From Planomonospora sp. ID67723 (GTDB lineage Bacteria > Actinomycetota > Actinomycetes > Streptosporangiales > Streptosporangiaceae): 64,000 nucleotides of DNA. Below, in pieces: positions 1-64,000 of the stretch. Position 1 is the stretch's first letter. Every line of letters begins with the position of its first letter. The stretch is from positions 1,454,001 to 1,518,000 of the forward strand of contig NZ_JABTEZ010000001.1 of NCBI RefSeq assembly GCF_015711605.1. Reading direction: 5' to 3'. The notes beneath the pieces are model-generated. The model was not told the origin of the DNA and did no database searches. It was given only the letters and a program-made list of their open reading frames with translations. The translations under genes and the position numbers were made by a program.

Positions 1-2
1 TG

Positions 3-239
3 CTGACCGGTTCGGTGAAGGAGATCGCCCCCTGGCTGGCCGCGCACATGGACGTCAACGCGATCGACCTCACCGGTGTCGCCGAGGAGGACCTGGCGAT
101 CGCCTGCGAGCAGGCCGCGGCGGAGAACCTCAAGCGGGTCCTGCGCCCGTCCGCGCCCGACTGGTCCGCCGACCCCGGCACCAAGCGGATGACGGCCTTC
201 CTGGAGACCAAGACCGTCTGGCACCCCACCGGCATCTGA
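3..239 (+). CDS. Aldehyde dehydrogenase family protein, C-terminal end (partial)
   Basis: The gene enters from the left edge of the window; only the last 78 codons are visible. The tail contains LASH-like AAHMDVNAIDLTG and ends in FLETKTVWHPTGI, an ending I recognise from actinobacterial NAD(P)-dependent aldehyde dehydrogenase paralogues. The catalytic Cys and Glu lie upstream of the window, so activity cannot be judged. A perfect GC-rich palindrome follows 7 bases after the stop and should terminate the transcript. Family assignment rests on this C-terminal signature only. Confidence 0.6.
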   Translation: MTGSVKEIAPWLAAHMDVNAIDLTGVAEEDLAIACEQAAAENLKRVLRPSAPDWSADPGTKRMTAFLETKTVWHPTGI

Positions 240-246
240 TCCCCGC

Positions 247-276
247 CGCCGCGCCCCGCTCGAGCGGGGCGCGGCG
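247..276. terminator. Perfect 30-bp GC palindrome, likely intrinsic terminator
   Basis: Fifteen uninterrupted complementary base pairs centred on CTCGAG, directly after the stop of the upstream aldehyde dehydrogenase and before the sigma factor gene. There is no T-run, which is usual for actinobacterial terminators. Confidence 0.75.
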
Positions 277-409
277 CGAGGCCGGAAGAGGTCCGCGACA
301 CCCGCCCGGCGCTTCCGGCCCGCCTGTTCCCCGCGTCCCGCCATCGCACTCCGGGCTGCGGCCCCGATTCCGGATTCTGTATCGGACGGCGGTAATCGCG
401 GGATTTCTC

Positions 410-928
410 ATGACATTACTAAGTGTGAATGATCCCGAAGCACAGTTCATCGAGCTGTACGACCGGTACTACCGGAGCGTGCTGGGATACGTCCTCCTCC
501 GAGCCGACCCCGGCATGGCGGAGGACATCACCAGCGAGACCTTCCTGGTGGCTTGGCGGCGCTTCGACAAGATGCCCGAGCCGCCGTTGCCGTGGCTGTT
601 CGGCGTGGCCCGCAACCTGCTGCGCAACCAGCGCGCCCGCCGGTTGCGCGGTGACGCGCTGCTCGCCCGGCTCGCCGAGCTGAACCACGTCGCCGAGGGC
701 GACGTGGCCGACCGGGTGACCGATCGCGAGGTCGCGCTCGCCGCGCTCGGCCACCTGAGGGAGGACGACGTCGAGGCGGTGATCCTGGCCGGCTGGTACG
801 GACTCACCCCGCAGGAGGCCTCCCAGGTGGTCGGCTGCTCGCAGCGTACGTACAACGTCCGGCTGCATCGTGCCCGGCGCCGCCTGTCGGACGCGATCAA
901 GATCGAGCTCGCTCTTCTCGCCTTCTAG
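410..928 (+). CDS. ECF-type sigma-70 family RNA polymerase sigma factor
   Basis: A 172-residue protein with the two-domain ECF layout. Region 2 (about residues 9-75) includes FIELYDRYYRSVLGYVL, the EDITSETFLVAW core-binding segment and PWLFGVARNLLRN. Region 4 (about 110-165) ends in a helix-turn-helix, TPQEASQVVGCSQRTYNVRL. It directs RNA polymerase to a small regulon. The following gene starts 8 bases downstream and has the form of a membrane partner that may act as its anti-sigma factor. The ATG at 410 has no strong ribosome-binding site; GTG at 425 is an alternative start. Confidence 0.9.
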   Translation: MTLLSVNDPEAQFIELYDRYYRSVLGYVLLRADPGMAEDITSETFLVAWRRFDKMPEPPLPWLFGVARNLLRNQRARRLRGDALLARLAELNHVAEGDVADRVTDREVALAALGHLREDDVEAVILAGWYGLTPQEASQVVGCSQRTYNVRLHRARRRLSDAIKIELALLAF

Positions 929-936
929 GAGCTGTC

Positions 937-2208
937 ATGAATGACTCCCACGACGAGCTGGTCGCCGTCTTGCGGCCCGACGCCTTCACGGAGGACGCCT
1001 ACCGCAGGAGGCGGGAGGCCGACCTCGCCCGAGCCCTCCGGCCGTCCCGCGCCGAGGAGCGTTCCATCCGCCGTATCTCGCACCGTCTCCGGAGGTTCCC
1101 GATGCCCAGGCCGTTCGCCCTGATCGCCACCACGGCGGTCGCGGGTCTGGCCGCGGCCGCGATCGTCGTTCCCGGGGCGTTCTCCGGCGACGCCTCGCGG
1201 GGGATCGCCCCCGTCGTCGGCTCGCAGACTCCCCCGGCCGCCGGCGCACAGAACCTGGACGCGCGGTCCTTCCTGCTGGCCGCGGCGGTGATCAGCGAGC
1301 GCGAGCCGGACTCGGGCCGCTACTGGTACTCGCGTGTCCGCAGATTCTCCTCGGTCCGCTTCCTGGGCGAGGGCGGCGAGAAGATCCTCGCCGTGGAGAG
1401 CGAGCTCAGCTCCAAGCTCATGGAACTGGTGGACGATCCGGAGAAGTCCACGGCGCTGGTCGAGGAGTATCGCCGGAAGGTCGGGAGAATGGTGGAGGAG
1501 GCGAAGGTCCCGTTCTCGGCAGGGATCGCCATGATGACCGAGATTTGGCAGGCGCGCGACCCGAACGCGTACAGCCGCCACACGATCGAACCCGACAAGA
1601 TCGAGTTCGCCTCGCCCGAGGATGAGAGAAAGTGGAAGGAGATGGGCTCTCCCAGCCTGGGCGACCTGAACGAGAAGAGCCGGACCGAGGACCTCCGAAA
1701 CCTTCACGACTACAACGACAAACGAGGCATCGACGTACAGCTCCGCATGCCCACCGACAAGGACGCGCTGGAGCGGTGGCTCCGCGACGCGTACGAGAGG
1801 GAGCAGAGGCCCGACGGGACGCAGTCGCCTGCCGTGTTCCGGAAGACGCCCTTCACCCTGTGGGTGTGGCGCGAAGCCGAGATGCTGCTGGCGCGTCCGC
1901 TCACCTCGGGCACCCGGGCGGCGTTCTACCGGGTGCTGGCCGAGCAGCCGGGGATCACGTCCCTGGGAACCGTCACCGATCCGCTGGGGCGCACGGGGAC
2001 CGCCCTCGCCATGACCGGTTTCGACCCCTGGGTCGCACGGGAGCTCGACCTGGGTGAGCAGGTCGAGCTCCGCATGATCATCGATCCGGTGACGGCGAAG
2101 CTGCTCAGCTCCGAGGTGCGTCCTCAGGGGGCGTCCGCGCCCACGGATAGGATGATCTTCGAAAGCATCGGCTGGGTCGACGCGTTCGACGAGTATCCGA
2201 AGGGCTGA
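937..2208 (+). CDS. CU044_5270 family membrane-anchored protein, probable partner of the ECF sigma factor
   Basis: A 423-residue protein. The first ~55 residues are charged and cytosolic, followed by one membrane helix at about 61-82 (FALIATTAVAGLAAAAIVV) and a long extracytoplasmic domain. The form matches the CU044_5270 family, which in Streptosporangiaceae-type genomes sits beside an ECF sigma factor gene. The start lies 8 bases after the sigma stop with an AGGAG upstream, so the two are co-transcribed and probably coupled. By analogy the cytosolic tail could hold the sigma factor and the outer domain sense a signal; that is inference. No catalytic motif was recognised. Confidence 0.8.
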   Translation: MNDSHDELVAVLRPDAFTEDAYRRRREADLARALRPSRAEERSIRRISHRLRRFPMPRPFALIATTAVAGLAAAAIVVPGAFSGDASRGIAPVVGSQTPPAAGAQNLDARSFLLAAAVISEREPDSGRYWYSRVRRFSSVRFLGEGGEKILAVESELSSKLMELVDDPEKSTALVEEYRRKVGRMVEEAKVPFSAGIAMMTEIWQARDPNAYSRHTIEPDKIEFASPEDERKWKEMGSPSLGDLNEKSRTEDLRNLHDYNDKRGIDVQLRMPTDKDALERWLRDAYEREQRPDGTQSPAVFRKTPFTLWVWREAEMLLARPLTSGTRAAFYRVLAEQPGITSLGTVTDPLGRTGTALAMTGFDPWVARELDLGEQVELRMIIDPVTAKLLSSEVRPQGASAPTDRMIFESIGWVDAFDEYPKG

Positions 2209-2234
2209 CACCTCACGCCCCGCCCGCGGCGCCG

Positions 2235-3641
2235 TCAGGGGGACGGGGCGTGGCGCGGCCAGGGGGAGGCGGCCTCCAGCTGGGCGGCGAGGGTCAGGAG
2301 CTGCGTCTCGCCGCCGGGGGCCGCGACGAGCTGCACGCCGATCGGCAGACCGCTGGAGTGACGGCCGTACGGGATGGTCATGGCGGGCCAGCCGGCCACG
2401 TTCCAGGCGGCGGTGGCGGGGGCGTACGTCAGGTTGACGCGGGCGTTCCGGAGCAGGCCGCGGCGGCCCCAGCGCTCGGCGTGCGGCGGGATCATCGCCA
2501 GCGTCGGCGAGACGAGCACGTCGGCGTCGCCGAACCACTGGTCGGCGCCGTTGGCCCGCCAGCGGTCGCGGCCCTTCGCGCCGTCCATCCCGAACGCGCC
2601 GAGCACCCGCCCGGCGCGGGCCAGGGCCCTGGTCCGCCGTTCCAGCTTCCGCCGGTCGAGCCCGGCCGTGTCCTCCCGCGCCAGCGCGAACCAGGTGGCG
2701 ACCGCGGCCGAGCCGAGCCAGACCGGCAGCCGGGCGCCGTGCTCCACGACCGTGTGCCCGGCCTCGCCCAACACCCGCGCCGCACCGGTGACGGCCTCCT
2801 GGAACTCGCGGTCCACCGCGAATCCCGGCGGCAGCGGGCGGGGCGCGACGGCGATCCGGAGCCGCACCGGTTCGGCGGTGGTCAGCCCGCCCGGGTAGTC
2901 GTCGATCGAGTCGCCCACCCGGAGGGACTCGCTCTCGCCGGGTGTGGCCAGGGACATGTCGCCGGCCATCACGGCCAGGGCGAGGGAGAGGTCGGCCACC
3001 GTCGTGGCGAGCGGGCCGTTCTCCGACATGCCGTGCCAGTCGGGCTCGGGCGGGGGCACGACCCCCAGCCCCGGCTTGATGGAGACGATCCCGCAGCAGG
3101 CGGCCGGGATGCGCAGCGAGCCGAGCCCGTCGGTGCCGTGGGCCAGCGGGACCATCCCCGCCGCCACCGCCGCCGCGCTCCCTCCCGACGACCCGCCGGG
3201 CGTGCGGGCGGGGTTCCACGGATTGCGGGCCACGCCGTACACGCTGTCGGAGAAGCCGGCCAGGCACAGCTCCGGCACGTTGGTGGTCCCGACGACGACC
3301 GCGCCGGCCGCGCGGAGCCGGGCCACGACGGGATGGTCCTCGGCGGCGGGAACGTCCGGCGTGGCGGCCGAACCGGTGCGGAACACCTCACCCTCGATCG
3401 GGACGTTGTCCTTGACCGCCACCGGCACCCCGGCGAGCGGCAGCTCCGCCAGATCGGGGTTCTCCTGCACGGCACGGGCCTCGGCGAGCGCCTGCTCGGC
3501 CCTGACCCTGCGAAACGCCCCGACGCGCCCGTCCCGCTCGGCGATCGCGCGGAGGTGCTCCTCGACGACCGCCGGAGCGGTGACCTTGCCCCGTCGTACG
3601 GCCTCCGCGATCTCGACTGCGGACATTCCCACCCACGACAT
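2235..3641 (-). CDS. Amidase (amidase-signature family hydrolase)
   Basis: A 468-residue protein of the amidase-signature superfamily, which hydrolyses carboxamides with a Ser-cisSer-Lys triad. All three are visible: Lys77 in VAVKDNV, Ser152 in TPGGSSGGSAAAVAAG and the nucleophile Ser175 in GTDGLGSLRIPA. Length is normal for the family. There is no signal peptide, so it acts in the cytosol. The usual GSDGGGS is here GTDGLGS, a mild variation next to the nucleophile. It stands alone between the sigma-factor pair and the SPFH operon, so its substrate cannot be deduced. Confidence 0.9.
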   Translation of the reverse strand: MSWVGMSAVEIAEAVRRGKVTAPAVVEEHLRAIAERDGRVGAFRRVRAEQALAEARAVQENPDLAELPLAGVPVAVKDNVPIEGEVFRTGSAATPDVPAAEDHPVVARLRAAGAVVVGTTNVPELCLAGFSDSVYGVARNPWNPARTPGGSSGGSAAAVAAGMVPLAHGTDGLGSLRIPAACCGIVSIKPGLGVVPPPEPDWHGMSENGPLATTVADLSLALAVMAGDMSLATPGESESLRVGDSIDDYPGGLTTAEPVRLRIAVAPRPLPPGFAVDREFQEAVTGAARVLGEAGHTVVEHGARLPVWLGSAAVATWFALAREDTAGLDRRKLERRTRALARAGRVLGAFGMDGAKGRDRWRANGADQWFGDADVLVSPTLAMIPPHAERWGRRGLLRNARVNLTYAPATAAWNVAGWPAMTIPYGRHSSGLPIGVQLVAAPGGETQLLTLAAQLEAASPWPRHAPSP

Positions 3642-3689
3642 GCACCGAGTGTGGTCCTGCGGGTACTTCGAGGGGAAGTGCCCTATGTC

Positions 3690-3860
3690 TCAATCAGATG
3701 ACTTGTCCTTCTTCGGATCGCGGCCGGTCTCCTTCAGCGCCAGACGCAGCGCGTACTCGATCTGCGCGTTGACGCTGCGCAGGTCGTCGGCCGCCCACCT
3801 GGCGATCGCCTCGTAGACGGCCGGATCGAGTCTGAGCAGGAGCTTCTTGCGTTCCGGCAT
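3690..3860 (-). CDS. Small ribbon-helix-helix (Arc/CopG-type) DNA-binding protein
   Basis: A 56-residue protein whose N-terminal KKLLLRLDPAVYEAIARWA is the beta strand and first helix of a ribbon-helix-helix fold, followed by DLRSVNAQIEYALRLAL, the second helix; a Lys-rich tail closes it. The ATG at 3860 lies 4 bases after the SPFH stop, so it is the second gene of that operon. Proteins of this fold bind palindromic DNA as dimers; a conspicuous palindrome lies upstream of the operon, so autoregulation is plausible (inference). It could also be an antitoxin-like protein, but no toxin is adjacent. Confidence 0.8.
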   Translation of the reverse strand: MPERKKLLLRLDPAVYEAIARWAADDLRSVNAQIEYALRLALKETGRDPKKDKSSD

Positions 3861-3864
3861 GTGC

Positions 3865-4728
3865 TCAGGAGTAGAGACTGCCGGCGTTGACCACCGGCTG
3901 GGTCGCCCGGTCGCCGCACAGGACGACCAGCAGGTTGGAGACCATCTGCGCCTTCCGCTCCTCGTCGAGATCCACCACGCCCTCCTCGGCCAGCCTGTCC
4001 AGCGCCAGCCGGACCATGCCCACCGCTCCGGCCACGATGTGCGTGCGGGCCGCGACGACCTGGGCGGCCTGCTGGCGGACCAGCATCGCCTGGGCGATCT
4101 CCGGAGCATAGGCGAGATGCGTGATCCGCGCCTCCAGTACCTCGACGCCGGCGAGCTGGGTGCGCTCACGCAGCTCGGCGGTGAGCTCCTCGGCGACCTC
4201 GGCGCCGTCGCGCAGGCTGGTGCGGCCCTCCTCGTGGGCGTCGTAGGGGTGGCTGGTGGCCAGGTGGCGGACGGCCGCCTCGGACTGGATCGCGACGTAC
4301 TCCTCGTAGTCGTCGACGGAGAACGTGGCCTTGGCCGTGTCGGTGACCTTGTAGACGACCACCGCGGCGATCTCCACCGGGTTGCCGTCGGCGTCGTTCA
4401 CCTTGAGCTTGGCCGTCTCGAAGTTGCGGACCCGGAGGGTGATGTGCTGCTTGGTGGTGAACGGCAGCACCCACTGGAAGCCCGCCTGGCTCACCGTGCC
4501 GACGTAGCGGCCCAGGAACTGGACGACCTTCGCCTCGTTCGGGTTGATGACGGTGAACCCGCTCAGCAGGACGAGCGCGGCGAGGCCCCACGGGCCCGCG
4601 GCGGCTATCAGCGCCATCGCCGAGGTCGTCCATCCGGCCGCCGCCACGACGGCCGCCACGATCCCTCCCACGACCAGCAGTCCGGCCAGGACCGTGAACC
4701 CGCTCATCCGGAACGCCTGTCGCTCCAT
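3865..4728 (-). CDS. SPFH/Band 7 (stomatin-prohibitin-flotillin) membrane protein
   Basis: A 287-residue protein with two N-terminal membrane helices (about 8-29 and 43-60) and an SPFH domain starting at [21 protein letters not shown]. The domain continues through [20 protein letters not shown] to a helical region around [32 protein letters not shown], typical of this family. Such proteins form oligomeric scaffolds in membrane microdomains. It is first in a two-gene operon with a ribbon-helix-helix protein. The promoter region holds a 28-bp palindrome ending at the ribosome-binding site, so expression is probably repressor-controlled. Confidence 0.88.
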
Positions 4729-4740
4729 GGACCTTCCTTT

Positions 4741-4768
4741 GCTATCGAAGTGATATCACTACGATAGC
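4741..4768 (-). promoter_or_regulatory. 28-bp near-perfect palindrome, likely operator of the SPFH operon
   Basis: Arms GCTATCG and CGATAGC flank a perfect core GTGATATCAC; only the two base pairs joining arm and core mismatch. It abuts the ribosome-binding site (AAGGAAGG at about 4733-4740) of the SPFH gene, whose ATG is at 4728. A protein bound here would block transcription. Which protein is unknown; the small ribbon-helix-helix protein of the same operon is a candidate. Confidence 0.75.
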
Positions 4769-4916
4769 CCATGGACCGGCATCGCGCGCAAGCCGTACGG
4801 CGGCGGCCGGGGCACCGCTTGCGACACCGCCCGGAACGTCGGCGGAAACGCCGTCGCAGCGCTGTGACCAGGAGGTCCGCAAGTGGTTCGCAAGTGGATG
4901 CCCGCATACTGGCGGT

Positions 4917-5627
4917 ATGTGGTTCCTCGATCGCACGGCGCGTCAGCTCCGTTCCAACCCCGCCCTGCTCACCTACCGGCCCCCGGAGCCGGCCCGGCTG
5001 GAGAGCCTGCTCCGCCAGTACGACCCCGGCCTCTTCGTCTCGGGGGACTGGTTCGTCGCGAGGGGCACCAAGATCCGCTGGGTGGAGATCACCGAGGACC
5101 TGGCGGGCAAGGCGCGCATCCCCGCCGACCGTCGCGGGGCGATCATCGCCAGCCACAGCGGCAGCAGGCACGCGGGCGGCTTCGTCCTGAACGGCCTGGC
5201 CAGCCGTATCGGCGGGGCGCTGTACCCGCCGGATGTGCACGACTCCTACGTGGACGTCCAGGTGAGCCTGGCGGGGCGGCACGCGCTCGACTGCGAGGAG
5301 GTCGCCGCGCTGGTCCGCCCGATCCTCGGCGATCGGACCGTCAGGCACGACCACGAGCTCGGCTTCTGCCACATCGACGGGGCCAAGGACGACCCGGTCA
5401 AGGTCTCCTACGACTGGCCGACCCCGGACTGGCCCCTGGAGGACGCCGACCACGCGGTCGATCTGGAGATCGACCTCGACGAGGACCCCGACCACCCCGG
5501 CCTGGAGCTCCTCTACCGGACCGCCGTCTCCCTCGCCACCGCTCTGGGCGGAACCGTCATCTCGAAGGACATGCCCGTCACCCGCATCGAGGACATCACC
5601 CCCACCCGCGACCGGCTGCCAGCCTGA
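4917..5627 (+). CDS. Conserved-looking protein of unknown function
   Basis: A 236-residue soluble protein beginning MWFLDRTARQLRSNPALLTY. No domain is recognised with certainty. It is rich in acidic residues in its C-terminal third (DLEIDLDEDPDHPG) and has mixed beta/alpha character with no signal peptide or membrane helix. It is transcribed alone, convergent with hrpB. Codon use fits the neighbours, so it is a resident gene. Function cannot be assigned. Confidence 0.75.
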   Translation: MWFLDRTARQLRSNPALLTYRPPEPARLESLLRQYDPGLFVSGDWFVARGTKIRWVEITEDLAGKARIPADRRGAIIASHSGSRHAGGFVLNGLASRIGGALYPPDVHDSYVDVQVSLAGRHALDCEEVAALVRPILGDRTVRHDHELGFCHIDGAKDDPVKVSYDWPTPDWPLEDADHAVDLEIDLDEDPDHPGLELLYRTAVSLATALGGTVISKDMPVTRIEDITPTRDRLPA

Positions 5628-5710
5628 GGAGGTTCGCCGCTCCGGCGGTCCGGGGTGCTCGCGCCCGGCGCGGCGCCGGCCGCGACGATGACGCCTCAGC
5701 GGTGGTGGCC

Positions 5711-8389
5711 TCAGCGGTGGTGGTTGGTGCGGCGGGTGGCGGCGGCGGACAGGGGGTCTTCGGGCCACGGATGCTTGGGGTAGCGGCCGCGCAGCTCCGC
5801 GCGGACCGCGCGGTAGCCCTCGCGCCAGAACGAGGCCAGGTCTCCGGTGACGGCCGCCGGGCGGCCCGCGGGGGACAGCAGGTGGACCGTCAGCGGCACC
5901 CCGGCGACACTCGGGGCCGCGTCCCAGCCGAACAGCTCCTGCAGCTTGGCCGCGAGGACCGGCCGCTCGCCGGAGTAGTCGATCCTGACCCGCGACCCGC
6001 TCGGCACCTCGATCCGCTCCGGGGCCGTCTCGTCCAGGCGGGCGCTCCACGGGACCAGCCGGTGCAGGGCCGCGGTCACGTCGATGCGCTCCAGGTCGGC
6101 GCGGCGGCGGGCGCGGGAGAGCTCGGGTTCCAGCCACAGGTCGGCGGCGTCCACCAGGGAGGCGTCGTCCACCGGGCGCCAGGGGTCGCCGAGCGCCCGG
6201 TGGCAGAAGGCCAGCCGCTCGCGCACGGCCACGGCCCCGGGCGGCCAGCGCAGCACGGACAGGCCCTCGGTGCGCAGGCCGTGCAGGATCGCGGGCCTGA
6301 CGTCGGCGTCGCGCAGCGGGACCGAGGACAGCTCGATCGCGCCCAGGCGCTCGACCCGGCGGGCCGAGACGTCACCGTGACGCTGCCCCGGCGGGACCCG
6401 CCAGGCGACCTCTTCCCCGGAGTCGTACAGCGGTGCGGCGGCGAGCCGGGCGGTCTCCTCGTCGATCACGACGGCCTGCCTGATCCGCGCCGAGGCGGAC
6501 CCGGCCGGACGGTCCGCGACCGCGACCGCCAGCCACTCCGCCGTGTCGAGCCGGGAGCCCCGGGGCAGCTCGGCGGCGGTCCCCGAGGCCATCAGGTAGG
6601 CGCCGCCACGCCGTCTGGCGACCCGCTCGGGGTAGGCCAGCGCGACCGCGGTCCCGGCCAGCCGGTCGTCGTCCCACGAGCGGGCCGCCTCCGGATCCGG
6701 CCCCCCGTCCTGCGGGCCTTCCCGGCCGTGCTCCACCCGCTGTACGGCTCCCGCCAGGCGCCTGGCCTCCTGCCGCCATCGGGCGGAGAAGCCGTCACCG
6801 CCCCGGCGCGCCGAGCGCCACACCGCGACGAGGTCGTCGCCGGCGTCGCGGGGGAGCTGCTCGGACAGGAGCGCGACGACCTCGGCGGCTCGCGGACCGA
6901 GGTCGGCCAGGGCGCGGGCCAGGCGGGGGTGGACCCCGGCGGCGGCCATCCTGCGGCCCCGGCCGGTGACGACGGCGCGGGAGAGGTCCGGGCCGTCGAG
7001 CTCTCCGGGAGCGCTGTGCGCGGCCGGACCCGCAGGGGTGTCACGGGGGCTGAGGGCGCCGAGGGCGTGCAGCGTACGGCGGGCGGCGTCCATCGCCGCG
7101 GGCGGGGGCGGGTCGAGCAGGGCCAGACCGGTGGCGGCGGGGTCGCCCCAGCAGGCGGCCTGCAGGGCGAAACCGGTCAGGTCGGCCAGGGCGATCTCGG
7201 GTCGGGCGTGCTCGGGGAGCCGTTCGTGCTCGGCCCGGGACCAGCAGCGGTAGACGGCGCCGGGCGCCTCCCGGCCCGCCCGCCCGGCCCGCTGCTCGGC
7301 GGAGGCCCGGGAGGCGCGGACGGTGGTGAGCGAGCCGAGGCCGCGGGCGTGGTCGGTGCGCGGCTCGCGGGCCAGACCGGAGTCGACCACGACGCGGACG
7401 CCGGGCACGGTCAGGCTCGACTCCGCGACCGAGGTCGCGAGGATCACCCGCCGCGTCCCGCCGGGGGACAGGACCGCGTCCTGGACGTGGGCCGGGGCCT
7501 GGCCGTGGACCTGGAGGACCTGGATCCCCTCCGGGGTTCCCGCACGGCCGGGAGCGGTCGTGGCGTCCGGGCCGGGCCCGGCGAGCATTCCCGCGACCCG
7601 GGAGATCTCGCCGACCCCCGGCAGGAAGCAGAGCACGTCGCCGTCCCGCTCGGCCAGCGCCCGCCGTACGACGTCGGCGACGTGGGACAGGAACGCGGGA
7701 TCGACCCGCATGCCGTGCGGCGGCGCCGTCGGCCGGGGAGGCGGCGCCCAGACCGGGGAGACGGGATGCAGGGTGCCGGAGGCGTGGATGATCGGGGCCG
7801 CCCCGGCCTCGTCCGCGGGGGCGGCTCCGGTCCCCTCCCCGTCTGCGGCCGGGCGCGCGCCGGTGCCGAGCAGGCGGGCCCAGGGCCGGGCGTCGGCCGT
7901 GGCGGAGGTGGCGAGCAGCCGGAGGTCGGGCCGGAGGGTGGCGCGGACGTCGAGGAGGAAGGCGAGGGCGGTGTCGGCGTCCAGGTGGCGCTCGTGGCAC
8001 TCGTCCAGCAGCACCGTCTCCACGCCGCCGAGCTCGGGGTCGCGCTGGAGGCGCTGGAGGAGAACTCCGGTGGTGACGACCTCGACGACCGTGCGCGGGC
8101 CCGCCCTGCGCTCGCCCCGGACCGAGAAGCCGACCTCCGCGCCCACCTCGGACTCCAGCAGCCAGGCCATCCGCCGGGCGGCGGCCCGTACCGCCATCCG
8201 CCGGGGCTCGGCCACGACCACCTTCCGCACGGGCGAGCCGTCCAGGAGGCCCGCCAGGGCGAGGGGGACCAGCGTCGTCTTTCCGGTGCCGGGCGGGGCG
8301 GTGAGCACGGCGGTGCCGTGCTCGTCCAGGGCCGCCAGCAGCTCTGGGAGGACATGCCGGACGGGCAGTCCGGACCACTCGGAACGCAT
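5711..8389 (-). CDS. hrpB: ATP-dependent helicase HrpB (DEAH-box superfamily 2)
   Basis: An 892-residue DEAH-box helicase-like ATPase. Walker A is TAPPGTGKTTLV near residue 29, the Walker B box is DECHERHLDADTALAFLLD, the Ser-Ala-Thr motif is LLATSATADA, and motif VI is RASAEQRAGRAGREAPG. The C-terminal HrpB-specific region ends with RGRYPKHPWPEDPL, typical of HrpB. Length and order match the family. The frame is open to 8539, but ATG at 8389 (MRSEWSGLPVRHVLPELL) agrees with the family N-terminus and avoids the low-complexity extension. Its physiological role in actinobacteria is not well defined. A 15-bp tandem repeat (5694-5723) lies at its 3' end. Confidence 0.92.
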   Translation of the reverse strand: MRSEWSGLPVRHVLPELLAALDEHGTAVLTAPPGTGKTTLVPLALAGLLDGSPVRKVVVAEPRRMAVRAAARRMAWLLESEVGAEVGFSVRGERRAGPRTVVEVVTTGVLLQRLQRDPELGGVETVLLDECHERHLDADTALAFLLDVRATLRPDLRLLATSATADARPWARLLGTGARPAADGEGTGAAPADEAGAAPIIHASGTLHPVSPVWAPPPRPTAPPHGMRVDPAFLSHVADVVRRALAERDGDVLCFLPGVGEISRVAGMLAGPGPDATTAPGRAGTPEGIQVLQVHGQAPAHVQDAVLSPGGTRRVILATSVAESSLTVPGVRVVVDSGLAREPRTDHARGLGSLTTVRASRASAEQRAGRAGREAPGAVYRCWSRAEHERLPEHARPEIALADLTGFALQAACWGDPAATGLALLDPPPPAAMDAARRTLHALGALSPRDTPAGPAAHSAPGELDGPDLSRAVVTGRGRRMAAAGVHPRLARALADLGPRAAEVVALLSEQLPRDAGDDLVAVWRSARRGGDGFSARWRQEARRLAGAVQRVEHGREGPQDGGPDPEAARSWDDDRLAGTAVALAYPERVARRRGGAYLMASGTAAELPRGSRLDTAEWLAVAVADRPAGSASARIRQAVVIDEETARLAAAPLYDSGEEVAWRVPPGQRHGDVSARRVERLGAIELSSVPLRDADVRPAILHGLRTEGLSVLRWPPGAVAVRERLAFCHRALGDPWRPVDDASLVDAADLWLEPELSRARRRADLERIDVTAALHRLVPWSARLDETAPERIEVPSGSRVRIDYSGERPVLAAKLQELFGWDAAPSVAGVPLTVHLLSPAGRPAAVTGDLASFWREGYRAVRAELRGRYPKHPWPEDPLSAAATRRTNHHR

Positions 8390-8628
8390 CCGTCCAGTCT
8401 CCCCGAACGCGCCGGTGCGATGACCGGGGAGGCCGGTCCGGGGCGACGGGGTGACGTCAGAGGTGGAGGTCGCCGGCGAGGCGGCGCTGGACGGCGGGCC
8501 GACGGCGGGGTGGCAGCGCTGGAGCCCGGGCGGCGCCACCGCCGGGGCGGGAGGGCCGGTCCCGCGGCCCGGCAGAACTTTTCGGGTCTTGTCGGCTCGG
8601 GGAGCCGGAGTTACGATCCGCGTAATTG

Positions 8629-8645
8629 TTAGGAAACTTTCCTAA
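8629..8645 (+). promoter_or_regulatory. 17-bp palindromic operator upstream of the chitinase gene
   Basis: TTAGGAAACTTTCCTAA is a perfect palindrome around a central C, placed a few bases before the AAGAAGGAG ribosome-binding site and 17 bases before the ATG. I recall similar AGGAAA-N-TTTCCT boxes upstream of secreted glycoside hydrolase genes in actinomycetes. The position predicts repression by a sugar-responsive regulator, which is not encoded nearby. Confidence 0.7.
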
Positions 8646-8661
8646 AAGAAGGAGTTTCCGC

Positions 8662-11241
8662 ATGCGCCGTACACCCCCCAGGCTGCTCGTTCTCGCCATG
8701 CTGGCCGCACTGGCCACCGTCGCCACCGCGCTGACCGCCGTCCCGGCCGGCGCCGCCGCCCGCCTGACCGCCGCGTTCAGCCTCACCGGCAACCAGGGCA
8801 AGTTCGTGGTGAGCAACCCCGGCGGCACCCCGGTCACCGGCTGGTCGATCACCTTCGACCTTCCGCCCGGCGTCACCGTCGGCAATCCGCAGAACGCCAC
8901 CACGGCTCAGACCGGGACACGGGTCAAGCTGACTCCGGCGTTCTACATCAACACCGTGCGGGCGAACGGCACCACCGAGCCCTACAGCCCCGCCTTCACC
9001 CTCAGCTCGCCGGTCCAGCCGACGGGCTGCACGATCAACAACGCCGCCTGCGACGGCGGCGGCGATCCACCGCCCCCGCCCGCGCCGGTCACCGCCGCCT
9101 ACACGGGCAGCGGGACGCGGGGCGGGTTCACGGTCGCCAACAACACCGCGACCGCGCTCAACGGCTGGTCGATCACCTTCGACCTGCCTGCGGGGATCAC
9201 CGCGAGCGGGGCCCAGCACGCGACGCTGAGCCAGAGCGGCCGCCAGGTCACGCTGACCCCGGCCCACTACAACACCACCGTGCCCGCGGGCGGGTCCACC
9301 GAGCCGTACAGCCCCGCCTTCACCCTCAGCGCCTCCGCCGAGCCGGAGAACTGCCGGGTCAACGACGTCAGATGCGACGGGTCGGCGGACACACCGCCCG
9401 CGGCGCCGGGGAACCTGCGCTCCCCGGTCAGGACCACCAGGACCGTCTCGCTGGCCTGGGACGCCTCGGTGCCGGGCAGCCTCCCCGTCACCGGTTACGA
9501 GGTCTACAACGGCACGGCGCTCGCCGCGGCGGTCACCGGGACGGGCACGACCGTCACCGGCCTGACCCCCGACACCGAGTACACCTTCACGGTGAAGGCC
9601 AAGGACCGCAAGGGGACCGCCTCCCCGGCCGGCACGGCGCTGAAGGTGAGGACGAACAACCCGGGTGACGACACCCGGCCGCCCACCGCCCCGGCCGGGC
9701 TGCGCAGCACGGGCAGGGGCCCGGCGAGCATCTCGCTCGCCTGGCAGGCCTCCACCGACGACAAGGGCGTCGCCGGATACGACGTCTACCTCGGCGCGAC
9801 CCTCAAGACCACGGTGCCCGGCACGTCGGTCACGGTCAACGGGCTCTCGCCGTCCACCGAGTACACCTTCACCGTGCGGGCCCGCGACCTGTACGACAAC
9901 GTCTCGCCGCCGAGCAACGAGCTGAGGGCGAGCACCGCCGACGTCGTCGGGGAGGGCTACGCCCGGGTCGGCTACTTCGTGCAGTGGGGCATCTACGGCC
10001 GTCAGTACTTCGTGCGCAACCTCGACACCACGGGGGCCGCGGCGAAGCTGACACACGTCAACTACGCCTTCGGCAACATCGATCCGGTCAACCTGACCTG
10101 CCTCAACGGCGTCACCAAGGGCACCTCGCCCAACCCGCAGGACCCCGGCCAGGGGGACGGAGCGGGTGACGCGGACGCCGACTACGGCAGGCCGATGAGC
10201 GCGGCGCAGTCCGTGGACGGGGTCGCCGACACCGGCTGGGAGAAGCTGCGCGGCAACTACAACCAGCTCCGCAAGCTCAAGGCCAAGCATCCCCACCTGA
10301 AGGTGCTGATCTCCCTGGGGGGCTGGACCTACTCGAAGTACTTCTCCGACGTGGCCGCCACCGACGCCTCCCGGCGCAAGTTCGTCGGCTCCTGCATCGA
10401 CATGTACATCAAGGGGAACCTGCCGGTGTACAACGGCGCGGGCGGGCCCGGCACCGCGGCCGGCGTCTTCGACGGCATCGACCTGGACTGGGAGTGGCCG
10501 GGCGCCGAGGGGCACCCGGGCAACCACGTCAGCCCCGCCGACAAGCGGAACAACACGCTGCTGATCGCCGAGTTCCGCAGGCAGCTCGACGCGCTGACCG
10601 AGGAGACCGGCAGACGCTACCAGCTCACCGCCTTCACCCCGGCGGACCCGGCCAAGATCGAGGCGGGCTGGGAGCTGGCCCAGGTCGCCGAGCACATGGA
10701 CATCTTCAACGTCCAGGGCTACGACTTCCACGGCTCGGGCAGCGACAACTCCTGGGAGCCCAACCGCACCGGCCACCAGGGCAACCTGTACGCCGACACC
10801 GACGATCCGTACCCCTTCCACTTCAGCGTCGAGAACGCGGTCAAGGAGTACCTGGACGCCGGGGTGAAGCCGAGGAAGATCACCATCGGGCTCGCCTACT
10901 ACGGGCGCGGCTGGCAGGGGGTCTCCGACGGCGGGAGATCCGGCGAGTGGCAGTCGGCCACCGGCGCGGCCCCCGGCCAGTTCCAGGAGGAGGCGGGCAC
11001 CCGCGGGTACGGCAACCTGGTGGCGAGCGTGCCGGGCTGCACCGTGCGCCACGACGAGCAGGCGGTGGCCACCTCCTGCTTCACCGGCAACGGCGGCCAG
11101 TGGTGGACCTTCGACGACACCTGGTCCATCGCCCGCAAGACCGCCTGGGTGCGGGAGAAGGGGCTGCTCGGGGTGATGGTCTGGGAGATGTCCGGTGACA
11201 CCGGCGTCCTGACGAACGCCGTCGACACCGGTCTGAGGTGA
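8662..11241 (+). CDS. Secreted multidomain chitinase (GH18 with two CBM2-like and two FnIII domains)
   Basis: An 859-residue exported enzyme that cleaves beta-1,4 links of chitin. Order: signal peptide (1-32, ending AGAAA), two CBM2-like binding domains (about 33-135 and 145-255, each with TGWSITFDLP or NGWSITFDLP), two fibronectin III domains (about 263-345 and 350-432), and a GH18 barrel to the end. The GH18 catalytic motif is DGIDLDWEW near 603-611, with the acid Glu at its end. The ATG at 8662 follows AAGAAGGAG, which decides the start over an upstream in-frame ATG at 8626. A palindromic operator precedes it and a 36-bp palindromic terminator follows. Confidence 0.93.
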   Translation: MRRTPPRLLVLAMLAALATVATALTAVPAGAAARLTAAFSLTGNQGKFVVSNPGGTPVTGWSITFDLPPGVTVGNPQNATTAQTGTRVKLTPAFYINTVRANGTTEPYSPAFTLSSPVQPTGCTINNAACDGGGDPPPPPAPVTAAYTGSGTRGGFTVANNTATALNGWSITFDLPAGITASGAQHATLSQSGRQVTLTPAHYNTTVPAGGSTEPYSPAFTLSASAEPENCRVNDVRCDGSADTPPAAPGNLRSPVRTTRTVSLAWDASVPGSLPVTGYEVYNGTALAAAVTGTGTTVTGLTPDTEYTFTVKAKDRKGTASPAGTALKVRTNNPGDDTRPPTAPAGLRSTGRGPASISLAWQASTDDKGVAGYDVYLGATLKTTVPGTSVTVNGLSPSTEYTFTVRARDLYDNVSPPSNELRASTADVVGEGYARVGYFVQWGIYGRQYFVRNLDTTGAAAKLTHVNYAFGNIDPVNLTCLNGVTKGTSPNPQDPGQGDGAGDADADYGRPMSAAQSVDGVADTGWEKLRGNYNQLRKLKAKHPHLKVLISLGGWTYSKYFSDVAATDASRRKFVGSCIDMYIKGNLPVYNGAGGPGTAAGVFDGIDLDWEWPGAEGHPGNHVSPADKRNNTLLIAEFRRQLDALTEETGRRYQLTAFTPADPAKIEAGWELAQVAEHMDIFNVQGYDFHGSGSDNSWEPNRTGHQGNLYADTDDPYPFHFSVENAVKEYLDAGVKPRKITIGLAYYGRGWQGVSDGGRSGEWQSATGAAPGQFQEEAGTRGYGNLVASVPGCTVRHDEQAVATSCFTGNGGQWWTFDDTWSIARKTAWVREKGLLGVMVWEMSGDTGVLTNAVDTGLR

Positions 11242-11248
11242 TCCACCC

Positions 11249-11284
11249 GGGGCCGCCGCGGCCGGCGCCGGCCGCGGCGGCCCC
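11249..11284. terminator. Perfect 36-bp palindrome after the chitinase gene
   Basis: Two 18-base arms (GGGGCCGCCGCGGCCGGC and its complement) with no loop, starting 8 bases after the chitinase stop. A likely intrinsic terminator of the GC-rich type. Confidence 0.75.
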
Positions 11285-11415
11285 GCGGTCCTCCTGCCGG
11301 GGGACCGCGGGTCGGCGCGGAGGCTGACGCCGGTCACCGCGGCGCGTGGCACGATGGCCTGGCGGTCGCACTCGTGTGGCGAAATAGCCGCATTGTTCCG
11401 TTTTGACCCCTGGAT

Positions 11416-12015
11416 GTGCCGATGACACCACCGGAGCCCCGCCTGCCGTGGCTCACCCGCACGCTCACCGGTCCGCCGGGATGGCTGCTGCTCCCGGCCG
11501 CCGCACTCACCGGCCTGCTGCTGCTGTACGGCGTGAGCGTCCCGGGCGGCTACTTCGGGCCGACGCTGCTCGGCGGGTTCGCGTTCCTCGTGCTCGCCAT
11601 CGTCTGGCTCCCCCGGTTCCTGGTGGGGCTGATCCGCGCCGACGGCCGCCCCGGCCTGCGCAGGCACTGGATCCGCTGGGCGGCGGCACCGGCCATGGCG
11701 GCGGCGGTGGCAGGGCTGGTCCACGCCGGCGTCCCCTGGCAGGTGCGGTTCGCGCTCTCCGAGGCGAGCATGGAGCGGCTGGCGCGGGCCGTGAGCACCG
11801 GTGCCGAGCCCGGGAGCGGCGGCCGGTGGGCCGGGCTGCTGCCGGTCTCGTCGGTCACGAAGATCGGCGGCGGGGTGAGCTTCCAGCTCGACGGCGCCGG
11901 CTTCCTCGACACCCACGGCCTCGCCTGGATCCCCGCCGGCAGTCCTCCCGAAGCGCCCGAGACGTCCTACGAGCATCTCCGGGGTCCCTGGTACGAATGG
12001 CGGGAGGGCTGGTGA
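11416..12015 (+). CDS. Membrane protein of unknown function
   Basis: A 199-residue protein with three hydrophobic segments: about 18-38 (GWLLLPAAALTGLLLLYGV), 49-72 and 88-108. An extracytoplasmic C-terminal domain follows, containing GGGVSFQLDGAGFLDTHGLAWIPAGSPPEAP. The start is GTG at 11416 or ATG at 11422. The stop overlaps the start of the next gene (GTGA), so the two are translationally coupled. The C-terminal phrase resembles sentences seen in small actinobacterial membrane proteins, but I cannot name the family. Confidence 0.7.
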   Translation: MPMTPPEPRLPWLTRTLTGPPGWLLLPAAALTGLLLLYGVSVPGGYFGPTLLGGFAFLVLAIVWLPRFLVGLIRADGRPGLRRHWIRWAAAPAMAAAVAGLVHAGVPWQVRFALSEASMERLARAVSTGAEPGSGGRWAGLLPVSSVTKIGGGVSFQLDGAGFLDTHGLAWIPAGSPPEAPETSYEHLRGPWYEWREGW

Positions 12016-12236
12016 GCGTGTGGCGCAGGCCCGCCGTCTGGGTCGCCGTCAGCGTTCTGTCGATCCTGCTGATGTTCGTGCTGCCGGGCGACGTCGCCTG
12101 GCCGCTGAACACGGTCATCCCGGCGGGGACGTCCGTTGCCGCGATGGCCGTGGCCGTGGTGACGGCCTACCGGGAGGCCGCCAGGATCCGCGCCGGACGC
12201 TCCGGGGGTGCGCAGCACCCCCGAGACGGGTCCTGA
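12012..12236 (+). CDS. Small two-helix membrane protein, coupled to the preceding gene
   Basis: A 74-residue protein starting at a GTG that overlaps the previous stop by four bases. Two hydrophobic helices (VWVAVSVLSILLMFVLPG, and VIPAGTSVAAMAVAVVTAY) precede a short basic tail. No function is recognised. The overlap shows that it is made together with the upstream membrane protein, perhaps as a complex. Confidence 0.7.
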   Translation: MSVWRRPAVWVAVSVLSILLMFVLPGDVAWPLNTVIPAGTSVAAMAVAVVTAYREAARIRAGRSGGAQHPRDGS

Positions 12237-12278
12237 CGTCCCTTCCCGCGTGCCCGACAGGAGGGCGTCGGCGGAGGG

Positions 12279-13121
12279 TCAGCTCAGGAGCTTCAGCGCG
12301 GAGCGCGGAGCCTGGTTGGCCTGGGCCGCGATCGAGGCCTGGGCCTGGAAGGCGATCTGGTCGCGGGTGGCCGCGGCCGCCTTCTCGGCCGCCGCGGTGT
12401 GGCCACGCCGGGACTCCGAGGCGGACAGGGCACCGATCGCCGTGTTGAGGCTGCTGATCGCGTGCTCGAAGTGGTTCCGGATGGCGCCGAGTTTCGCCCG
12501 GGTGTCCGAGATCGCCTGGATGGCCGTGTCGACGGAAGTGACCGCGGCATGGGCGGCCGCGGCGTTCGAGGTCCGGTCGCCGGGGCTCGTGGTGTCGACC
12601 AGCGACGCGGAACCCAGGTCGAGGGCGGCCGTGTCCACGATGCCCCGGCCCGTGCTGAGCTGCCGGCCGATGCCGGCGGTCTCGGCTCGCAGGACGCCGG
12701 AGGAGGCTCCGCCCAGCGGCTCGCCGGCGCCGGAGGCGATGCTGACGATCCGGTCGAGCTCCCCCCTGAGCTGGATGAACTGCTTGTCGGCCGCCTGCTG
12801 CTCCCTGGGGTCGCGGGTGCCGCCGTCGGCGGCGGCCTGGGTGGCGAGCCCGCGCATGTGCTGGAGGACGGAATGGGCCTGGGCGAGCGCCTCCTCGACG
12901 GTCTGCACGATCGAGATGCCGTCCTGGGCGCTGCGCACGGCCGCTCTGAGATCGTCGGCCCGCGTGTTCGCGGGCGCGGACGACTCCGCGGCGGCGCTCA
13001 CCGGCGGCACGGCTCCGAGGCCGCCGGGCGGCCCCTCCGGCGGCCTCGGAGCCGTGCCGCCCGCCGGTGAGCGGTGATGGACGTTCTCCGTCCCGATGTG
13101 CTGGTTGATCCGCAGCCCCAT
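12279..13121 (-). CDS. Flagellin-like protein with a rebuilt N-terminus
   Basis: A 280-residue protein. Its first ten residues (MGLRINQHIG) and the segment AVRSAQDGISIVQTVEEALAQAHSVLQHMRGLA match the N-terminal D0/D1 of bacterial flagellin. The C-terminus (AISDTRAKLGAIRNHFEHAI through DQIAFQAQASIAAQANQAP) matches flagellin D1/D0. The stretch that should lie between the first residues and DDLRAAVRS, including the RLSSGLRINSAADDAAG-type segment, is missing. A Gly/Pro-rich stretch at about 17-43, encoded by a large inverted repeat, takes its place. AGGAGG stands 4 bases before the ATG, so translation is likely. No other flagellar gene is in the window. It may be a decaying or repurposed flagellin. 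Confidence 0.8.
   Translation of the reverse strand: MGLRINQHIGTENVHHRSPAGGTAPRPPEGPPGGLGAVPPVSAAAESSAPANTRADDLRAAVRSAQDGISIVQTVEEALAQAHSVLQHMRGLATQAAADGGTRDPREQQAADKQFIQLRGELDRIVSIASGAGEPLGGASSGVLRAETAGIGRQLSTGRGIVDTAALDLGSASLVDTTSPGDRTSNAAAAHAAVTSVDTAIQAISDTRAKLGAIRNHFEHAISSLNTAIGALSASESRRGHTAAAEKAAAATRDQIAFQAQASIAAQANQAPRSALKLLS
12995..13073. repeat. 33-bp inverted repeat inside the flagellin-like gene
   Basis: Arms 12995-13027 and 13037-13073 are complementary over 10 + 23 bp with a single 4-base bulge and a 9-base loop. They encode the Gly/Pro-rich insert of the flagellin-like protein and would form a very stable hairpin near the mRNA 5' end. Confidence 0.85.
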
Positions 13122-13267
13122 GACATCCTCCTGATGAGGGCTGTGCCGACCGGTCCGTGGTCGGCTCTGCCACCGTTATCGGCGGTGGCCGGGGAGCCTT
13201 TAGGTTTCCTGACGGGAGTTTTTCGGGTTTTTCTGAGCGGATGCCCTCAGGGGGGCGCGGCCGGCCG

Positions 13268-14107
13268 TCAGGCGGTGGGATCGAGGATACCGAGGCTCAC
13301 CAGGGCGATGATGGCGACGCCGAGCAGGACGCGGTAGATCACGAAGCCGGTGAAGCGGTGGGTGCTGATGTACTTCAGGAACCAGGCCACCGCCGCGTAG
13401 CCGACGATGAAAGAGATCACGGTGGCCAGGATGGTCGGTCCCCAGGCGGGCGCCGCGCCCTCGCCGATCTCGAACAGCTCCAGCACGCCGGCGCCCAGCA
13501 CGGCGGGGATGGCCAGCAGGAAGGAGTACTTGGCGGCCTCCTCGCGGCGGTAGTCGAGCAGCAGGCCCGCGGTGATCGTGCCGCCCGAGCGGGAGACGCC
13601 GGGGATCAGGGCCAGGGACTGGGCGAAGCCGTAGACGACGGCGTGGGTGAAGCTGAGGTGCCGCTCCAGGGTGAGCTTGGTGCGGGCGGTGCGGTCGGCG
13701 AACCAGAGGATCAGGCCGAAGACGATCAGCGTGACGCCGATCAGGCGCAGGTCCCGGAAGACCGTCTCGATGCTGTCCTTGAAGAGCAGGCCGAGGACGA
13801 GGATGGGGAGCGTGCCGACGATCACGTACCAGCCCATCCGGGCGGCGTGATGGCCGCGCAGCGCGGGAGTCCACAGCGCCCGGGTCCAGGTGGAGATGAT
13901 CTCCCAGATCTCCTTGCGGAAATAGATGAGCACCGCCGTCTCGGTGCCGAGCTGGATCACCGCGGTGAACGCGGCTCCCGGGTCCTTCCAGCCGAAGAAC
14001 GCCGACACCACCCGGATGTGGGCGCTGGAGGAGATCGGCAGGAACTCCGTCAGTCCTTGAAGGATCCCGAGGACCACCGCTTCAAACCAGCCGATCAACG
14101 TGGACAC
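13268..14107 (-). CDS. uppP: Undecaprenyl-diphosphate phosphatase (UppP/BacA)
   Basis: A 279-residue integral membrane enzyme that dephosphorylates undecaprenyl diphosphate, recycling the lipid carrier of cell-wall synthesis; overproduction gives bacitracin resistance. Family motifs are present: ILQGLTEFLPISSSAH near residue 17, with the catalytic Glu, and the second motif LIPGVSRSGGTITAGL near 180. Several membrane helices span the rest (for example ILATVISFIVGYAAVAWFL). Length is typical. It stands alone, upstream of the flagellin-like gene in the same direction with a 146-base gap. Confidence 0.95.
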   Translation of the reverse strand: MSTLIGWFEAVVLGILQGLTEFLPISSSAHIRVVSAFFGWKDPGAAFTAVIQLGTETAVLIYFRKEIWEIISTWTRALWTPALRGHHAARMGWYVIVGTLPILVLGLLFKDSIETVFRDLRLIGVTLIVFGLILWFADRTARTKLTLERHLSFTHAVVYGFAQSLALIPGVSRSGGTITAGLLLDYRREEAAKYSFLLAIPAVLGAGVLELFEIGEGAAPAWGPTILATVISFIVGYAAVAWFLKYISTHRFTGFVIYRVLLGVAIIALVSLGILDPTA

Positions 14108-14254
14108 CTTCCGTCCCAGCGCGTGCGTGACCTACGCGAGGCTAGCGGAGGAAGCAGAAGCGTGTGACTCGGCCATCCGGCCGATCGAAGTCATCCGGCG
14201 GGGAGAGAGCCGGCGCGTGAGAGCCACGCGGTGATCGCCGTCACCCCCCCGCCG

Positions 14255-14713
14255 TCACCGTCTCGCCTGTCCCCGGTCGAGAGGGCCCCACTCGTCGCAC
14301 CCCTGCCTGTCGACGAGCTCGCCGGCCTCCTTCATCACCGCCTCGTCGACGATGGCCACCACTTCGCGGCACTCGATGAGGGGCTCGTTGTCGGGGCCGC
14401 GGCCCACCTCCTCGCCGGACAGGACCCATGCCTTGACCCCGGGCCCTCGTTCCCGGCGCAGGTGGGAGTAGTCGTGCAAGCGGCGGGCGGCCCACAGCCG
14501 GATCGGCCGCTCACCCCACCAGTCCTCGACGTCCAGCGGGTTGGCGGACAGGCCGGGCAGCTCCGCGCCGGTGAGGGAGTCGCGGCTGCCGCCGTTGGCG
14601 CGGTCGCCGTCCAGGTCCCTGGACCACCGGATGAACAGTCCCCGCCGCTCGCCGAGCAACGCCGCCAGCTCTCGCAGACTGGTGATGACGGACGGTTCGG
14701 AGCCCATGTTCAC
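14255..14713 (-). CDS. DUF6098-like protein
   Basis: A 152-residue soluble protein. Features: LFIRWSRDLDGDR, LPGLSANPLDVEDWWGERPIRLWAARRL and GRGPDNEPLIECREVVAIVD. I associate this set of phrases with the uncharacterised DUF6098 family of actinobacteria; the assignment is from memory. No catalytic residues are evident. It begins with ATG at 14713 and lies upstream of uppP in the same direction, beyond a ~150-base gap. Confidence 0.65.
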   Translation of the reverse strand: MNMGSEPSVITSLRELAALLGERRGLFIRWSRDLDGDRANGGSRDSLTGAELPGLSANPLDVEDWWGERPIRLWAARRLHDYSHLRRERGPGVKAWVLSGEEVGRGPDNEPLIECREVVAIVDEAVMKEAGELVDRQGCDEWGPLDRGQARR

Positions 14714-14837
14714 CTCGTTTCCCCCGGGCCGTAGGGTTCTCGGTTCCCTCGCGCGAGCAGCTCACACACGGCGGCGGGGTTCGGTGGCCGGCGGCCGGGA
14801 CCGGCCTGCGCGGTCCCGGCCGCCGACCCGCCGAGGT

Positions 14838-15254
14838 CTACTGGTTGCCCTTCGCGGCCGAGATGTCGGCCAGCGCCGAACCGGAGTCGCGGTCGATCGC
14901 CAGGTCGCCGATGCTCACGATGCCGACGGCCCTGTCGTTCTCCACCACCGGCATCCGGCGGACGGCCTTGGAGCGCATCAGCTGCACGACCTGTTCGATG
15001 CTGGTGTCGGGCCCGACCGTCACGAGGTCGTCGCTGCAGGCGTCCCGGACCGGCGTTTCGGGGCCCTTGTCCTCGGCCACGATGCGGACGGCGATGTCGC
15101 GGTCGGTCACGATCCCGGTGATCACACCGTCGTTGGTGATGATCACGGCCCCGGTGTCCTCGTCGCTCATGATCTTGGCCGCCACGGATACGGGCTGGTT
15201 CGCGTCGATCGTCATCGGGTCGGCCGTCATCACGTCGGCCACGGTCTTGCTCAT
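14838..15254 (-). CDS. Tandem CBS-domain protein
   Basis: A 138-residue protein made of two CBS domains: about 1-60 (VADVMTADPMTIDANQPVSV, ending GIVTDRDIAVRIV) and about 70-128 (DDLVTVGPDTSIEQVVQLMR, ending VGIVSIGDLAIDRD). A CBS pair binds adenosine nucleotides and senses energy or redox state. Stand-alone CBS proteins of this size are common in actinobacteria in stress regulons such as the dormancy type. A GGGG-containing leader precedes the ATG. Its partner is not apparent. Confidence 0.9.
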   Translation of the reverse strand: MSKTVADVMTADPMTIDANQPVSVAAKIMSDEDTGAVIITNDGVITGIVTDRDIAVRIVAEDKGPETPVRDACSDDLVTVGPDTSIEQVVQLMRSKAVRRMPVVENDRAVGIVSIGDLAIDRDSGSALADISAAKGNQ

Positions 15255-15382
15255 GAGATCCCCCTTTGCTTGTGATGGAGACTCTTACCCCACACGAAAC
15301 GGACAAACGGCTGGATTTATCCCAACTTGGTAATCCCTGGGAGTCCCGCCCGGGGTGCCGGGCGGGACGGAGGGACGGGAGG

Positions 15383-15580
15383 TCAGGCCGGGTGCGGCGG
15401 CTGCTGGTCCGGAGGCACGCCGCCGCCCTCCCCGCCGCCCTTGTTGCCCTTGTCCATGCCGTGCGGACGACCCCCGGAGGCCGAGGAGCCGCTGGGGCTC
15501 TCCGGCATCACGTCGAGGTTCTCGTCGTTCGTCGGAGCACCTCCGGACCTGCGGAGCTCGGGCTGCTGTGGTTGCGTCAT
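15383..15580 (-). CDS. Small hydrophilic protein of unknown function
   Basis: A 65-residue Gly/Pro/Ser-rich protein (MTQPQQPELRRSGGAPTNDE at the start, Gly-rich middle, PPDQQPPHPA end), predicted disordered. A strong ribosome-binding site (AAGGAGGGG) stands 3 bases before the ATG, which is the main reason to accept it as a gene. It shares a divergent promoter region with the small acidic gene at 15688. Confidence 0.6.
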   Translation of the reverse strand: MTQPQQPELRRSGGAPTNDENLDVMPESPSGSSASGGRPHGMDKGNKGGGEGGGVPPDQQPPHPA

Positions 15581-15687
15581 GACCCCTCCTTCTCGTGGAA
15601 ACAGGACGATTCCCTGAGGGGTGGGAGTGAATCCGGAACTTGTGCTTCTTACGGTATGAAATCGGACAATGAGGGCATGGAGGGGTT

Positions 15688-15819
15688 ATGACGATGCCGG
15701 AGGAAAGCAGCCCGAAAACCGATGACAACGACCCCCTCCTGGAGTCCGTCGCCGAGCGGGGCCAGGGCGCAGAGGAGGCCGGGCCCGAGGAGGACGAGGA
15801 CCTTGAGGACCTTCAGTGA
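15688..15819 (+). CDS. Small acidic protein of unknown function
   Basis: A 43-residue protein, MTMPEESSPKTDDNDP at the start and EEDEDLEDLQ at the end; about a third of residues are Asp or Glu. The ATG is preceded by GGAGGGG, a good ribosome-binding site. Divergent from the small hydrophilic gene at 15383-15580. No function is recognised. Confidence 0.5.
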   Translation: MTMPEESSPKTDDNDPLLESVAERGQGAEEAGPEEDEDLEDLQ

Positions 15820-15923
15820 CCGTCGGCCGGTGACTCGCGGCCGGTGAATCCGCAGGCCCTCGGCCGCTCTGCCGGCGGCCGGTACGGCCGTGCCCGCGAA
15901 GGGCACGGCCGCCTCGCGGCCTA

Positions 15924-19162
<3,239 letters not shown>

Positions 19163-19411
19163 GAACGCTCCTCGGGAGTATTACGTGGGGGGTCCCCATT
19201 CCGTACTAAGGCGGAACGTACCGTCATCAATCACCTTCGCCTAGGGGAAATCGTGGAGATTCGCGAATAGTTATGGAGCCCGAGTGATCGCAGTGGACGA
19301 TGCGCTGTGGAATCCGACCCTGACAGGGTTTTCTCAGGGATCCACCGGGAACGGGAGTCTCTTCGCCCTTCGTTCTACCGGGTGAGAAACCACGATCCGG
19401 GGAGACAAGAC

Positions 19412-19621
19412 ATGCACCGCTCGAGAAACCACAAGATCATCGCCGGCGTCTGCGGCGGCATCGCGGAGAGCCTCGGCTGGTCCCCCACGACCGTGCGGGT
19501 GCTGTGGTTCCTGCTCTCGCTGTTCCCGGGACCCCTCTGGGTGGCCTACGTCCTGATGTGGATCTTCGTTCCGAAGGCGTCGGTGAGCACCGCCGAGCCG
19601 TACTCCACGCGCCTTCGGTGA
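19412..19621 (+). CDS. PspC domain protein
   Basis: A 69-residue membrane protein: RNHKIIAGVCGGIAESLGW is the PspC signature, followed by TTVRVLWFLLSLFPGPLWVAYVLMWIFVP with two membrane helices. Such small PspC proteins are linked to envelope-stress responses. The ATG at 19412 has GGGGAG 7 bases upstream; the frame extends further up, but without a good start. It is convergent with the two-component regulator; a 10-bp stem terminator lies between them. Confidence 0.9.
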   Translation: MHRSRNHKIIAGVCGGIAESLGWSPTTVRVLWFLLSLFPGPLWVAYVLMWIFVPKASVSTAEPYSTRLR

Positions 19622-19684
19622 CCGTCCGGCGCCGGTCGCCCGCACGGGCGGCCGGCTGAGCCGCCGTGGTCCGGCCGGTGGGGA

Positions 19685-19708
19685 CGGGAGCGGCCGACGC
19701 CGCTCCCG
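19685..19708. terminator. Hairpin between convergent pspC-like and response regulator genes
   Basis: A perfect 10-bp stem (CGGGAGCGGC with its complement) and 4-base loop. It sits between two convergent stops and can serve both. Confidence 0.65.
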
Positions 19709-19731
19709 CTCCCCGCGATCGCCCCCCGCGG

Positions 19732-20385
19732 TCAGCGGCCCAGCCCGGCGTCCCTGGCCCGGACGATGGCCTCGGCGCGGTCGGCGACGTGCAGCTTGGC
19801 GAAGATGTTCGAGACGTTGTTGCGCACCGTCTTCGGCGACAGGAACAGCGCTGAGGCGATCTGCGCGTTCGACCGCCCCGCGGCGACGAGTGAGAGGATC
19901 TCCCGTTCCCTGGGGGTGAGCTGCGGGAAGACGGCCTCGTCCGGGGCCGCCGTGACGCCGGTGAAGAAGTCGGCCACGCGGCGGGCCATGCCGGGACCGA
20001 AGATCACCTCCCCGTGGGCCACGGCGGTGATCCCGCGGACGATCTCGGCCTGCCCGGCGCCCTTGAGCAGGTAGCCCCGCGCGCCCGCGCGCATCGCGGA
20101 GAACAGCGTGGCGTCCTCCTCCGACATCGTCAGCACCACGATCCCGATGTGCGGGCTCGCGGCGGTGATCCGCCTGGTGGCCTCGATGCCGTCCAGGACC
20201 GGCATGCTCACGTCCATCACCACGATGTCCGGTTGCAGCTCGACGGCCCGTTCCACGGCCTCGAGCCCGTTCGCGGCCGTGCCCGCCACCTCGATGCCCG
20301 GAATCGAGCCGAGCAGCAGGGCGAGGCCGTCCCGGTAGACCGGGTGGTCGTCGGCCAGCAGTACCCGGATCGCCTCGTCAGACAT
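19732..20385 (-). CDS. NarL/LuxR-family response regulator
   Basis: A 217-residue two-component regulator. The receiver domain (5-125) has the acidic pair DD at 12-13, phospho-acceptor Asp58 in DIVVMDVSMP and Lys in LLKGAGQAE. The LuxR-type helix-turn-helix is at about 150-210 (LTPREREILSLVAAGRSNAQ, SPKTVRNNVSNIFAKL). The ATG overlaps the stop of the kinase gene by 8 bases (ATGTCTGA), so the two are coupled as a cognate pair. The signal and targets are unknown. Confidence 0.95.
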   Translation of the reverse strand: MSDEAIRVLLADDHPVYRDGLALLLGSIPGIEVAGTAANGLEAVERAVELQPDIVVMDVSMPVLDGIEATRRITAASPHIGIVVLTMSEEDATLFSAMRAGARGYLLKGAGQAEIVRGITAVAHGEVIFGPGMARRVADFFTGVTAAPDEAVFPQLTPREREILSLVAAGRSNAQIASALFLSPKTVRNNVSNIFAKLHVADRAEAIVRARDAGLGR

Positions 20386-22465
20386 CTGCGACCTCCATCG
20401 CCCGTCCGGCCGGGAGCCGCGCCCTGACCAGGGTCCCGCCCTCCGGGGGGCAGCCGACCTCGCAGTCGCCGCCCAGTTCGATCGCGCGCTCGCGGAGCGA
20501 GAGCATGCCGACGCCGGCGGTCACGTCCGGCCTGATGCCCGAGCCGTCGTCGCGTACCGTCACGTCGAGGCTCCCGTCCCGCGCGGCGAGTGTGATCTCG
20601 CACCGTGCGGCGCCCGAGTGCCTGGCCACGTTGGCCAGCGCCTCCGACACAATACGGTAGGCCGCGACCTCCACCGCCGCGGGCAGCCTCTCCAGCGCTC
20701 CCTCGCCGCCGACCACGACGTCCAGCGCGGGGGAGCGGAAGCGGTCCGCCTGCTGCTCGATCGCGCGCAGCAGGCCCAGCTCGTCCAGGGCGGGCGGCCG
20801 CAGGTCGTGCACCAGCCTGCGCACGTCGTTCAGGACGCCACCGACGTCGGCGGCCGTCTGCGCGAGGATGCGGTCGGCCCGGTCGGGTGCGGTCGCGGCC
20901 AGGTTCCTGGCGGCCTCGATGCGCAGCGCCACCGCGCCGAGGCTGGGGCCGAGGCCGTCGTGCAGGTCGCGGCGGAGCCGGCGCCGCTCCTCCTCGCGGG
21001 CCACGACCAGCCGGGCGCGGATGCGCTGCAGGTCGGTGCTGAGCTCGCTGGCGCGCGCCGCCGCCGCGGCCTGCCGTACGAGGTCGCCGAGGAGCCGCTG
21101 GTCGCGCTCCGTCAGGTCGGTGCGGCACAGCAGCAGCCGGCCCACCACTTCGCCCCGGTAGGCCACCGGCAGCGTCACCGAGGGGCCGCGCGGCGAGCCG
21201 TGCTCCACCACGGAACGGCTCCCGCCCGGCTGTTCGATCTCGACCCTGATGTAGGACAGCCGGAACGCCTCGGTCAGCGTCGCGGCCACCGCGAGGAGCT
21301 GCCGGTCGGGGTCGGCGGCCAGCTCCAGTCGCTCCGCCAGGGTCGAGACCGCCGCGTACGGGTCGTCCCGGGTCCCGCGCACCAGCCGCCTCACCACCCG
21401 CGCCAGCCGGGTGCGCAGCGGTGCGTAGAGCACCGCGACGATCGCGATCGCGGTCAGCGCGGAGTCCCGCTCGCCGAGCACCCGCCCGGCCGCGGTGAAC
21501 ACCGCGACGTCGACCAGCACGACCATGCCCGCCAGGAGGGCGTAGGTCACGGTGGCCGACAGCAGCCGGTCTACGTCGTAGAGCCGGTACTTGGTGACCG
21601 CGACGAGGACGGCGGCGGAGGTGACGGCGATGGACAGCCCGAACAGCAGCGTCGGGAGCTGCGGAGGCACCCGGAACGGCAGCAGCAGCACGAGCATGTC
21701 CACCAGTGCCGCCCACATCAGCCAGCGGATCTGGGCCCGCCGCTCCCGGCCCGCGGCCCGGTAGCGGTGCACCGTCACCGCGAAGGGCACCACCAGGCTC
21801 ACCAGGGCGCCGACGTAGGCGATCCGCAGCGCGGGCTCCCAGAACGCGTACGGCAACGCGACGACGAAGGGGTCGAGATCCAGCCGGGCGATCTCCGGCG
21901 GCAGCGCGGCCGCGTGGAAGCGCACCAGCACCGCCGCCGGAGCCGTCACCAGCAGCAGCGTCAGCAGCCCGGTCAGCGCGAGGCTCGCCAGCGACAGCCC
22001 GCGCCACAGTCGGGCCGCGGGCAGCCGCCCGTCGGGGAACAGCAGGATGAGCACCGGCAGCGCGAGCATCAGCGACGCCCCGAAGCGGGCGTAGAACCAG
22101 TAGGCCGCCGAGGCCCCCGGCGCGCCGGGCGACACGTAGACGGCGTGCACCGCCCAGCTCGAGGCGAGGGCGTCGAGCATCCACAACATCCCGAACCCGG
22201 TCATGACCCAGGCCACGGGGTGGCGCGGCAGCCGGTGCAGCAGCAGGACGCCGGGCACGAGCTGCGCCAGCCCGGCGAGCGTGGTCGGCCAGCCGGGCTC
22301 CAGCTGGGCGGAGGCGGGGATCCGCACGTGCGCGCCCCTGACGTCCAGCGCCACGGTCGCCGCCGCCGTCACCGCCGCGATCGCGGCCGCGGCCATGGCC
22401 GGAGCCGAAGCCGAAGCCGGAGTCAAGGCCGGCCGGATGCCTCCCGTGTTCGTCACAACATGCAT
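20378..22465 (-). CDS. Multi-pass sensor histidine kinase (HisKA_3 type), partner of the NarL regulator
   Basis: About 695 residues. The N-terminal half has around ten hydrophobic helices (for example VPGVLLLHRLPRHPVAWVMT, VDMLVLLLPF, LTAIAIVAVLYAPL). A GAF-like segment follows (about 400-480), then HisKA_3 with the phospho-acceptor in EEERRRLRRDLHDGLGPSLG. The ATPase domain has RIVSEALANVARHSGA and VRDDGSGI. A coiled region precedes the His. The frame is open far upstream, but the hydrophobic protein begins near ATG 22465 (MHVVTNTGG); no clear ribosome-binding site was seen, so the exact start is uncertain. Overlaps the regulator by 8 bases. Confidence 0.9.
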   Translation of the reverse strand: MHVVTNTGGIRPALTPASASAPAMAAAAIAAVTAAATVALDVRGAHVRIPASAQLEPGWPTTLAGLAQLVPGVLLLHRLPRHPVAWVMTGFGMLWMLDALASSWAVHAVYVSPGAPGASAAYWFYARFGASLMLALPVLILLFPDGRLPAARLWRGLSLASLALTGLLTLLLVTAPAAVLVRFHAAALPPEIARLDLDPFVVALPYAFWEPALRIAYVGALVSLVVPFAVTVHRYRAAGRERRAQIRWLMWAALVDMLVLLLPFRVPPQLPTLLFGLSIAVTSAAVLVAVTKYRLYDVDRLLSATVTYALLAGMVVLVDVAVFTAAGRVLGERDSALTAIAIVAVLYAPLRTRLARVVRRLVRGTRDDPYAAVSTLAERLELAADPDRQLLAVAATLTEAFRLSYIRVEIEQPGGSRSVVEHGSPRGPSVTLPVAYRGEVVGRLLLCRTDLTERDQRLLGDLVRQAAAAARASELSTDLQRIRARLVVAREEERRRLRRDLHDGLGPSLGAVALRIEAARNLAATAPDRADRILAQTAADVGGVLNDVRRLVHDLRPPALDELGLLRAIEQQADRFRSPALDVVVGGEGALERLPAAVEVAAYRIVSEALANVARHSGAARCEITLAARDGSLDVTVRDDGSGIRPDVTAGVGMLSLRERAIELGGDCEVGCPPEGGTLVRARLPAGRAMEVADV

Positions 22466-22628
22466 TACACCCGATTTGTGGCGATATGTCCCGGGACTCC
22501 TGTCCCGCTCGCCGTCCCGGGGCACGTCCCGGAACGTCGGGGCGCCGGACTCTGCCGGCCCGGGGCGCGCCGCGCCGAACCTGGTTCCACGAGGGCGCAC
22601 CCGGCGCCCCGGAAAGGATCCGATCCCC

Positions 22629-23285
22629 ATGGACGCTCGTGTCAGCACCTCTCCGGCCAGGGCCCGCACCGACGTGCCCGCCGACCCGCCCGCCGGCGGG
22701 ATGCCGCCGTCCGTCGCGCCGGGCACCGTCCGTCGCCTCGGCCTCACCCTCACCGCCGGCGCGACGCTCTGGGCGACGAGCATCTTCCTGTACGGGACCA
22801 CGGCCGGCGGTTTCGAGGGGCGCGTGGGCGACCTGACCGGGCTGGCCTTCCAGTTCGGCGTGTTCGCCCTGCTCACCGCGCAGGCCAGGACCATGGCGAC
22901 CGGCGTCACGTGGTTCGCCCGGAACATGCTGAAGGTCGAGGCGGTCCTGCTGGCGCTCGCCTCCGTCTGGTCGCTGCTGCACGGGGTGCTGCCCGACGCC
23001 CACCGGGACAGCGCGTGGCTGGCCGCCCTGGACGCGTTCTGGCCGCTGTCCATGCTCGGCATGTTCGTGATCGGTGTGAAGCTCGCGGTGGCGGGGCGGT
23101 GGCGCGGGCCGCTGCGCTGGTGGCCGCTGCTCGCCGAGAGCTGGGCGGTGGTGACCGTCCCGGTGTTCGCCGTGTTCGGCGACGACGTCTCGCGCTGGGT
23201 CGGCGGCGCCCACCTGCTCGTCGGCTACGCGGCCCTCGGCGCCCTCCTCGCCTGGCGTCCCGGGCTCGCGCTCCCGCGGCGGTGA
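22629..23285 (+). CDS. Membrane protein of unknown function
   Basis: A 218-residue protein with a ~35-residue Pro/Ala-rich cytosolic start and about five membrane helices, for example LGLTLTAGATLWATSIFLYG, FWPLSMLGMFVIGVKLAV and LLVGYAALGALLAW. No family is recognised with confidence. It is divergent from the histidine kinase gene with about 160 bases between, so it may be a target of that system (inference). Start ATG 22629 has AAAGGA about 12 bases upstream. Confidence 0.75.
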   Translation: MDARVSTSPARARTDVPADPPAGGMPPSVAPGTVRRLGLTLTAGATLWATSIFLYGTTAGGFEGRVGDLTGLAFQFGVFALLTAQARTMATGVTWFARNMLKVEAVLLALASVWSLLHGVLPDAHRDSAWLAALDAFWPLSMLGMFVIGVKLAVAGRWRGPLRWWPLLAESWAVVTVPVFAVFGDDVSRWVGGAHLLVGYAALGALLAWRPGLALPRR

Positions 23286-23342
23286 CGGGGCGTCTCCCGG
23301 GTCCCGGGACGGGGAGACTCCCGCGGAAAATAGACTCGGGGC

Positions 23343-23978
23343 ATGAGGCAACGCCCCCTGTCCCTGATCCAGGACGACCTGGTCGACTACGAGAAGGCCA
23401 TGGAGCGGATGGCCGACCTGGTCGGCGAGCGGCAGCGCGACGAGCGGCCGGACACGCTCTGGCTGCTCAGCCACCCCCAGGTCTACACCGTCGGCAGGCG
23501 CACGCTGGAGCAGCACCTGCCCGACCCGTCCCGCGGCATCCCCGTCGTGAGCACCGGGCGCGGCGGGCAGCTCACCTACCACGGCCCCGGCCAGCTGGTC
23601 GGCTACCTGATCGTCAAGCTCGGCGAGGGCGAGGGGATCGTCGACTACGTGCGCGAGGTCGAGCTCCGGCTCGTCCGCGCCCTGGCCGAGCTGGGCGTCC
23701 CGGCCGAGCGCCGGGACACCCCGCCCGGCTCGGAGCTGCTCACCGGGGTGTGGACGACCGGGACCGGCCGGAAGATCGTCTCGATCGGCATGCGCCAGAG
23801 CCGGAGCGTCACCAGCCACGGGTTCGCCCTCAACGTCGACGGCGACCTGTCCCCGTGGGACTGGGCGGTGCCGTGCGGCATGCCCGAGGTGGACATGACC
23901 TCGCTGGCCCGGGAGACCTCCGCCGTACCGATGGACCGGGTGCGGGCCGCGGTGGCGGAGGCCTTCGAGGCCGGCTGA
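23343..23978 (+). CDS. lipB: Octanoyltransferase LipB
   Basis: A 211-residue enzyme that moves octanoate from acyl carrier protein to lipoyl domains, the first step of lipoate synthesis. Family motifs: RGGQLTYHGPGQLVGYLIVK, catalytic Lys in GRKIVSIG and catalytic Cys in WAVPCGMPEVDMTSL, with SHGFALNVDGDL between. Length is normal. The partner lipA is not beside it here; in many actinobacteria lipA follows lipB directly, so the convergent permease gene downstream is a mild departure. Confidence 0.96.
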   Translation: MRQRPLSLIQDDLVDYEKAMERMADLVGERQRDERPDTLWLLSHPQVYTVGRRTLEQHLPDPSRGIPVVSTGRGGQLTYHGPGQLVGYLIVKLGEGEGIVDYVREVELRLVRALAELGVPAERRDTPPGSELLTGVWTTGTGRKIVSIGMRQSRSVTSHGFALNVDGDLSPWDWAVPCGMPEVDMTSLARETSAVPMDRVRAAVAEAFEAG

Positions 23979-23994
23979 CGGGCGAGGGGAGCGC

Positions 23995-25536
23995 TCAGCC
24001 GACGGGCTTGACGTCCCCCTCGGGCACCTCGTCGATCGTGCGGCGCGGCCCGGTGAACCAGTGCCGGGCCGACAGCCTCCACCACAGGCCCACGGCCAGG
24101 ACCATCACGCCGACCACGATCGGCGCGTAGTTGACCGCGGTCCAGGTGAAGCCCTCACCGAACGGCACCGCCTGCGGGACCAGCGGCATGATGAAGTAGA
24201 CCGACACGACCGCGATCTCGACGATCGCGATCCAGCACATCACCTTGTACTTCGAGCCCAGCGTCCACGGTCCGGGTTCGAAGCGGTCGCCCATCCGCAG
24301 CCGGAGCCAGATCGGGATCAGGAACGCGAGGTAGAGCCCGATGACCGCGACCGAGACGACCGCGTAGAACGCCAGCGGCAGCCCGTTCGGCGCCTCGTAG
24401 AGCGCCGGCAGGGTGAGGATCAGCGCGGCCGTGCAGCCGAAGACGATCGCGTTGACCGGGGTGCGGTTGGCGTCCACCCGCGACCACAGCCGCCAGCCGG
24501 GGATGGCGCCGTCCCGGGCGAAGGCGTAGGTCATCCGGGACATCGAGGTCACGCAGCTCATGCCGCAGAAGAACTGGCCGACGGTGGAGATCGCGAAGAT
24601 CGCGGTGGCCAGGTTGCCGGGGAGCGCGGACTCGAAGATGGCGCCCACGAAGCCGCCCGCCGCGTTGACCGCCTCGACGTCGGTGGCGGCGAAGAGGAAG
24701 GCCAGCAGCAGGATCCAGCCGCCGATGGCCGAGTAGAAGATCGACTGCCAGAGGCCCCTGGCGGCGGCGGTGGAGGCGCCCTGGGTCTCCTCCGACACGT
24801 GCGCGCACGCGTCGAAGCCGGTGATCGTGTACTGCGTCAGCAGGAAGCCGAGCGGCAGCACGTAGAACCAGTAGGAGGAGTCGGAGAAGCCGGAGTTGTT
24901 GATCGTCTCGGTGAAGACGAACGACATCGACTGGTGCGAGTCCGGGCCGAAGACCAGGATGAGCACGACCGCGGCCGCGCCGAACACGTGCCAGTAGACG
25001 GAGACGTTCTGCAGGACCGAGATCAGCCGGTGGCTGTAGACGTTGATCAGCGCGTGCAGGACCAGGATCACCGCGAACAGGATGAAGGTGTTGCCGAGCG
25101 AGACCTCGAAGCCCTCGGCGAACCGGTTGATCGTGATGTTCATGAACGTCGCGCAGCCGTAGTCGACCGAGGCGGTCACCGCGATCAGGCCGATGAGGTT
25201 GAACCACCCGGTGAACCAGCCGTGGACCGGCCTGCCCATCTTCGCGGCCCACCAGTAGATGCCGCCCGCGGTGGGATAGGCCGACACCAGCTCCGACATG
25301 CACAGGCCGATGATCAGAATGAAGATCGAGATCAGCGGCCAGCCCCAGGAGATGGCGATCGGCCCGCCGTTGTTCCAGGCCTGGCCGAAGGTGGTGAAGC
25401 ATCCGGCCAGGATCGAGATGATCGAGAAGGAGATGGCGAAGTTCGAGAAGCCGCTCCAGGTGCGGGAGAGCTCCTGCTTGTAGCCGAGTTCAGCGAGTCG
25501 TTTCGCGTCCTCGTCCGCCGGGGTCGGCTCGGTCAT
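23995..25536 (-). CDS. APC superfamily amino acid/amine permease
   Basis: A 513-residue transporter with about 12 membrane helices. The APC signature is near the N-terminus: LGYKQELSRTWSGFSNFAIS, followed by FSIISILAGCFTTFGQAWNN. Another conserved segment is SEETQGASTAAARGLWQSI. The form matches the bacterial choline/GABA/ethanolamine-type permease branch. AGGAGG precedes the ATG at 25536; the reading frame overlaps the end of the upstream kinase gene by 47 bases, so the two are one operon. With the kinase and the divergent FAD-GcvT enzyme it suggests import of a quaternary or methylated amine. Confidence 0.9.
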   Translation of the reverse strand: MTEPTPADEDAKRLAELGYKQELSRTWSGFSNFAISFSIISILAGCFTTFGQAWNNGGPIAISWGWPLISIFILIIGLCMSELVSAYPTAGGIYWWAAKMGRPVHGWFTGWFNLIGLIAVTASVDYGCATFMNITINRFAEGFEVSLGNTFILFAVILVLHALINVYSHRLISVLQNVSVYWHVFGAAAVVLILVFGPDSHQSMSFVFTETINNSGFSDSSYWFYVLPLGFLLTQYTITGFDACAHVSEETQGASTAAARGLWQSIFYSAIGGWILLLAFLFAATDVEAVNAAGGFVGAIFESALPGNLATAIFAISTVGQFFCGMSCVTSMSRMTYAFARDGAIPGWRLWSRVDANRTPVNAIVFGCTAALILTLPALYEAPNGLPLAFYAVVSVAVIGLYLAFLIPIWLRLRMGDRFEPGPWTLGSKYKVMCWIAIVEIAVVSVYFIMPLVPQAVPFGEGFTWTAVNYAPIVVGVMVLAVGLWWRLSARHWFTGPRRTIDEVPEGDVKPVG

Positions 25537-26515
25537 TCAAGCCTCCTTGCGTTTCTTGCGTTGTGCGGGGGGTGGGGAACCCGGGGCGCGAGCCCCGGAC
25601 GTCGTCGATCAGCCGCCCGAAGCCCGGATCGTCCAGGTCCCGTACGGCCTGCGCGAACTTGTCGGCCGCCTCGGCCTCGTAGTCGAAGTCGGCGGCGGCC
25701 GCCTGCTCCCTCAGCAGCCCGTGGTGGACGGAGAACCAGAGGGTCCAGGTGAGGTTCGACATGATGAGGTTGAGCCGGACCCGGGCCTCCAGTCGTGGGC
25801 TGTCCTCGCCGAAATAGGCCCGGCTCAGTTGGCAGGTGAGGTCGGGGTCGTAGTCCGCCTCCGCGGCGATGTCGCCCAGCTCGAAGGCCGGGTCGTTGTT
25901 CCCGGAGAGCTGGTAGTCGACGATCTTCACGTCCGCGCCGCAGCGGATGAAGTTCTCCGGCAGCAGGTCGTTGTGGCACGGTACGGCCGGCAGCGGGTCG
26001 GCCGCCAGCGCCCGTCCGATCTCGGCGGCCGCGGGCAGACTGTCCTCGTAACCGGTGGGGACGCGCAGGCCGTGGGCCCGGCAGAGGGCGAGGAACTCCT
26101 CCAGCTTCCGGAAGACGGAGAAGTCGTTGACGAAGCGGGGGCCGGCGTGCAGGCGGCGGCAGGCCGCCGCGACCGGTCCCGGCAGTGCGCGCACGGCGGG
26201 CGCGTCCAGGGTCGCGCCGTCGAGATACTCCAGCAGCAGGGCGCCGGGCATCCGGTGCAGGACCCGCGGGCCGACCCCGGCCTCGGCGGCCCGGAGGGTG
26301 TTGGCGATCTCCTGGTCGAGGGGGATGCCGAGCCCGGCGGCGGAGACGCGGGGGTCGAGGATCCGCAGCAGCCAGCGCTGCCCGTCGGCGGCGTCCATCC
26401 GGGAGATCCGGTGGCTGAGCCCGCCCTTGATGGGCGTCTCGGCGACGGGCTGCCCGGCCCATTCGCGGACGGCTCCGAGGACGGCTTCGTGGACGGCGGT
26501 GAGGACATCTGGCAT
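25490..26515 (-). CDS. Choline/ethanolamine kinase-like phosphotransferase
   Basis: A 341-residue member of the APH/choline kinase fold. The catalytic loop is PCHNDLLPENFI (Asp base), and the metal-binding segment is VKIVDYQLSGNNDPAFELGD. The order and spacing are those of choline kinases (HNDL, then DYE-like). The glycine-rich N-terminal lobe is IKGGLSHRISRM. It is first in an operon with the permease, which overlaps its last 47 bases. Likely role: phosphorylation of an imported amino alcohol; the exact substrate is not shown. Confidence 0.88.
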   Translation of the reverse strand: MPDVLTAVHEAVLGAVREWAGQPVAETPIKGGLSHRISRMDAADGQRWLLRILDPRVSAAGLGIPLDQEIANTLRAAEAGVGPRVLHRMPGALLLEYLDGATLDAPAVRALPGPVAAACRRLHAGPRFVNDFSVFRKLEEFLALCRAHGLRVPTGYEDSLPAAAEIGRALAADPLPAVPCHNDLLPENFIRCGADVKIVDYQLSGNNDPAFELGDIAAEADYDPDLTCQLSRAYFGEDSPRLEARVRLNLIMSNLTWTLWFSVHHGLLREQAAAADFDYEAEAADKFAQAVRDLDDPGFGRLIDDVRGSRPGFPTPRTTQETQGGLNDRADPGGRGRETTR

Positions 26516-26589
26516 GCCGGGCTCCTTTGGCCTACCTTCAGACCATTGATCCGATTCTGCGGACGAGTCGTTACAGAGAGGTTCCGGTC

Positions 26590-29070
26590 TTGAAACTTCC
26601 CGACTCCGCGCGGGCCGTCGTGATCGGCGGCGGGGTGGCCGGCTGCAGCGTCGCCTACCATCTGGCGAGGCTCGGCTGGGGCGAGGTGCTCCTGGTCGAG
26701 CGGCACGAGCTCACCGAGGGCACCACCTGGCACTCGGCCGGGTTCGTGGGCCAGCTCCGCTCCACCGTCACCCAGACCAAGATGATCATGTATTCGGCCG
26801 GCCTCTACCCCGAGCTGGCCGAGCTCACCGGCCTCGACCCCGGCTGGCGGGGGGTCGGCGGGCTCCGCCTGGCGACCACGCCCGAGCGGGTGGAGGAGTC
26901 GCTGCGCCTGGCCGGGGCCGCCGAGACCTACGGGCTGGACCTGGAGGTGCTCTCCGGCGCGCGGGCGGGGGAGCTGTCGCCGCTGCTGGAGGTCGCGGAC
27001 GTGCGGGCCGCGCTCTGGTTGCCGGGCGACGGCTGGCTCGACCCGGCGCTGCTGGCCAGGGCGCTGGCGGCGGGGGCGGAGAAGCTGGGCGTGCGGATCC
27101 GAACCGGGACCGAGGTGGTCGGCCTCGACGTCGTGAACGGCGGGATCGCGGGGGTGCGGCTGGCGGCCGGTGCGGGGCGGGAGGGGGCGGGAGGAGCGCA
27201 GCCGGACCGGGAAGAGTGGACGGTCCGGGCCGACGTCGTCGTCATCGCCGCCGGGGCGGCCAGCGGGCGGGTCGGGCGGCTGGCGGGGGTGGACATCCCG
27301 GTCGTTCCGATCAAGCACCAGTACGTCGTCACCGAGCCTTTCGGGGTCCCCTCATCCATGCCCACGGTCAGGGACCCGGACAACATCGTCTACTTCAGGG
27401 AGGAGGCCGGCGGGATCCTCGTCGGGGGGTACATCCGGACCCCCGAGGTCTGGGACACGCCCGCGCCGCTGGCCGAGCCCCGGACGCTGTTCCCCGCCGA
27501 CATGCCGAAATTCCAGGAGTCGTGGGAGTCGGCGACCCGGAGGGTCCCGGCGCTGGGCCGTACCGGGATCGCGAAGGCGGTGCACGGCCCCGAGGCGTTC
27601 ACCCCGGACGGAGAGTTCCTGCTGGGCGAGACCGCGGTGCGCGGCCTGTGGACGGCGGCCGGGTTCTGCGTGCACGGCCTGGCCGCGGCGGGCGGCGTGG
27701 GCAAGGTCATGGCCGAGTGGATCGTGGACGGCTCCCCCGAGTACGACGTCTTCGGCATGGACCTGCGCCGCTTCGGCGGCCATGCCCGTTCCGCGTCCTG
27801 GGCCCGGGCCAGGGCCCTGGACTCCTACTCGAAGTACTACGACATCGTCTACCCGGGCGAGGAGCGCACGGCCGCCCGCCCGCTGCGCCGCTCTCCCGCG
27901 TGGGTGCGGCACGCGGAGCTGGACGCGGCGTTCGGCGAGAAGGCGGGCTGGGAGCGGGTCAACTGGTTCGGGTGCAACGCCGCGCCGGAGCCGGTGGCCG
28001 GTGCGGACGGCACGACGGCCGCCCCGCCGGACAGCGCTGCGGAGACCCGGCCGCTCGGCTGGGCCGGGCGGGTCTGGTCGCCCGCCGTACGGGCCGAGTG
28101 CCTGGCCACGCGGGACGCGGCCGGGCTGTTCGACCAGACCTCGTTTGCGAAGCTGGAGGTCGCGGGGCCCGGAGCCCTCGAAGGGCTCCAGCGGGCCTGC
28201 GCCGGGCGGCTCGACCGGCCCGTCGGCTCGGTCGTCTACACCCAGTTGCTGAACGCGCGCGGCGGCATCGAGGCCGACCTGACCGTCACCCGGCTGGCCG
28301 CCGACCGCTTCCGCCTGGTCACCGGGACCGCCTTCGGCGTGCACGACGCCGCCTGGCTGCGCGGCCACGGCCTGGAGGTCCGCGACGTCACCTCGGCGTA
28401 CGCCTGCTACTGCCTGTGGGGTCCGCGTGCCCTGGACATCCTCGGCGAGCTCTCGCCCGACGACCTGACCTTCGGTTACCTGAAGGCCCGGGAGATCAGC
28501 GTGGGCAGCGTCCCGGTGCTGGCCCAGCGGGTGACGTTCGTCGGCGAGTTCGGCTGGGAGCTGTACTGCCCCGCGGAGTACGGCCTGACGCTCTGGGACG
28601 CGCTCATGGAGGCGGGCGCGCCGTACGGCATGCGCCCGGCCGGGTACCGGGCGATCGACTCGATGCGCCTGGAGAAGGGCTACCGGGTCTGGGGCCTGGA
28701 CATCACCCCGGAGACGACCCCGCTGGAGGCGGGCCTGGGCTTCGCGGTGGCCCGGGACAAGGAGTTCCTCGGCAGGGAGGCGCTCGCGGAGCCCTCCCGC
28801 ACGCTCTTCTGCCTGGTCCTCGACGATCCCCGGCAGGTCTGCCTGGGCGGCGAGCCGGTACGGCTCGGCGGCGAGCCCGCCTCCCGCGTGACGAGCGGCG
28901 GGTACGGCCACCGGGTGGACCGCTCGATCGCCTACGCCTACCTGCCCTCCGGAACCGCCCCGGGCACCCGGGTCCAGGTCGGCGTCACCGGGACCTGGGT
29001 GGACGCCGTCGTCGCCGTCGAACCCCTCTACGACCCGGCCGCCGAGCGGGTCAGGAGGCTCCCGGCCTGA
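26590..29070 (+). CDS. FAD-dependent oxidoreductase fused to GcvT domains (dimethylglycine/sarcosine dehydrogenase-like)
   Basis: An 826-residue two-part enzyme. The N-terminal DAO domain has VVIGGGVAGCSVAYHLARLG and GTTWHSAGF; the His of WHSAG is the residue that carries covalent FAD in dimethylglycine dehydrogenase. From about 440 on, GcvT folate-binding domains follow (RAECLATRDAAGLFDQTSFA, EFGWELYCPAEYGLTLWDAL, IDSMRLEKGYRVWG). Such enzymes oxidatively demethylate N-methylglycines and pass the methyl to tetrahydrofolate. TTG at 26590, after AGAGAGG, is preferred; an in-frame ATG at 26527 is the alternative. It is divergent from the kinase/permease operon with under 80 bases between, implying joint control. 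Confidence 0.9.
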   Translation: MKLPDSARAVVIGGGVAGCSVAYHLARLGWGEVLLVERHELTEGTTWHSAGFVGQLRSTVTQTKMIMYSAGLYPELAELTGLDPGWRGVGGLRLATTPERVEESLRLAGAAETYGLDLEVLSGARAGELSPLLEVADVRAALWLPGDGWLDPALLARALAAGAEKLGVRIRTGTEVVGLDVVNGGIAGVRLAAGAGREGAGGAQPDREEWTVRADVVVIAAGAASGRVGRLAGVDIPVVPIKHQYVVTEPFGVPSSMPTVRDPDNIVYFREEAGGILVGGYIRTPEVWDTPAPLAEPRTLFPADMPKFQESWESATRRVPALGRTGIAKAVHGPEAFTPDGEFLLGETAVRGLWTAAGFCVHGLAAAGGVGKVMAEWIVDGSPEYDVFGMDLRRFGGHARSASWARARALDSYSKYYDIVYPGEERTAARPLRRSPAWVRHAELDAAFGEKAGWERVNWFGCNAAPEPVAGADGTTAAPPDSAAETRPLGWAGRVWSPAVRAECLATRDAAGLFDQTSFAKLEVAGPGALEGLQRACAGRLDRPVGSVVYTQLLNARGGIEADLTVTRLAADRFRLVTGTAFGVHDAAWLRGHGLEVRDVTSAYACYCLWGPRALDILGELSPDDLTFGYLKAREISVGSVPVLAQRVTFVGEFGWELYCPAEYGLTLWDALMEAGAPYGMRPAGYRAIDSMRLEKGYRVWGLDITPETTPLEAGLGFAVARDKEFLGREALAEPSRTLFCLVLDDPRQVCLGGEPVRLGGEPASRVTSGGYGHRVDRSIAYAYLPSGTAPGTRVQVGVTGTWVDAVVAVEPLYDPAAERVRRLPA

Positions 29071-29111
29071 GCGCGCCGCGCCGCCGGCCGCCGCCGGGTG
29101 ATCCGTTCCAC

Positions 29112-29127
29112 ATACCCCCCGGGGGTT
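29112..29127. promoter_or_regulatory. CsoR-type copper box 1
   Basis: ATACCCCCCGGGGGTT: C-run and G-run arms facing each other, as in operators of the copper repressor CsoR. It lies about 75 bases before the first gene of the copper operon. Confidence 0.65.
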
Positions 29128-29165
29128 GCGAAACGAAGAGAGGTGTGGCACTCTAGGGGCATGAA

Positions 29166-29184
29166 GATACCCCATAGGGGTATC
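29166..29184. promoter_or_regulatory. CsoR-type copper box 2
   Basis: GATACCCCATAGGGGTATC, palindromic except for the three central bases, 17 bases before the ATG of the copper operon's first gene. It matches the TACCCC-N-GGGGTA pattern of CsoR operators. Confidence 0.8.
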
Positions 29185-29200
29185 AACGAGGGGAGAGAAG

Positions 29201-30208
29201 ATGAACGGCGCAACCAAGGTGGGCGCATACGTGCTCGGGCTGGCGGCGGTGTTCGGAGGGGCGCTGGGCGTCGGCCGGGTCGTCGGCCCGGTCGGGGAGA
29301 CGCCGGCGGCGGCCTCCCACGACGCGGGTCACTCCGCGAGCCCGTCGAAGACCGGCGGGGAGGCGGAGAAGCCCGCGGTTCCGGGCGGCCTGCAGGTCTC
29401 GGCGGCCGGCTACACGCTGGTGCCCCGGACCGACGTCGTCGAACCGGGCAAGCCGGTGGACTTCCGCTTCTCGGTGACCGGGCCCGACGGCCGGCCGGTC
29501 ACCCGCTTCACCCCGGAGCACGACAAGAAGCTGCACTTCATCGTGGTCCGCCGGGACCTGTCCGGGTTCCAGCACCTCCACCCGGAGGAGAAGGGCGGCG
29601 GGGTCTGGTCGGTCCCGCTGACCCTGCCCGAGGCGGGGGAGTACCGCGCCTTCGCCGACTTCGCCCCGGAGGGGGCGGACGGGATGACGCTCGGCATGGA
29701 CCTGTCGGCCCCCGGCGACTACCGGCCCGAGCCGCTCGCCGCCCCGGTCCGCACCGCCGCCGTGGACGGCTACACGGTCGCCCTCGCCGGAGACCTGGCT
29801 CCCGGCCGGACGAGCAGGCTCACGCTCTCGGTGAGCAAGGACGGCAAGCCGGTCACCGATCTGGAGCCCTACCTCGGCGCCTACGGCCACCTGGTCGCAC
29901 TGCGCGACGGGGACCTGGCCTACCTGCACGTCCATCCCGACGGCGAGCCCGGCGACGGGCGGACCGCGCCCGGCCCCGGCATCACCTTCTACGCCGAGGT
30001 GCCCAGCGCGGGGGCCTACCGCCTCTTCCTGGACTTCAAGCACGGCGGCACCGTGCGGACCGCGGAGTTCACCGCGACCGCCGGGACGGCCGCGGCCGTC
30101 CCGGCCGGCGAGGACGCTCCGGAGGCGGACGGGAGTCCTGCGACCGAGGACGCCGAGGCGACCCCGTCCCCGGAGGGCTCGCACGACCCCGGTGACCACG
30201 ACCACTGA
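29201..30208 (+). CDS. Membrane-anchored His-rich protein of the copper operon
   Basis: A 335-residue protein with one N-terminal hydrophobic helix (6-28, VGAYVLGLAAVFGGALGVG) acting as anchor or uncleaved signal. Two beta-rich extracytoplasmic halves follow, containing DKKLHFIVVRRDLSGFQHLH, and AYGHLVALRDGDLAYLHVHP. Clusters of His and a C-terminal SHDPGDHDH suggest metal binding. Such proteins accompany copZ/copA in actinobacteria, but their job is not established. The ATG is preceded by GAGGGGAGAGAAG and by two copper boxes. First gene of the copper operon. Confidence 0.8.
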   Translation: MNGATKVGAYVLGLAAVFGGALGVGRVVGPVGETPAAASHDAGHSASPSKTGGEAEKPAVPGGLQVSAAGYTLVPRTDVVEPGKPVDFRFSVTGPDGRPVTRFTPEHDKKLHFIVVRRDLSGFQHLHPEEKGGGVWSVPLTLPEAGEYRAFADFAPEGADGMTLGMDLSAPGDYRPEPLAAPVRTAAVDGYTVALAGDLAPGRTSRLTLSVSKDGKPVTDLEPYLGAYGHLVALRDGDLAYLHVHPDGEPGDGRTAPGPGITFYAEVPSAGAYRLFLDFKHGGTVRTAEFTATAGTAAAVPAGEDAPEADGSPATEDAEATPSPEGSHDPGDHDH

Positions 30209-30215
30209 CCAGGAA

Positions 30216-30230
30216 ATACCCTACGGGGGT
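30216..30230. promoter_or_regulatory. CsoR-type copper box 3 before copZ
   Basis: ATACCCTACGGGGGT, a slightly degenerate version of the other two boxes, placed between the stop of the membrane protein and the copZ start. It suggests a second, internal copper-controlled promoter. Confidence 0.6.
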
Positions 30231-30353
30231 GAGGTGTTCATCGCGGCGGGGAAGCCACCGGCCGCGTCCGCCGCGAGGAGCGCCGCCCACCGGAGTCCAT
30301 CCAGCCGGGCCCGTTCCCAGGGCCTCGGAACCGTCGATAGAAAGGCGAGAGCC

Positions 30354-30623
30354 ATGACCGTCACCACCTACCGCGTCGAGGGTATGACCTGCGGCCACTG
30401 CGTCAGCTCGGTCACCGCCGAGGTGAGCAAGATCGAGGGCGTGACCGGGGTGAACGTCGACCTGACCGCCAAGCTGGTCACCGTGACCAGCGGCGCCCCG
30501 CTCGACGACACGGCCGTGGGCGCCGCGGTGGACGAGGCGGGCTACGAGCTGGCCGGCAGGGCCGGGGCCCCGGCCGAGGAGGCCGAGGCGGACGCCTGCT
30601 GCGGCTCGGGCTGCTGCTCCTGA
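30354..30623 (+). CDS. copZ: Copper chaperone CopZ (heavy-metal-associated domain) with Cys-rich tail
   Basis: An 89-residue protein. The heavy-metal-associated fold spans 1-66 with the metal-binding motif GMTCGHC (Cys at MTCxxC). It delivers Cu(I) to CopA. The tail is unusual: after an Ala/Glu-rich linker it ends CCGSGCCS, four extra Cys that could bind a second copper. GAAAGGCGAG precedes the ATG at 30354; frames open further upstream have no support. It lies between a copper box and copA. Confidence 0.92.
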
Positions 30624-30853
30624 GACCGGCCGGAAGGCCCGGTCCCCGGGACCCGGACGGCCTGCTCGTGAGCACCGCCGGCAGCACCGCCGGCAGCACT
30701 GTCAGCCGAGCAGGGTCCTCGCAGGGTCCTCCCTGTCCGCGGCCCCTGATCCCCGCCTCCTGGAAGCCGGGCTCCCGGGAGGCGGGGCGGGCCCCGATTA
30801 CCCCCCGCGGCTCCGGGCCGCGCACCATTGAGAGACGAGTAACGGGAGAAGCG

Positions 30854-33079
<2,226 letters not shown>

Positions 33080-33082
33080 GCC

Positions 33083-33742
33083 CTACATCGAGGCCCCGGG
33101 TTCCCGAGGGACCCGGGGCCTCGCCGTGCGGGAGGCCAGGCGGTGCAGGGCGACGAGGCCGTAGCCGAGAACGGCGAAGAAGGTGGTGAGGACGACGGCC
33201 TGGAGGGCGACGCCGTCGTAGCCGAGCTCGTCCACGTCCAGGAACGGGTACGGGTAGCGGCGCTCGGTTCCGGGGTCGAGCAGGGTGCCGCGAGCCAGCG
33301 CGAAGACCAGGTAGAGGCCGGGATAGGCCAGCCAGGCGAGGGGGACGGTCCAGGACGGGCGCAGGGCGCGGTCGAAGACCAGCCAGTCGGCGACGGCCAT
33401 GATCGGCGTCACGTAGTGCAGGAGCAGGTTGCCCATGTCGAGCACGTCGTCGCCCCGGCCGTCCGGGAGCATGCCGAGCGGGCTGGCGCCGTGCATCAGC
33501 ACGAAGTGGAAGACCAGGCCGGTGATCGAGATGAAGAGGGTCACCGCGCCCTTGAGGAGCGCCGACGGGACCCCTCGCCACAGCAGCCAGAGGTAGTAGG
33601 CCACCAGCATGATGTTGCTCTGCACGGTGAAGTAGACGGGCGGGCCGAGCGGATCGGAGGCGGGCCACCAGGTGCAGACGAGCCCCGCCAGGCCCACGGC
33701 CACCAGCACGATTCGATACGCGTTCGTCCCGTTCACGCGCAC
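33083..33742 (-). CDS. Pr6Pr family membrane protein
   Basis: About 219 residues with six hydrophobic helices, for example AYRIVLVAVGLAGLVCTW, YFTVQSNIMLVAYYLWLLW and VTLFISITGLVFHFVLM. The signature LLHYVTPIMAVADWLVFD, followed by WTVPLAWLAYPGLYLVFALA, is that of the Pr6Pr family (FAR-17a/AIG1-like). Function is not established; the animal relatives hydrolyse fatty-acid esters. GTG at 33742 places the first helix at the N-terminus; ATG at 33782 and the far ATG at 33913 are alternatives. Its 3' end carries the copA terminator stem. Confidence 0.8.
   Translation of the reverse strand: MRVNGTNAYRIVLVAVGLAGLVCTWWPASDPLGPPVYFTVQSNIMLVAYYLWLLWRGVPSALLKGAVTLFISITGLVFHFVLMHGASPLGMLPDGRGDDVLDMGNLLLHYVTPIMAVADWLVFDRALRPSWTVPLAWLAYPGLYLVFALARGTLLDPGTERRYPYPFLDVDELGYDGVALQAVVLTTFFAVLGYGLVALHRLASRTARPRVPREPGASM
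33089..33123. terminator. Bidirectional terminator after copA
   Basis: A perfect 13-bp stem (CGAGGCCCCGGGT and its complement) with a 9-base loop. It starts 10 bases after the copA stop and lies inside the last codons of the convergent Pr6Pr gene. Confidence 0.8.
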
Positions 33743-33909
33743 ACCATACTGGCCGGTAATGCGTAAATCAGACAGCAGGGCCATCGGATCGTTGAGGTGG
33801 TTCCATCGCCTTGCACCGGGACCCGCCATCGTGCTGACCTCGGACATCGATGACATCACGGTCATCAGCCGGTGACGCCTGCGGGTGGTGAAGGTCCGAA
33901 GTCTCCGGA

Positions 33910-34755
33910 TCAACCGGACAGCAGGGCCACCAGGTCGTCGTAGATCGTCGGGGCCGCCACCACGAAGCCCTCGCCGTTCAGGTCGGGAGGCAGGACGCCG
34001 GCGGTTTCCAGTGTCCCCGGCTCTCCCGGTGGCAGGGTGCCGCGGCGGGCTCCGGCCTCGACGGCGATCAGCCCGGCGGCGGCCACGTCCCAGGGACGGA
34101 GGTCCTCGGTGTGGGCGTCGAGGCGGCCGCAGGCCGTCCAGCAGACGTCCAGCGCGGGCGAGGCGGAACGGCGGATGTCCTCACAATGGGTCAGCAGCCG
34201 CCGTACCCGCTCCACCAGGGGTTCCACGTCGGACCGGTCGTGCGGGAAGCCGGTGCCGACGACCGAGCGTCCCAGGCCCTCCGGGGCCCCCGCGGTGATC
34301 GGCCGGCCGTTGAGGTGGGCCCCTCCGCCCTTGACCGCGGTGAAGGTCTCGTCCAGGAACGGCGCGTGCACCACTCCGGCCAGGACCTCCCCGTCGACGG
34401 CGAAGGCGATCGAGACCGAGACGCACCGGTGGTTCCGGGAGAAGTCGGCGGTGCCGCCGAGCGGGTCGACGACCCAGAGCGGGCCGCCGAAGTCCCAGGT
34501 CGCGGAGGAGCTCTCCTCCGACAGGATCCGCCGTCCGGCCAGGGCGTCCCTGATCAGTCCGTCGGAGGCGAGGTCGGCCACGGTGACCGGCTCGAACCCG
34601 CCCTTGTAGTCGGCGAGCGCACCGCCCTCCGCCGAGTACTCGGCGATCAGCCGCCCGGCGGCCACGGCGGTGCGGACGGCGAGATCCAGCTCGCCGCTCA
34701 CCGCGGCGAGATCCGGCCGGTCGGCCACGGCGGTGCGATCCTGCTGGTCGGTCAC
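33910..34755 (-). CDS. Inositol-monophosphatase-like protein with an altered metal site
   Basis: A 281-residue member of the IMPase/FBPase superfamily. Recognisable motifs: ILSEESS (Glu80), WVVDPLGGTADFSRN (97-106) and LRPWDVAAAGLIAVEAGA (late Asp). In active IMPases the second motif is DPIDGT and both Asp bind Mg2+; here the second Asp is Gly (residue 100), so one metal ligand is missing. It may have reduced or different activity, or the site may be completed otherwise. It lies upstream of no gene in its direction but follows pyrF in the same strand order, with about 100 bases between. Confidence 0.85.
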   Translation of the reverse strand: MTDQQDRTAVADRPDLAAVSGELDLAVRTAVAAGRLIAEYSAEGGALADYKGGFEPVTVADLASDGLIRDALAGRRILSEESSSATWDFGGPLWVVDPLGGTADFSRNHRCVSVSIAFAVDGEVLAGVVHAPFLDETFTAVKGGGAHLNGRPITAGAPEGLGRSVVGTGFPHDRSDVEPLVERVRRLLTHCEDIRRSASPALDVCWTACGRLDAHTEDLRPWDVAAAGLIAVEAGARRGTLPPGEPGTLETAGVLPPDLNGEGFVVAAPTIYDDLVALLSG

Positions 34756-34857
34756 GGGGGCTCCTCGGTCGGCGGGCCCGCCGTACGGCCGCCGCCTCCG
34801 GACCTCAAGGGACGCGTACGGCGAAGGCGCGGAGGGCGGACGCGCGGGCGGCGGGGT

Positions 34858-35691
34858 TCAGGCGGACAGGTGCTCGCGGGCTTCGGCGCCCAGGCGGGAG
34901 ACCGCGGCCCGGAGGCGGGCGGGGTCGGGCCCCTCGGCGAGGACGGCGCGGGAGACCGAGGGCAGCACGTCGCGCCGGGCCCCGGCGAAGAGGCGGGCGG
35001 CGTCGGCGAAGGTGGCGCCCTGCGCGCCCACGCCGGGGGCGAGGATCGGGCCGCCCAGGCGTTCCACCGGGTAGCCGGGGTCGTCCAGGGTCGCGCCGAG
35101 CACCACGCCGATCGAGCCCAGCGGGGCGGCGCCGCGGTTCAGCCCGGCGACGTGGTCCATGACCGTGGCGGCCACGGTCCGCCCGTCCGGGCCCGTCGCG
35201 AGCTGTACCTCGCCCGCCTCAGGATTGGAGGTCCTGGCCAGCACGAACAGCCCGGCGCCGTGGGCCAGCGCCGTGTCCACCATCGGCCGGAGCGAGCCGA
35301 AGCCCAGGTAGGGGCTGACCGTGACGGCGTCGGCCGCGAGCGGACCGGCCGGGTCGAGGTAGGCCTGCGCGTAGGCGGCGGTGGTGCTGCCGATGTCACC
35401 CCGCTTGGCGTCCATGATCACCAGTGCGCCCCTGGCTCTCGCGTCCGCGATCACCGACTCGAGGACGGCGACGCCCCGGCTGCCGAACCGCTCGAAGAAC
35501 GCCGACTGCGGCTTGACCACCGGGGCCAGGTCCGCCACCGCCTCGACCGCCGAGCGGGCGAACTTCTCCAGCCCGCTGGGAGAGTCGTCCAGCCCCCAGG
35601 CGCGCAGCAGCGCCGTACTCGGATCGATCCCCACGCACAGCGGACCCCGGCTGTCGATGCGCGACCGCAGCCGCTCCCCGAATGACGTCAT
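34858..35691 (-). CDS. pyrF: Orotidine 5'-phosphate decarboxylase (type 2)
   Basis: A 277-residue enzyme of the last step of UMP synthesis. The active site is MDAKRGDIGSTTAAYA (Lys and Asp), preceded by FFERFGSRG and the start LCVGIDPS. The C-terminal phosphate-binding segment is ILAPGVGAQGAT. This is the longer type-2 form found in actinobacteria. ATG at 35691 is well placed at MTSFGERL. It is not beside the other pyr genes, but it lies on the same strand just downstream of a pyrimidine-related TS-like/nucleotidase operon, which may be meaningful or accidental. Confidence 0.95.
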   Translation of the reverse strand: MTSFGERLRSRIDSRGPLCVGIDPSTALLRAWGLDDSPSGLEKFARSAVEAVADLAPVVKPQSAFFERFGSRGVAVLESVIADARARGALVIMDAKRGDIGSTTAAYAQAYLDPAGPLAADAVTVSPYLGFGSLRPMVDTALAHGAGLFVLARTSNPEAGEVQLATGPDGRTVAATVMDHVAGLNRGAAPLGSIGVVLGATLDDPGYPVERLGGPILAPGVGAQGATFADAARLFAGARRDVLPSVSRAVLAEGPDPARLRAAVSRLGAEAREHLSA

Positions 35692-35807
35692 GAGACCCCA
35701 GCATGCCAGGACCCGGTCCGGGGGCACGCGGCAGGGCGCGCCCGGTCCGCGGGAGAGACGACCCGGCCGGCGGCACCGCCTCCGGCGGCGACCGGGCCGA
35801 CCGGCGG

Positions 35808-36779
35808 TCAGTTCACGACGTCGAGCGGTTCCCCGCCGCCGAGGTGCTCGGTCACGTTCCGCACCGCGGCGAGGGCGATGCGGACCACGGCCTCCCGGGT
35901 CACGCCTCCGGCGTGCGGGGAGAGCACGACGTTCGGAGCCTTCAGCAGGCGCAGGCCGGGGCCGGGGGGCTCCGGGTCGTAGACGTCGAGCCCCGCCCCG
36001 GCGAGACGGCCCTGCTCCAGGGCGTCGGCGAGGGCGTCCTGGTCGATCAGCGCGCCGCGGGCGGTGTTCACGACGAACGCGGTCGGTTTGAGCAGGGCCA
36101 GCCGGCCGGCGTCGAGGAGGCTGCGAGTCGAGTCGTTCAGCGATGCGTGCAGGCTCACGTAGTCGGAGACGCGCAGCAGTTCCTCCAGCGGCAGCCGCCG
36201 CGCGCCCAGGCGCTCCTCCACCTCCGGGGCGGCGGGGGTGCGGGAGGCGTACACCACGGACATGCCGAACACCGCGGCCCGGCGGGCGACCTCCCGGCCG
36301 ATCGTCCCCAGGCCGACGATGCCCAGGGTCTTGCCCGACAGCTCGGTCAGCGAGCCGCGCAGCCGGGGCAGGGCCCACTCGCCTCCGGCCAGGGCGTTGT
36401 GGGCCGGGACGAGCTGCTTGGCCAGGGCGAGCATGAGCGCGAAGGTCTGCTCGGCGACGCTGTGCAGCTCGGCGTCGCTGGAGCCGATGGTGCACACCGG
36501 CACGCCGTGCCGCCTGGCCGCCGCCACGTCGACGTGCTCGTAGCCGTGGCTGGAGCACTGGACCAGCTCCAGGGCGGGGGCGGCGTCGAGGTGGCCGGCG
36601 GTGACGGGGACCAGGGCGGTGAGGACGACGTGGGCTTCGCGCAGCGCCTCGGGGTTCTCGTCGAGGGTCTCCACCACGGTGACCTTCGCCTGCCCGGGGA
36701 AGAGGGCGCCGAGCGCCGACCCCGCCTGGCGGCCGCCGACATGGGGCGCGACGGCGACCAGCACGTTCTTGAGAGACAT
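35808..36779 (-). CDS. D-isomer-specific 2-hydroxyacid dehydrogenase family protein
   Basis: A 323-residue NAD(P)-dependent dehydrogenase. The Rossmann motif is LGIVGLGTIGREVARRA. Catalytic residues follow in order: Arg in VVNTARGALID, Glu in DVYDPEPPG and His in LSPHAGGVT. The substrate domain includes LVQCSSHGYEHVDVAAARRHG. ATG at 36779 follows GGAGCCTCC; it is preferred to the upstream frame. It starts 62 bases after the stop of the nucleotidase gene and could be the last gene of that operon. Substrate unknown (glyoxylate, phosphoglycerate or another 2-keto acid). Confidence 0.9.
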   Translation of the reverse strand: MSLKNVLVAVAPHVGGRQAGSALGALFPGQAKVTVVETLDENPEALREAHVVLTALVPVTAGHLDAAPALELVQCSSHGYEHVDVAAARRHGVPVCTIGSSDAELHSVAEQTFALMLALAKQLVPAHNALAGGEWALPRLRGSLTELSGKTLGIVGLGTIGREVARRAAVFGMSVVYASRTPAAPEVEERLGARRLPLEELLRVSDYVSLHASLNDSTRSLLDAGRLALLKPTAFVVNTARGALIDQDALADALEQGRLAGAGLDVYDPEPPGPGLRLLKAPNVVLSPHAGGVTREAVVRIALAAVRNVTEHLGGGEPLDVVN

Positions 36780-36841
36780 GGGGGAGGCTCCTGGCGGGTC
36801 GGTGATTCCACGGCGTTTCTCCGCCGCTTCCGCGGCGTTCT

Positions 36842-37630
36842 TCACAGGGCGTCCGCGGCGCTCTCCGCGGTGGAGGCGGCGAGGGCGGCGATGACCGGGG
36901 CGGAGAAGGCGACGGAGCGCCTGACGGCCCCGGGCCCCGGGGCGGTGACGGAGCGCCGGACGGCGCCGAGGTCCGGGACGGTCCAGCGGACGGGAACCCC
37001 GGAGGCGGCACCGGCGGCCCGGGAGGCGCGGGCGCGGTCGACCCAGCAGAAGTCCACTCCGGCCTCCCGCGCGCAGCCGCCGTCGCCCGCCAGGGAGTCG
37101 CCGACCATCAGGGACTCGTCGGACTTGGCCTCCAGCAGGGAGAGGGCGTGGTGGAGCAGCGCGCCGTCCGGCTTGCGCAGGCCGACCTCGGGCGCGATCA
37201 CCACGTGCTCGAAGAACCTCCCGATGCGCGTACGGCGGAGCTTGGCCCGCTGCACCTCGGCGATGCCGTCGGTCACCAGGGCCAGCCGGAAGTGCCGCGA
37301 GAGCCGCCGCAGGGCCCTGTTCGCCTCCGGGAAGAGGGCGACGTTGCGGCCCAGGGCCTCCTCGAACGCGGCCGCCACCGCGGGTCCGGCGCCCAGCCGG
37401 GCCCAGCGTTCCAGCCGCAGCTCGGCCAGGTCGATGCGGCGTTCGCGGTAGGCGGCCCAGAGGGGTTCGTTGGCGGCGTGGAAGTCGTGCAGGAAGGCTC
37501 TCAGCCCGCTCCGGAAGAAGCGGTGGTGAACCTCACGAAGCGCACCGGCCTCGGTCCGGGCGTAGTCGACCACGGTCCCGTCCAGATCGACCAGCAGGAC
37601 CCGGTAACGACTCTCCCTCGCCGAGCTCAT
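36842..37630 (-). CDS. HAD hydrolase resembling YjjG pyrimidine nucleotidase
   Basis: A 262-residue HAD phosphatase. Motif I is VLLVDLDGTVVDY (Asp15 nucleophile, Asp17 acid), motif II LVTDG, motif III VGLRKPDG and motif IV MVGDSLAGDGG. The cap helix segment HAANEPLWAAYRERRIDLAE and the late RWTVPDL recall E. coli YjjG, a nucleotidase acting on dUMP, dTMP and non-canonical pyrimidine nucleotides. The C-terminus (about 225-262) has an added Val/Arg/Ser/Ala-rich tail with two near copies of PGPGAVRRSV-like sequence. ATG at 37630 overlaps the end of the TS-like gene by 98 bases, which implies strong coupling. Confidence 0.85.
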   Translation of the reverse strand: MSSARESRYRVLLVDLDGTVVDYARTEAGALREVHHRFFRSGLRAFLHDFHAANEPLWAAYRERRIDLAELRLERWARLGAGPAVAAAFEEALGRNVALFPEANRALRRLSRHFRLALVTDGIAEVQRAKLRRTRIGRFFEHVVIAPEVGLRKPDGALLHHALSLLEAKSDESLMVGDSLAGDGGCAREAGVDFCWVDRARASRAAGAASGVPVRWTVPDLGAVRRSVTAPGPGAVRRSVAFSAPVIAALAASTAESAADAL

Positions 37631-38252
37631 CGTGCTCCGACAGCCGGAGGATCTCCTCGACTTTCTCCACATCCACGGCGTAGATGTGTGGAACGTCGAC
37701 GAAAACCCTCATTGACCCACATCCCACTTCGAGATCGTCCGCGACCTCGCACTGGATACTACGCAGCGGGACGTAGTTCAGGTAGCAGGTGAAGGCATTC
37801 TGCGAGCGGAATGTCGCGGTCATCACCAACTTGCCCTCGCGGAGCCGGAAGGCCAGGCTGGTCAGACAGGGCACCGCGTCCGGCTGCTCGCCGGGCACGG
37901 TCAGTGAGATCCAGCCGCTTTTGCTGTACGGCTTCGCGCGCAGCATGTCGGTGACCCAGCGGAGCTGGTCCACGCCGAGGAGCCGGCGGAGCCGGCCGCC
38001 GTAGCTGTACTTGAAGGGCGGCACGACGGTGACCTCGTTGAACTTGCTGGCGTACAGCGAGATCTTCCCCGAGTCGCCGTGGGTCTCCAGGACGGGGTCG
38101 TCCCAGCCGAGATCGTCGATCTCGAACAACACCGCCGGAGCCTCGATGACCGGGCCCCGGTCGTCGTCGGCGGGCCTGCCGTACTCCCTTATGTAGCGCA
38201 TGAGCCAAATCCAGGTCTCCCCACAGGACGCGAATCGGAGGAGGTCTGCCAT
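37533..38252 (-). CDS. Divergent thymidylate synthase-fold protein
   Basis: A 239-residue protein of the thymidylate synthase/dCMP hydroxymethylase fold. Aligned by eye to ThyA: YGGR (84-87), the nucleophile Cys129 in DAVPCLTSLAF, Arg149-Ser150 in TATFRSQN and the HIY motif (189-191). Key changes: the SRR phosphate-clamp segment is YSKS (109-112), the His after the Cys is Leu, and the folate-contacting Asp after Arg-Ser is Asn. The Cys and HxY suggest a living C5-pyrimidine transferase with altered substrate. The ATG overlaps the upstream stop by one base (TGATG), and the 3' end overlaps the YjjG-like gene by 98 bases. The last ~35 residues are low-complexity. Confidence 0.8.
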   Translation of the reverse strand: MADLLRFASCGETWIWLMRYIREYGRPADDDRGPVIEAPAVLFEIDDLGWDDPVLETHGDSGKISLYASKFNEVTVVPPFKYSYGGRLRRLLGVDQLRWVTDMLRAKPYSKSGWISLTVPGEQPDAVPCLTSLAFRLREGKLVMTATFRSQNAFTCYLNYVPLRSIQCEVADDLEVGCGSMRVFVDVPHIYAVDVEKVEEILRLSEHDELGEGESLPGPAGRSGRDRGRLRPDRGRCAS

Positions 38253-38956
38253 CAAGTCTCCACATTGGGGAAATGGAACGGGTTCTGCGGGAGCCTGCGC
38301 TGGCGCGAGACGTTGGCCCGCACGTAGTAGACGAAGTAGTGGACCGACGCGAGCAGGGCGATGACCACCATGAGCACGGCCGGGTTGGGGTCGGCGCCGA
38401 ACAGGCCGAGCGTGCCGACCGCGATGTAGGCGCTGTTCACCACGGAGAGCATCAGCACGTTGATCCCCGGCCAGGCGAGCGGCGCGTAGGTCTCCGGGTA
38501 GCGCGGGTCCACCGGCAGGTTCGGGGACCAGCCGAGAGCGGAGAAGTGGTCCTTGAGCTGGACCACGTAGAGCAGCCGGAAGTTGTTGAGCGCCCGGGCG
38601 GTGCGCATGTGCGCGTTGACCGCCTCGATCAGCCGCAGGAACGGCAGCACGCTGAGCAGCCCGAACGCCACGACCGTCGCGAACAGGTATTCCGGGATCT
38701 TCTCCCACGAGGTGAGCGCCAGGGGATCGACCACCTGCGTGCTGGCCAGGGCGATGGCGGCGGCGAAGGGCGCGGAGAGCAGGCTCATGGAGAGCCGGGT
38801 CATCTTGAGGCGTTCGTCCTTGGCCGACAGATAGACGTTGTAGGTCCCGGTGAAATCGACGGACACCAGTTGCAGGAACTCCTTGGAGTCCACGGGCAGG
38901 TTGTCGAGTCTCTCCGGCAGCGACTCCGCGCTCATACGCGGCAACATCTTCTTCAT
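38252..38956 (-). CDS. Four-helix membrane protein, first gene of the TS-like operon
   Basis: A 234-residue protein with a ~50-residue charged cytosolic start (VDSKEFLQLVSVDFTGTYNV) and two hairpins of membrane helices: about 55-77 and 89-111, then 162-187 and 192-213. The loop between hairpins is cytosolic and basic (NAHMRTARALNNFRLLYVVQ). No family is recognised. Its TGA shares a base with the ATG of the TS-like gene, so the two are translated together. ATG at 38956 (MKKML) is used; no clear ribosome-binding site is seen, and ATG 38935 or GTG 39013 are possible. It may anchor or feed the TS-like enzyme (inference). Confidence 0.75.
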   Translation of the reverse strand: MKKMLPRMSAESLPERLDNLPVDSKEFLQLVSVDFTGTYNVYLSAKDERLKMTRLSMSLLSAPFAAAIALASTQVVDPLALTSWEKIPEYLFATVVAFGLLSVLPFLRLIEAVNAHMRTARALNNFRLLYVVQLKDHFSALGWSPNLPVDPRYPETYAPLAWPGINVLMLSVVNSAYIAVGTLGLFGADPNPAVLMVVIALLASVHYFVYYVRANVSRQRRLPQNPFHFPNVET

Positions 38957-39225
38957 CGGGGGCCCCAGCCTCGCGGGTTGGTGAACTTTCCCAGTAAGAA
39001 AATTTTGACGCACTTGTCAGCTCGACGCGCGGGTTTTACCGACTTATCTTGGATAACTTTGCCAAGCTCAGAGCCTCTATAGGGAGGTTCTGCCAAGAAC
39101 GGGGATCCTTCACGGAGGGAGAAGAGCGGGGCTCTCTTCCGAGGGTGGCGGAGCGGTCACGCGGCGGGACGGAACGGCCGTGGAGCGCCGGTCGTGAGGC
39201 AGGGGTCACGGCGGGGCCCGGCGGC

Positions 39226-39930
39226 TCATGATCGGCCGGTGCCCGTCGTGCGGCGGTAGAGCAGCCACAGCTTGAGCTTGGCCGCGGCGAGGAAGCTCCA
39301 CAGGGCCAGCCAGAGCAGGACGGCCGCGATCCTGCCCAGATCCCGGGCCGCGTCGCCGTACGGGAAGGTGATGAACGCGCTGACCAGCACGGACAGGAAA
39401 CCTCCCGCCGGGAGGTGGAAGAGCACCAGCTTGGCGGCGGTCCGGACGGTCGGGCGCGGTCCGTACAGGCGCTCCAGTCGCGCTGCCGGACTCTCCGGCC
39501 GCGCTCCCGCCGTCCCCGCCCTCGATCCCGCCGCGCCGCGCGGCCCGCCCCCCTCGCGGCCCGGTGGCCCGGCTCCGCCCGGGTGTCCCGCTGCGCCGCC
39601 GTACTCCGCTCCGCTCCGGTGTCCCGCTCCGTCGGCGGCCGCCGGCCCGCTGTCGTCTCCCGTGTCGTCTCCCGGTCCGCTGTCGTCCTCCGGCCCTCCG
39701 GAGGACGGAACGGTCCGCGCGGCGTCGTAGCGCAGGCGGCGCCCGGGGTCGGAGAGCAGGCCGTACGCGCTGGCTATCTCCGCGAACGCCGCCTGGCCCT
39801 GCGGATTCTTGTCCGGGTGGTACCGGCGGGCGAGCCGCCGGTACGCCTGCCGGAGATCCTCGGGGGTGGCGTCGGGGGGAACGCCGAGAACCTGGTACGG
39901 ATCTCTCCCTTGAAGATCGTTCACGCCCAT
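39226..39930 (-). CDS. J-domain (DnaJ-type) membrane protein
   Basis: A 234-residue protein. An N-terminal J-domain (8-75) has DPYQVLGVPPDATPEDLRQA and the essential HPD in RRYHPDKN, so it can stimulate an Hsp70. A long Gly/Pro/Ser-rich linker (80-165) follows, then two membrane helices near the C-terminus (AGGFLSVLVSAFITFPYG and AAVLLWLALWSFLAAAKL). It would recruit DnaK to the membrane. ATG at 39930 gives MGVNDLQGRDPYQ; 39945 is an alternative. It is separated from the TS-like operon by about 270 bases that hold no gene. Confidence 0.88.
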   Translation of the reverse strand: MGVNDLQGRDPYQVLGVPPDATPEDLRQAYRRLARRYHPDKNPQGQAAFAEIASAYGLLSDPGRRLRYDAARTVPSSGGPEDDSGPGDDTGDDSGPAAADGAGHRSGAEYGGAAGHPGGAGPPGREGGGPRGAAGSRAGTAGARPESPAARLERLYGPRPTVRTAAKLVLFHLPAGGFLSVLVSAFITFPYGDAARDLGRIAAVLLWLALWSFLAAAKLKLWLLYRRTTGTGRS

Positions 39931-40048
39931 GCGGCATCCGTCCACGCGAAGCTCTCGGGGTGAGCCATTCTGGCACGAGAGCAGACGGATGAACCGTCTC
40001 GACGTGATGGTCCTGATGTGATGTTTTATCCGGACGTGCGGAAGCTCG

Positions 40049-41293
40049 TCACGCCGACGTCGTGCCGCCCGCCACCTCGCGGGCGCGCCCGCCGTACCCC
40101 AGTACGAGCGCGAGGAGCAGGTACGGCACGGCGAACAGGGCGAAGACCAAGCCGTGGCCGGCGAACGCCGAGGCGGCCGCGTAACCGCCGTAGACCAGGA
40201 CCGTCACCAGGTCCGTGCCCAGGTTCGCCATGGAGGTCACCGTCGCCCGGCTCGGCCCCGCGATCCTCTCCTGGAGCCGCGCGTCCACCACCACGCTCGT
40301 CATCTGGAAGACGCAGAAGGCCGCCGCGACCAGGACCAGCCCGGCCGGATGCCCGCCGGCCGTCCCGGAGGCCAGGGCGAACGCGGCGAGCGCGAGGGTC
40401 CAGGCCAGTGCCCTGGTGGTCAGGCGCCGCCCGGCCGGAGCGAGGAAGCCCCCGGCCGTCACCCCCACCCAGACCAGCAGCACCCACAGGGGCACGGCCT
40501 GCGCCGCGACTCCGGTCTCCGCCACGAGCAGGGCGACGTACTCCTCCAGCGCGCCCCAGACGGCCGTCACGGCGGGGATGAGCAACAGCGCGCGCCGTAC
40601 GGCCCGGTCACCGCGGGCCGCGGCGAGGCCGGCACGCAGGATCGCGGCGTAACCGCCGGGCCCGCCGTCCCCGGCGTCCGCGCCCTGTCCGTCCGGCGAG
40701 GCCGGTGAGCGGTGCTCGGGAAGGGCCATGCCGGCGGCCGCGCACAGCAGACAGGCGATCACGCTGGCCGCGCCCAGCGCCGGGTAGCCGCCGGCGGCGA
40801 ACACCGGTCCCGCGGTCGCGGTGGCGACCCCCACCCCGCAGAGGCCGGCCACCTCGGCGCGGCCGATCACCCGGATGTACGTGTCGGCCGCGCCCAGCCG
40901 GTCGAGCTCCTCGTAGGCGAGCGCCTCGAAGGCGCCCGAGCCCATCGCCCCGCGCACGCCCCACAGGACGAACCCGAGGGCGAACGCCCAGTAGGAGGGG
41001 GCGGCGACCCAGAGGGCGTAGCCGGCGGCCGCCGGAAGCGGGGCCAGGCAGAGCAGGAGCCGCCGGGAGACCGCGTCGGCCCATACGCCGGAGGGGACCT
41101 CCAGCAGGATGCCGGTCACCGACCAGATGACGAAGAGCGAGGAGATCTCGGTGACGGACAGCCCGGTCTCGGCGAACAGCAGCGCGTACACCGGGTAGAG
41201 CAGGATGAGATCGTCGAGGAACGTGTAGACGTAGAGCGTCGCTGCCAGCCGCTTCGCGCGCGCGCCGGGCGCGCGTGAGGAAGAAATGATCAT
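40049..41293 (-). CDS. MFS transporter
   Basis: A 414-residue carrier with about 12 membrane helices. The conserved cytosolic loop between helices 2 and 3 is EVPSGVWADAVSRRLLLCLA, the usual MFS GxxxDRxGRR-like motif. Helix 1 is TLYVYTFLDDLILLYPVYAL and helix 7 follows a ~35-residue polar loop (around ASPDGQGADAGDGG). The start ATG at 41293 lies beyond a short basic tail. Substrate unknown. It is divergent from the LysE exporter across 278 bases in which I see no gene. Confidence 0.88.
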   Translation of the reverse strand: MIISSSRAPGARAKRLAATLYVYTFLDDLILLYPVYALLFAETGLSVTEISSLFVIWSVTGILLEVPSGVWADAVSRRLLLCLAPLPAAAGYALWVAAPSYWAFALGFVLWGVRGAMGSGAFEALAYEELDRLGAADTYIRVIGRAEVAGLCGVGVATATAGPVFAAGGYPALGAASVIACLLCAAAGMALPEHRSPASPDGQGADAGDGGPGGYAAILRAGLAAARGDRAVRRALLLIPAVTAVWGALEEYVALLVAETGVAAQAVPLWVLLVWVGVTAGGFLAPAGRRLTTRALAWTLALAAFALASGTAGGHPAGLVLVAAAFCVFQMTSVVVDARLQERIAGPSRATVTSMANLGTDLVTVLVYGGYAAASAFAGHGLVFALFAVPYLLLALVLGYGGRAREVAGGTTSA

Positions 41294-41571
41294 GAGGTCT
41301 TTCCGTGGGGACGTTTCGGACTCCGGGCGGCTGGCGTCCCGGGTGGTCCGCGGCAGCGTGCCCCGCGTCGACCTCTTCTAGGCGTTCATCAATGTCGGTG
41401 TCTCATGGCATCGAGTCTATGCCGCGGGGCCCGCGAGAGGACAGCGGCTTTCGGCGCAGGGCACCCGGGGATGCATGGTCATGGGAAGGTTCAGGCGTTC
41501 TGCACCACTGATGTGGGTTGGTTGATGAACGTCGTCTGAGCCGCCATACGGTCGTCATACGATGGTCTCCC

Positions 41572-42204
41572 GTGGACATCTACACCGCGGTCGTCTCTTT
41601 CGCCCTCGTCGTCGGGCTGCTGACCATGACACCCGGCCTCGACACCGCGCTCATCCTGCGCACGTCGATGCTCTCCGGCAGGCGGTCCGCCTGGGGGGTG
41701 GTCCTCGGAATCCAGGCCGGGACCCTCGTCTGGGGGGTGACGACCGCGGCGGGCATCTCGACCCTGGTGGCGACCTCCCGGCTCGCCTACGACGTCCTGC
41801 GCTGGGCCGGAGCCGCCTACCTGGTCTGGATGGGAGCCCGCATGCTCTGGGAGAGCCGCCGGGGGCGCGCCGCCGCCGAGGTCCCGGAGAGCGGGGAGGA
41901 GGGCGAGAGGTTCCTCCCCGCCTTCCGGAGCGGCCTGCTCACCAACCTCCTCAACCCGAAGATGGGGGTCTTCTACATCGCGGTGCTCCCGCAGTTCATG
42001 CCGGACGACGTCCCCCACCTGCTGATGGGAGCCCTGCTGGCGGGCGTGCACGTGATCGAGGGCCTGCTGTGGAGCGTGCTGCTCATCGGTTTCACCGTCC
42101 TGCTGCGCGGCTGGCTGGGCAGGCCCCCGGTCAGGCGCGCCCTGGACCGGCTGACCGGCGTCGTCGTGGTGGGCTTCGGCGTGCGCCTGGCCGTACAGGA
42201 CTGA
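41572..42204 (+). CDS. LysE/RhtB family amino acid exporter
   Basis: A 210-residue exporter with six membrane helices. Family phrases: FALVVGLLTMTPGLDTALIL at the N-terminus, AAYLVWMGARMLWESRR and FRSGLLTNLLNPKMGVFYIA near the middle. It exports amino acids or derivatives. The GTG at 41572 (VDIYTAVVSFA) is chosen because it matches the short N-terminus of the family; the frame is open to 41518. It is transcribed alone, followed by a HAD hydrolase gene after about 115 bases. Confidence 0.92.
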   Translation: MDIYTAVVSFALVVGLLTMTPGLDTALILRTSMLSGRRSAWGVVLGIQAGTLVWGVTTAAGISTLVATSRLAYDVLRWAGAAYLVWMGARMLWESRRGRAAAEVPESGEEGERFLPAFRSGLLTNLLNPKMGVFYIAVLPQFMPDDVPHLLMGALLAGVHVIEGLLWSVLLIGFTVLLRGWLGRPPVRRALDRLTGVVVVGFGVRLAVQD

Positions 42205-42321
42205 GGGCGGCCGCTGCGGGGGGACAAGCCTGTTGATCATCCGGCGGGAGGGCAATAGCGTGCGGCGTGACGGCTCCGGCCCGCCGGTCCCCCTGTTCTC
42301 TCGTGCACGAAAGAAGAAACC

Positions 42322-42957
42322 ATGAGCCTGTACGCCGCCGTGCTGTGCGACTTCGACGGTGTGATCCGCCACTACGACGCCGGCGAGCTGGCCGGGCTCG
42401 AACGCTTCTACGGGATCGCCGAGGGCACCACGGCGAAGGTCGCCCTCGCACCCGAGCGGCTCGCCCCGGTCGTCCAGGGGCAGATCACCACCGAGCAGTG
42501 GAGGGAGTCGATCGTCGCGGGGCTGGAGGGGACGCTCGGCTCCCCGGAGCGGGCCGCGGCGCTGGGAGACGCCTTCGCCCGGGCCCGAGCCCACCTGGAC
42601 GAGGAGGTCCTCGGCCTGCTGCGCCGGGCCCAGGAGCGGGTGCCGGTGGTGCTGGTGACGAACGCGACGTTCCAGCTGGAGGACGATCTGCGGGCGCTGG
42701 GCCTGGCGCACTTCTTCGACGAGGTCGTCAGCAGCGCCAGGGTGGGAACCGCCAAACCCGGGCGGCGGATCTACGAGATCGCGGCCGAGCGGGCGGGGGC
42801 GAGCGCCGTACGGTGCCTGTTCGTGGACGACCGTGAGGAGAACGTCGAGGCCGCCCGGGCCCTCGGCATGACCGGCGTGCTCTACCGCGAGGCCGCGGAC
42901 CTGCGCGAGGCGCTGGCGCCGCTGCTGGAGGGCGGGCCCCGGCCGGTCGCCCCGTAG
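42322..42957 (+). CDS. HAD family hydrolase
   Basis: A 211-residue HAD phosphatase with motif I AVLCDFDGVIRHYD, motif II VVLVTNAT, Lys motif VGTAKPGRRIYEIA and motif IV CLFVDDREENVEAARALGM. The small alpha-helical cap lies between motif I and II. AAAGAAG stands upstream of the ATG. The class includes nucleotidases, sugar phosphatases and dehalogenases; substrate not deducible. It is followed after about 90 bases by a sigma factor gene, probably separate. Confidence 0.9.
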   Translation: MSLYAAVLCDFDGVIRHYDAGELAGLERFYGIAEGTTAKVALAPERLAPVVQGQITTEQWRESIVAGLEGTLGSPERAAALGDAFARARAHLDEEVLGLLRRAQERVPVVLVTNATFQLEDDLRALGLAHFFDEVVSSARVGTAKPGRRIYEIAAERAGASAVRCLFVDDREENVEAARALGMTGVLYREAADLREALAPLLEGGPRPVAP

Positions 42958-43011
42958 CCCGGGTGCGGCCCGGTCTCCCGGCGCGGGAGCCGGCCTGCCG
43001 GATCGATCGCT

Positions 43012-43044
43012 TCGGGAGGAGCTCGGGAGGAGTTCGGGAGGAGA
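43012..43044 (+). repeat. Triplicated Shine-Dalgarno-like 11-mer before the sigma factor gene
   Basis: Three tandem copies of TCGGGAGGAG plus one variable base. The last copy ends 2 bases before the GTG start at 43047, so each copy carries a full ribosome-binding core and one sits in position. Could tune or buffer translation start. Confidence 0.8.
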
Positions 43045-43046
43045 AG

Positions 43047-43991
43047 GTGGGGGATTTCAGCGAGGCCGTCGAGCAGCACCGGCGGGAGCTGCACGTGCAC
43101 TGCTACCGGATGCTCGGCTCGTTCGACGAGGCCGAGGACATGGTGCAGGAGACGTTCCTGCGGGCCTGGCGGAGGCGTGACTCGCTGCAGAGCGAGGAGG
43201 GGCTGCGGGCCTGGCTCTACCGGATCGCCACCAACGCCTGCCTCGACTTCCTGCGGGCGAGTCCGCGGCGGCCGGAGCCGCGCGAGGCGCCCGTGGTGGC
43301 CGACTCGTGGCTGGAGTGGCCGACCAGGACGTCGGTGCCGTGGCTGCAGCCGTACCCCGACGACCTGCTGGACGCCGTCATCGAGCGGGAGACGATCGAG
43401 CTGGCCTTCCTGTCCGCGGTCCAGCACCTGGCGCCGCGGCAGCGGGCCGTGGTGATCCTGCGCGACGTCCTCGGCTGGTCGGCGCAGGAGACCGCGGAGG
43501 CGCTGGAGACGAGCGTGGCCGCGGTCAAGAGCGCGCTCCAGCGGGCCCGGCCGGTCCTGCGGGAACACCTGCCCGGGCAGCGGCTGGCGTCCGCGACGGA
43601 GGAGGAGGCCGCCGTGGTCCGGCGCTACGTCGACGCCCTCGAACAGGCCGACCCGTCCCTGCTGCCCGAGCTGCTGCGGGCGGACGTCTACCAGACCATG
43701 CCGCCCTCGCCGATGTGGATCCTCGGACGCGAGGCGTTCATGGCGTCCTGGACACCCGCGATGGCCGGCGAGGGGGCGTGGGGCGACTGGCGGCTGGTCG
43801 CCACCCGGGCCAACCGGCAGCCCGCGGTCGCCGCCTACCTCCGCAGGCCCGTCGACTCCCTGTACCGCCCGTACTGGCTCGGCGTCCTGCGCGTCGAAGG
43901 CGGGCTGATCACCCAGATCACCACGTTCGGGCACGACATGTTCCCCGAGTTCGGCCTCCCCGATTCCTTTCCCCCGGCTGCCTCGTCTTAG
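43047..43991 (+). CDS. SigG/SigJ-type ECF sigma factor with SnoaL-like C-terminal domain
   Basis: A 314-residue sigma factor. Region 2 has EDMVQETFLRAWRRRD and GLRAWLYRIATNACLDFLR. Region 4 has LAPRQRAVVILRDVLGWSAQ, then ETSVAAVKSALQRAR. The C-terminal ~110 residues (from VVRRYVDALEQADPSLLPEL) form a SnoaL-like domain that in this group modulates activity without an anti-sigma factor. The proline-rich linker WPTRTSVPWLQPYPDDLLD fits the SigG branch. The start is a GTG behind three tandem ribosome-binding-like repeats. It is likely co-transcribed with the serine hydrolase 35 bases downstream. Confidence 0.92.
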   Translation: MGDFSEAVEQHRRELHVHCYRMLGSFDEAEDMVQETFLRAWRRRDSLQSEEGLRAWLYRIATNACLDFLRASPRRPEPREAPVVADSWLEWPTRTSVPWLQPYPDDLLDAVIERETIELAFLSAVQHLAPRQRAVVILRDVLGWSAQETAEALETSVAAVKSALQRARPVLREHLPGQRLASATEEEAAVVRRYVDALEQADPSLLPELLRADVYQTMPPSPMWILGREAFMASWTPAMAGEGAWGDWRLVATRANRQPAVAAYLRRPVDSLYRPYWLGVLRVEGGLITQITTFGHDMFPEFGLPDSFPPAASS

Positions 43992-44026
43992 GAGGAGCAA
44001 CGAGTCACCGAGGAAGGGGAACGGAC

Positions 44027-45112
44027 ATGTCCGATCTTCAGAAGGACGTCCAGGCCGCGATCGACGAGCTGGTGGAGTCGGGAGCCGAGCGAGGGATGCA
44101 GGTCGCGGTCTACCGCCGCGGCGAGCTGCTGGTCGACGCGGTGGCGGGGGTCGCGGACCCGTCGACCGGCCGGCCCTTCACCTCCGACACCCCGGTCTAC
44201 GTCACCTCCACCGGCAAGGGAGTGATCTCGGCCGTCGTGCACGTGCTCGCCGAGCGCGGGGTGCTCGACTACGACGCGCCGATCGCCTCGTACTGGCCGG
44301 AGTTCGGCGCCAACGGCAAGGAGAAGGCGACGCTGCGGCACGCGCTCACGCACTCCGCCGGCGTGCCGGGGGTGCCGGTGGACACCACCCCCGAGGACGT
44401 CGCCGACTGGGACCGGATGTGCGCGGCCATCGCCGCCGCCACGCCCTGGTGGGAGCCGGGCACCAGGTTCGGCTACCACCCGCAGACCTTCATGTTCATC
44501 GCCGGGGAGATCGTGCGCAGGGCGACCGGCAGGACCATCTCCCAGGTGCTCCGCGAGGAGGTGGCCGAGCCGCTCGGCGTCTCCGGCGAGCTGTTCCTCG
44601 CCGTGCCGCCCGCGGAACTGCCGCGACTGGCCGTGATCGAGGACGCGCAGCCGGAGACGAAGATGGAGATGCCGCCGGAGATGCTCGCCCAGATCCCGTT
44701 CTTCAGGGTCGTCGACGGCTACACGGCCGCGCCGATGGCGGCGATGCCCGACGCCGCCTACAGCAACCGGCCCGACATCCTGACCTCCGACTCGGGGGCC
44801 ACCATGACCGCGCGGGCGGTGGCCCGCGTGTACGACGCGCTGATGGGCGGGCTCATCTCCGCCGAACGGCTGCGCGAGGCGACCTCGCCCGCGGCGTCCG
44901 GCACGGACGAGGTCACCGGCATGCCCGCGACCTGGGGGCTGGGATACGCCGTCGGCATGCTGGACCGCCCGACCGTCTTCGGGATGCCGGGCAGCGGGGG
45001 AACGGCGGCCTTCGCGGACACCGCCACGGGCATCGCGGTCGGGGTGACCAAGAACCGCGCCTCCGCCGGGGACTTCAGCACGGTCGATCGGGTGGCCCGG
45101 ATCGTGCTGTGA
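44027..45112 (+). CDS. Beta-lactamase family serine hydrolase
   Basis: A 361-residue penicillin-binding-protein-like hydrolase. The catalytic SxxK is in VYVTSTGKGVISAVV; the Tyr motif is FGYHPQTF (Y-H-P rather than Y-x-N), and the late GSGGTAAF replaces the KTG-type triad (H/G-x-G). This is the esterase/lipase-like EstB branch rather than a resistance enzyme. No signal peptide, so it acts in the cytosol. AGGAAGGGG precedes the ATG at 44027. The gap to the SigG-like gene is 35 bases; the two probably share a transcript. Substrate unknown. Confidence 0.9.
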   Translation: MSDLQKDVQAAIDELVESGAERGMQVAVYRRGELLVDAVAGVADPSTGRPFTSDTPVYVTSTGKGVISAVVHVLAERGVLDYDAPIASYWPEFGANGKEKATLRHALTHSAGVPGVPVDTTPEDVADWDRMCAAIAAATPWWEPGTRFGYHPQTFMFIAGEIVRRATGRTISQVLREEVAEPLGVSGELFLAVPPAELPRLAVIEDAQPETKMEMPPEMLAQIPFFRVVDGYTAAPMAAMPDAAYSNRPDILTSDSGATMTARAVARVYDALMGGLISAERLREATSPAASGTDEVTGMPATWGLGYAVGMLDRPTVFGMPGSGGTAAFADTATGIAVGVTKNRASAGDFSTVDRVARIVL

Positions 45113-45235
45113 GGCCTTCCCGGCGGCGGTGCGGGAAGTCGCGATCGCCCGCGTTGCGGGTGCGGGCGATCGTCTCCCCGTAGACCGCCGCGGTCTCCGC
45201 GGTTCGGCGCGTTGGGAGCGTGCCGAGACCGGCGC

Positions 45236-45805
45236 TCACCCCTGCCCGGGGAGGGACTTGAGCTCGCGCAGGTACTCCTGGAGCGGCTTGAGCCCGGCCT
45301 TCCTGCGGCGCTCGTCCACTCCGGCCTCGTCCTCGATCGGCGTCCGCGGCTTCCACTCGCCCCCCTCCCTCGGCTCCCACTGCGTGCCGTACACCTGGGG
45401 CTTGTTCTCGGCGACCCGGACCCGGTCCACCAGGTAGGCCAGGTCGCCCGGGGAGGCGTCGCCGTCGTCGACGGCCTTCTGCAGCAGTTCCAGCCCCCTG
45501 CGCTGGAGGTCGGGCTGGAGATCGGCGTGCTGGACGAGGGCCCAGGCCGCGGTGGAGCCGTCCTTGCCGACCAGCGACCAGCCGGGCCAGCCGTGCTCGT
45601 CGAGGATCTGACGCATGCGCGCGGCGTTGGCGCTGTCCACGCGGTCCCACTCCTCCGTCGGCACGTCGGGCGACGTCCTGACGGCCTGGTCCCGTTCCAG
45701 CATCTTCAGCAGCTCCGCCCGCAGCTCCGGCTCGCGGGGGGAGTCGTCACCGCAGGCCGGGACAGCCAGGAGCGCTACGAGGAGCAATGCCAGCAGTGCA
45801 CGCAT
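45236..45805 (-). CDS. DUF6624-like lipoprotein
   Basis: A 189-residue protein starting MRALLALLLVALLAVPACGD: a lipoprotein signal with the lipobox VPAC at 15-18. The mature part (LRAELLKMLERDQAVR, NAARMRQILDEHGWPGWSLV, AWALVQHADLQPDLQRRGLE) matches the DUF6624 family, whose function is unknown. The C-terminus is basic (DERRRKAGLKPLQEYLREL). ATG at 45805 gives the proper signal; the frame is open 14 codons further up. It is outside the cell, bound to the membrane. Confidence 0.85.
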   Translation of the reverse strand: MRALLALLLVALLAVPACGDDSPREPELRAELLKMLERDQAVRTSPDVPTEEWDRVDSANAARMRQILDEHGWPGWSLVGKDGSTAAWALVQHADLQPDLQRRGLELLQKAVDDGDASPGDLAYLVDRVRVAENKPQVYGTQWEPREGGEWKPRTPIEDEAGVDERRRKAGLKPLQEYLRELKSLPGQG

Positions 45806-45931
45806 CGTGGGCCTTCTTCCGAAGGGGACCTGAAGCTGAACGTACAACGCGAATCGGGCATCTTGCGAGGGGTTGTCCCGACCCCGGTCGTACGGCCGCC
45901 CCTTCTCGTGACCTCCCGGCGCGGCGTTCTT

Positions 45932-46834
45932 TCACAGGGCGACCCTGCTCCCGATGACGACGGTGGCGTTCAGCTCGTCGGAACCGGCCACCCGCGGGAC
46001 CAGCCCGGCACGGGCGACGGCCTCGGCGGTCCGCGGGGCCTGGTGTTCGCTCGTCTCGACCAGCAGGCAACCGCCCGGGGACAGCCAGTGCGGCGCCGCG
46101 GCGGCCACCCGCCGCACGACGTCGAGCCCGTCCGCGCCGCCGTCGAGCGCCACGCGCGGCTCGTGCACGCGGGCCTCCGCGGGCAGCAGGCCGATCGCCT
46201 CGGTGGGCACGTAGGGCGCGCTGGCGACCAGGACGTCGACGCGGCCGCGCAGTGTGGCGGGAAGCGGCTCGTAGAGGTCACCCGCGTACACCAGGCCGCC
46301 GGCGGCGGAGAGGTTGCGGCGGGCGCACTCCACCGCGGCGGGTTCGATGTCCACGGCGTGCAGCTCGGCCTGCTCCAGGGCCGCGGCCAGCACGGCGCCC
46401 ACCGCACCCGAGCCGCAGCACAGGTCGACGACGACGGCGCGCGGCCGGGCGGGGCTCCCCGGTCCTCCCGCGTCCGGGGCCGCCGGGTCGCCGGGGTCTG
46501 CCGCGTCCGGGTTGCCCGGGGCGGCGCGGCCGGTGATCCGGCGGGCGAGGGCGACGGCCTGGCGGGCGAGGAACTCGGTGCGGCGGCGGGGCACGAACAC
46601 CCCGGGGTCCACCGCTACCCGCAGGCCGCAGAACTCGGCCCAGCCGAGGACGTGTTCGAGGGGGAGCCCGGCGACGCGCCGCCGCAGCATGGCGGCGAGG
46701 TCGTCGGATGTCCGCGCGGTGGAGATGAGCAGGTGCGCCTCGTCCTCGGCGAAGACGCAGCCGGCGGCCCGGAGCGCGGTGACGACGTCGGAGCGGGACA
46801 GGGACGACGGGGAAGGCGGCGAGGAAAGCGACAT
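45932..46834 (-). CDS. PrmC-like putative protein N5-glutamine methyltransferase with SAPY active-site loop
   Basis: A 300-residue SAM-dependent methyltransferase. The SAM motif is VVVDLCCGSGAVGAVLAAAL and the acidic motif AVDIEPAAVECAR. True PrmC carries NPPY; here it is VASAPYVPTEA. This is the actinobacterial PrmC-related group annotated as putative glutamine methyltransferase, whose natural target is unclear because the Asn that contacts glutamine is missing. A Pro/Asp/Ala-rich insert (about 105-130) separates the N-terminal helical domain. It ends in NATVVIGSRVAL. A possible 22-codon leader ORF lies upstream. Confidence 0.88.
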   Translation of the reverse strand: MSLSSPPSPSSLSRSDVVTALRAAGCVFAEDEAHLLISTARTSDDLAAMLRRRVAGLPLEHVLGWAEFCGLRVAVDPGVFVPRRRTEFLARQAVALARRITGRAAPGNPDAADPGDPAAPDAGGPGSPARPRAVVVDLCCGSGAVGAVLAAALEQAELHAVDIEPAAVECARRNLSAAGGLVYAGDLYEPLPATLRGRVDVLVASAPYVPTEAIGLLPAEARVHEPRVALDGGADGLDVVRRVAAAAPHWLSPGGCLLVETSEHQAPRTAEAVARAGLVPRVAGSDELNATVVIGSRVAL

Positions 46835-46873
46835 GGGAACCCTTCGGAATGCCGACGGGCGCTCCCCGGCCGC

Positions 46874-46942
46874 CTACGCCAGGCGAACCGTGTGGCCGTG
46901 AGGCGGGAGCACCCGGCCTGATCTGGCGGTAATGGGTCTCAC
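46874..46942 (-). other. Possible 22-codon upstream ORF before the PrmC-like gene
   Basis: GTG at 46942 to TAG at 46874 encodes a short peptide ending SGRVLPPHGHTVRLA. GAGGAG immediately precedes the GTG (spacing is too short unless an ATT two codons on is used). It ends 39 bases before the methyltransferase ATG. It might be a regulatory leader; the evidence is weak. Confidence 0.25.
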
Positions 46943-47049
46943 CTCCTCGGAACGATCACTACTGGAGACGGTAACACTACCCGAGCCGGACGAGACCGAG
47001 AAGCTCCCGCGGGCCTGTCTCCCGACCGGCCGCCGGGACGGGGCGGCCG

Positions 47050-47498
47050 TCACAGAAGGGCGCACCGACGCCAGGCGATCGGCACCCGGGGCGACCACGC
47101 GCCGCCGTTCTCCCGCACCTGCACGTACGCGCCGAGCGGAGGAGTGAACGAGCTCTTCCCGCGCAGAAGGTGCTTCGTGTCGACGGCGTGCAGGCGTGCC
47201 AGACGCCGGTGGCGTTCTCCCCGGCCGTGCGGTCGCGGATGGCGGGGGTGACGCAGACGTGGTCATCGGCCCTGGCGCCGCGCCAGACATATCCGGTCGC
47301 GCAGGTGTCGGGCGGGGCCCCACTCGTCTCCTGCGCGCCGGTGGTCCCGGCCTCGGCCGTCGTGGCACCGGGCACCGCCGATGCCAGGCACCCCGCGGCG
47401 AGCACTCCCAGTGCCCTGTCACGGACCGCCCATCCGGCGCGGTACGGCTGCCGCTGCGGTGACCGGCCGCCTCCTCCGGTGAGCCGTACCGGTGCCAC
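47050..47498 (-). pseudogene. Frameshifted secreted protein with GYVWR...DHVCV repeat motif
   Basis: The first frame encodes a signal-like segment (RALGVLAAGCLASAVPGATT) and PDTCATGYVWRGARADDHVC, then VTPAIRDRTAGENA, a repeat typical of small actinobacterial exported proteins. After about GVW the frame no longer makes sense, but another frame of the same strand continues with ARLHAVDTKHLLRG, TPPLGAYVQVRENGGAW and PIAWRRCALL to a stop at 47050. A one- or two-base shift near 47175-47195 has broken the gene. The start is a GTG near 47498. No function is known for the family. Confidence 0.7.
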
Positions 47499-47598
47499 GG
47501 AGAGTTCGCCATACCTTTAGCGGCTTTTGTCTTTATCCGGGCCGGGCCGGGCGATGATCCTGAGAGGTGTCCCCCCACATACTCCGCAAGGAGGTTCC

Positions 47599-48027
47599 GT
47601 GCACACTCCACGACGCCCTCGTCCTTCCTGGCCGGTACGGCTGGCCGCCGTCCTGGCCACCGCCATGTCCCTGACCGGGCTGGCCGCCGTCACCCCGGTC
47701 ACCGTCACCCCCGCCGACGCGTCGGTCTTCGGCTCATGCACCGTCTCCCGGTGCTCCGACGCGCGCTCGGCCAGGGCGATCTGGGCCTCGAAGGGCTACC
47801 CCACCGGCAGAGGCTGGTACTCCTGGCAGGACGGCAGGTACAACTACACCGGCGGTCGCTTCTACAACCGGGAGGGCCAGCTCCCCGGCGGCGCCACGTA
47901 CCACGAGTACGACGTGTACCCCCGGGAGCGGGGCGCCTCGCGTGACGCGTACCGGATCGTCGTCAACCGCAGCACCGGCGTGACCTGGTTCTCGCCGAAC
48001 CACTACACCGACTTCTACAGGCTCTAG
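47599..48027 (+). CDS. Secreted guanyl-specific ribonuclease (barnase/RNase Sa family)
   Basis: A 142-residue precursor. Signal peptide to about residue 42 (VRLAAVLATAMSLTGLAAVT, then TPADAS). The mature enzyme (~100 residues) has the microbial RNase fold: GGRFYNREGQLP, GGATYHEYDVYPRERG with the catalytic Glu, and SRDAYRIVVNR with Arg. The C-terminal SPNHYTDFYRL carries the catalytic His. Two Cys (in GSCTVSRCSD) may pair. It cleaves RNA after G. CAAGGAGG precedes the GTG start at 47599. The barstar-like gene starts 7 bases after its stop. Confidence 0.93.
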   Translation: MHTPRRPRPSWPVRLAAVLATAMSLTGLAAVTPVTVTPADASVFGSCTVSRCSDARSARAIWASKGYPTGRGWYSWQDGRYNYTGGRFYNREGQLPGGATYHEYDVYPRERGASRDAYRIVVNRSTGVTWFSPNHYTDFYRL

Positions 48028-48034
48028 GAGTTCC

Positions 48035-48412
48035 ATGGCGTCCGCCGCACCTCCGCTGCCGCGATGGCTGACGGTGTCCACCGGCCCGGCACCGGTGGTC
48101 GTCGACGGACGCGCGTGCCAGACCCGCGCCGCCTTCTTCGAGGAGCTGGCGCGGGTCCTGCATCTCCCCGACTACTTCGGCCGGAACTGGGACGCCCTCG
48201 CCGACTCCCTGCGCGATGCGACCCGCGCCGGGGGCGTCGCCCTGGTCGTGGAGCACGCCGAGGAACTGCTCAGCGCCGAGCCTCCCGCGCAGTTCGCCAC
48301 GCTGCTGGCCGTCCTGGCCGACGCCGCCGACACCGGACTGACCATGACGCTGTGCACCGACCCCGGCCACGAAGCCCTGCTCCGCCGGCGGGCCGCCACC
48401 GCCCTGGCGTGA
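48035..48412 (+). CDS. Barstar family ribonuclease inhibitor
   Basis: A 125-residue cytosolic protein with the barstar signature FFEELARVLHLPDYFGRNWD, followed by ALADSLRDA; the Asp residues of this helix plug the RNase active site in barstar. It should protect the cell from the ribonuclease made by the preceding gene, 7 bases upstream, with which it is co-transcribed. Length is slightly above the 90 residues of B. amyloliquefaciens barstar. RBS is AGGAG at about 48028-48032. Confidence 0.92.
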   Translation: MASAAPPLPRWLTVSTGPAPVVVDGRACQTRAAFFEELARVLHLPDYFGRNWDALADSLRDATRAGGVALVVEHAEELLSAEPPAQFATLLAVLADAADTGLTMTLCTDPGHEALLRRRAATALA

Positions 48413-48481
48413 TCGGCCGGGGAAACGGCGGTCGGGTGACCGATTGACGGTCATCCACCACGGCGGGAACCGATGCGGCCG

Positions 48482-48600
48482 CTACCTCATCTCGAAGAGC
48501 ATCGTGTCGGGGTCCTCGTGTCGGGGTCCTCGTGTCGGCGTCCTCGTGTCGGCGTCCTCGAACCGCTCGACGACGGCGAAGCCCGCGTCGGCGCACAGAG
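48482..48600 (-). pseudogene. C-terminal remnant of an unidentified gene, swollen by tandem repeats
   Basis: The minus strand reads CADAGFAVVERFEDADTRTP and ends EDPDTMLFEMR and a stop at 48482. FED(P/A)DT occurs twice around the repeat, as if DPDTMLFEMR once followed FEDA directly and a 14-bp unit then expanded. No start or upstream domain is visible. It looks like the tail of an enzyme such as a methyltransferase, but this is a guess. Confidence 0.4.
48504..48559. repeat. Four tandem copies of a 14-bp unit
   Basis: GTGTCGGGGTCCTC twice, then GTGTCGGCGTCCTC twice, head to tail. Since 14 is not a multiple of three, each added copy shifts the reading frame. A second short repeat, TAGCCG in about four copies, follows near 48611-48632. 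Confidence 0.9.
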
Positions 48601-48651
48601 CCTGACCTCGTAGCCGTAGCCGTAGCCGTAGCCCGGATCGGCAGGCCGCCG

Positions 48652-49077
48652 TCAGCGGATGCCGGAGCCGGGGTGGGCGGCGTCCCAGGCGCGCCGCGAG
48701 GCGGCGATGCCCTCGCGGTGCTCGGCCGACCAGTCGGCCAGGGCCTTCACGAGGTGGGTGAGGCTGTGGCCCGTCGCCGTCAGTTCGTACTCCACCTGAG
48801 GAGGGACCGTGGCGTACACGGTCCGGGAGATCAGGCCGTCGCGCTCCAGGCGGCGGACGGTGAGGGTGAGCATGCGCTGGGAGATGCCGGGCACCGCCCG
48901 CTGGAGCTGCCGGAACCGGCGCACGCCCTGAGCCAGCTCCACGATCACCAGGACCGACCACTTGTCCCCGATCCGGTCGAGGACCTCTCGGATGCCGCAG
49001 TCCTCGTGCTCACCGCCGCAGGAGACGACCGGGCCCGTGGTCGGCCCGGTGGTTACCTCCGTGTGCCCGACTGACAT
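48652..49077 (-). CDS. HxlR family transcriptional regulator
   Basis: A 141-residue winged-helix regulator. The HxlR pattern is complete: an N-terminal Cys in [20 protein letters not shown], then [40 protein letters not shown] and [12 protein letters not shown]. It senses electrophiles or quinones in some family members through the Cys. It is divergent from an SDR gene with 86 bases between; such pairs usually mean that it represses the oxidoreductase and itself. Confidence 0.94.
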
Positions 49078-49105
49078 GAAGATGCCTCCTTATGGCGCGC
49101 GTGCT

Positions 49106-49141
49106 GGTTCCCGATGATGGTCCCAGTTACCGAAGGGAACC
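49106..49141. promoter_or_regulatory. Inverted repeat in the HxlR/SDR divergent promoter
   Basis: GGTTCCC and GGGAACC separated by 22 bases, in the middle of the 86-base divergent region. It is a plausible HxlR operator by position; the sequence does not settle it. Confidence 0.45.
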
Positions 49142-49163
49142 ACTCGCTCGGAGGAGAACTTTC

Positions 49164-50054
49164 ATGATCCTTGTCACCGGCGCCTCGGGCGCGCTGGGGA
49201 GGCTCGTCGTCGACCGGCTGGCCGGCCGTACGGCCGGGCGCACCGTGGCCGGTACGGCGGTCCGCCCGGTCCCGGGTGACGTCGTCGCCGGCACCAGGAA
49301 CCCGGAACGCCTCCCCGCGGGGGTACCGGTGCGCCGGATCGACTTCGACGACCCCGCCTCGCTGCCGGACGGCTTCGCGGGCGTGGACACGCTGCTGCTC
49401 GTCTCGGCGGGGTACGGCGAGGACGACGCCGTCATCGCCCGGCACGGCGCCGCGATCGACGCGGCCGAGAAGGCCGGGGTCGGGCACATCGTCTACACCA
49501 GTCTCAGCGCCGCCGGGGACCATCTCGCCTACGCCCTCGCCCATCGCTGGACCGAGCGCAGGCTCCGGTCGGGTACGGCGGGCTGGACGATCCTGCGCAA
49601 CGGTCTCTACGCCGAACTGCTCGCGGCGCTCACCCCGGTCGTGGACGGCAGGATCACCGCGCCCCTGGGGAGCGGACGGCTGGCCGCGGTCGCCCGGGAG
49701 GATCTCGCCGACGCCGCCGTCCGCGTGGTCACCGACGCCGCGGCGCATGCGGGTCAGGTGTACGAGCTGGTCGGCGAGGAGGCCGTCGGCGGTGCCGATC
49801 TCGCACGGGCCCGTTCCGCGGCCACCGGGGCCGCCGTCTCCTACGAACCCGGCACCCTCGCCCAGGCCCGCGAGGACTTCGCCTCCCTCGGTCTGGCGCC
49901 CTTCCAGGTCCCGATGCTGGTGAGCACCTACTCCGCCATCGCGGGCGGGTTCATGGCGGAGACCGGAGGCGACCTGCGCGCCCTGCTCGACCGTGCCCCG
50001 CGCTCCGCTCTGGAGACCGCCGTCACGGCGGCCCATGGAGGTCCGCCGGAGTGA
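49164..50054 (+). CDS. NAD(P)H-binding oxidoreductase (NmrA/atypical SDR, QOR2-like)
   Basis: A 296-residue atypical short-chain dehydrogenase. The nucleotide-binding motif is MILVTGASGALGRLVVDRL at the N-terminus. Later segments are VDTLLLVSAGYGEDDAVIAR, HIVYTSLSAAGDHLAYALAH, TILRNGLYAEL and REDLADAAVRVV, as in quinone oxidoreductase 2-like proteins. ATG at 49164 follows GGAGGAG and fits the motif; the frame opens earlier at 49092 without support. Divergent from an HxlR regulator, a common pairing in electrophile or quinone response. Confidence 0.92.
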   Translation: MILVTGASGALGRLVVDRLAGRTAGRTVAGTAVRPVPGDVVAGTRNPERLPAGVPVRRIDFDDPASLPDGFAGVDTLLLVSAGYGEDDAVIARHGAAIDAAEKAGVGHIVYTSLSAAGDHLAYALAHRWTERRLRSGTAGWTILRNGLYAELLAALTPVVDGRITAPLGSGRLAAVAREDLADAAVRVVTDAAAHAGQVYELVGEEAVGGADLARARSAATGAAVSYEPGTLAQAREDFASLGLAPFQVPMLVSTYSAIAGGFMAETGGDLRALLDRAPRSALETAVTAAHGGPPE

Positions 50055-50058
50055 GCAC

Positions 50059-50706
50059 TCAGGAAGCGGACCCACTCGGCCGGTCGCGGCGGCCGGTTCC
50101 GGTGAGGCGGGCCCGGAGCGCTGACTTGACGGTCGGCCATTCGCCGGCGATCACCGAGAACATGGCCGAGTCGCGCAACAGCCCTTCCTCGCCAGGCGCC
50201 CAGGAGCGCGACCAGCTGCGCAGCACTCCCTCGAAGCGGACGCCCAAGCCCGCGATCGCCCGCCGCGACCGCTCGTTACGGGCGTCGGTCTTGAGGTCGA
50301 CGCGGACGACGCCCAGCGTCTCGAACGCATAGGTGAGCAGGAGGAGTTTGGCTTCGGTGTTGATCCCGGTGCCCTGCGCCGACGCGGCGAGCCAGGTCCC
50401 GCCGACCTCGACGGCCTGCAGGTCCTGCCGGCCCGGCCACGTCCGAAGATCCCAGAACGCCGTACAGCCGATCGCCGTCCCGTCGCTCGTGCGCACTTGC
50501 GCGAAAGGGGTCCATCCCCCGCTTCCCTCCGCGAACCGACCCTCCACGTAGGCCGCTACCTCGGCGGCCCGCGGGACCAGGGTGTAGGCGTAGGAGGACC
50601 GGTCCTCCTCGGCAGCCCGTGCCAGGTCCGGCGCGTGGCTCATCGTGAGCGGCTCCAACCGGACGAGCGATCCGTGGAGCACGGGAACATCGAGCCGCGA
50701 CGTCAT
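50059..50706 (-). CDS. GNAT family N-acetyltransferase (RimJ/RimL-like)
   Basis: A 215-residue acetyltransferase. The N-terminal [20 protein letters not shown] and the central [20 protein letters not shown] (acetyl-CoA loop, Q-G-T-G-I), followed by [20 protein letters not shown], match the RimJ/RimL-like branch. It transfers acetyl groups to N-termini or small amines. ATG at 50706 is used ([20 protein letters not shown]); the frame is open to 50820. It is convergent with the SDR gene, stops 5 bases apart. Confidence 0.9.
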
Positions 50707-50863
50707 CAGGCACCTCTCATCGTTCCTGGCAGTGGCACCTTCTCCCTCGGGGCAGGTTGCCGGATCGTCGCTGGGCCAGGTCCCTCGGATCCTCTGGATG
50801 AATCTCGGAGAAGAGATCATGCCTGAGCCCGCCGACGGCGGTCAACGCGATGCCGCACGGCGC

Positions 50864-50893
50864 CCGGGCGGGGAAGCGCGTTTCCCCGCCCGG
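50864..50893. repeat. 12-bp stem hairpin in a divergent intergenic region
   Basis: CCGGGCGGGGAA-type arm and its complement flank a 6-base loop GCGCGT. It lies between the divergent GNAT and adenosine-deaminase-like genes, where no transcript is expected to end, so it is either a relic terminator or a structured leader. Confidence 0.55.
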
Positions 50894-50979
50894 CTCCGTC
50901 GACGGGGGTTCGAATCCGCCAGGGACACGGACGTCTTCCCGTCAGGGTCGCGCCGGACGGTTTGATCTAGGCTGGAGAG

Positions 50980-51924
50980 GTGAGGGATCTTCGTCTGCTG
51001 CCCAAGGCCCACCTGCACGTCCATCTGGAGAGCACTGTGCGGCCGCAGACCGTGCGCGAGTGGGGCGGGCCGCCCGAGCCGGAGGGGCCGTTCACGAGTT
51101 TCCGGGAGTTCGCCGACCAGCGGGCCCGGGTGCGCGCGCTGCTGCGCACACCCGAGCACTTCCGGCGGATGGCGCTGGAGTTCTGCCAGGATGAGGCGGC
51201 GCAGGGCACCCGCTACGCCGAGGTGACCTTCACCGCCGCCTCCCACGGCGAGCGCGTCGGGGCGCTGGAGATGCCGCTGGAGGCGGTGCTGGACGGGCTG
51301 GCCGAGGGCAGGCGCCACGGGATCGAGTGCCGGGTGCTGCTCGACCACTCCCGCCGGCGGCCGGTGGAGCGGCTGTGGCAGACGCTCAAGCTGGCCACCC
51401 GGTATGACGAGGTGATCGGCATCGGGCTGGCAGGTGACGAGAGCCACCCGCTGGCGCCGTTCACCGGGGTGTTGGACGCGGCCAAGGACGCCGGGCTGCA
51501 CCTGGTCCACCACGCGGGCGAGGCGGCCGGGCCCGCCAGCATCCGCGAGGCTCTCGGCCCGGGCCACAGCGAGCGGCTCGGGCACGGCATCCGGGTGCTG
51601 GACGACCCGGCGCTGGTGGCCGAGGTGCGCGAGCGCGGCGTCCCGCTGGAAGTGTGTCCCACCTCCAACGTCCTGCTCGGGCTCGTTCCGACGTTCGCCG
51701 AGCACCCGCTGCCGCGCCTGCGCGCGGCCGGGCTGGTCGTCACGATCAACACCGACGGCGAGACGGCGCTGGCCGACGAGTACAGCCGGCTGCGCGAGGT
51801 CTTCGGCTTGACCGACGCCGAGCTGGCCGAGCTGGCTGTGGCCGGGGCCGGGGCCTCCTTCGCCCCGCCTCAGGTGAAGGAGCAGATCACGGCGGGAGCG
51901 GCTGCCTGGCTCAGCGGCCCGTAG
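50980..51924 (+). CDS. Adenosine deaminase-like hydrolase with a variant active site
   Basis: A 314-residue amidohydrolase of the adenosine/AMP deaminase family. Zinc and catalytic residues: HLHVHLE near 11-17, HAGE at about 180, the later His in GHGIRVL and Asp in NTDGE. Family members usually read HLEG and TDDP; here these are HLES and TDGE, so the second Asp of the DDP motif is lost and the loop next to the substrate differs. It is probably an active deaminase with altered substrate (inference). The GTG start at 50980 follows GGAGAG closely; a TAGGCT-like -10 box upstream suggests a short leader. Confidence 0.85.
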   Translation: MRDLRLLPKAHLHVHLESTVRPQTVREWGGPPEPEGPFTSFREFADQRARVRALLRTPEHFRRMALEFCQDEAAQGTRYAEVTFTAASHGERVGALEMPLEAVLDGLAEGRRHGIECRVLLDHSRRRPVERLWQTLKLATRYDEVIGIGLAGDESHPLAPFTGVLDAAKDAGLHLVHHAGEAAGPASIREALGPGHSERLGHGIRVLDDPALVAEVRERGVPLEVCPTSNVLLGLVPTFAEHPLPRLRAAGLVVTINTDGETALADEYSRLREVFGLTDAELAELAVAGAGASFAPPQVKEQITAGAAAWLSGP

Positions 51925-52010
51925 CGGTCAGACACCCCCGACACGGGATCATCGGGTTCCAAGGCGGACAGGGTGACGATCCCGCTGTTCACGGGTGCAC
52001 CTCCGGAACG

Positions 52011-53207
52011 TCAACCGTCACCTGAGATGAGGCGCTTACCCAGCCGTTGCGCCGGAGCCTCCACGAAACGCTGCGTCAGCGTGCTGATTCCGAGCAGCAG
52101 CCCCACCACGCCTGCCAGTGCCAGTAACCGCAGCCCCAGCGGCACGACCAGCGGCTCGGGCCAGAACCGCTCGACACTCTCCAGCAGCAGCGGGTGAAGC
52201 AGGTAGATCGAGTAGCTGATCAGCCCCAGCCAGCTCAGAACCTCCGGCACCCTGCGGCGCCGCAGGGCCATCCCGGCGACGAAGGTGATCCAGGCGGCGG
52301 CTATCGCCGTCTGGAGGCCGAATTCGCCTCGCGCCAGCCAGATCCCGGCCAGCGGCACCAGCACCACCCATCCCGCCTCCTTCCAGGAGATCTCGCCTTG
52401 CTCGGCCCTGTACAGCGCCGTGCCGGCGAACATGGTCGCCAGGATCAGCAGCCCCTGCCCGGGGGCCGGATAGCTCTGGTTGACCGCCAGCAGCGCCAGC
52501 ACGGTGACTCCGATGACGACCGCGCCCGCTTGCCGTACCCGGCCTGAACCCGCGAGCACCGCCGTCAGCCCCGTCGCCACCAGCGTGGCCACCGCCAGCG
52601 CCACCGCCAGCATCCGCCCCGATCCACCGGCCGAAAGCAGCGCGACCGGCAGCGTTCCCGCACCCAGCACGGCCGACACGGTGAAACCGAGCACGCCCGC
52701 ACTGCTCCTCCGGTGCACGCCGAGACTGAACATCGCGGTCACCAGCAGGTAGAAGGCCATCTCGTACGACAGCGTCCACAGCACATTGACCAGGTTCGGC
52801 ATATACAACAGGTTCTGCAGCATCGTCAGATGCCCCAGCGTCATGGATATCGGCCGCGAGCTCCACCAGATGTGCAGGCCGTCCCAACCGGCCGCCATCA
52901 GCAGCGCCACACCCGCCGCGCATACCCCGAACAGCGGATACAGCCGGAGGAGACGAGAAATCCAAAAGGCTCGCACACTTCCCCGACGCTCCAGCGACGC
53001 CGGCACGATATAGCCGCTGACCAGGAAGAACACCATTACCCCGTACCATCCGGGCTCGAAAACCGCTTTTACCGGCATCCGCGCCTCGGGCAGCAGGAAC
53101 TTGAAGGCGTGCTCGAAGACCACCACCACAGCGGCGATACCGCGGAGGGCGTCGAGCCAGGCCATGCGCCGACTGGTCTGCTGCTTTGCCACCGGGATAG
53201 TCAGCAT
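52011..53207 (-). CDS. Membrane acyltransferase (acyltransferase-3/OafA family)
   Basis: A 398-residue protein with about ten membrane helices. The family signature is MAWLDALRGIAAVVVVFEHA near the N-terminus (Asp-Arg and His of the active site), then WYGVMVFFLVSGYIVPASLE and RAFWISRLLRLYPLFGVC. The last helices are in GLISYSIYLLHPLLLESVER. It transfers acyl groups to cell-surface sugars or lipids from the inner side. ATG at 53207 with no strong ribosome-binding site. It stands alone in its direction; upstream lie about 450 bases without a supported gene. Confidence 0.92.
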   Translation of the reverse strand: MLTIPVAKQQTSRRMAWLDALRGIAAVVVVFEHAFKFLLPEARMPVKAVFEPGWYGVMVFFLVSGYIVPASLERRGSVRAFWISRLLRLYPLFGVCAAGVALLMAAGWDGLHIWWSSRPISMTLGHLTMLQNLLYMPNLVNVLWTLSYEMAFYLLVTAMFSLGVHRRSSAGVLGFTVSAVLGAGTLPVALLSAGGSGRMLAVALAVATLVATGLTAVLAGSGRVRQAGAVVIGVTVLALLAVNQSYPAPGQGLLILATMFAGTALYRAEQGEISWKEAGWVVLVPLAGIWLARGEFGLQTAIAAAWITFVAGMALRRRRVPEVLSWLGLISYSIYLLHPLLLESVERFWPEPLVVPLGLRLLALAGVVGLLLGISTLTQRFVEAPAQRLGKRLISGDG

Positions 53208-53660
53208 CCGGTGATGTTAGCGATCAATGTCCTAAAAATATGCATCCGCCCGTAAACGGCGGCGGTCGACGAGCCAAGTACGAGCAGGTACGGCCGCGCG
53301 CGGCCGCACCTGCTCGTCCGCGGCCGCACCGGCACCGGGGTCATCGGACAGCCGCAGGTCGGCCGGACCGCCTATCTCATGCCGATGTCCGCCGCCGCCC
53401 GAGTCGATCGCCGTGTGGATCACGGCCGGGGAGAACGGCGCGTCCCCGGCTTCGGACCGCGCGCACGCGCTGGCCGCCCGGCACGTGCGGGCTGATCGCC
53501 GTGCGAGGGCCCGCGCCGAAGGGCGCCACCACCGGCGACGCGTAGCACCGCCCCTGCTCCGCAGGGTTGCGCCACCCATCATGGGACGTGGCACGGCTGA
53601 CCGTTGCATACGATCTGGTGACTTCGTCAGAGGGCTCTGCGCGCCAGAGCCAGGTTACGA
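53208..53660. other. 453-bp intergenic stretch with no supported gene
   Basis: Open frames on both strands here lack start signals and recognisable domains. The only clear structure is a 36-bp palindrome at 53281-53316. The stretch is the start of a decaying zone that continues to 57.8 kb. Confidence 0.6.
53281..53316. repeat. 36-bp palindrome with one mismatch
   Basis: Arms begin CGAGCAGGT and end ACCTGCTCG, with a self-complementary CGGCCGCGCGCGGCCG centre; a single A-C mismatch interrupts it. It lies in the divergent space between the acyltransferase and the lipoprotein gene, not at any gene end. Confidence 0.85.
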
Positions 53661-54119
53661 ATGGATCCTGTGGTGGTCTTCGCCAGGATTGTCGCCGTGT
53701 CCGTCCTGGCCCTCATGGGCGTCATGGCGGTCGCGGGGTGCCAGGATGCCGACGACGGACCGGTCCTTCCCGTCGGTGCGTCTCCTCAGGCCGTGGTGTC
53801 GGCCTACATCGATGCGATCAATGCTCACGACAGCGCGGCGGGCAGGAAACTGTCGACCCCGTCCTTCGCCGAACGGCAGGAGAGCCTGTTCGACGACGCG
53901 AAGTTCTCCCACGTGCGGATCGGCGCGCCGCGGCCGGAACGCGATTACGCGGCTCCGGACGATGGGAGCTACCGAGAGGCGGTGTACGTCCCCGTGGAGT
54001 TCGTGCTCCGGCACAGCGACGAGGGTTCCATGCCGAACGGTCCCACGGTCTGGGGATACACGCTGGTCCGCGCCGATGCGGGTCGGCCGTGGCGGATCAT
54101 TGACAACGGGGTTGGCTGA
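53661..54119 (+). CDS. Putative lipoprotein of unknown function
   Basis: A 152-residue protein with an N-terminal hydrophobic segment and lipobox MAVAGC at about 22-27. The mature part (QAVVSAYIDAINAHDSAAGR, DAKFSHVRIGAPRPERD, GYTLVRADAGRPWRIIDNGV) resembles the small NTF2/SnoaL-like fold of actinobacterial lipoproteins (DUF4829-like); this is a tentative comparison. The ATG lies after AGCCAGG. GC content is lower than the core genes (about 62%). Confidence 0.7.
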   Translation: MDPVVVFARIVAVSVLALMGVMAVAGCQDADDGPVLPVGASPQAVVSAYIDAINAHDSAAGRKLSTPSFAERQESLFDDAKFSHVRIGAPRPERDYAAPDDGSYREAVYVPVEFVLRHSDEGSMPNGPTVWGYTLVRADAGRPWRIIDNGVG

Positions 54120-54297
54120 AGCTCATCGCCGCGGCGGCGTGGCGCGGGTGCGGCAGGCTGTTTCGGTACGGCGGTTCCGCGCCGCCGACTTGATCTTCAT
54201 AAGCACAATCCGGCAACGCATATCGTTGGGGAAATCTGTCACCGACGAAAGTGCGAAGACCGTGGCGAAGGCCGAGGCGTCCCGTTCTCATCGCCTT

Positions 54298-54451
54298 ATG
54301 GCGAACATCAGGATCGGTGTGATCCTGGCCGCAGCGTCTCTGGCGAACTACCTAGCTGCTCTTTCCCGCTGTCTTCGCCGGCGTTGCTCTGGTCGCATTC
54401 TCGGCATTTCCCCGTAAGAACATTGAGCGGGAAGCGGGAAGCGAATGCTGA
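54298..54451 (+). pseudogene. Small membrane protein gene with a one-base frameshift
   Basis: The first frame reads MANIRIGVILAAASLANYL, and after one extra base near 54352 (CTAGCTGCT instead of CTGCTGCT) the protein continues as LLFPAVFAGVALVAFSAFPR, then KNIEREAGSEC and a TGA at 54449-54451. Both halves are membrane helices that fit one protein. The repaired stop overlaps the ATG of the next gene (ATGCTGA), as in a coupled pair, which supports the reconstruction. The true start may lie upstream, near a TTG at about 54230. It could also be a sequencing error. Confidence 0.7.
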
Positions 54452-54840
54452 ATGATCTTATGCGGAAACCCAGGCCCCTGGCCATCGGCCGGATCATCCG
54501 AATCACCCTGGCGCTTCTGGTCTTCGGAGCGATCTTTCACGTCTCTCTCGTGATCGCTGTTATGACCGGGTGGTACATCCCAGACGGGTCACCTCGGCTT
54601 GACGGTACGGCGGTCTGGGTGCTGTTCGTCTCACTGGTGTTCGGCCTGATGGCGGTTCTGGCATACCGGCTTGTCGCGGGACGGCCCGCTCTGTCGTACT
54701 GGCTGCTTGCTGCGTTCATCGTGCCGCTCGGGCAGGGAATCAGCCTTGCGATGACTCCGCCGGAGATATTGATCTGCGATGAGCCTCCCGTCGATCCTTC
54801 CCCGGGCACGGTCGTGCATTGCACGTCTTCCACCCCCTGA
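54445..54840 (+). CDS. Three-helix membrane protein of unknown function
   Basis: A 131-residue protein with three or four hydrophobic helices: IRITLALLVFGAIFHVSLVI, VWVLFVSLVFGLMAVLAYRL and YWLLAAFIVPLGQGISLAM. A short tail with two Cys (ILICDEPPVD and VVHCTSSTP) is probably outside the cell. It overlaps the repaired stop of the broken gene upstream by 7 bases, so the two were once coupled. Not recognised. Confidence 0.65.
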   Translation: MLNDLMRKPRPLAIGRIIRITLALLVFGAIFHVSLVIAVMTGWYIPDGSPRLDGTAVWVLFVSLVFGLMAVLAYRLVAGRPALSYWLLAAFIVPLGQGISLAMTPPEILICDEPPVDPSPGTVVHCTSSTP

Positions 54841-55082
54841 TCTTCCCGCGTGGTGTTCTCGAGACCTGTTCGGGATTTCGTGCAGGTTGCTGGAACATGT
54901 TGGACTATCCGTCCCGATCGATGCGGACGACTCGGATCGTCCACCTTGTCGGCACTCCGTGTATCCAGGAGCGGGCCGAGGCCTACGGTTGCGGAGCCGG
55001 GGCGAGGGGCGCGGTGCGGCCTCACGTCCATGAGGCATATTTCGCTGCGAACCCTGAGGCGTACGAGGTGGTTCGCGTGAAT

Positions 55083-55579
55083 GAGCGAGACTTCGGAGTC
55101 GGCCCAGCCGTTACGACCGGCCTGAGGACGGGCCGCTCGGCCCCGCCTACACGATCACCTTCGTTCATGGACTGGACGAGCGTGAGGTCCTCCACCGACT
55201 TGGTGCCGAGGAACGGGACATCCGACTCATCTCCAATGAAGAGGTCGCCGCACACCAGGTGGCGGAGAGCCTTGAGGAGATCATCACGGTCGCTCGCATC
55301 GGGGACTGGACGGTTGCCGAGTGCAAAGGCCGACGAGGAAGTAGGCGGGAGTTCGTCGAATCCCGCAGGGGAGGTAAGGCGCGAGCCGGGCGCCAGGTGG
55401 GCGCCCTGCGGGCGAACGATCTGGCGCCCCGGTCCGTGGTCTGCTCGGCTTGTCCCGGGCCGATGGCAGACGGGATGAGCGGGCCCCTGCCTCGGCCACC
55501 GACAGATCGGCGGCAGCGAACGCACCGTTGGCGATCATCCCGGAGCCAGAGCGCCTCCGCCGGAGGCGAAGGGTCTTGA
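55083..55579 (+). pseudogene. DUF6461 family gene remnant
   Basis: The frame contains GPAYTITFVHGLDEREVLHR, then LGAEERDIRLISNEEVAAHQ and EIITVARIGDWTVAECKG, the core of DUF6461 proteins (function unknown, common in actinobacteria). The start is missing: an ATG at 55081 with MSETSESAQPLRP is in another frame and stops before the core, implying a frameshift around 55120. The C-terminal part after GDWTV is basic and unlike the family. Between 54841 and 55082 lies another scrap (LDYPSRSMRTTRIVHLVGTP) without identity. Confidence 0.6.
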
Positions 55580-55637
55580 CCGGGCTCGCCCGGAGGACCA
55601 CCGTAAATTCGGTGATCGAGGCCGAGAAGGGGTGCCT

Positions 55638-55727
55638 GTGTTCGGCTTGGGCTGGTTTGAACTGTTGATTCTTGCCGTCCTGGTGCTGGCCGTCGTGGCC
55701 GCGCTCTGGCGGGTCCTGCACCGATAG
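55638..55727 (+). CDS. 29-residue single-helix membrane peptide
   Basis: GTG start, encoding MFGLGWFELLILAVLVLAVV followed by AALWRVLHR. Nearly all of it is one membrane helix with a basic end. GAAGGGG stands 8 bases before the GTG. The beginning recalls the first residues of TatA-type proteins, but the amphipathic helix is missing. Too short for a domain call; accepted because of the ribosome-binding site and clean helix. Confidence 0.45.
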   Translation: MFGLGWFELLILAVLVLAVVAALWRVLHR

Positions 55728-55839
55728 CTGGGACGGCGGTGCGGTCCCAGTACGGCGGGTTGGTTGGACGTGGCGTGGCGTGGCGCGGTACGGCGGGCGG
55801 CCCGAGTGCGATTTGCTCCCTGACCTGGGCCTTCACTCG

Positions 55840-55882
55840 TGGAGCGGGTGACGGGAATCGAACCCGCGCTGTCAGCTTGGGA
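55840..55882 (-). repeat. tRNA-Gly 3'-end fragment, attachment-site copy A
   Basis: On the minus strand the 43 bases run from the anticodon loop (TTCCCAAG) through the T-arm GGGTTCGATTCCC to the acceptor end ACCCGCTCCA. The 5' half of a tRNA is absent. Integrases of actinobacterial elements use this part of tRNA-Gly (CCC) as att site, so this is an att remnant. Identical to copy B at 56981. Confidence 0.8.
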
Positions 55883-55976
55883 GCCGGCTACTGATCACGC
55901 TGGGCTGAGCTGGGGAAACAGGGGTGCAGGTCAGGGCGGGCCGGTCGACCGTGAGTGACCGCGGTTCCCCGTCTGT

Positions 55977-55996
55977 TCTGGCACGGATCTGGCACG
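55977..55996 (+). repeat. Two TCTGGCACG repeats beside att copy A
   Basis: TCTGGCACG at 55977-55985 and 55988-55996, 11 bases apart. The same pair occurs beside copy B and a single copy at the integrase stop. Spacing of one DNA turn fits arm-type integrase sites. Confidence 0.65.
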
Positions 55997-56167
55997 CGGC
56001 CTACAGGGAGACCTCGCTCCTCGTTGCCACGGTGCTCGGTGGGCCGGGGCGGAGGAACGAAGCCCCAGACCGTCGATCGCCCCCAAGCCACGTACGGTGA
56101 TCAGCCACCCGCAGGCGATCGTGAGGGTGGTACTGGGTGGCTGCCATGTTCCCACCGTCTAGTCAGT

Positions 56168-56398
56168 TCAGTAATTGAGGTTCTTGGTTAGGTCGTGAGC
56201 ACGCCGAGCTTCCTGGTTCAGAAGCATGACCCCATCCACGCCACCCTGAGCTTCATGGAGGCGGGCACCCTTCAAGATGCTGACCGGCACGGAGATGCGC
56301 TTCCGGCCAGGCCGGCGTCTGGAGATCAACCCGTCCCGGATCAGGATGACAGCTGCTCCACCGAACACCACAATAAGAACCCACGTGAACGCGTTCAC
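56168..56398 (-). CDS. Small single-helix membrane protein
   Basis: A 76-residue protein: VNAFTWVLIVVFGGAAVILIRDG is a membrane helix at the N-terminus, followed by a basic SRRRPGRKRIS and a soluble tail ending HDLTKNLNY. AAGGAAG stands 5 bases before the GTG at 56398. It lies inside the remnant element between the two att copies, and is likely a small cargo or element gene. Not recognised. Confidence 0.6.
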   Translation of the reverse strand: MNAFTWVLIVVFGGAAVILIRDGLISRRRPGRKRISVPVSILKGARLHEAQGGVDGVMLLNQEARRAHDLTKNLNY

Positions 56399-56489
56399 GG
56401 TGCTTCCTTTCTTCAGCCGCTTTCTACAGCGCGGGTGCAAGATCTCCCAGGTTGGCTAACAACGACAGTAGAAGATCCGACCGGCCTGT

Positions 56490-56900
56490 GTGAATGCCGA
56501 ACCTCCGGAAGGTCTTGAAGCAGCCAGGTCCTCGCGTGTGATAGGCGGTGCGGCCCTGGTACGGCGAGTTGGTCGGGTATGGCGGACCCGGCGGTCGGTG
56601 CGCGCCGCCGCCTTGACCAAGGCGATCAAGGACGCCGGGCTTCCGGCAATCCACATTCATGATCTCCGGCACACGGGCAACACCCTGGCCGCGATGACCG
56701 GGGCCTCGCTCAAAGAACTGATGGCGCGAATGGGCCACTCCAGCACCAAGGTCGCGATGATCTATCTGCATGCGGCGAAGGACCGAGATCGGGCCATCGC
56801 TGACGCACTGGGGGAGATCGTCAAGGAAGGGCTCAAGCCGAAGAAGGACGACGACGAGGACGGCGATGATCCGCCCCTTGTCGGGGTCAAGATCAACTGA
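56490..56900 (+). pseudogene. Tyrosine recombinase (integrase), C-terminal fragment
   Basis: Only the last part of the catalytic domain remains, from about 56612: ALTKAIKDAGLPAIHIHDLR, then HTGNTLAAMTGASLKELMAR and MGHSSTKVAMIYLHAAKDRD. The HxxR, the GHSS His and the nucleophile Tyr are present; the N-terminal half and the first catalytic Arg are gone. The upstream ~120 bases of the open frame are unrelated. The stop lies 80 bases before att copy B, the normal place of an integrase gene in an element ending in tRNA-Gly. An acidic tail KKDDDEDGDDPP precedes the stop. Confidence 0.85.
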
Positions 56901-56909
56901 TCTGGCACG
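56901..56909 (+). repeat. TCTGGCACG repeat at the integrase stop
   Basis: Third of five copies of the same 9-mer in the att region, directly after the integrase stop codon. Confidence 0.55.
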
Positions 56910-56980
56910 CGAGTGAGAGCAGGCTCGGAAAGAATCAAGGCCCGGGTGGGGATCATGCTCCCTACCTGGGCCTTAGCGAT

Positions 56981-57023
56981 TGGAGCGGGTGACGGGAATC
57001 GAACCCGCGCTGTCAGCTTGGGA
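56981..57023 (-). repeat. tRNA-Gly 3'-end fragment, attachment-site copy B
   Basis: The same 43 bases as copy A, again lacking the 5' half of the tRNA. Flanks on both sides are also similar to those of copy A (about 190 bp in total, 56952-57149), so the whole segment was duplicated by element insertion or recombination. Confidence 0.8.
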
Positions 57024-57127
57024 ATCATCTACTGACCTTGCCGCCCTGAGCTGGGAAAACAGGGGTGCGGGTCAGGGCGAGTCCAGCCCCCGTGATTCCC
57101 CGTGAGTGACCGTGGTTCCCCGCCTGT

Positions 57128-57147
57128 TCTGGCACGCATCTGGCACG
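57128..57147 (+). repeat. Two TCTGGCACG repeats beside att copy B
   Basis: TCTGGCACG at 57128-57136 and 57139-57147, spaced exactly as in copy A. Confidence 0.65.
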
Positions 57148-57192
57148 CGATCAAGCTTCGGATCATGCGCGGACGCGCACACTTCCCCCGCC

Positions 57193-57381
57193 GGATCTTC
57201 CCGTCTGCCTCGTCCCACCCCGGAGGGGCAACAGCTCGGGGACGGAGGATCAAGGCCGTCTTCGCGTGTACGCCGGCCGGTAGACGTTCCTCGGCCATGG
57301 GATGCCAACGATCACAGACGGCCTTGATCCGGAGGAGTCGAGATGTTGGGCTTGCCTGGGACGAGGCAGACGGGAAGATCC
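57193..57381. repeat. Nested long inverted repeat
   Basis: A 25-bp perfect inverted repeat (57193-57217 with 57357-57381, GATCTTCCCGTCTGCCTCGT core) encloses a second 14-bp one (57247-57260 with 57317-57330, GGATCAAGGCCGTC). The sequences between the arms are partly complementary, so the region is one imperfect hairpin of about 65 bp per side with a ~56-base loop. No gene is supported within it. Confidence 0.85.
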
Positions 57382-57797
57382 AGCTTCCACCTCAACCACC
57401 TACGGCCTTCGTGCTGCAACGTTGATCATCCCGGAGCCGAAGTGCCCCCGCCGGAGGCTTAGCGGTTTTCAAGAGGGCTGCATTCCCAACGGGGACGGGT
57501 CCTCCCACCTGGGCAAAACCACGCTCCTCACCCCTACTACACAAGATCATCCCAGATATACCCCACGGGTAGCGTGATATCTGCGAGATGCTTCGTTCCA
57601 GTGGGTGGCCCCATCTCCAGCGCTGCTGTCGCCTTAGCTGAGGTCACCCGATGCCAGGATGAGCAGAAGTAGGGCCTCGGCATCGATCGTCTTACTACAA
57701 GCCGCCGAGTAACGAACGGGTAATCGGCACTGCCCTGACCGACTTCGGCACGTACAGAGGGAAGTCGTACCCCACAGCGCCATGGCCGATCTAGTGT
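57382..57797. other. 416-bp stretch without a supported gene
   Basis: It starts with GATCATCCCGGAGCC and a GCCCCCGCCGGAGGC hairpin that resemble 55536-55565, another sign of repeated element ends. The rest grades from high to lower GC toward the cargo genes; only short unconvincing open frames exist. Confidence 0.6.
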
Positions 57798-58763
57798 ATG
57801 TATGTGACGGTTGACCGTAGAGCTCAGGCAGTCGAGTCTATCAAACGAGCTGGGCTGTTCATAAGATCAGCTTGGCTGAATAGCCCTACCAACATGAAGA
57901 CCATAGCAGCCTTCATGTTGGGGATCGGGTTAGCCCTCGGCCTGGCAGGCCTGGTGGGAGATGCACTGGGCGCATGGGAAAACAGCCCTTTCTTTACTAA
58001 CCTACTATCCTCACTCACTGGATTTCTATTTGCTGTACCTGTAGGTGTGATCGTCCTCTATCAGATTACGATTCATCGAGAAGAACTGCAACAGAGACGC
58101 TCGCTTGCTAGCCTTGCACTTGATTCCTCCACTCGAATAGTAGCTCATTCGAATCAACTTCAAGCTCGGCCATATCACATAACTTTCCAACAAGGATCAT
58201 CTCTATTCTTTAAGCTTCGCGGCCAGGCGTTGGATGCCATAGAAGAGATATTAATCAACCCGCCAGAGAAGCGCAGGATAACAGAAAAAAATATTTCTAC
58301 TATTGTAGATCTAGGCTCTAGGTGTCGCGATGCTTGGACCCATGTTTGGGCTTCTCCGACGACTATCGCAGATACGGTTGAAGGTATGCGTAGCAACTTA
58401 ACGATATTGCGCGAGTACGTTCAGCCACGACTGCATGCTGTATCTGACACAGCTCTAATAGACGCCGAGATACTCGACCACTTCCAGGAAGTCCTAGACT
58501 GGATCGCACCACCTGGAGGGGATCCAACAAATAGCCCTCGCAATTGGACAATATCCGCCGGGATTGCACTCGACGAGCTAGAGCAACATGGCGATCAGCT
58601 CGAATCTATGGAATCACACCTTGACGGGATTGTGCACCGATTGCATGCCGCAATCATGGATAGCGAACAAGCGAACGCCATGTACGAGACATTGAATAAT
58701 GCAGCACTCCAGCTACATGAACAGATCTCATCTTATATTGGACATGAGCATACTGTCTTGTAG
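57798..58763 (+). CDS. Two-helix membrane protein of a low-GC cassette, unknown function
   Basis: A 321-residue protein. Two membrane helices, about 36-57 (IAAFMLGIGLALGLAGLVGD) and 68-90 (LSSLTGFLFAVPVGVIVLYQ), precede a long cytosolic, mainly helical part (ITIHREELQQRRSLASLALD onward) that ends EQISSYIGHEHTVL. No family recognised. GC is near 50% and codons such as ATA and TTA are used, against ~70% around, so it was acquired. No ribosome-binding site precedes the ATG, suggesting a leaderless start after a TAGTGTATG-like -10. It lies 21 bases before the next gene and is likely its operon partner. Confidence 0.8.
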   Translation: MYVTVDRRAQAVESIKRAGLFIRSAWLNSPTNMKTIAAFMLGIGLALGLAGLVGDALGAWENSPFFTNLLSSLTGFLFAVPVGVIVLYQITIHREELQQRRSLASLALDSSTRIVAHSNQLQARPYHITFQQGSSLFFKLRGQALDAIEEILINPPEKRRITEKNISTIVDLGSRCRDAWTHVWASPTTIADTVEGMRSNLTILREYVQPRLHAVSDTALIDAEILDHFQEVLDWIAPPGGDPTNSPRNWTISAGIALDELEQHGDQLESMESHLDGIVHRLHAAIMDSEQANAMYETLNNAALQLHEQISSYIGHEHTVL

Positions 58764-58784
58764 AACCACAGTTAGGAGCAGCGT

Positions 58785-60224
58785 ATGGCGGGCCAGCCCG
58801 ACTTTTTGACAGTCGCGCAGGTTGCATCTCTTCTTAAGCTGTCACAGCCCGATACCTGGAAGCTCGTAGGGCAGCTCGGATTCCCTCTCCCGGTGCGTGA
58901 CGAGGAGGGGCACGACCGTTGGTCGCAACGTGCAGTAGAACAGTGGGCAGGACGTCGTGGTCATCTTATGGCTAATCCTTATAAGCTCAAAGACCTAAGA
59001 CCACCACCGACTCCACGCCCATACCTTGGTCTTCGCATCATCGAGGATTACGCGGTTTTGTCCTGGGACACCGAGTATGGCGAAATATGCCTTGTCTACC
59101 CAGCCCATCCAAGTTTTTACCATAAATCGTCAAAAATTCTTCGCCTTCTTTCCCATGCTTTCTCTATATTGCTCGTGGGTCCTGACTGGGGCTTCACTGG
59201 TAAGACGCTGCAGGAGTTCAGTCCCGCTGATCCCGAGTACAGCAATCTTCCTAGTTGGGCAGAGCTAAAACGGGCCTTAGGTTATCCTGCACCCTTCTGG
59301 CCAACAGCTTTACAGGATCATGATTTGATGATGCGTTGGGTGCCAGGCAGCCCTACTATCATGGGGCGCGCACAAAACAGTCTTGACGAGAAACTCCTCC
59401 TTAGGCTCGCAAATGCTTATCAAGAGGATGATCCTGTTTCAGTTACGCTTCGCCATTTCGTTAGTCGCATTCGCTATCAAGCAATGAAGTCAGCCGAATG
59501 GGAACTGAGTCACTGGGAAAAATACGAGGACTTCAAAGATGTAACATTTCCAGTTAAACCAATTCCCGAGCCCGAACCTTCCCCTGTTCCAAGTCTAGAA
59601 ATTCGCAGGCAAGCATGGGCAAAAATCGGTGCGCGAACCGATGAGCTCGCAGCTCAATGCATCGATGAAACAAAGGGATGGATCGATAAAAAAATTCTTT
59701 CGTTTTCCTCTGTAACCCAACTGATTCCTGGGAATTCCACCATAGTCGATAACTGGTTGGAGTCTCTCTGCGAAACCCCATGGTGTGCTGAATTTGTATG
59801 GCTGGGCGCGTCTTCCGACGACATCCTCCTTCGAGATCCATTAACAAACCTACCGGCCTACCGCGCCAATGACGGGCGTTATTTCGCAGCTGTTCCACAA
59901 AAGCTACCATCGACATCACCTCTTCAATCTATTGTTCTGGACAAGGATGTATGGATCTGCACCTACGACGGAAGAACATACCTTGCCCCTGGTGGTTCCG
60001 ACGGCATCACGGCCACATGGGGTTACTCCGGCACTGGCCCCTCCTATCTGGCAAGTCTTTTTAACTGTTTATTGGATGACATAGCATCGTCTACCTTCTT
60101 CATTGACTCACAGCGCCGTCAGATTCCAAACGGCCTCCTGGCGCTAGCCATGGAAAAGCATCCAGATGGAACCATCTTTAGTCGGCAAGATCTCGTGAAA
60201 ATTAAACAACAATATATCGAATAG
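58785..60224 (+). CDS. Large protein with N-terminal excisionase-like helix-turn-helix, unknown function
   Basis: A 479-residue protein. The first ~55 residues (FLTVAQVASLLKLSQPDTWK, then DRWSQRAVEQWAGRR) form a MerR/excisionase-like winged helix that could bind DNA. The rest is not recognised: it has SILLVGPDWGFTGKTLQEFS, a Pro/Glu-rich hinge (PIPEPEPSPVPSLE, about 262-275) and a C-terminal half with many Trp (WLGASSDDILLRDP, TWGYSGTGPSYLASLF). No catalytic motif or membrane helix. AGGAGCAGC precedes the ATG. Low GC as in the upstream partner. The pair could be a defence or regulatory cassette; this is inference from context only. Confidence 0.8.
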   Translation: MAGQPDFLTVAQVASLLKLSQPDTWKLVGQLGFPLPVRDEEGHDRWSQRAVEQWAGRRGHLMANPYKLKDLRPPPTPRPYLGLRIIEDYAVLSWDTEYGEICLVYPAHPSFYHKSSKILRLLSHAFSILLVGPDWGFTGKTLQEFSPADPEYSNLPSWAELKRALGYPAPFWPTALQDHDLMMRWVPGSPTIMGRAQNSLDEKLLLRLANAYQEDDPVSVTLRHFVSRIRYQAMKSAEWELSHWEKYEDFKDVTFPVKPIPEPEPSPVPSLEIRRQAWAKIGARTDELAAQCIDETKGWIDKKILSFSSVTQLIPGNSTIVDNWLESLCETPWCAEFVWLGASSDDILLRDPLTNLPAYRANDGRYFAAVPQKLPSTSPLQSIVLDKDVWICTYDGRTYLAPGGSDGITATWGYSGTGPSYLASLFNCLLDDIASSTFFIDSQRRQIPNGLLALAMEKHPDGTIFSRQDLVKIKQQYIE

Positions 60225-60823
60225 AGTCAGCGGTAGACAGAGTGCATGGTCGCACATGAAATTTAGCTGATTTCATTTCAGAGCCAGAGGTTCCGTAGAA
60301 AGTCTCCTAATCTTCACGGACCTTGACGGTCCTTGGGGATCGTGCACAATCGAGGAGGGGTAGGGGATAGAGCAGCACCTAATTACAGCTGGCGCATAGT
60401 GCACCGGCGGCGTGTGGCAGAGGGTCAAATACGGCGGCGCGCCAGCCGCTCGCTGCGCCGATAGATGAGCCATGCTTCTCGGTGAGCTGGGGTGAGGAAC
60501 GAACCCCGGATCTTCGATCGCCCCCGACCACATCAGACTCCGGCCACCCTATGGCGATCGTCGTGACGCATTGGGGCGGCGGCGTGACCCAGGTGCTGGC
60601 GGACGCCGGAGGCACGGCGCGGCGCTCGTGCGGCGACGGCCCGGAGTCCTGCGCGCGTGCCGGGACCGGCCCCCAGGCCGCATGCCCGGCGCGCGCTGGC
60701 AGGCGCAGGGCCGGGCGACGGCGCGCAGCGCCGCCGCCCCTTGATCCCTACAAGAACAATTCGGCAATGCCTGCATATGTGCTAGACGAATCGCCAACCA
60801 CCACTCATAGGTAATCGGCGAGC
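60225..60823. other. 599-bp intergenic stretch with an element-end remnant
   Basis: Between the convergent cargo genes. The part about 60478-60562 (GAGGAACGAACCCC, TTCGATCGCCCCCGACCA, GGCGATCGTCG) matches 56034-56124 next to att copy A at roughly three quarters identity. GC rises from low to very high near 60600-60740. No gene is supported. Confidence 0.6.
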
Positions 60824-61717
60824 TCATCCGTCCTCATCCGTCGCAGCTTCTGCGGCTGGATCTCCTTCAATCCACCATGCTGGCGGCCAACCCGGCAATG
60901 GAGGAGCATGAGCGCCAAACGCTGCTAGCTTCCACTGACCATCCGACTTATGCATGAGGAGCTGCATCGCTGCCGGCAACCCTGCCGGGGCATTCACGAT
61001 GTAGCCAGTTTCTCTTTCCCCTAGCGGGGTTAGAATAACTAGCTCATAGTTTGGCCCAAGGCATCTTCTCTTACCGGCTACACCCCAGAGCTCTTTTCTT
61101 GCAATTCCCCAAGCTTCTTTAAATTGAAGCTTCTCGCTTTTAATAAAAGGGCGCCATAAGCGACTCTTTTCCGTTTTTTGTAGGAGGTCTTCGGCGAGCC
61201 TATCTAGGTCTTCTCGATCGAACGCCTTGAGCTGTTCTCTATTATTATAAATCCATGCTTGAATTCGGCAGAGCTTCCAGTTGTCTTCGCTTAGCTGCCA
61301 AATTTTTTTGAAGTCTCCCTGAAGAATCGCCTCCCTCCACTCTTCGGCAATAGCGACCGGGCCATGGGGATCTGCGACCCTTTGGAGCTGTTCGGGATCT
61401 TCTTTCGCCATTCTTGGGATATCATCTGGGGTAATTGCCCGAATCAAGTCTTCGGCAATCGTCCTAACTTCTCGACGAACAAACGTCCGCTCAACGTGGA
61501 ACAGAACGGAGAAAAGAAGAAGTGTGGCTCCCAGTTCAAGTTGAAGGGATGACCATATAGAATTTAGTTCTGGCCATAGAAGTGCGGTGATCGCGGAACC
61601 CACCACCAAGATCAATCCTAGCAATCCGACACTTATCAACCATTTTCGGCTGATAATCTCCCTTCGTGTCGTTTGCCCCGATCCGAACGGTACGGGGTCA
61701 TACTCTCCGCGAGTCAT
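60824..61717 (-). CDS. Second two-helix membrane protein of the island, unknown function
   Basis: A 297-residue protein with two membrane helices, about 26-48 (WLISVGLLGLILVVGSAITA) and 58-77 (LELGATLLLFSVLFHVERTF), then a cytosolic region with charged helices (AEEWREAILQGDFKKIWQLS, REDLDRLAEDLLQKTEKSRL) and a C-terminal domain with NYELVILTPLGERETGYIVN and WKLAAFGAH. The layout parallels the protein at 57798, without clear sequence similarity. Low GC. ATG at 61717 follows a TATTAT box by 6 bases, which fits a leaderless transcript; the frame is open to TTG 61798. Confidence 0.75.
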   Translation of the reverse strand: MTRGEYDPVPFGSGQTTRREIISRKWLISVGLLGLILVVGSAITALLWPELNSIWSSLQLELGATLLLFSVLFHVERTFVRREVRTIAEDLIRAITPDDIPRMAKEDPEQLQRVADPHGPVAIAEEWREAILQGDFKKIWQLSEDNWKLCRIQAWIYNNREQLKAFDREDLDRLAEDLLQKTEKSRLWRPFIKSEKLQFKEAWGIARKELWGVAGKRRCLGPNYELVILTPLGERETGYIVNAPAGLPAAMQLLMHKSDGQWKLAAFGAHAPPLPGWPPAWWIEGDPAAEAATDEDG

Positions 61718-61887
61718 TCGCAGATAATAACGCTGATGGTTCTTTTGGGGTTGTGCCTTCTCTTGGGAGAGGGAAATATCTCGCGGAGCGTGCGGCAACG
61801 TATGTTATAGCTGACCAGCTAACCAGGAGGGTCGGTGACCCCCTGGTCCCCATGTACGTCGACGACCTCGGCCGGTAACTTCACGGT

Positions 61888-62451
61888 GTGGCTACCAACG
61901 AAGAGCAGACGCGCTGGATCGTGCACGGGGAACGCCTGGTCTACGACAACCGGTGGATCCGGCTGGGCCTGGTCGACGTGGAGATCCCCGATGGGGAGCG
62001 GTTCGAGCATCACGCGGTGCATCTGGACCGGGCGGCTATCGCGGTGGTGGTCGATGAGCAGGACCGGGTGCTGATGATGTGGCGGCACCGGTTCCTGTTC
62101 GACCGGTGGGGCTGGGAGCTGCCGGGCGGCCTGGTCGACGCGGGCGAGGATCCGATGACGACGGCCGTCCGTGAGGTGGAGGAGGAGACCGGATACCGGC
62201 CCAAGGAGACAGAGCACCTGGTCACCTACCAGCCGATGGCCGGCATGGTGGATTCGGAGCACAGCCTGTTCCTCGTCCGCGGTGCTGACCTCGTCGGCAA
62301 GCCGACCGGTGAAGAGGTGGAAGCGGACCTCATCGAGTGGATCCCGATGGCGGAGATCCCGGACATGATCGCCCGCGGGGACATCTGGACGTCAGGGACG
62401 TTGATCGGGCTGTATGCGGCTCAGGCGCGGCTCAGTTCAAGGCGCGCTTGA
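61888..62451 (+). CDS. NUDIX hydrolase
   Basis: A 187-residue NUDIX pyrophosphatase. The box is GGLVDAGEDPMTTAVREVEE followed by ETGY, with all metal-binding Glu present; the preceding WGWELPGG is of the ADP-ribose/nucleotide-sugar type. It hydrolyses nucleoside diphosphates linked to another group. The GTG start at 61888 gives VATNEEQTRWIVHGERL. Its 3' end overlaps the convergent XRE/TPR gene by 20 bases. This neighbour pair is frequent in actinobacteria. Confidence 0.93.
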   Translation: MATNEEQTRWIVHGERLVYDNRWIRLGLVDVEIPDGERFEHHAVHLDRAAIAVVVDEQDRVLMMWRHRFLFDRWGWELPGGLVDAGEDPMTTAVREVEEETGYRPKETEHLVTYQPMAGMVDSEHSLFLVRGADLVGKPTGEEVEADLIEWIPMAEIPDMIARGDIWTSGTLIGLYAAQARLSSRRA

Positions 62452-63649
62452 CCGCCCGGGACAACTCCTCGATGCGCTTGCGCTGACGACGGGAGCCGGT
62501 CATGGTCGCCAACTGCTGGGCGCGCTGAATGTGCGGCTGGGCAGCCTCGGGCTCCCCTCCGGCCAACAGGGCGTGGCCCAGGTCACAGCGGAGGGCAGAC
62601 TCGGCGCGGTTGTAGGTGCCGTCCATCCCGGCCAGCGCGGAGCGCAGATCCTCGACCGTGCCAGGATCGCCGAAGCGCACCAGGCAATTGCCGCGCCAGC
62701 GGGCCAGGTGATGGCGATCCAGTGACAGGTACGGCATGTCCTCGTCGGCGGCCCCGTCCGGCAGCAGGGCGGCGGCCTGCTCCAGCGCGGTGCGGCAGGT
62801 GGCCTCATCCCCGAGGATGGCGGCGGCCTCGGCTTCGGCGGCGGCCAGCCAGGTCCGCAGGCGCGGGGGGATGCGGTCGCGATGGGTGGCGTGCAGGTAC
62901 TGGAGGAGTTCGGTGGCCTCGGCCGGCCGTCCCAGGTCCATGAGCACGTATGCCTGCTCGCCGGAGACGTAGGCCAGGACGGCGGGGTTGTCGGCTTCGC
63001 GGGCGGCGGCCTTGGCGCGCTCGTAGTGATCCCACGCATCGGCCAGGGCACCGGTGTTGATGGCCTGCCAGCCGGCCAGGGACGAGGTTTCGGCAAGGAC
63101 GTGGGCGAGCTGGGCGCGGATGCCGGGCCGCACCGCGTGGCGGTGGACGTGTTCGATGTGGGCGATCTGAGCGCGCATCTTGTCGGCGATGGCCACTCCG
63201 CCGACGCGGCGGTCCATCAGCCGGAGGCTGTTGGTCTCCATCGTCAGGATCATGACCATGACGGGGTCGACAACGGCGGAGGCTTCGAGGCGGGCCGTCA
63301 GCTCCTCGATCTGCTCCTGGTGCTCGCCTCCGTGGTCACCGGTCGGGGAGGCGGTATCGAGCGGGGCCAGGCCGAAGAGCATGCGCGCGTGGTCGGGCAG
63401 GCCCAGGCCGGCGGCGATGCGCTCGAACACCTCCAGGTCGGTGACCTGGCGCTGGCGGCGGATGATCTCGCTGATGCGGCCTTGCGGGATGCCGGTGGCG
63501 GTGCTGATGCGGACCTGGGTGGCGCCGCTGTACTTGACAGCGAGGTTGAACAACCCGGCTACATCCCGGCTTTTGAGGATTTCCCGGCTTTCTTCGCGGT
63601 CCCACACCTGAGCGGGGATCTCGATCGGGTCGAACGCGTTCCCGTGCAT
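62432..63649 (-). CDS. XRE-type regulator with TPR-like C-terminal region
   Basis: A 405-residue regulator. An N-terminal helix-turn-helix (about 28-90) has LAVKYSGATQVRISTATGIP and QGRISEIIRRQRQVTDLEVF. The rest (about 120-400) is made of helical repeats: AWDHYERAKAAAREADNPAV, AYVLMDLGRPAEATELLQYL, ALRCDLGHALLAGGEPEAAQ. Such proteins control small accessory or developmental genes in actinomycetes, perhaps through a peptide or ligand held by the repeats. Divergent from the gene at 63770; it may control it. The 3' end overlaps the NUDIX gene by 20 bases. Confidence 0.9.
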   Translation of the reverse strand: MHGNAFDPIEIPAQVWDREESREILKSRDVAGLFNLAVKYSGATQVRISTATGIPQGRISEIIRRQRQVTDLEVFERIAAGLGLPDHARMLFGLAPLDTASPTGDHGGEHQEQIEELTARLEASAVVDPVMVMILTMETNSLRLMDRRVGGVAIADKMRAQIAHIEHVHRHAVRPGIRAQLAHVLAETSSLAGWQAINTGALADAWDHYERAKAAAREADNPAVLAYVSGEQAYVLMDLGRPAEATELLQYLHATHRDRIPPRLRTWLAAAEAEAAAILGDEATCRTALEQAAALLPDGAADEDMPYLSLDRHHLARWRGNCLVRFGDPGTVEDLRSALAGMDGTYNRAESALRCDLGHALLAGGEPEAAQPHIQRAQQLATMTGSRRQRKRIEELSRAVKRALN

Positions 63650-63769
63650 TCCCGTCCTCCGGTTGCCAGTCCCCGAGGTGGTGCATCGCTACAGGCCGGA
63701 CTCTATATCTCACCCTGGTATATCCGCGTGGAATAGGCGGAGAAAGTCTGGTTGGACATCCTTTCCGGC

Positions 63770-64000
63770 ATGACAACACCGGTTAAGTGCACCGCGTGTG
63801 ACGGGCGCGGCTGGAAGATCGTCACTCGTCGGGGATGCGTGGCGGCCATGGGGCTGCACCTGGAGATGTCCGCGCGCGAGGACTGCCTGTACTGCGACAG
63901 CAACGACCCGAGCACGCAAGTCGTGGAGATGTTCGAATGGGAGGTGTTCTCCACCTCCGCCGGGGTCGACGAGCTGGGACCGTGCGGGACCAACTCCGGG
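63770..64000 (+). CDS. Zinc-ribbon-like small protein (partial, cut by the window end)
   Basis: The frame is open from ATG 63770 to the last base, 77 codons. The N-terminus VKCTACDGRGWKIVTRRG, followed by EDCLYCDSN, holds two CxxC pairs in the style of DnaJ-type zinc fingers. A further Cys (GPCGTNSG) lies near the edge. The upstream region is shared with the divergent XRE/TPR regulator. The function cannot be judged without the rest. Confidence 0.65.
   Translation, partial: MTTPVKCTACDGRGWKIVTRRGCVAAMGLHLEMSAREDCLYCDSNDPSTQVVEMFEWEVFSTSAGVDELGPCGTNSG

Follow-up and report, generated by a model that had tools for sequence, protein, structure and literature searches.

Described relatives of thymidylate synthase

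To our knowledge, relatives of thymidylate synthase (TS) are known as soluble enzymes that serve the synthesis of DNA precursors, the modification of phage bases and the production of nucleoside antibiotics. The described proteins closest to the one reported here are MilA, a CMP 5-hydroxymethylase of mildiomycin biosynthesis (PDB 5b6d, 5b6e and 5jnh), and AfhB, a dCMP hydroxylase of phage HY126 with an FAD-bound TS fold (PDB 9iqu and 9iqc; the role of FAD is taken from the PDB titles alone). A literature search for AfhB by name gave nothing relevant. In TS, the pterin is bound by Asp169, and the cofactor receives a proton from Glu58/Glu60 (excerpts of PMC6400193), and a D169N mutant fails to promote opening of the cofactor ring (title of PDB 1bjg). 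The sequence-only reading of the locus described below had named MilA, BcmA and PolB as relatives of its TS-like protein. MilA proved to be close in both sequence profile and structure, but PolB is a homologue of ThyX (according to parts of PMC5003785) and was rejected as a TS-fold relative.

Organization of the locus

In the window (the whole stretch of 64,000 nucleotides of Planomonospora sp. ID67723 DNA that was analysed), three genes encode a membrane protein (MEM), a thymidylate-synthase-fold protein (TS-like) and a putative nucleotidase of the HAD type (HAD) (Table 1). The gene overlaps reported earlier are real: all three genes lie on the minus strand, MEM and TS-like share one base of a TGATG junction, and TS-like and HAD share 98 nt.

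Table 1. Coordinates of the genes and gene overlaps of the MEM/TS-like/HAD locus within the window.
Feature	Position	Strand	Basis
MEM, membrane protein (234 aa)	38252-38956	minus	ORF
TS-like, thymidylate-synthase-fold protein (239 aa, core ~205)	37533-38252	minus	PF00303, TIGR03283, model, structure matches
HAD, YjjG-like pyrimidine 5'-nucleotidase (262 aa)	36842-37630	minus	ORF, TIGR02254 below cut-off
TGATG junction, MEM stop/TS-like start	38250-38254	minus	one base in common, sequence
98-nt overlap, TS-like tail/HAD start	37533-37630	minus	sequence; TS-like tail predicted disordered

The length of the second overlap is based on the ATG at 37630 as the start codon of HAD; if translation began further upstream, at the ATG at 37672, the two genes would share 140 nt. 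The overlap is exactly 98 nt in 12 of the 13 HAD-bearing loci of Planomonospora, Planobispora and Streptosporangium (80 nt in the remaining one), and this recurrence argues that it is not due to chance. The distance between MEM and TS-like ranges from -4 to +12 nt in 45 of the 47 loci measured, the other two having gaps of 69 and 90 nt, and the TGATG overlap likely couples the translation of these genes. Comparison with three relatives for each gene showed purifying selection on MEM (dN/dS 0.15-0.39), TS-like (0.25-0.29) and HAD (0.34-0.42).

Distribution of the MEM-TS-like pair

A sample of 297 genomes from the order contained 48 with MEM, and in each of these 48 MEM is accompanied by TS-like on the same strand, at a distance of -1 to 114 nt. 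The adjacency of a TS-fold protein and a four-helix membrane protein across genera is strict. Among 296 genomes spread over the phylum, MEM occurs only in that of the window; the only further match is interrupted by six stops. The pair is carried by a group of soil actinomycetes.

A scan with two peptide patterns, which retained 80 of 83 relatives and is not a full census, gave 80 named loci, 48 of them with the MEM-TS-like pair and 15, including two MAG lineages, with the full trio. The expectation that all three genes stay together is accordingly borne out in part: the trio is not confined to this strain, but the constant unit is MEM with TS-like, and HAD is absent beside 33 of the 48 pairs. 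In 12 of 16 genomes searched HAD is missing beside TS-like, and no close copy was found elsewhere in these 12. The MEM-TS-like pair is the core unit and HAD is accessory. The presence of the trio also in two MAG lineages suggests that it is probably old and was lost in places.

The pair remains intact although its surroundings differ among Planomonospora, Streptosporangium, Nonomuraea and Actinoallomurus. In several lineages it is located near ilvC and/or serA, an old location; a functional tie to this neighbourhood was discarded as the main idea, since the pair lies elsewhere in Nonomuraea and Streptosporangium. No paper on the trio was found among the best 10 of 28 matches in the open PMC literature.

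The membrane protein MEM

MEM is predicted to have four transmembrane segments (approximately residues 52-76, 87-113, 164-188 and 192-213; hydropathy and AlphaFold model, pLDDT 74). An alignment of 43 members revealed the conserved motifs RxARAxNNFRLLY and WSPNLPxDP and an Arg-rich C-terminal tail, which is predicted to be cytosolic. No NCBIfam or Pfam family reaches its cut-off with the window protein, the best in Pfam being DUF5368 (E 0.057); this family is matched weakly by 12 of the 43 members (best E 1.1e-5). Comparison with PDB sequences gave nothing better than E 2.8, and a Foldseek search with the model gave no match at E <= 0.001. The best VIA match of the model was a designed four-helix pore (Z 9.1, rmsd 5.1, 184 aligned residues); such structure matches are generic helical bundles, which share a common arrangement only. 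Judged against these Pfam, NCBIfam and PDB matches, MEM appears to be an undescribed and unclassified four-helix membrane protein.

Fold and family of the TS-like protein

The TS-like protein scores 30.9 bits with PF00303 (cut-off 24.3) and 63.1 bits with TIGR03283, the profile of methanogen-type thymidylate synthase, which is below the cut-off of 174.55. Its predicted model is confident in fold (pLDDT 87.8), with a predicted disordered tail at residues 212-238 (pLDDT < 50), and matches the structures of AfhB, MilA and TS with Z of 18.4-20.9. Among PDB sequences, TS-like is matched best by MilA (E 1.3e-6), ahead of the best TS (6.1e-4). As in canonical ThyA, the TS fold is combined with a catalytic Cys (model and structure matches; C129 in 48/48 MEM-bearing loci). 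The C-terminal segment that closes over folate is absent, the model aligning with residues 1-226 of the 264 of E. coli TS; this loss is not decisive, because T4 dCMP hydroxymethylase also lacks the tail and still uses folate (PMC6400193, in the portions available).

In a tree of 26 rows, in which T4 CH and several of the phage TS sit on long branches, the deep forks are weak and archaeal-type sequences are limited to two rows, the TS-like family groups with these two rows, the actinobacterial proteins L036 and L038 (support 96/98), and AfhB belongs to a separate group (100/97). Descent from phage AfhB, raised by a common Arg-Ser-Gln-Asn motif, is ruled out by the tree, and the likeness in this motif is convergent given the separate branches. 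The PKO111 'TS', considered as a further AfhB relative, is a T4-like true TS.

The genome of the window encodes ThyX, and TS-like is its sole PF00303 match, for which reason an ordinary TS of DNA synthesis was rejected as the main reading. Among 60 genomes sampled, ThyX is present in seven of the eight with a strong TS-like match, in two of them as split pieces; the eighth (G027), which has no ThyX match, carries another PF00303 gene (46 bits). A full, high-scoring ThyA was found in only one (G068) of seven genomes checked.

Residues of the nucleotide and cofactor sites

Residues were counted in all 80 named loci (48 with MEM and 32 without). R32, K111, C129, R149, S150, Q151, N152, N159, H189 and Y191 are invariant in all 48 MEM-bearing loci. 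The sequence-only reading had placed Cys129, Arg149-Ser150 and His189-Ile-Tyr191 (HIY) correctly and had rightly noticed that the folate Asp is replaced, the position being occupied by Asn152. Its loss of the SRR phosphate clamp holds for the second Arg, as the two-Arg clamp of canonical ThyA is not present (K111 and S112 in 48/48 MEM-bearing loci), but Lys111, Arg149 and an offset Arg32 remain, so the clamp is reduced rather than lost. Lys111 occupies the position of MilA Lys133, and Arg32 lies one column off the Arg of TS and MilA. By the Asp/Asn rule of base recognition given, together with the role of Lys133, in sections of PMC5175136, Asn159 points to uracil over cytosine, with an alignment that crosses a one-residue gap at this point. 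The cues for the sugar conflict: Ser150 is of the deoxyribose type and Lys111 of the ribose type.

In the 32 loci without MEM, K111, N159 and Y191 are lost in every case, R32 in 27 and C129 in 14, and the folate position holds Asn in 25 and Asp in seven. The decay of the active site in the lineage without MEM suggests that MEM and TS-like most likely cooperate on a uracil nucleotide. These loci form one lineage, in which the loss of MEM and of K111, N159 and Y191 may be a single coincidence; the replacements of Cys vary, and this alone suggests repeated decay.

The folate Asp is kept in all 14 other non-AfhB rows of the alignment. Of 33 further ORFs, three belong to the TS-like family (Asn in L190 and L199; L203 misread). 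The 30 outside it have Asp in 26 cases by pattern and in two by eye (L183, MRAND, and L198, MRGND, which do not match the pattern) and Asn in one (L177, a fusion protein), with L197 not read. The presence of Asn also in L177 indicates that this residue signals divergence from canonical TS and is not in itself a mark of flavin. The TIGR03283 profile favours Asp at position 152 by 3.3 bits, and likewise Arg111 and Arg112.

The segment that bears the catalytic Glu (Glu58 of E. coli) is gapped in 8/8 rows of the TS-like family, and this Glu is present in 15 of the 16 rows outside both the family and its two archaeal-type relatives. The sequence-only reading had overlooked the absence of this segment. 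Glu37 was rejected as a substitute, since the alignment puts it in another strand and the Glu-bearing segment is absent; another acidic residue could stand in. The change of the folate Asp to Asn, combined with the missing Glu segment, makes ordinary folate chemistry unlikely, and the missing segment is evidence against folate and catalysis alike.

The HAD protein

The proposed likeness of HAD to YjjG was upheld: the protein scores 136.2 bits with TIGR02254, though below the cut-off of 159.9, and its catalytic motifs (DLDGT, TDG, RKPD and GDSxxxD) are intact in the window protein and in an alignment of eight. YjjG acts on non-canonical pyrimidine derivatives (as stated in parts of PMC8475336).

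Possible function of the locus

Tentatively, we favour a membrane-coupled MEM/TS-like unit that is not conventionally folate-dependent and acts on UMP or dUMP, with HAD as a dephosphorylating enzyme. MEM and TS-like would be in contact and function as a unit on the cytoplasmic side of the membrane, where TS-like, probably dimeric like other members of its family, would bind the uracil mononucleotide (UMP or dUMP). Cys129 would then attack C6, as in thymidylate synthases, and the base would be altered at C5 without the normal use of methylene-tetrahydrofolate. MEM would anchor the enzyme and would transfer, or respond to, the product, and HAD, where present, would strip the phosphate from the product or clear side products; in this way the trio may make or clear a C5-modified pyrimidine, as had been suggested from the sequence. 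A more specific form is rather unlikely in all its parts: a TS-fold enzyme that needs a membrane partner and no folate, e.g., a C5 hydroxylase or de-modifier that acts on UMP/dUMP at the membrane with flavin or with no cofactor at all, which makes or clears a 5-modified uridine nucleotide, acquired its Asn-for-Asp change independently of AfhB and dispenses with the catalytic Glu.

The main rival, somewhat unlikely on present evidence, is a sensor in which TS-like binds or covalently traps a uracil nucleotide and thereby gates or switches MEM, the pair serving in signalling or in stress/defence. The missing Glu segment brought the membrane-coupled enzyme down from a nearly even prospect to a tentative one and made the sensor slightly less improbable than before. 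A sensor would agree with the strict pairing with a membrane protein, the changed folate Asp and missing Glu segment, and the presence of MEM in only 48 of 297 genomes of the order. Against it stand the invariance of Cys129 in all 48 MEM-bearing loci and the lack of any match of the three window proteins or the 43 MEM members to the PADLOC (2023) defence models, which leaves a defence system without support; moreover, a single-protein scan of viral contigs gave no close relative of TS-like, and the sole close match in a plasmid collection was an 11.85-Mb Nonomuraea record.

It is improbable that TS-like is an ordinary folate-dependent enzyme of the superfamily (a thymidylate synthase or a uridylate/cytidylate hydroxymethylase) that tolerates its changes and uses MEM as a mere anchor. 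The closest PDB sequence match, MilA, is of the folate family, and the nearest tree neighbours, L036 and L038, have their best match in the methanogen TS profile and also lack the Glu segment, so that archaeal-type TS may work without this Glu; however, the preference for Asp at the folate position, in the alignment rows, in the ORFs outside the family and in the TIGR03283 profile, and the common occurrence of ThyX in the genomes concerned, oppose this explanation. A little less probable still is a clean-up function, by which Cys attack at C6 would free damaged or foreign uracil nucleotides of a substituent at C5, with HAD as a house-cleaning nucleotidase and MEM as a transporter: the activity of YjjG fits, and the chemistry would presumably need no folate, but most pairs have no HAD beside them and direct sequence evidence for this reading is lacking. 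Finally, that MEM and TS-like are neighbours by chance or operon inertia is very improbable, since, despite the old location near ilvC and/or serA, the pair is intact in the differing surroundings of four genera and the active site has decayed where MEM is missing.

A membrane-coupled TS branch of the favoured kind, one that is paired one-to-one with an undescribed membrane protein and has lost the folate Asp and Glu but retains the Cys and the nucleotide site, would extend the range of functions of the fold. The pair hints at a pyrimidine metabolite or signal not yet known in actinomycetes, and the 32 loci without MEM constitute a natural mutant set, which makes the coupling of MEM and TS-like testable.

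Comparison with known systems

MilA shares with the TS-like protein the TS fold (Z 20.9, rmsd 2.2, 199 residues), the Cys and the His-x-Tyr motif, and both MilA and BcmA have Lys at the Arg126 position (K111 in 48/48; role according to PMC5175136, in part). In contrast to TS-like, MilA retains both the catalytic Glu68 and an Asp at the folate position (MRAND), and it has a long C-terminal region; the portions of PMC5175136 available mention no membrane partner. MilA and BcmA have Ala in place of Ser167 and a cytosine Asp, whereas TS-like has S150 and N159 in 48/48. The missing Glu segment weakens the view of TS-like as an enzyme like MilA.

AfhB resembles TS-like in its compact TS fold (Z 20.9, rmsd 2.4, 193 residues) and in the Arg-Ser-Gln-Asn motif, whose Asn takes the place of the folate Asp; it differs in having Asp at the base position (Asn in TS-like) and in keeping the SRR clamp and the Glu-bearing segment. 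The HAD protein belongs to the same subfamily as YjjG (TIGR02254), with intact motifs, but lies below the family cut-off and is adjacent to the pair in only part of the lineages. The methanogen-type TS are represented by L036 and L038, actinobacterial proteins whose best profile is TIGR03283 (77 and 81 bits); that profile, which prefers Asp152, Arg111 and Arg112, gives TS-like 63 bits against the cut-off of 174.55. These two nearest tree relatives and the TS-like family are alike in lacking the Glu segment.

Organization of the gene unit

The three adjoining minus-strand genes (see the table) encode a membrane protein (MEM), a thymidylate synthase (TS)-fold protein (TS-like) and a YjjG-like HAD phosphatase (HAD). 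As the sequence-only reading had stated, MEM and TS-like share one base within TGATG, and the end of TS-like runs 98 nt into HAD.

Open reading frames of the MEM/TS-like/HAD unit
Feature	Coordinates	Strand	Type	Transcription order
MEM, membrane protein	38252-38956	minus	ORF	first
TS-like, thymidylate-synthase-like protein	37533-38252	minus	ORF	second
HAD phosphatase	36842-37630	minus	ORF	third

In profile searches, TS-like scored 30.9 bits against PF00303 (above the cut-off) and 63 bits against the methanogen TS profile TIGR03283 (far below it), HAD scored 136 bits against the YjjG profile TIGR02254 (cut-off 159.9), and the window MEM matched no family above cut-off; weak DUF5368 matches occurred in 12 of 43 MEM members (best E-value 1.1e-5). 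From hydropathy and a model of middling confidence (pLDDT 74), we read MEM as probably having four hydrophobic regions. A crude count over the 43 members gave five segments in 27, four in 15 and three in 1; we take the five-segment counts to be long segments split in two. Directly after HAD lies a minus-strand 2-hydroxyacid dehydrogenase gene (window 35808-36845; 4-nt overlap if the first GTG is the start). Of 7 Planomonospora/Planobispora loci (L083-L088, L090), 4 have a similar gene within two predicted genes downstream.

Distribution and genomic surroundings

Of 297 genomes sampled from the order, 103 carry TS-like (E < 1e-60; 48 outside genus g38, 55 inside) and 48 carry MEM. Each of these 48 MEM genes has TS-like on its own strand, at a distance of -1 to 114 nt; MEM was found in none of the 55 g38 genomes with TS-like (g38 being Actinomadura/Spirillospora, going by named loci). 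Phylum-wide (296 genomes), MEM occurred solely in the window's own genome, the second match being a stop-ridden chance one. Among 80 named loci, kept out of 83 relatives, MEM adjoins TS-like in 48 (L083-L130, with MEM spread over two frames in L103 and incomplete in L104), and HAD is also present in 15 (Planomonospora, Planobispora, Streptosporangium and two MAGs). HAD orthologues (>360 bits) were present in 4 of 16 genomes searched, only where adjacent, and the remaining 12 held paralogues only (at most 82.5 bits). The closest named locus is that of P. venezuelensis (92% TS-like identity).

According to gene calls by a simple ORF finder, in Actinoallomurus and two MAG lineages the MEM/TS-like unit has ilvC (KARI) or serA (phosphoglycerate dehydrogenase) as its neighbour, and the Actinomadura TS-like gene usually lies a few genes downstream of ilvC, immediately before serA. 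Surroundings differ in Nonomuraea, Streptosporangium and Planomonospora; the pair is kept together through these changes.

The own genome encodes ThyX and carries no PF00303 gene other than TS-like, which makes a housekeeping role of TS-like unlikely. Elsewhere (G006:C22, G016:C9, G018:C669), one long open frame holds the ThyX match in two pieces, a pattern that an intein inserted in thyX would give. An open frame of ~600 aa from a genome of the same class (L177, G804:C20:35367-35948) is possibly a further non-canonical TS-like enzyme; towards its C-terminus it resembles TS and carries an RSHN motif (folate Asp to Asn), and its N-terminal part may resemble the methyltransferase subunit MtrA.

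Fold and active site of TS-like

The TS-like model (pLDDT 87.8, low solely in the overlap tail) matched best the phage HY126 dCMP hydroxylase AfhB (9iqu; Z 20.9, rmsd 2.4, 193 residues) and the mildiomycin CMP 5-hydroxymethylase MilA (5b6e; Z 20.9, rmsd 2.2, 199 residues), and TS proteins gave Z 18.4-19.2; differences below 1 were treated as ties. MilA is also the closest PDB sequence match.

Every one of the 48 MEM-bearing loci carries Arg32, Lys111, Cys129, Arg149, Ser150, Gln151, Asn152, Asn159, His189 and Tyr191. Among the 32 loci that lack MEM, by contrast, Lys111, Asn159 and Tyr191 are changed throughout, Arg32 in 27, Cys129 in 14 (Ala in 9; Asn, Ser, Thr, Pro and a gap once each) and Asn152 to Asp in 7; Arg149, Gln151 and His189 are kept. 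The active site has decayed in loci without MEM and is invariant in those with it. Since the MEM-less lineage is one clade, the Lys111/Asn159/Tyr191 changes may represent one event, and the varied Cys129 replacements suggest several losses. As the MEM-less protein (L131-L162; Actinomadura, Spirillospora) is retained though key site residues are gone, it may have taken on a new, perhaps non-catalytic role.

Folate handling and proposed function

Glu60 of T4 dCMP hydroxymethylase (E. coli TS Glu58, MilA Glu68) is described as a highly conserved catalytic residue protonating the folate cofactor (PMC6400193). In a 26-row alignment, its segment is gapped in all eight TS-like family rows and two archaeal-type relatives, and the Glu is present in 15 of the 16 others (His in phage phiM9). 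The acidic Asp31, Glu37 and Asp52 are still present and invariant, and one of them may stand in for the Glu. The pterin-holding Asp169 of E. coli TS (PMC6400193) is Asn152 here, confirming the earlier claim; position 152 is Asn in all 8 family and 4 AfhB rows and Asp in the other 14. The C-terminal tail of TS is also missing, yet T4 dCMP hydroxymethylase, described as likewise tailless, uses folate (PMC6400193).

In our working model, conditional as to base, catalysis, cofactor, MEM-TS-like contact and product, the membrane-coupled TS-like would act on UMP or dUMP at C5/C6 via Cys129, probably without handling methylene-THF in the conventional way, and HAD might provide an optional final step (YjjG substrates, PMC8475336). 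An alternative in which TS-like serves MEM as a nucleotide sensor has almost the same likelihood as this UMP/dUMP-acting reading.

Comparison with known relatives

Actinomycete proteins of ~330 aa (L018, L019, L020; MRSQD, Asp at the base position) resemble MilA-type cytidylate hydroxymethylases and are possible nucleoside-antibiotic genes. A divergent thymidylate synthase (L021:11469-12744) adjoins MazG on pEC2_1-4, a conjugative IncHI1B plasmid of E. coli, with a metallophosphoesterase gene two genes further on. TS-like proteins of ~220 aa from genomes of the same family (L036:1236-1913, G056; L038:725-1381, G002) score best with the methanogen TS profile, lack the Glu segment and have the phosphate-binding Arg166 replaced by His (AHSID motif). 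That profile prefers Asp at 152, Arg at 111 and 112, and Asn over Asp at 159.

In a tree of the 26 rows, the TS-like family groups with L036/L038 (96/98) and AfhB stands apart (100/97), so the Asn common to TS-like and AfhB is convergent. Phage 5-hydroxy-dCMP synthases are described as TS superfamily members (PMC13390438); the FAD link of AfhB is taken from PDB titles only. As reported for MilA (PMC5175136), Lys133 replaces TS Arg126 and aids ribose selection, Ala176 replaces TS Ser167, and Asp186 marks cytosine, uracil enzymes having Asn there. Lys111 of TS-like is MilA-like, Ser150 is the TS residue, where MilA has Ala, and Asn159, aligned with MilA Asp186 across a one-residue gap, is uracil-like.
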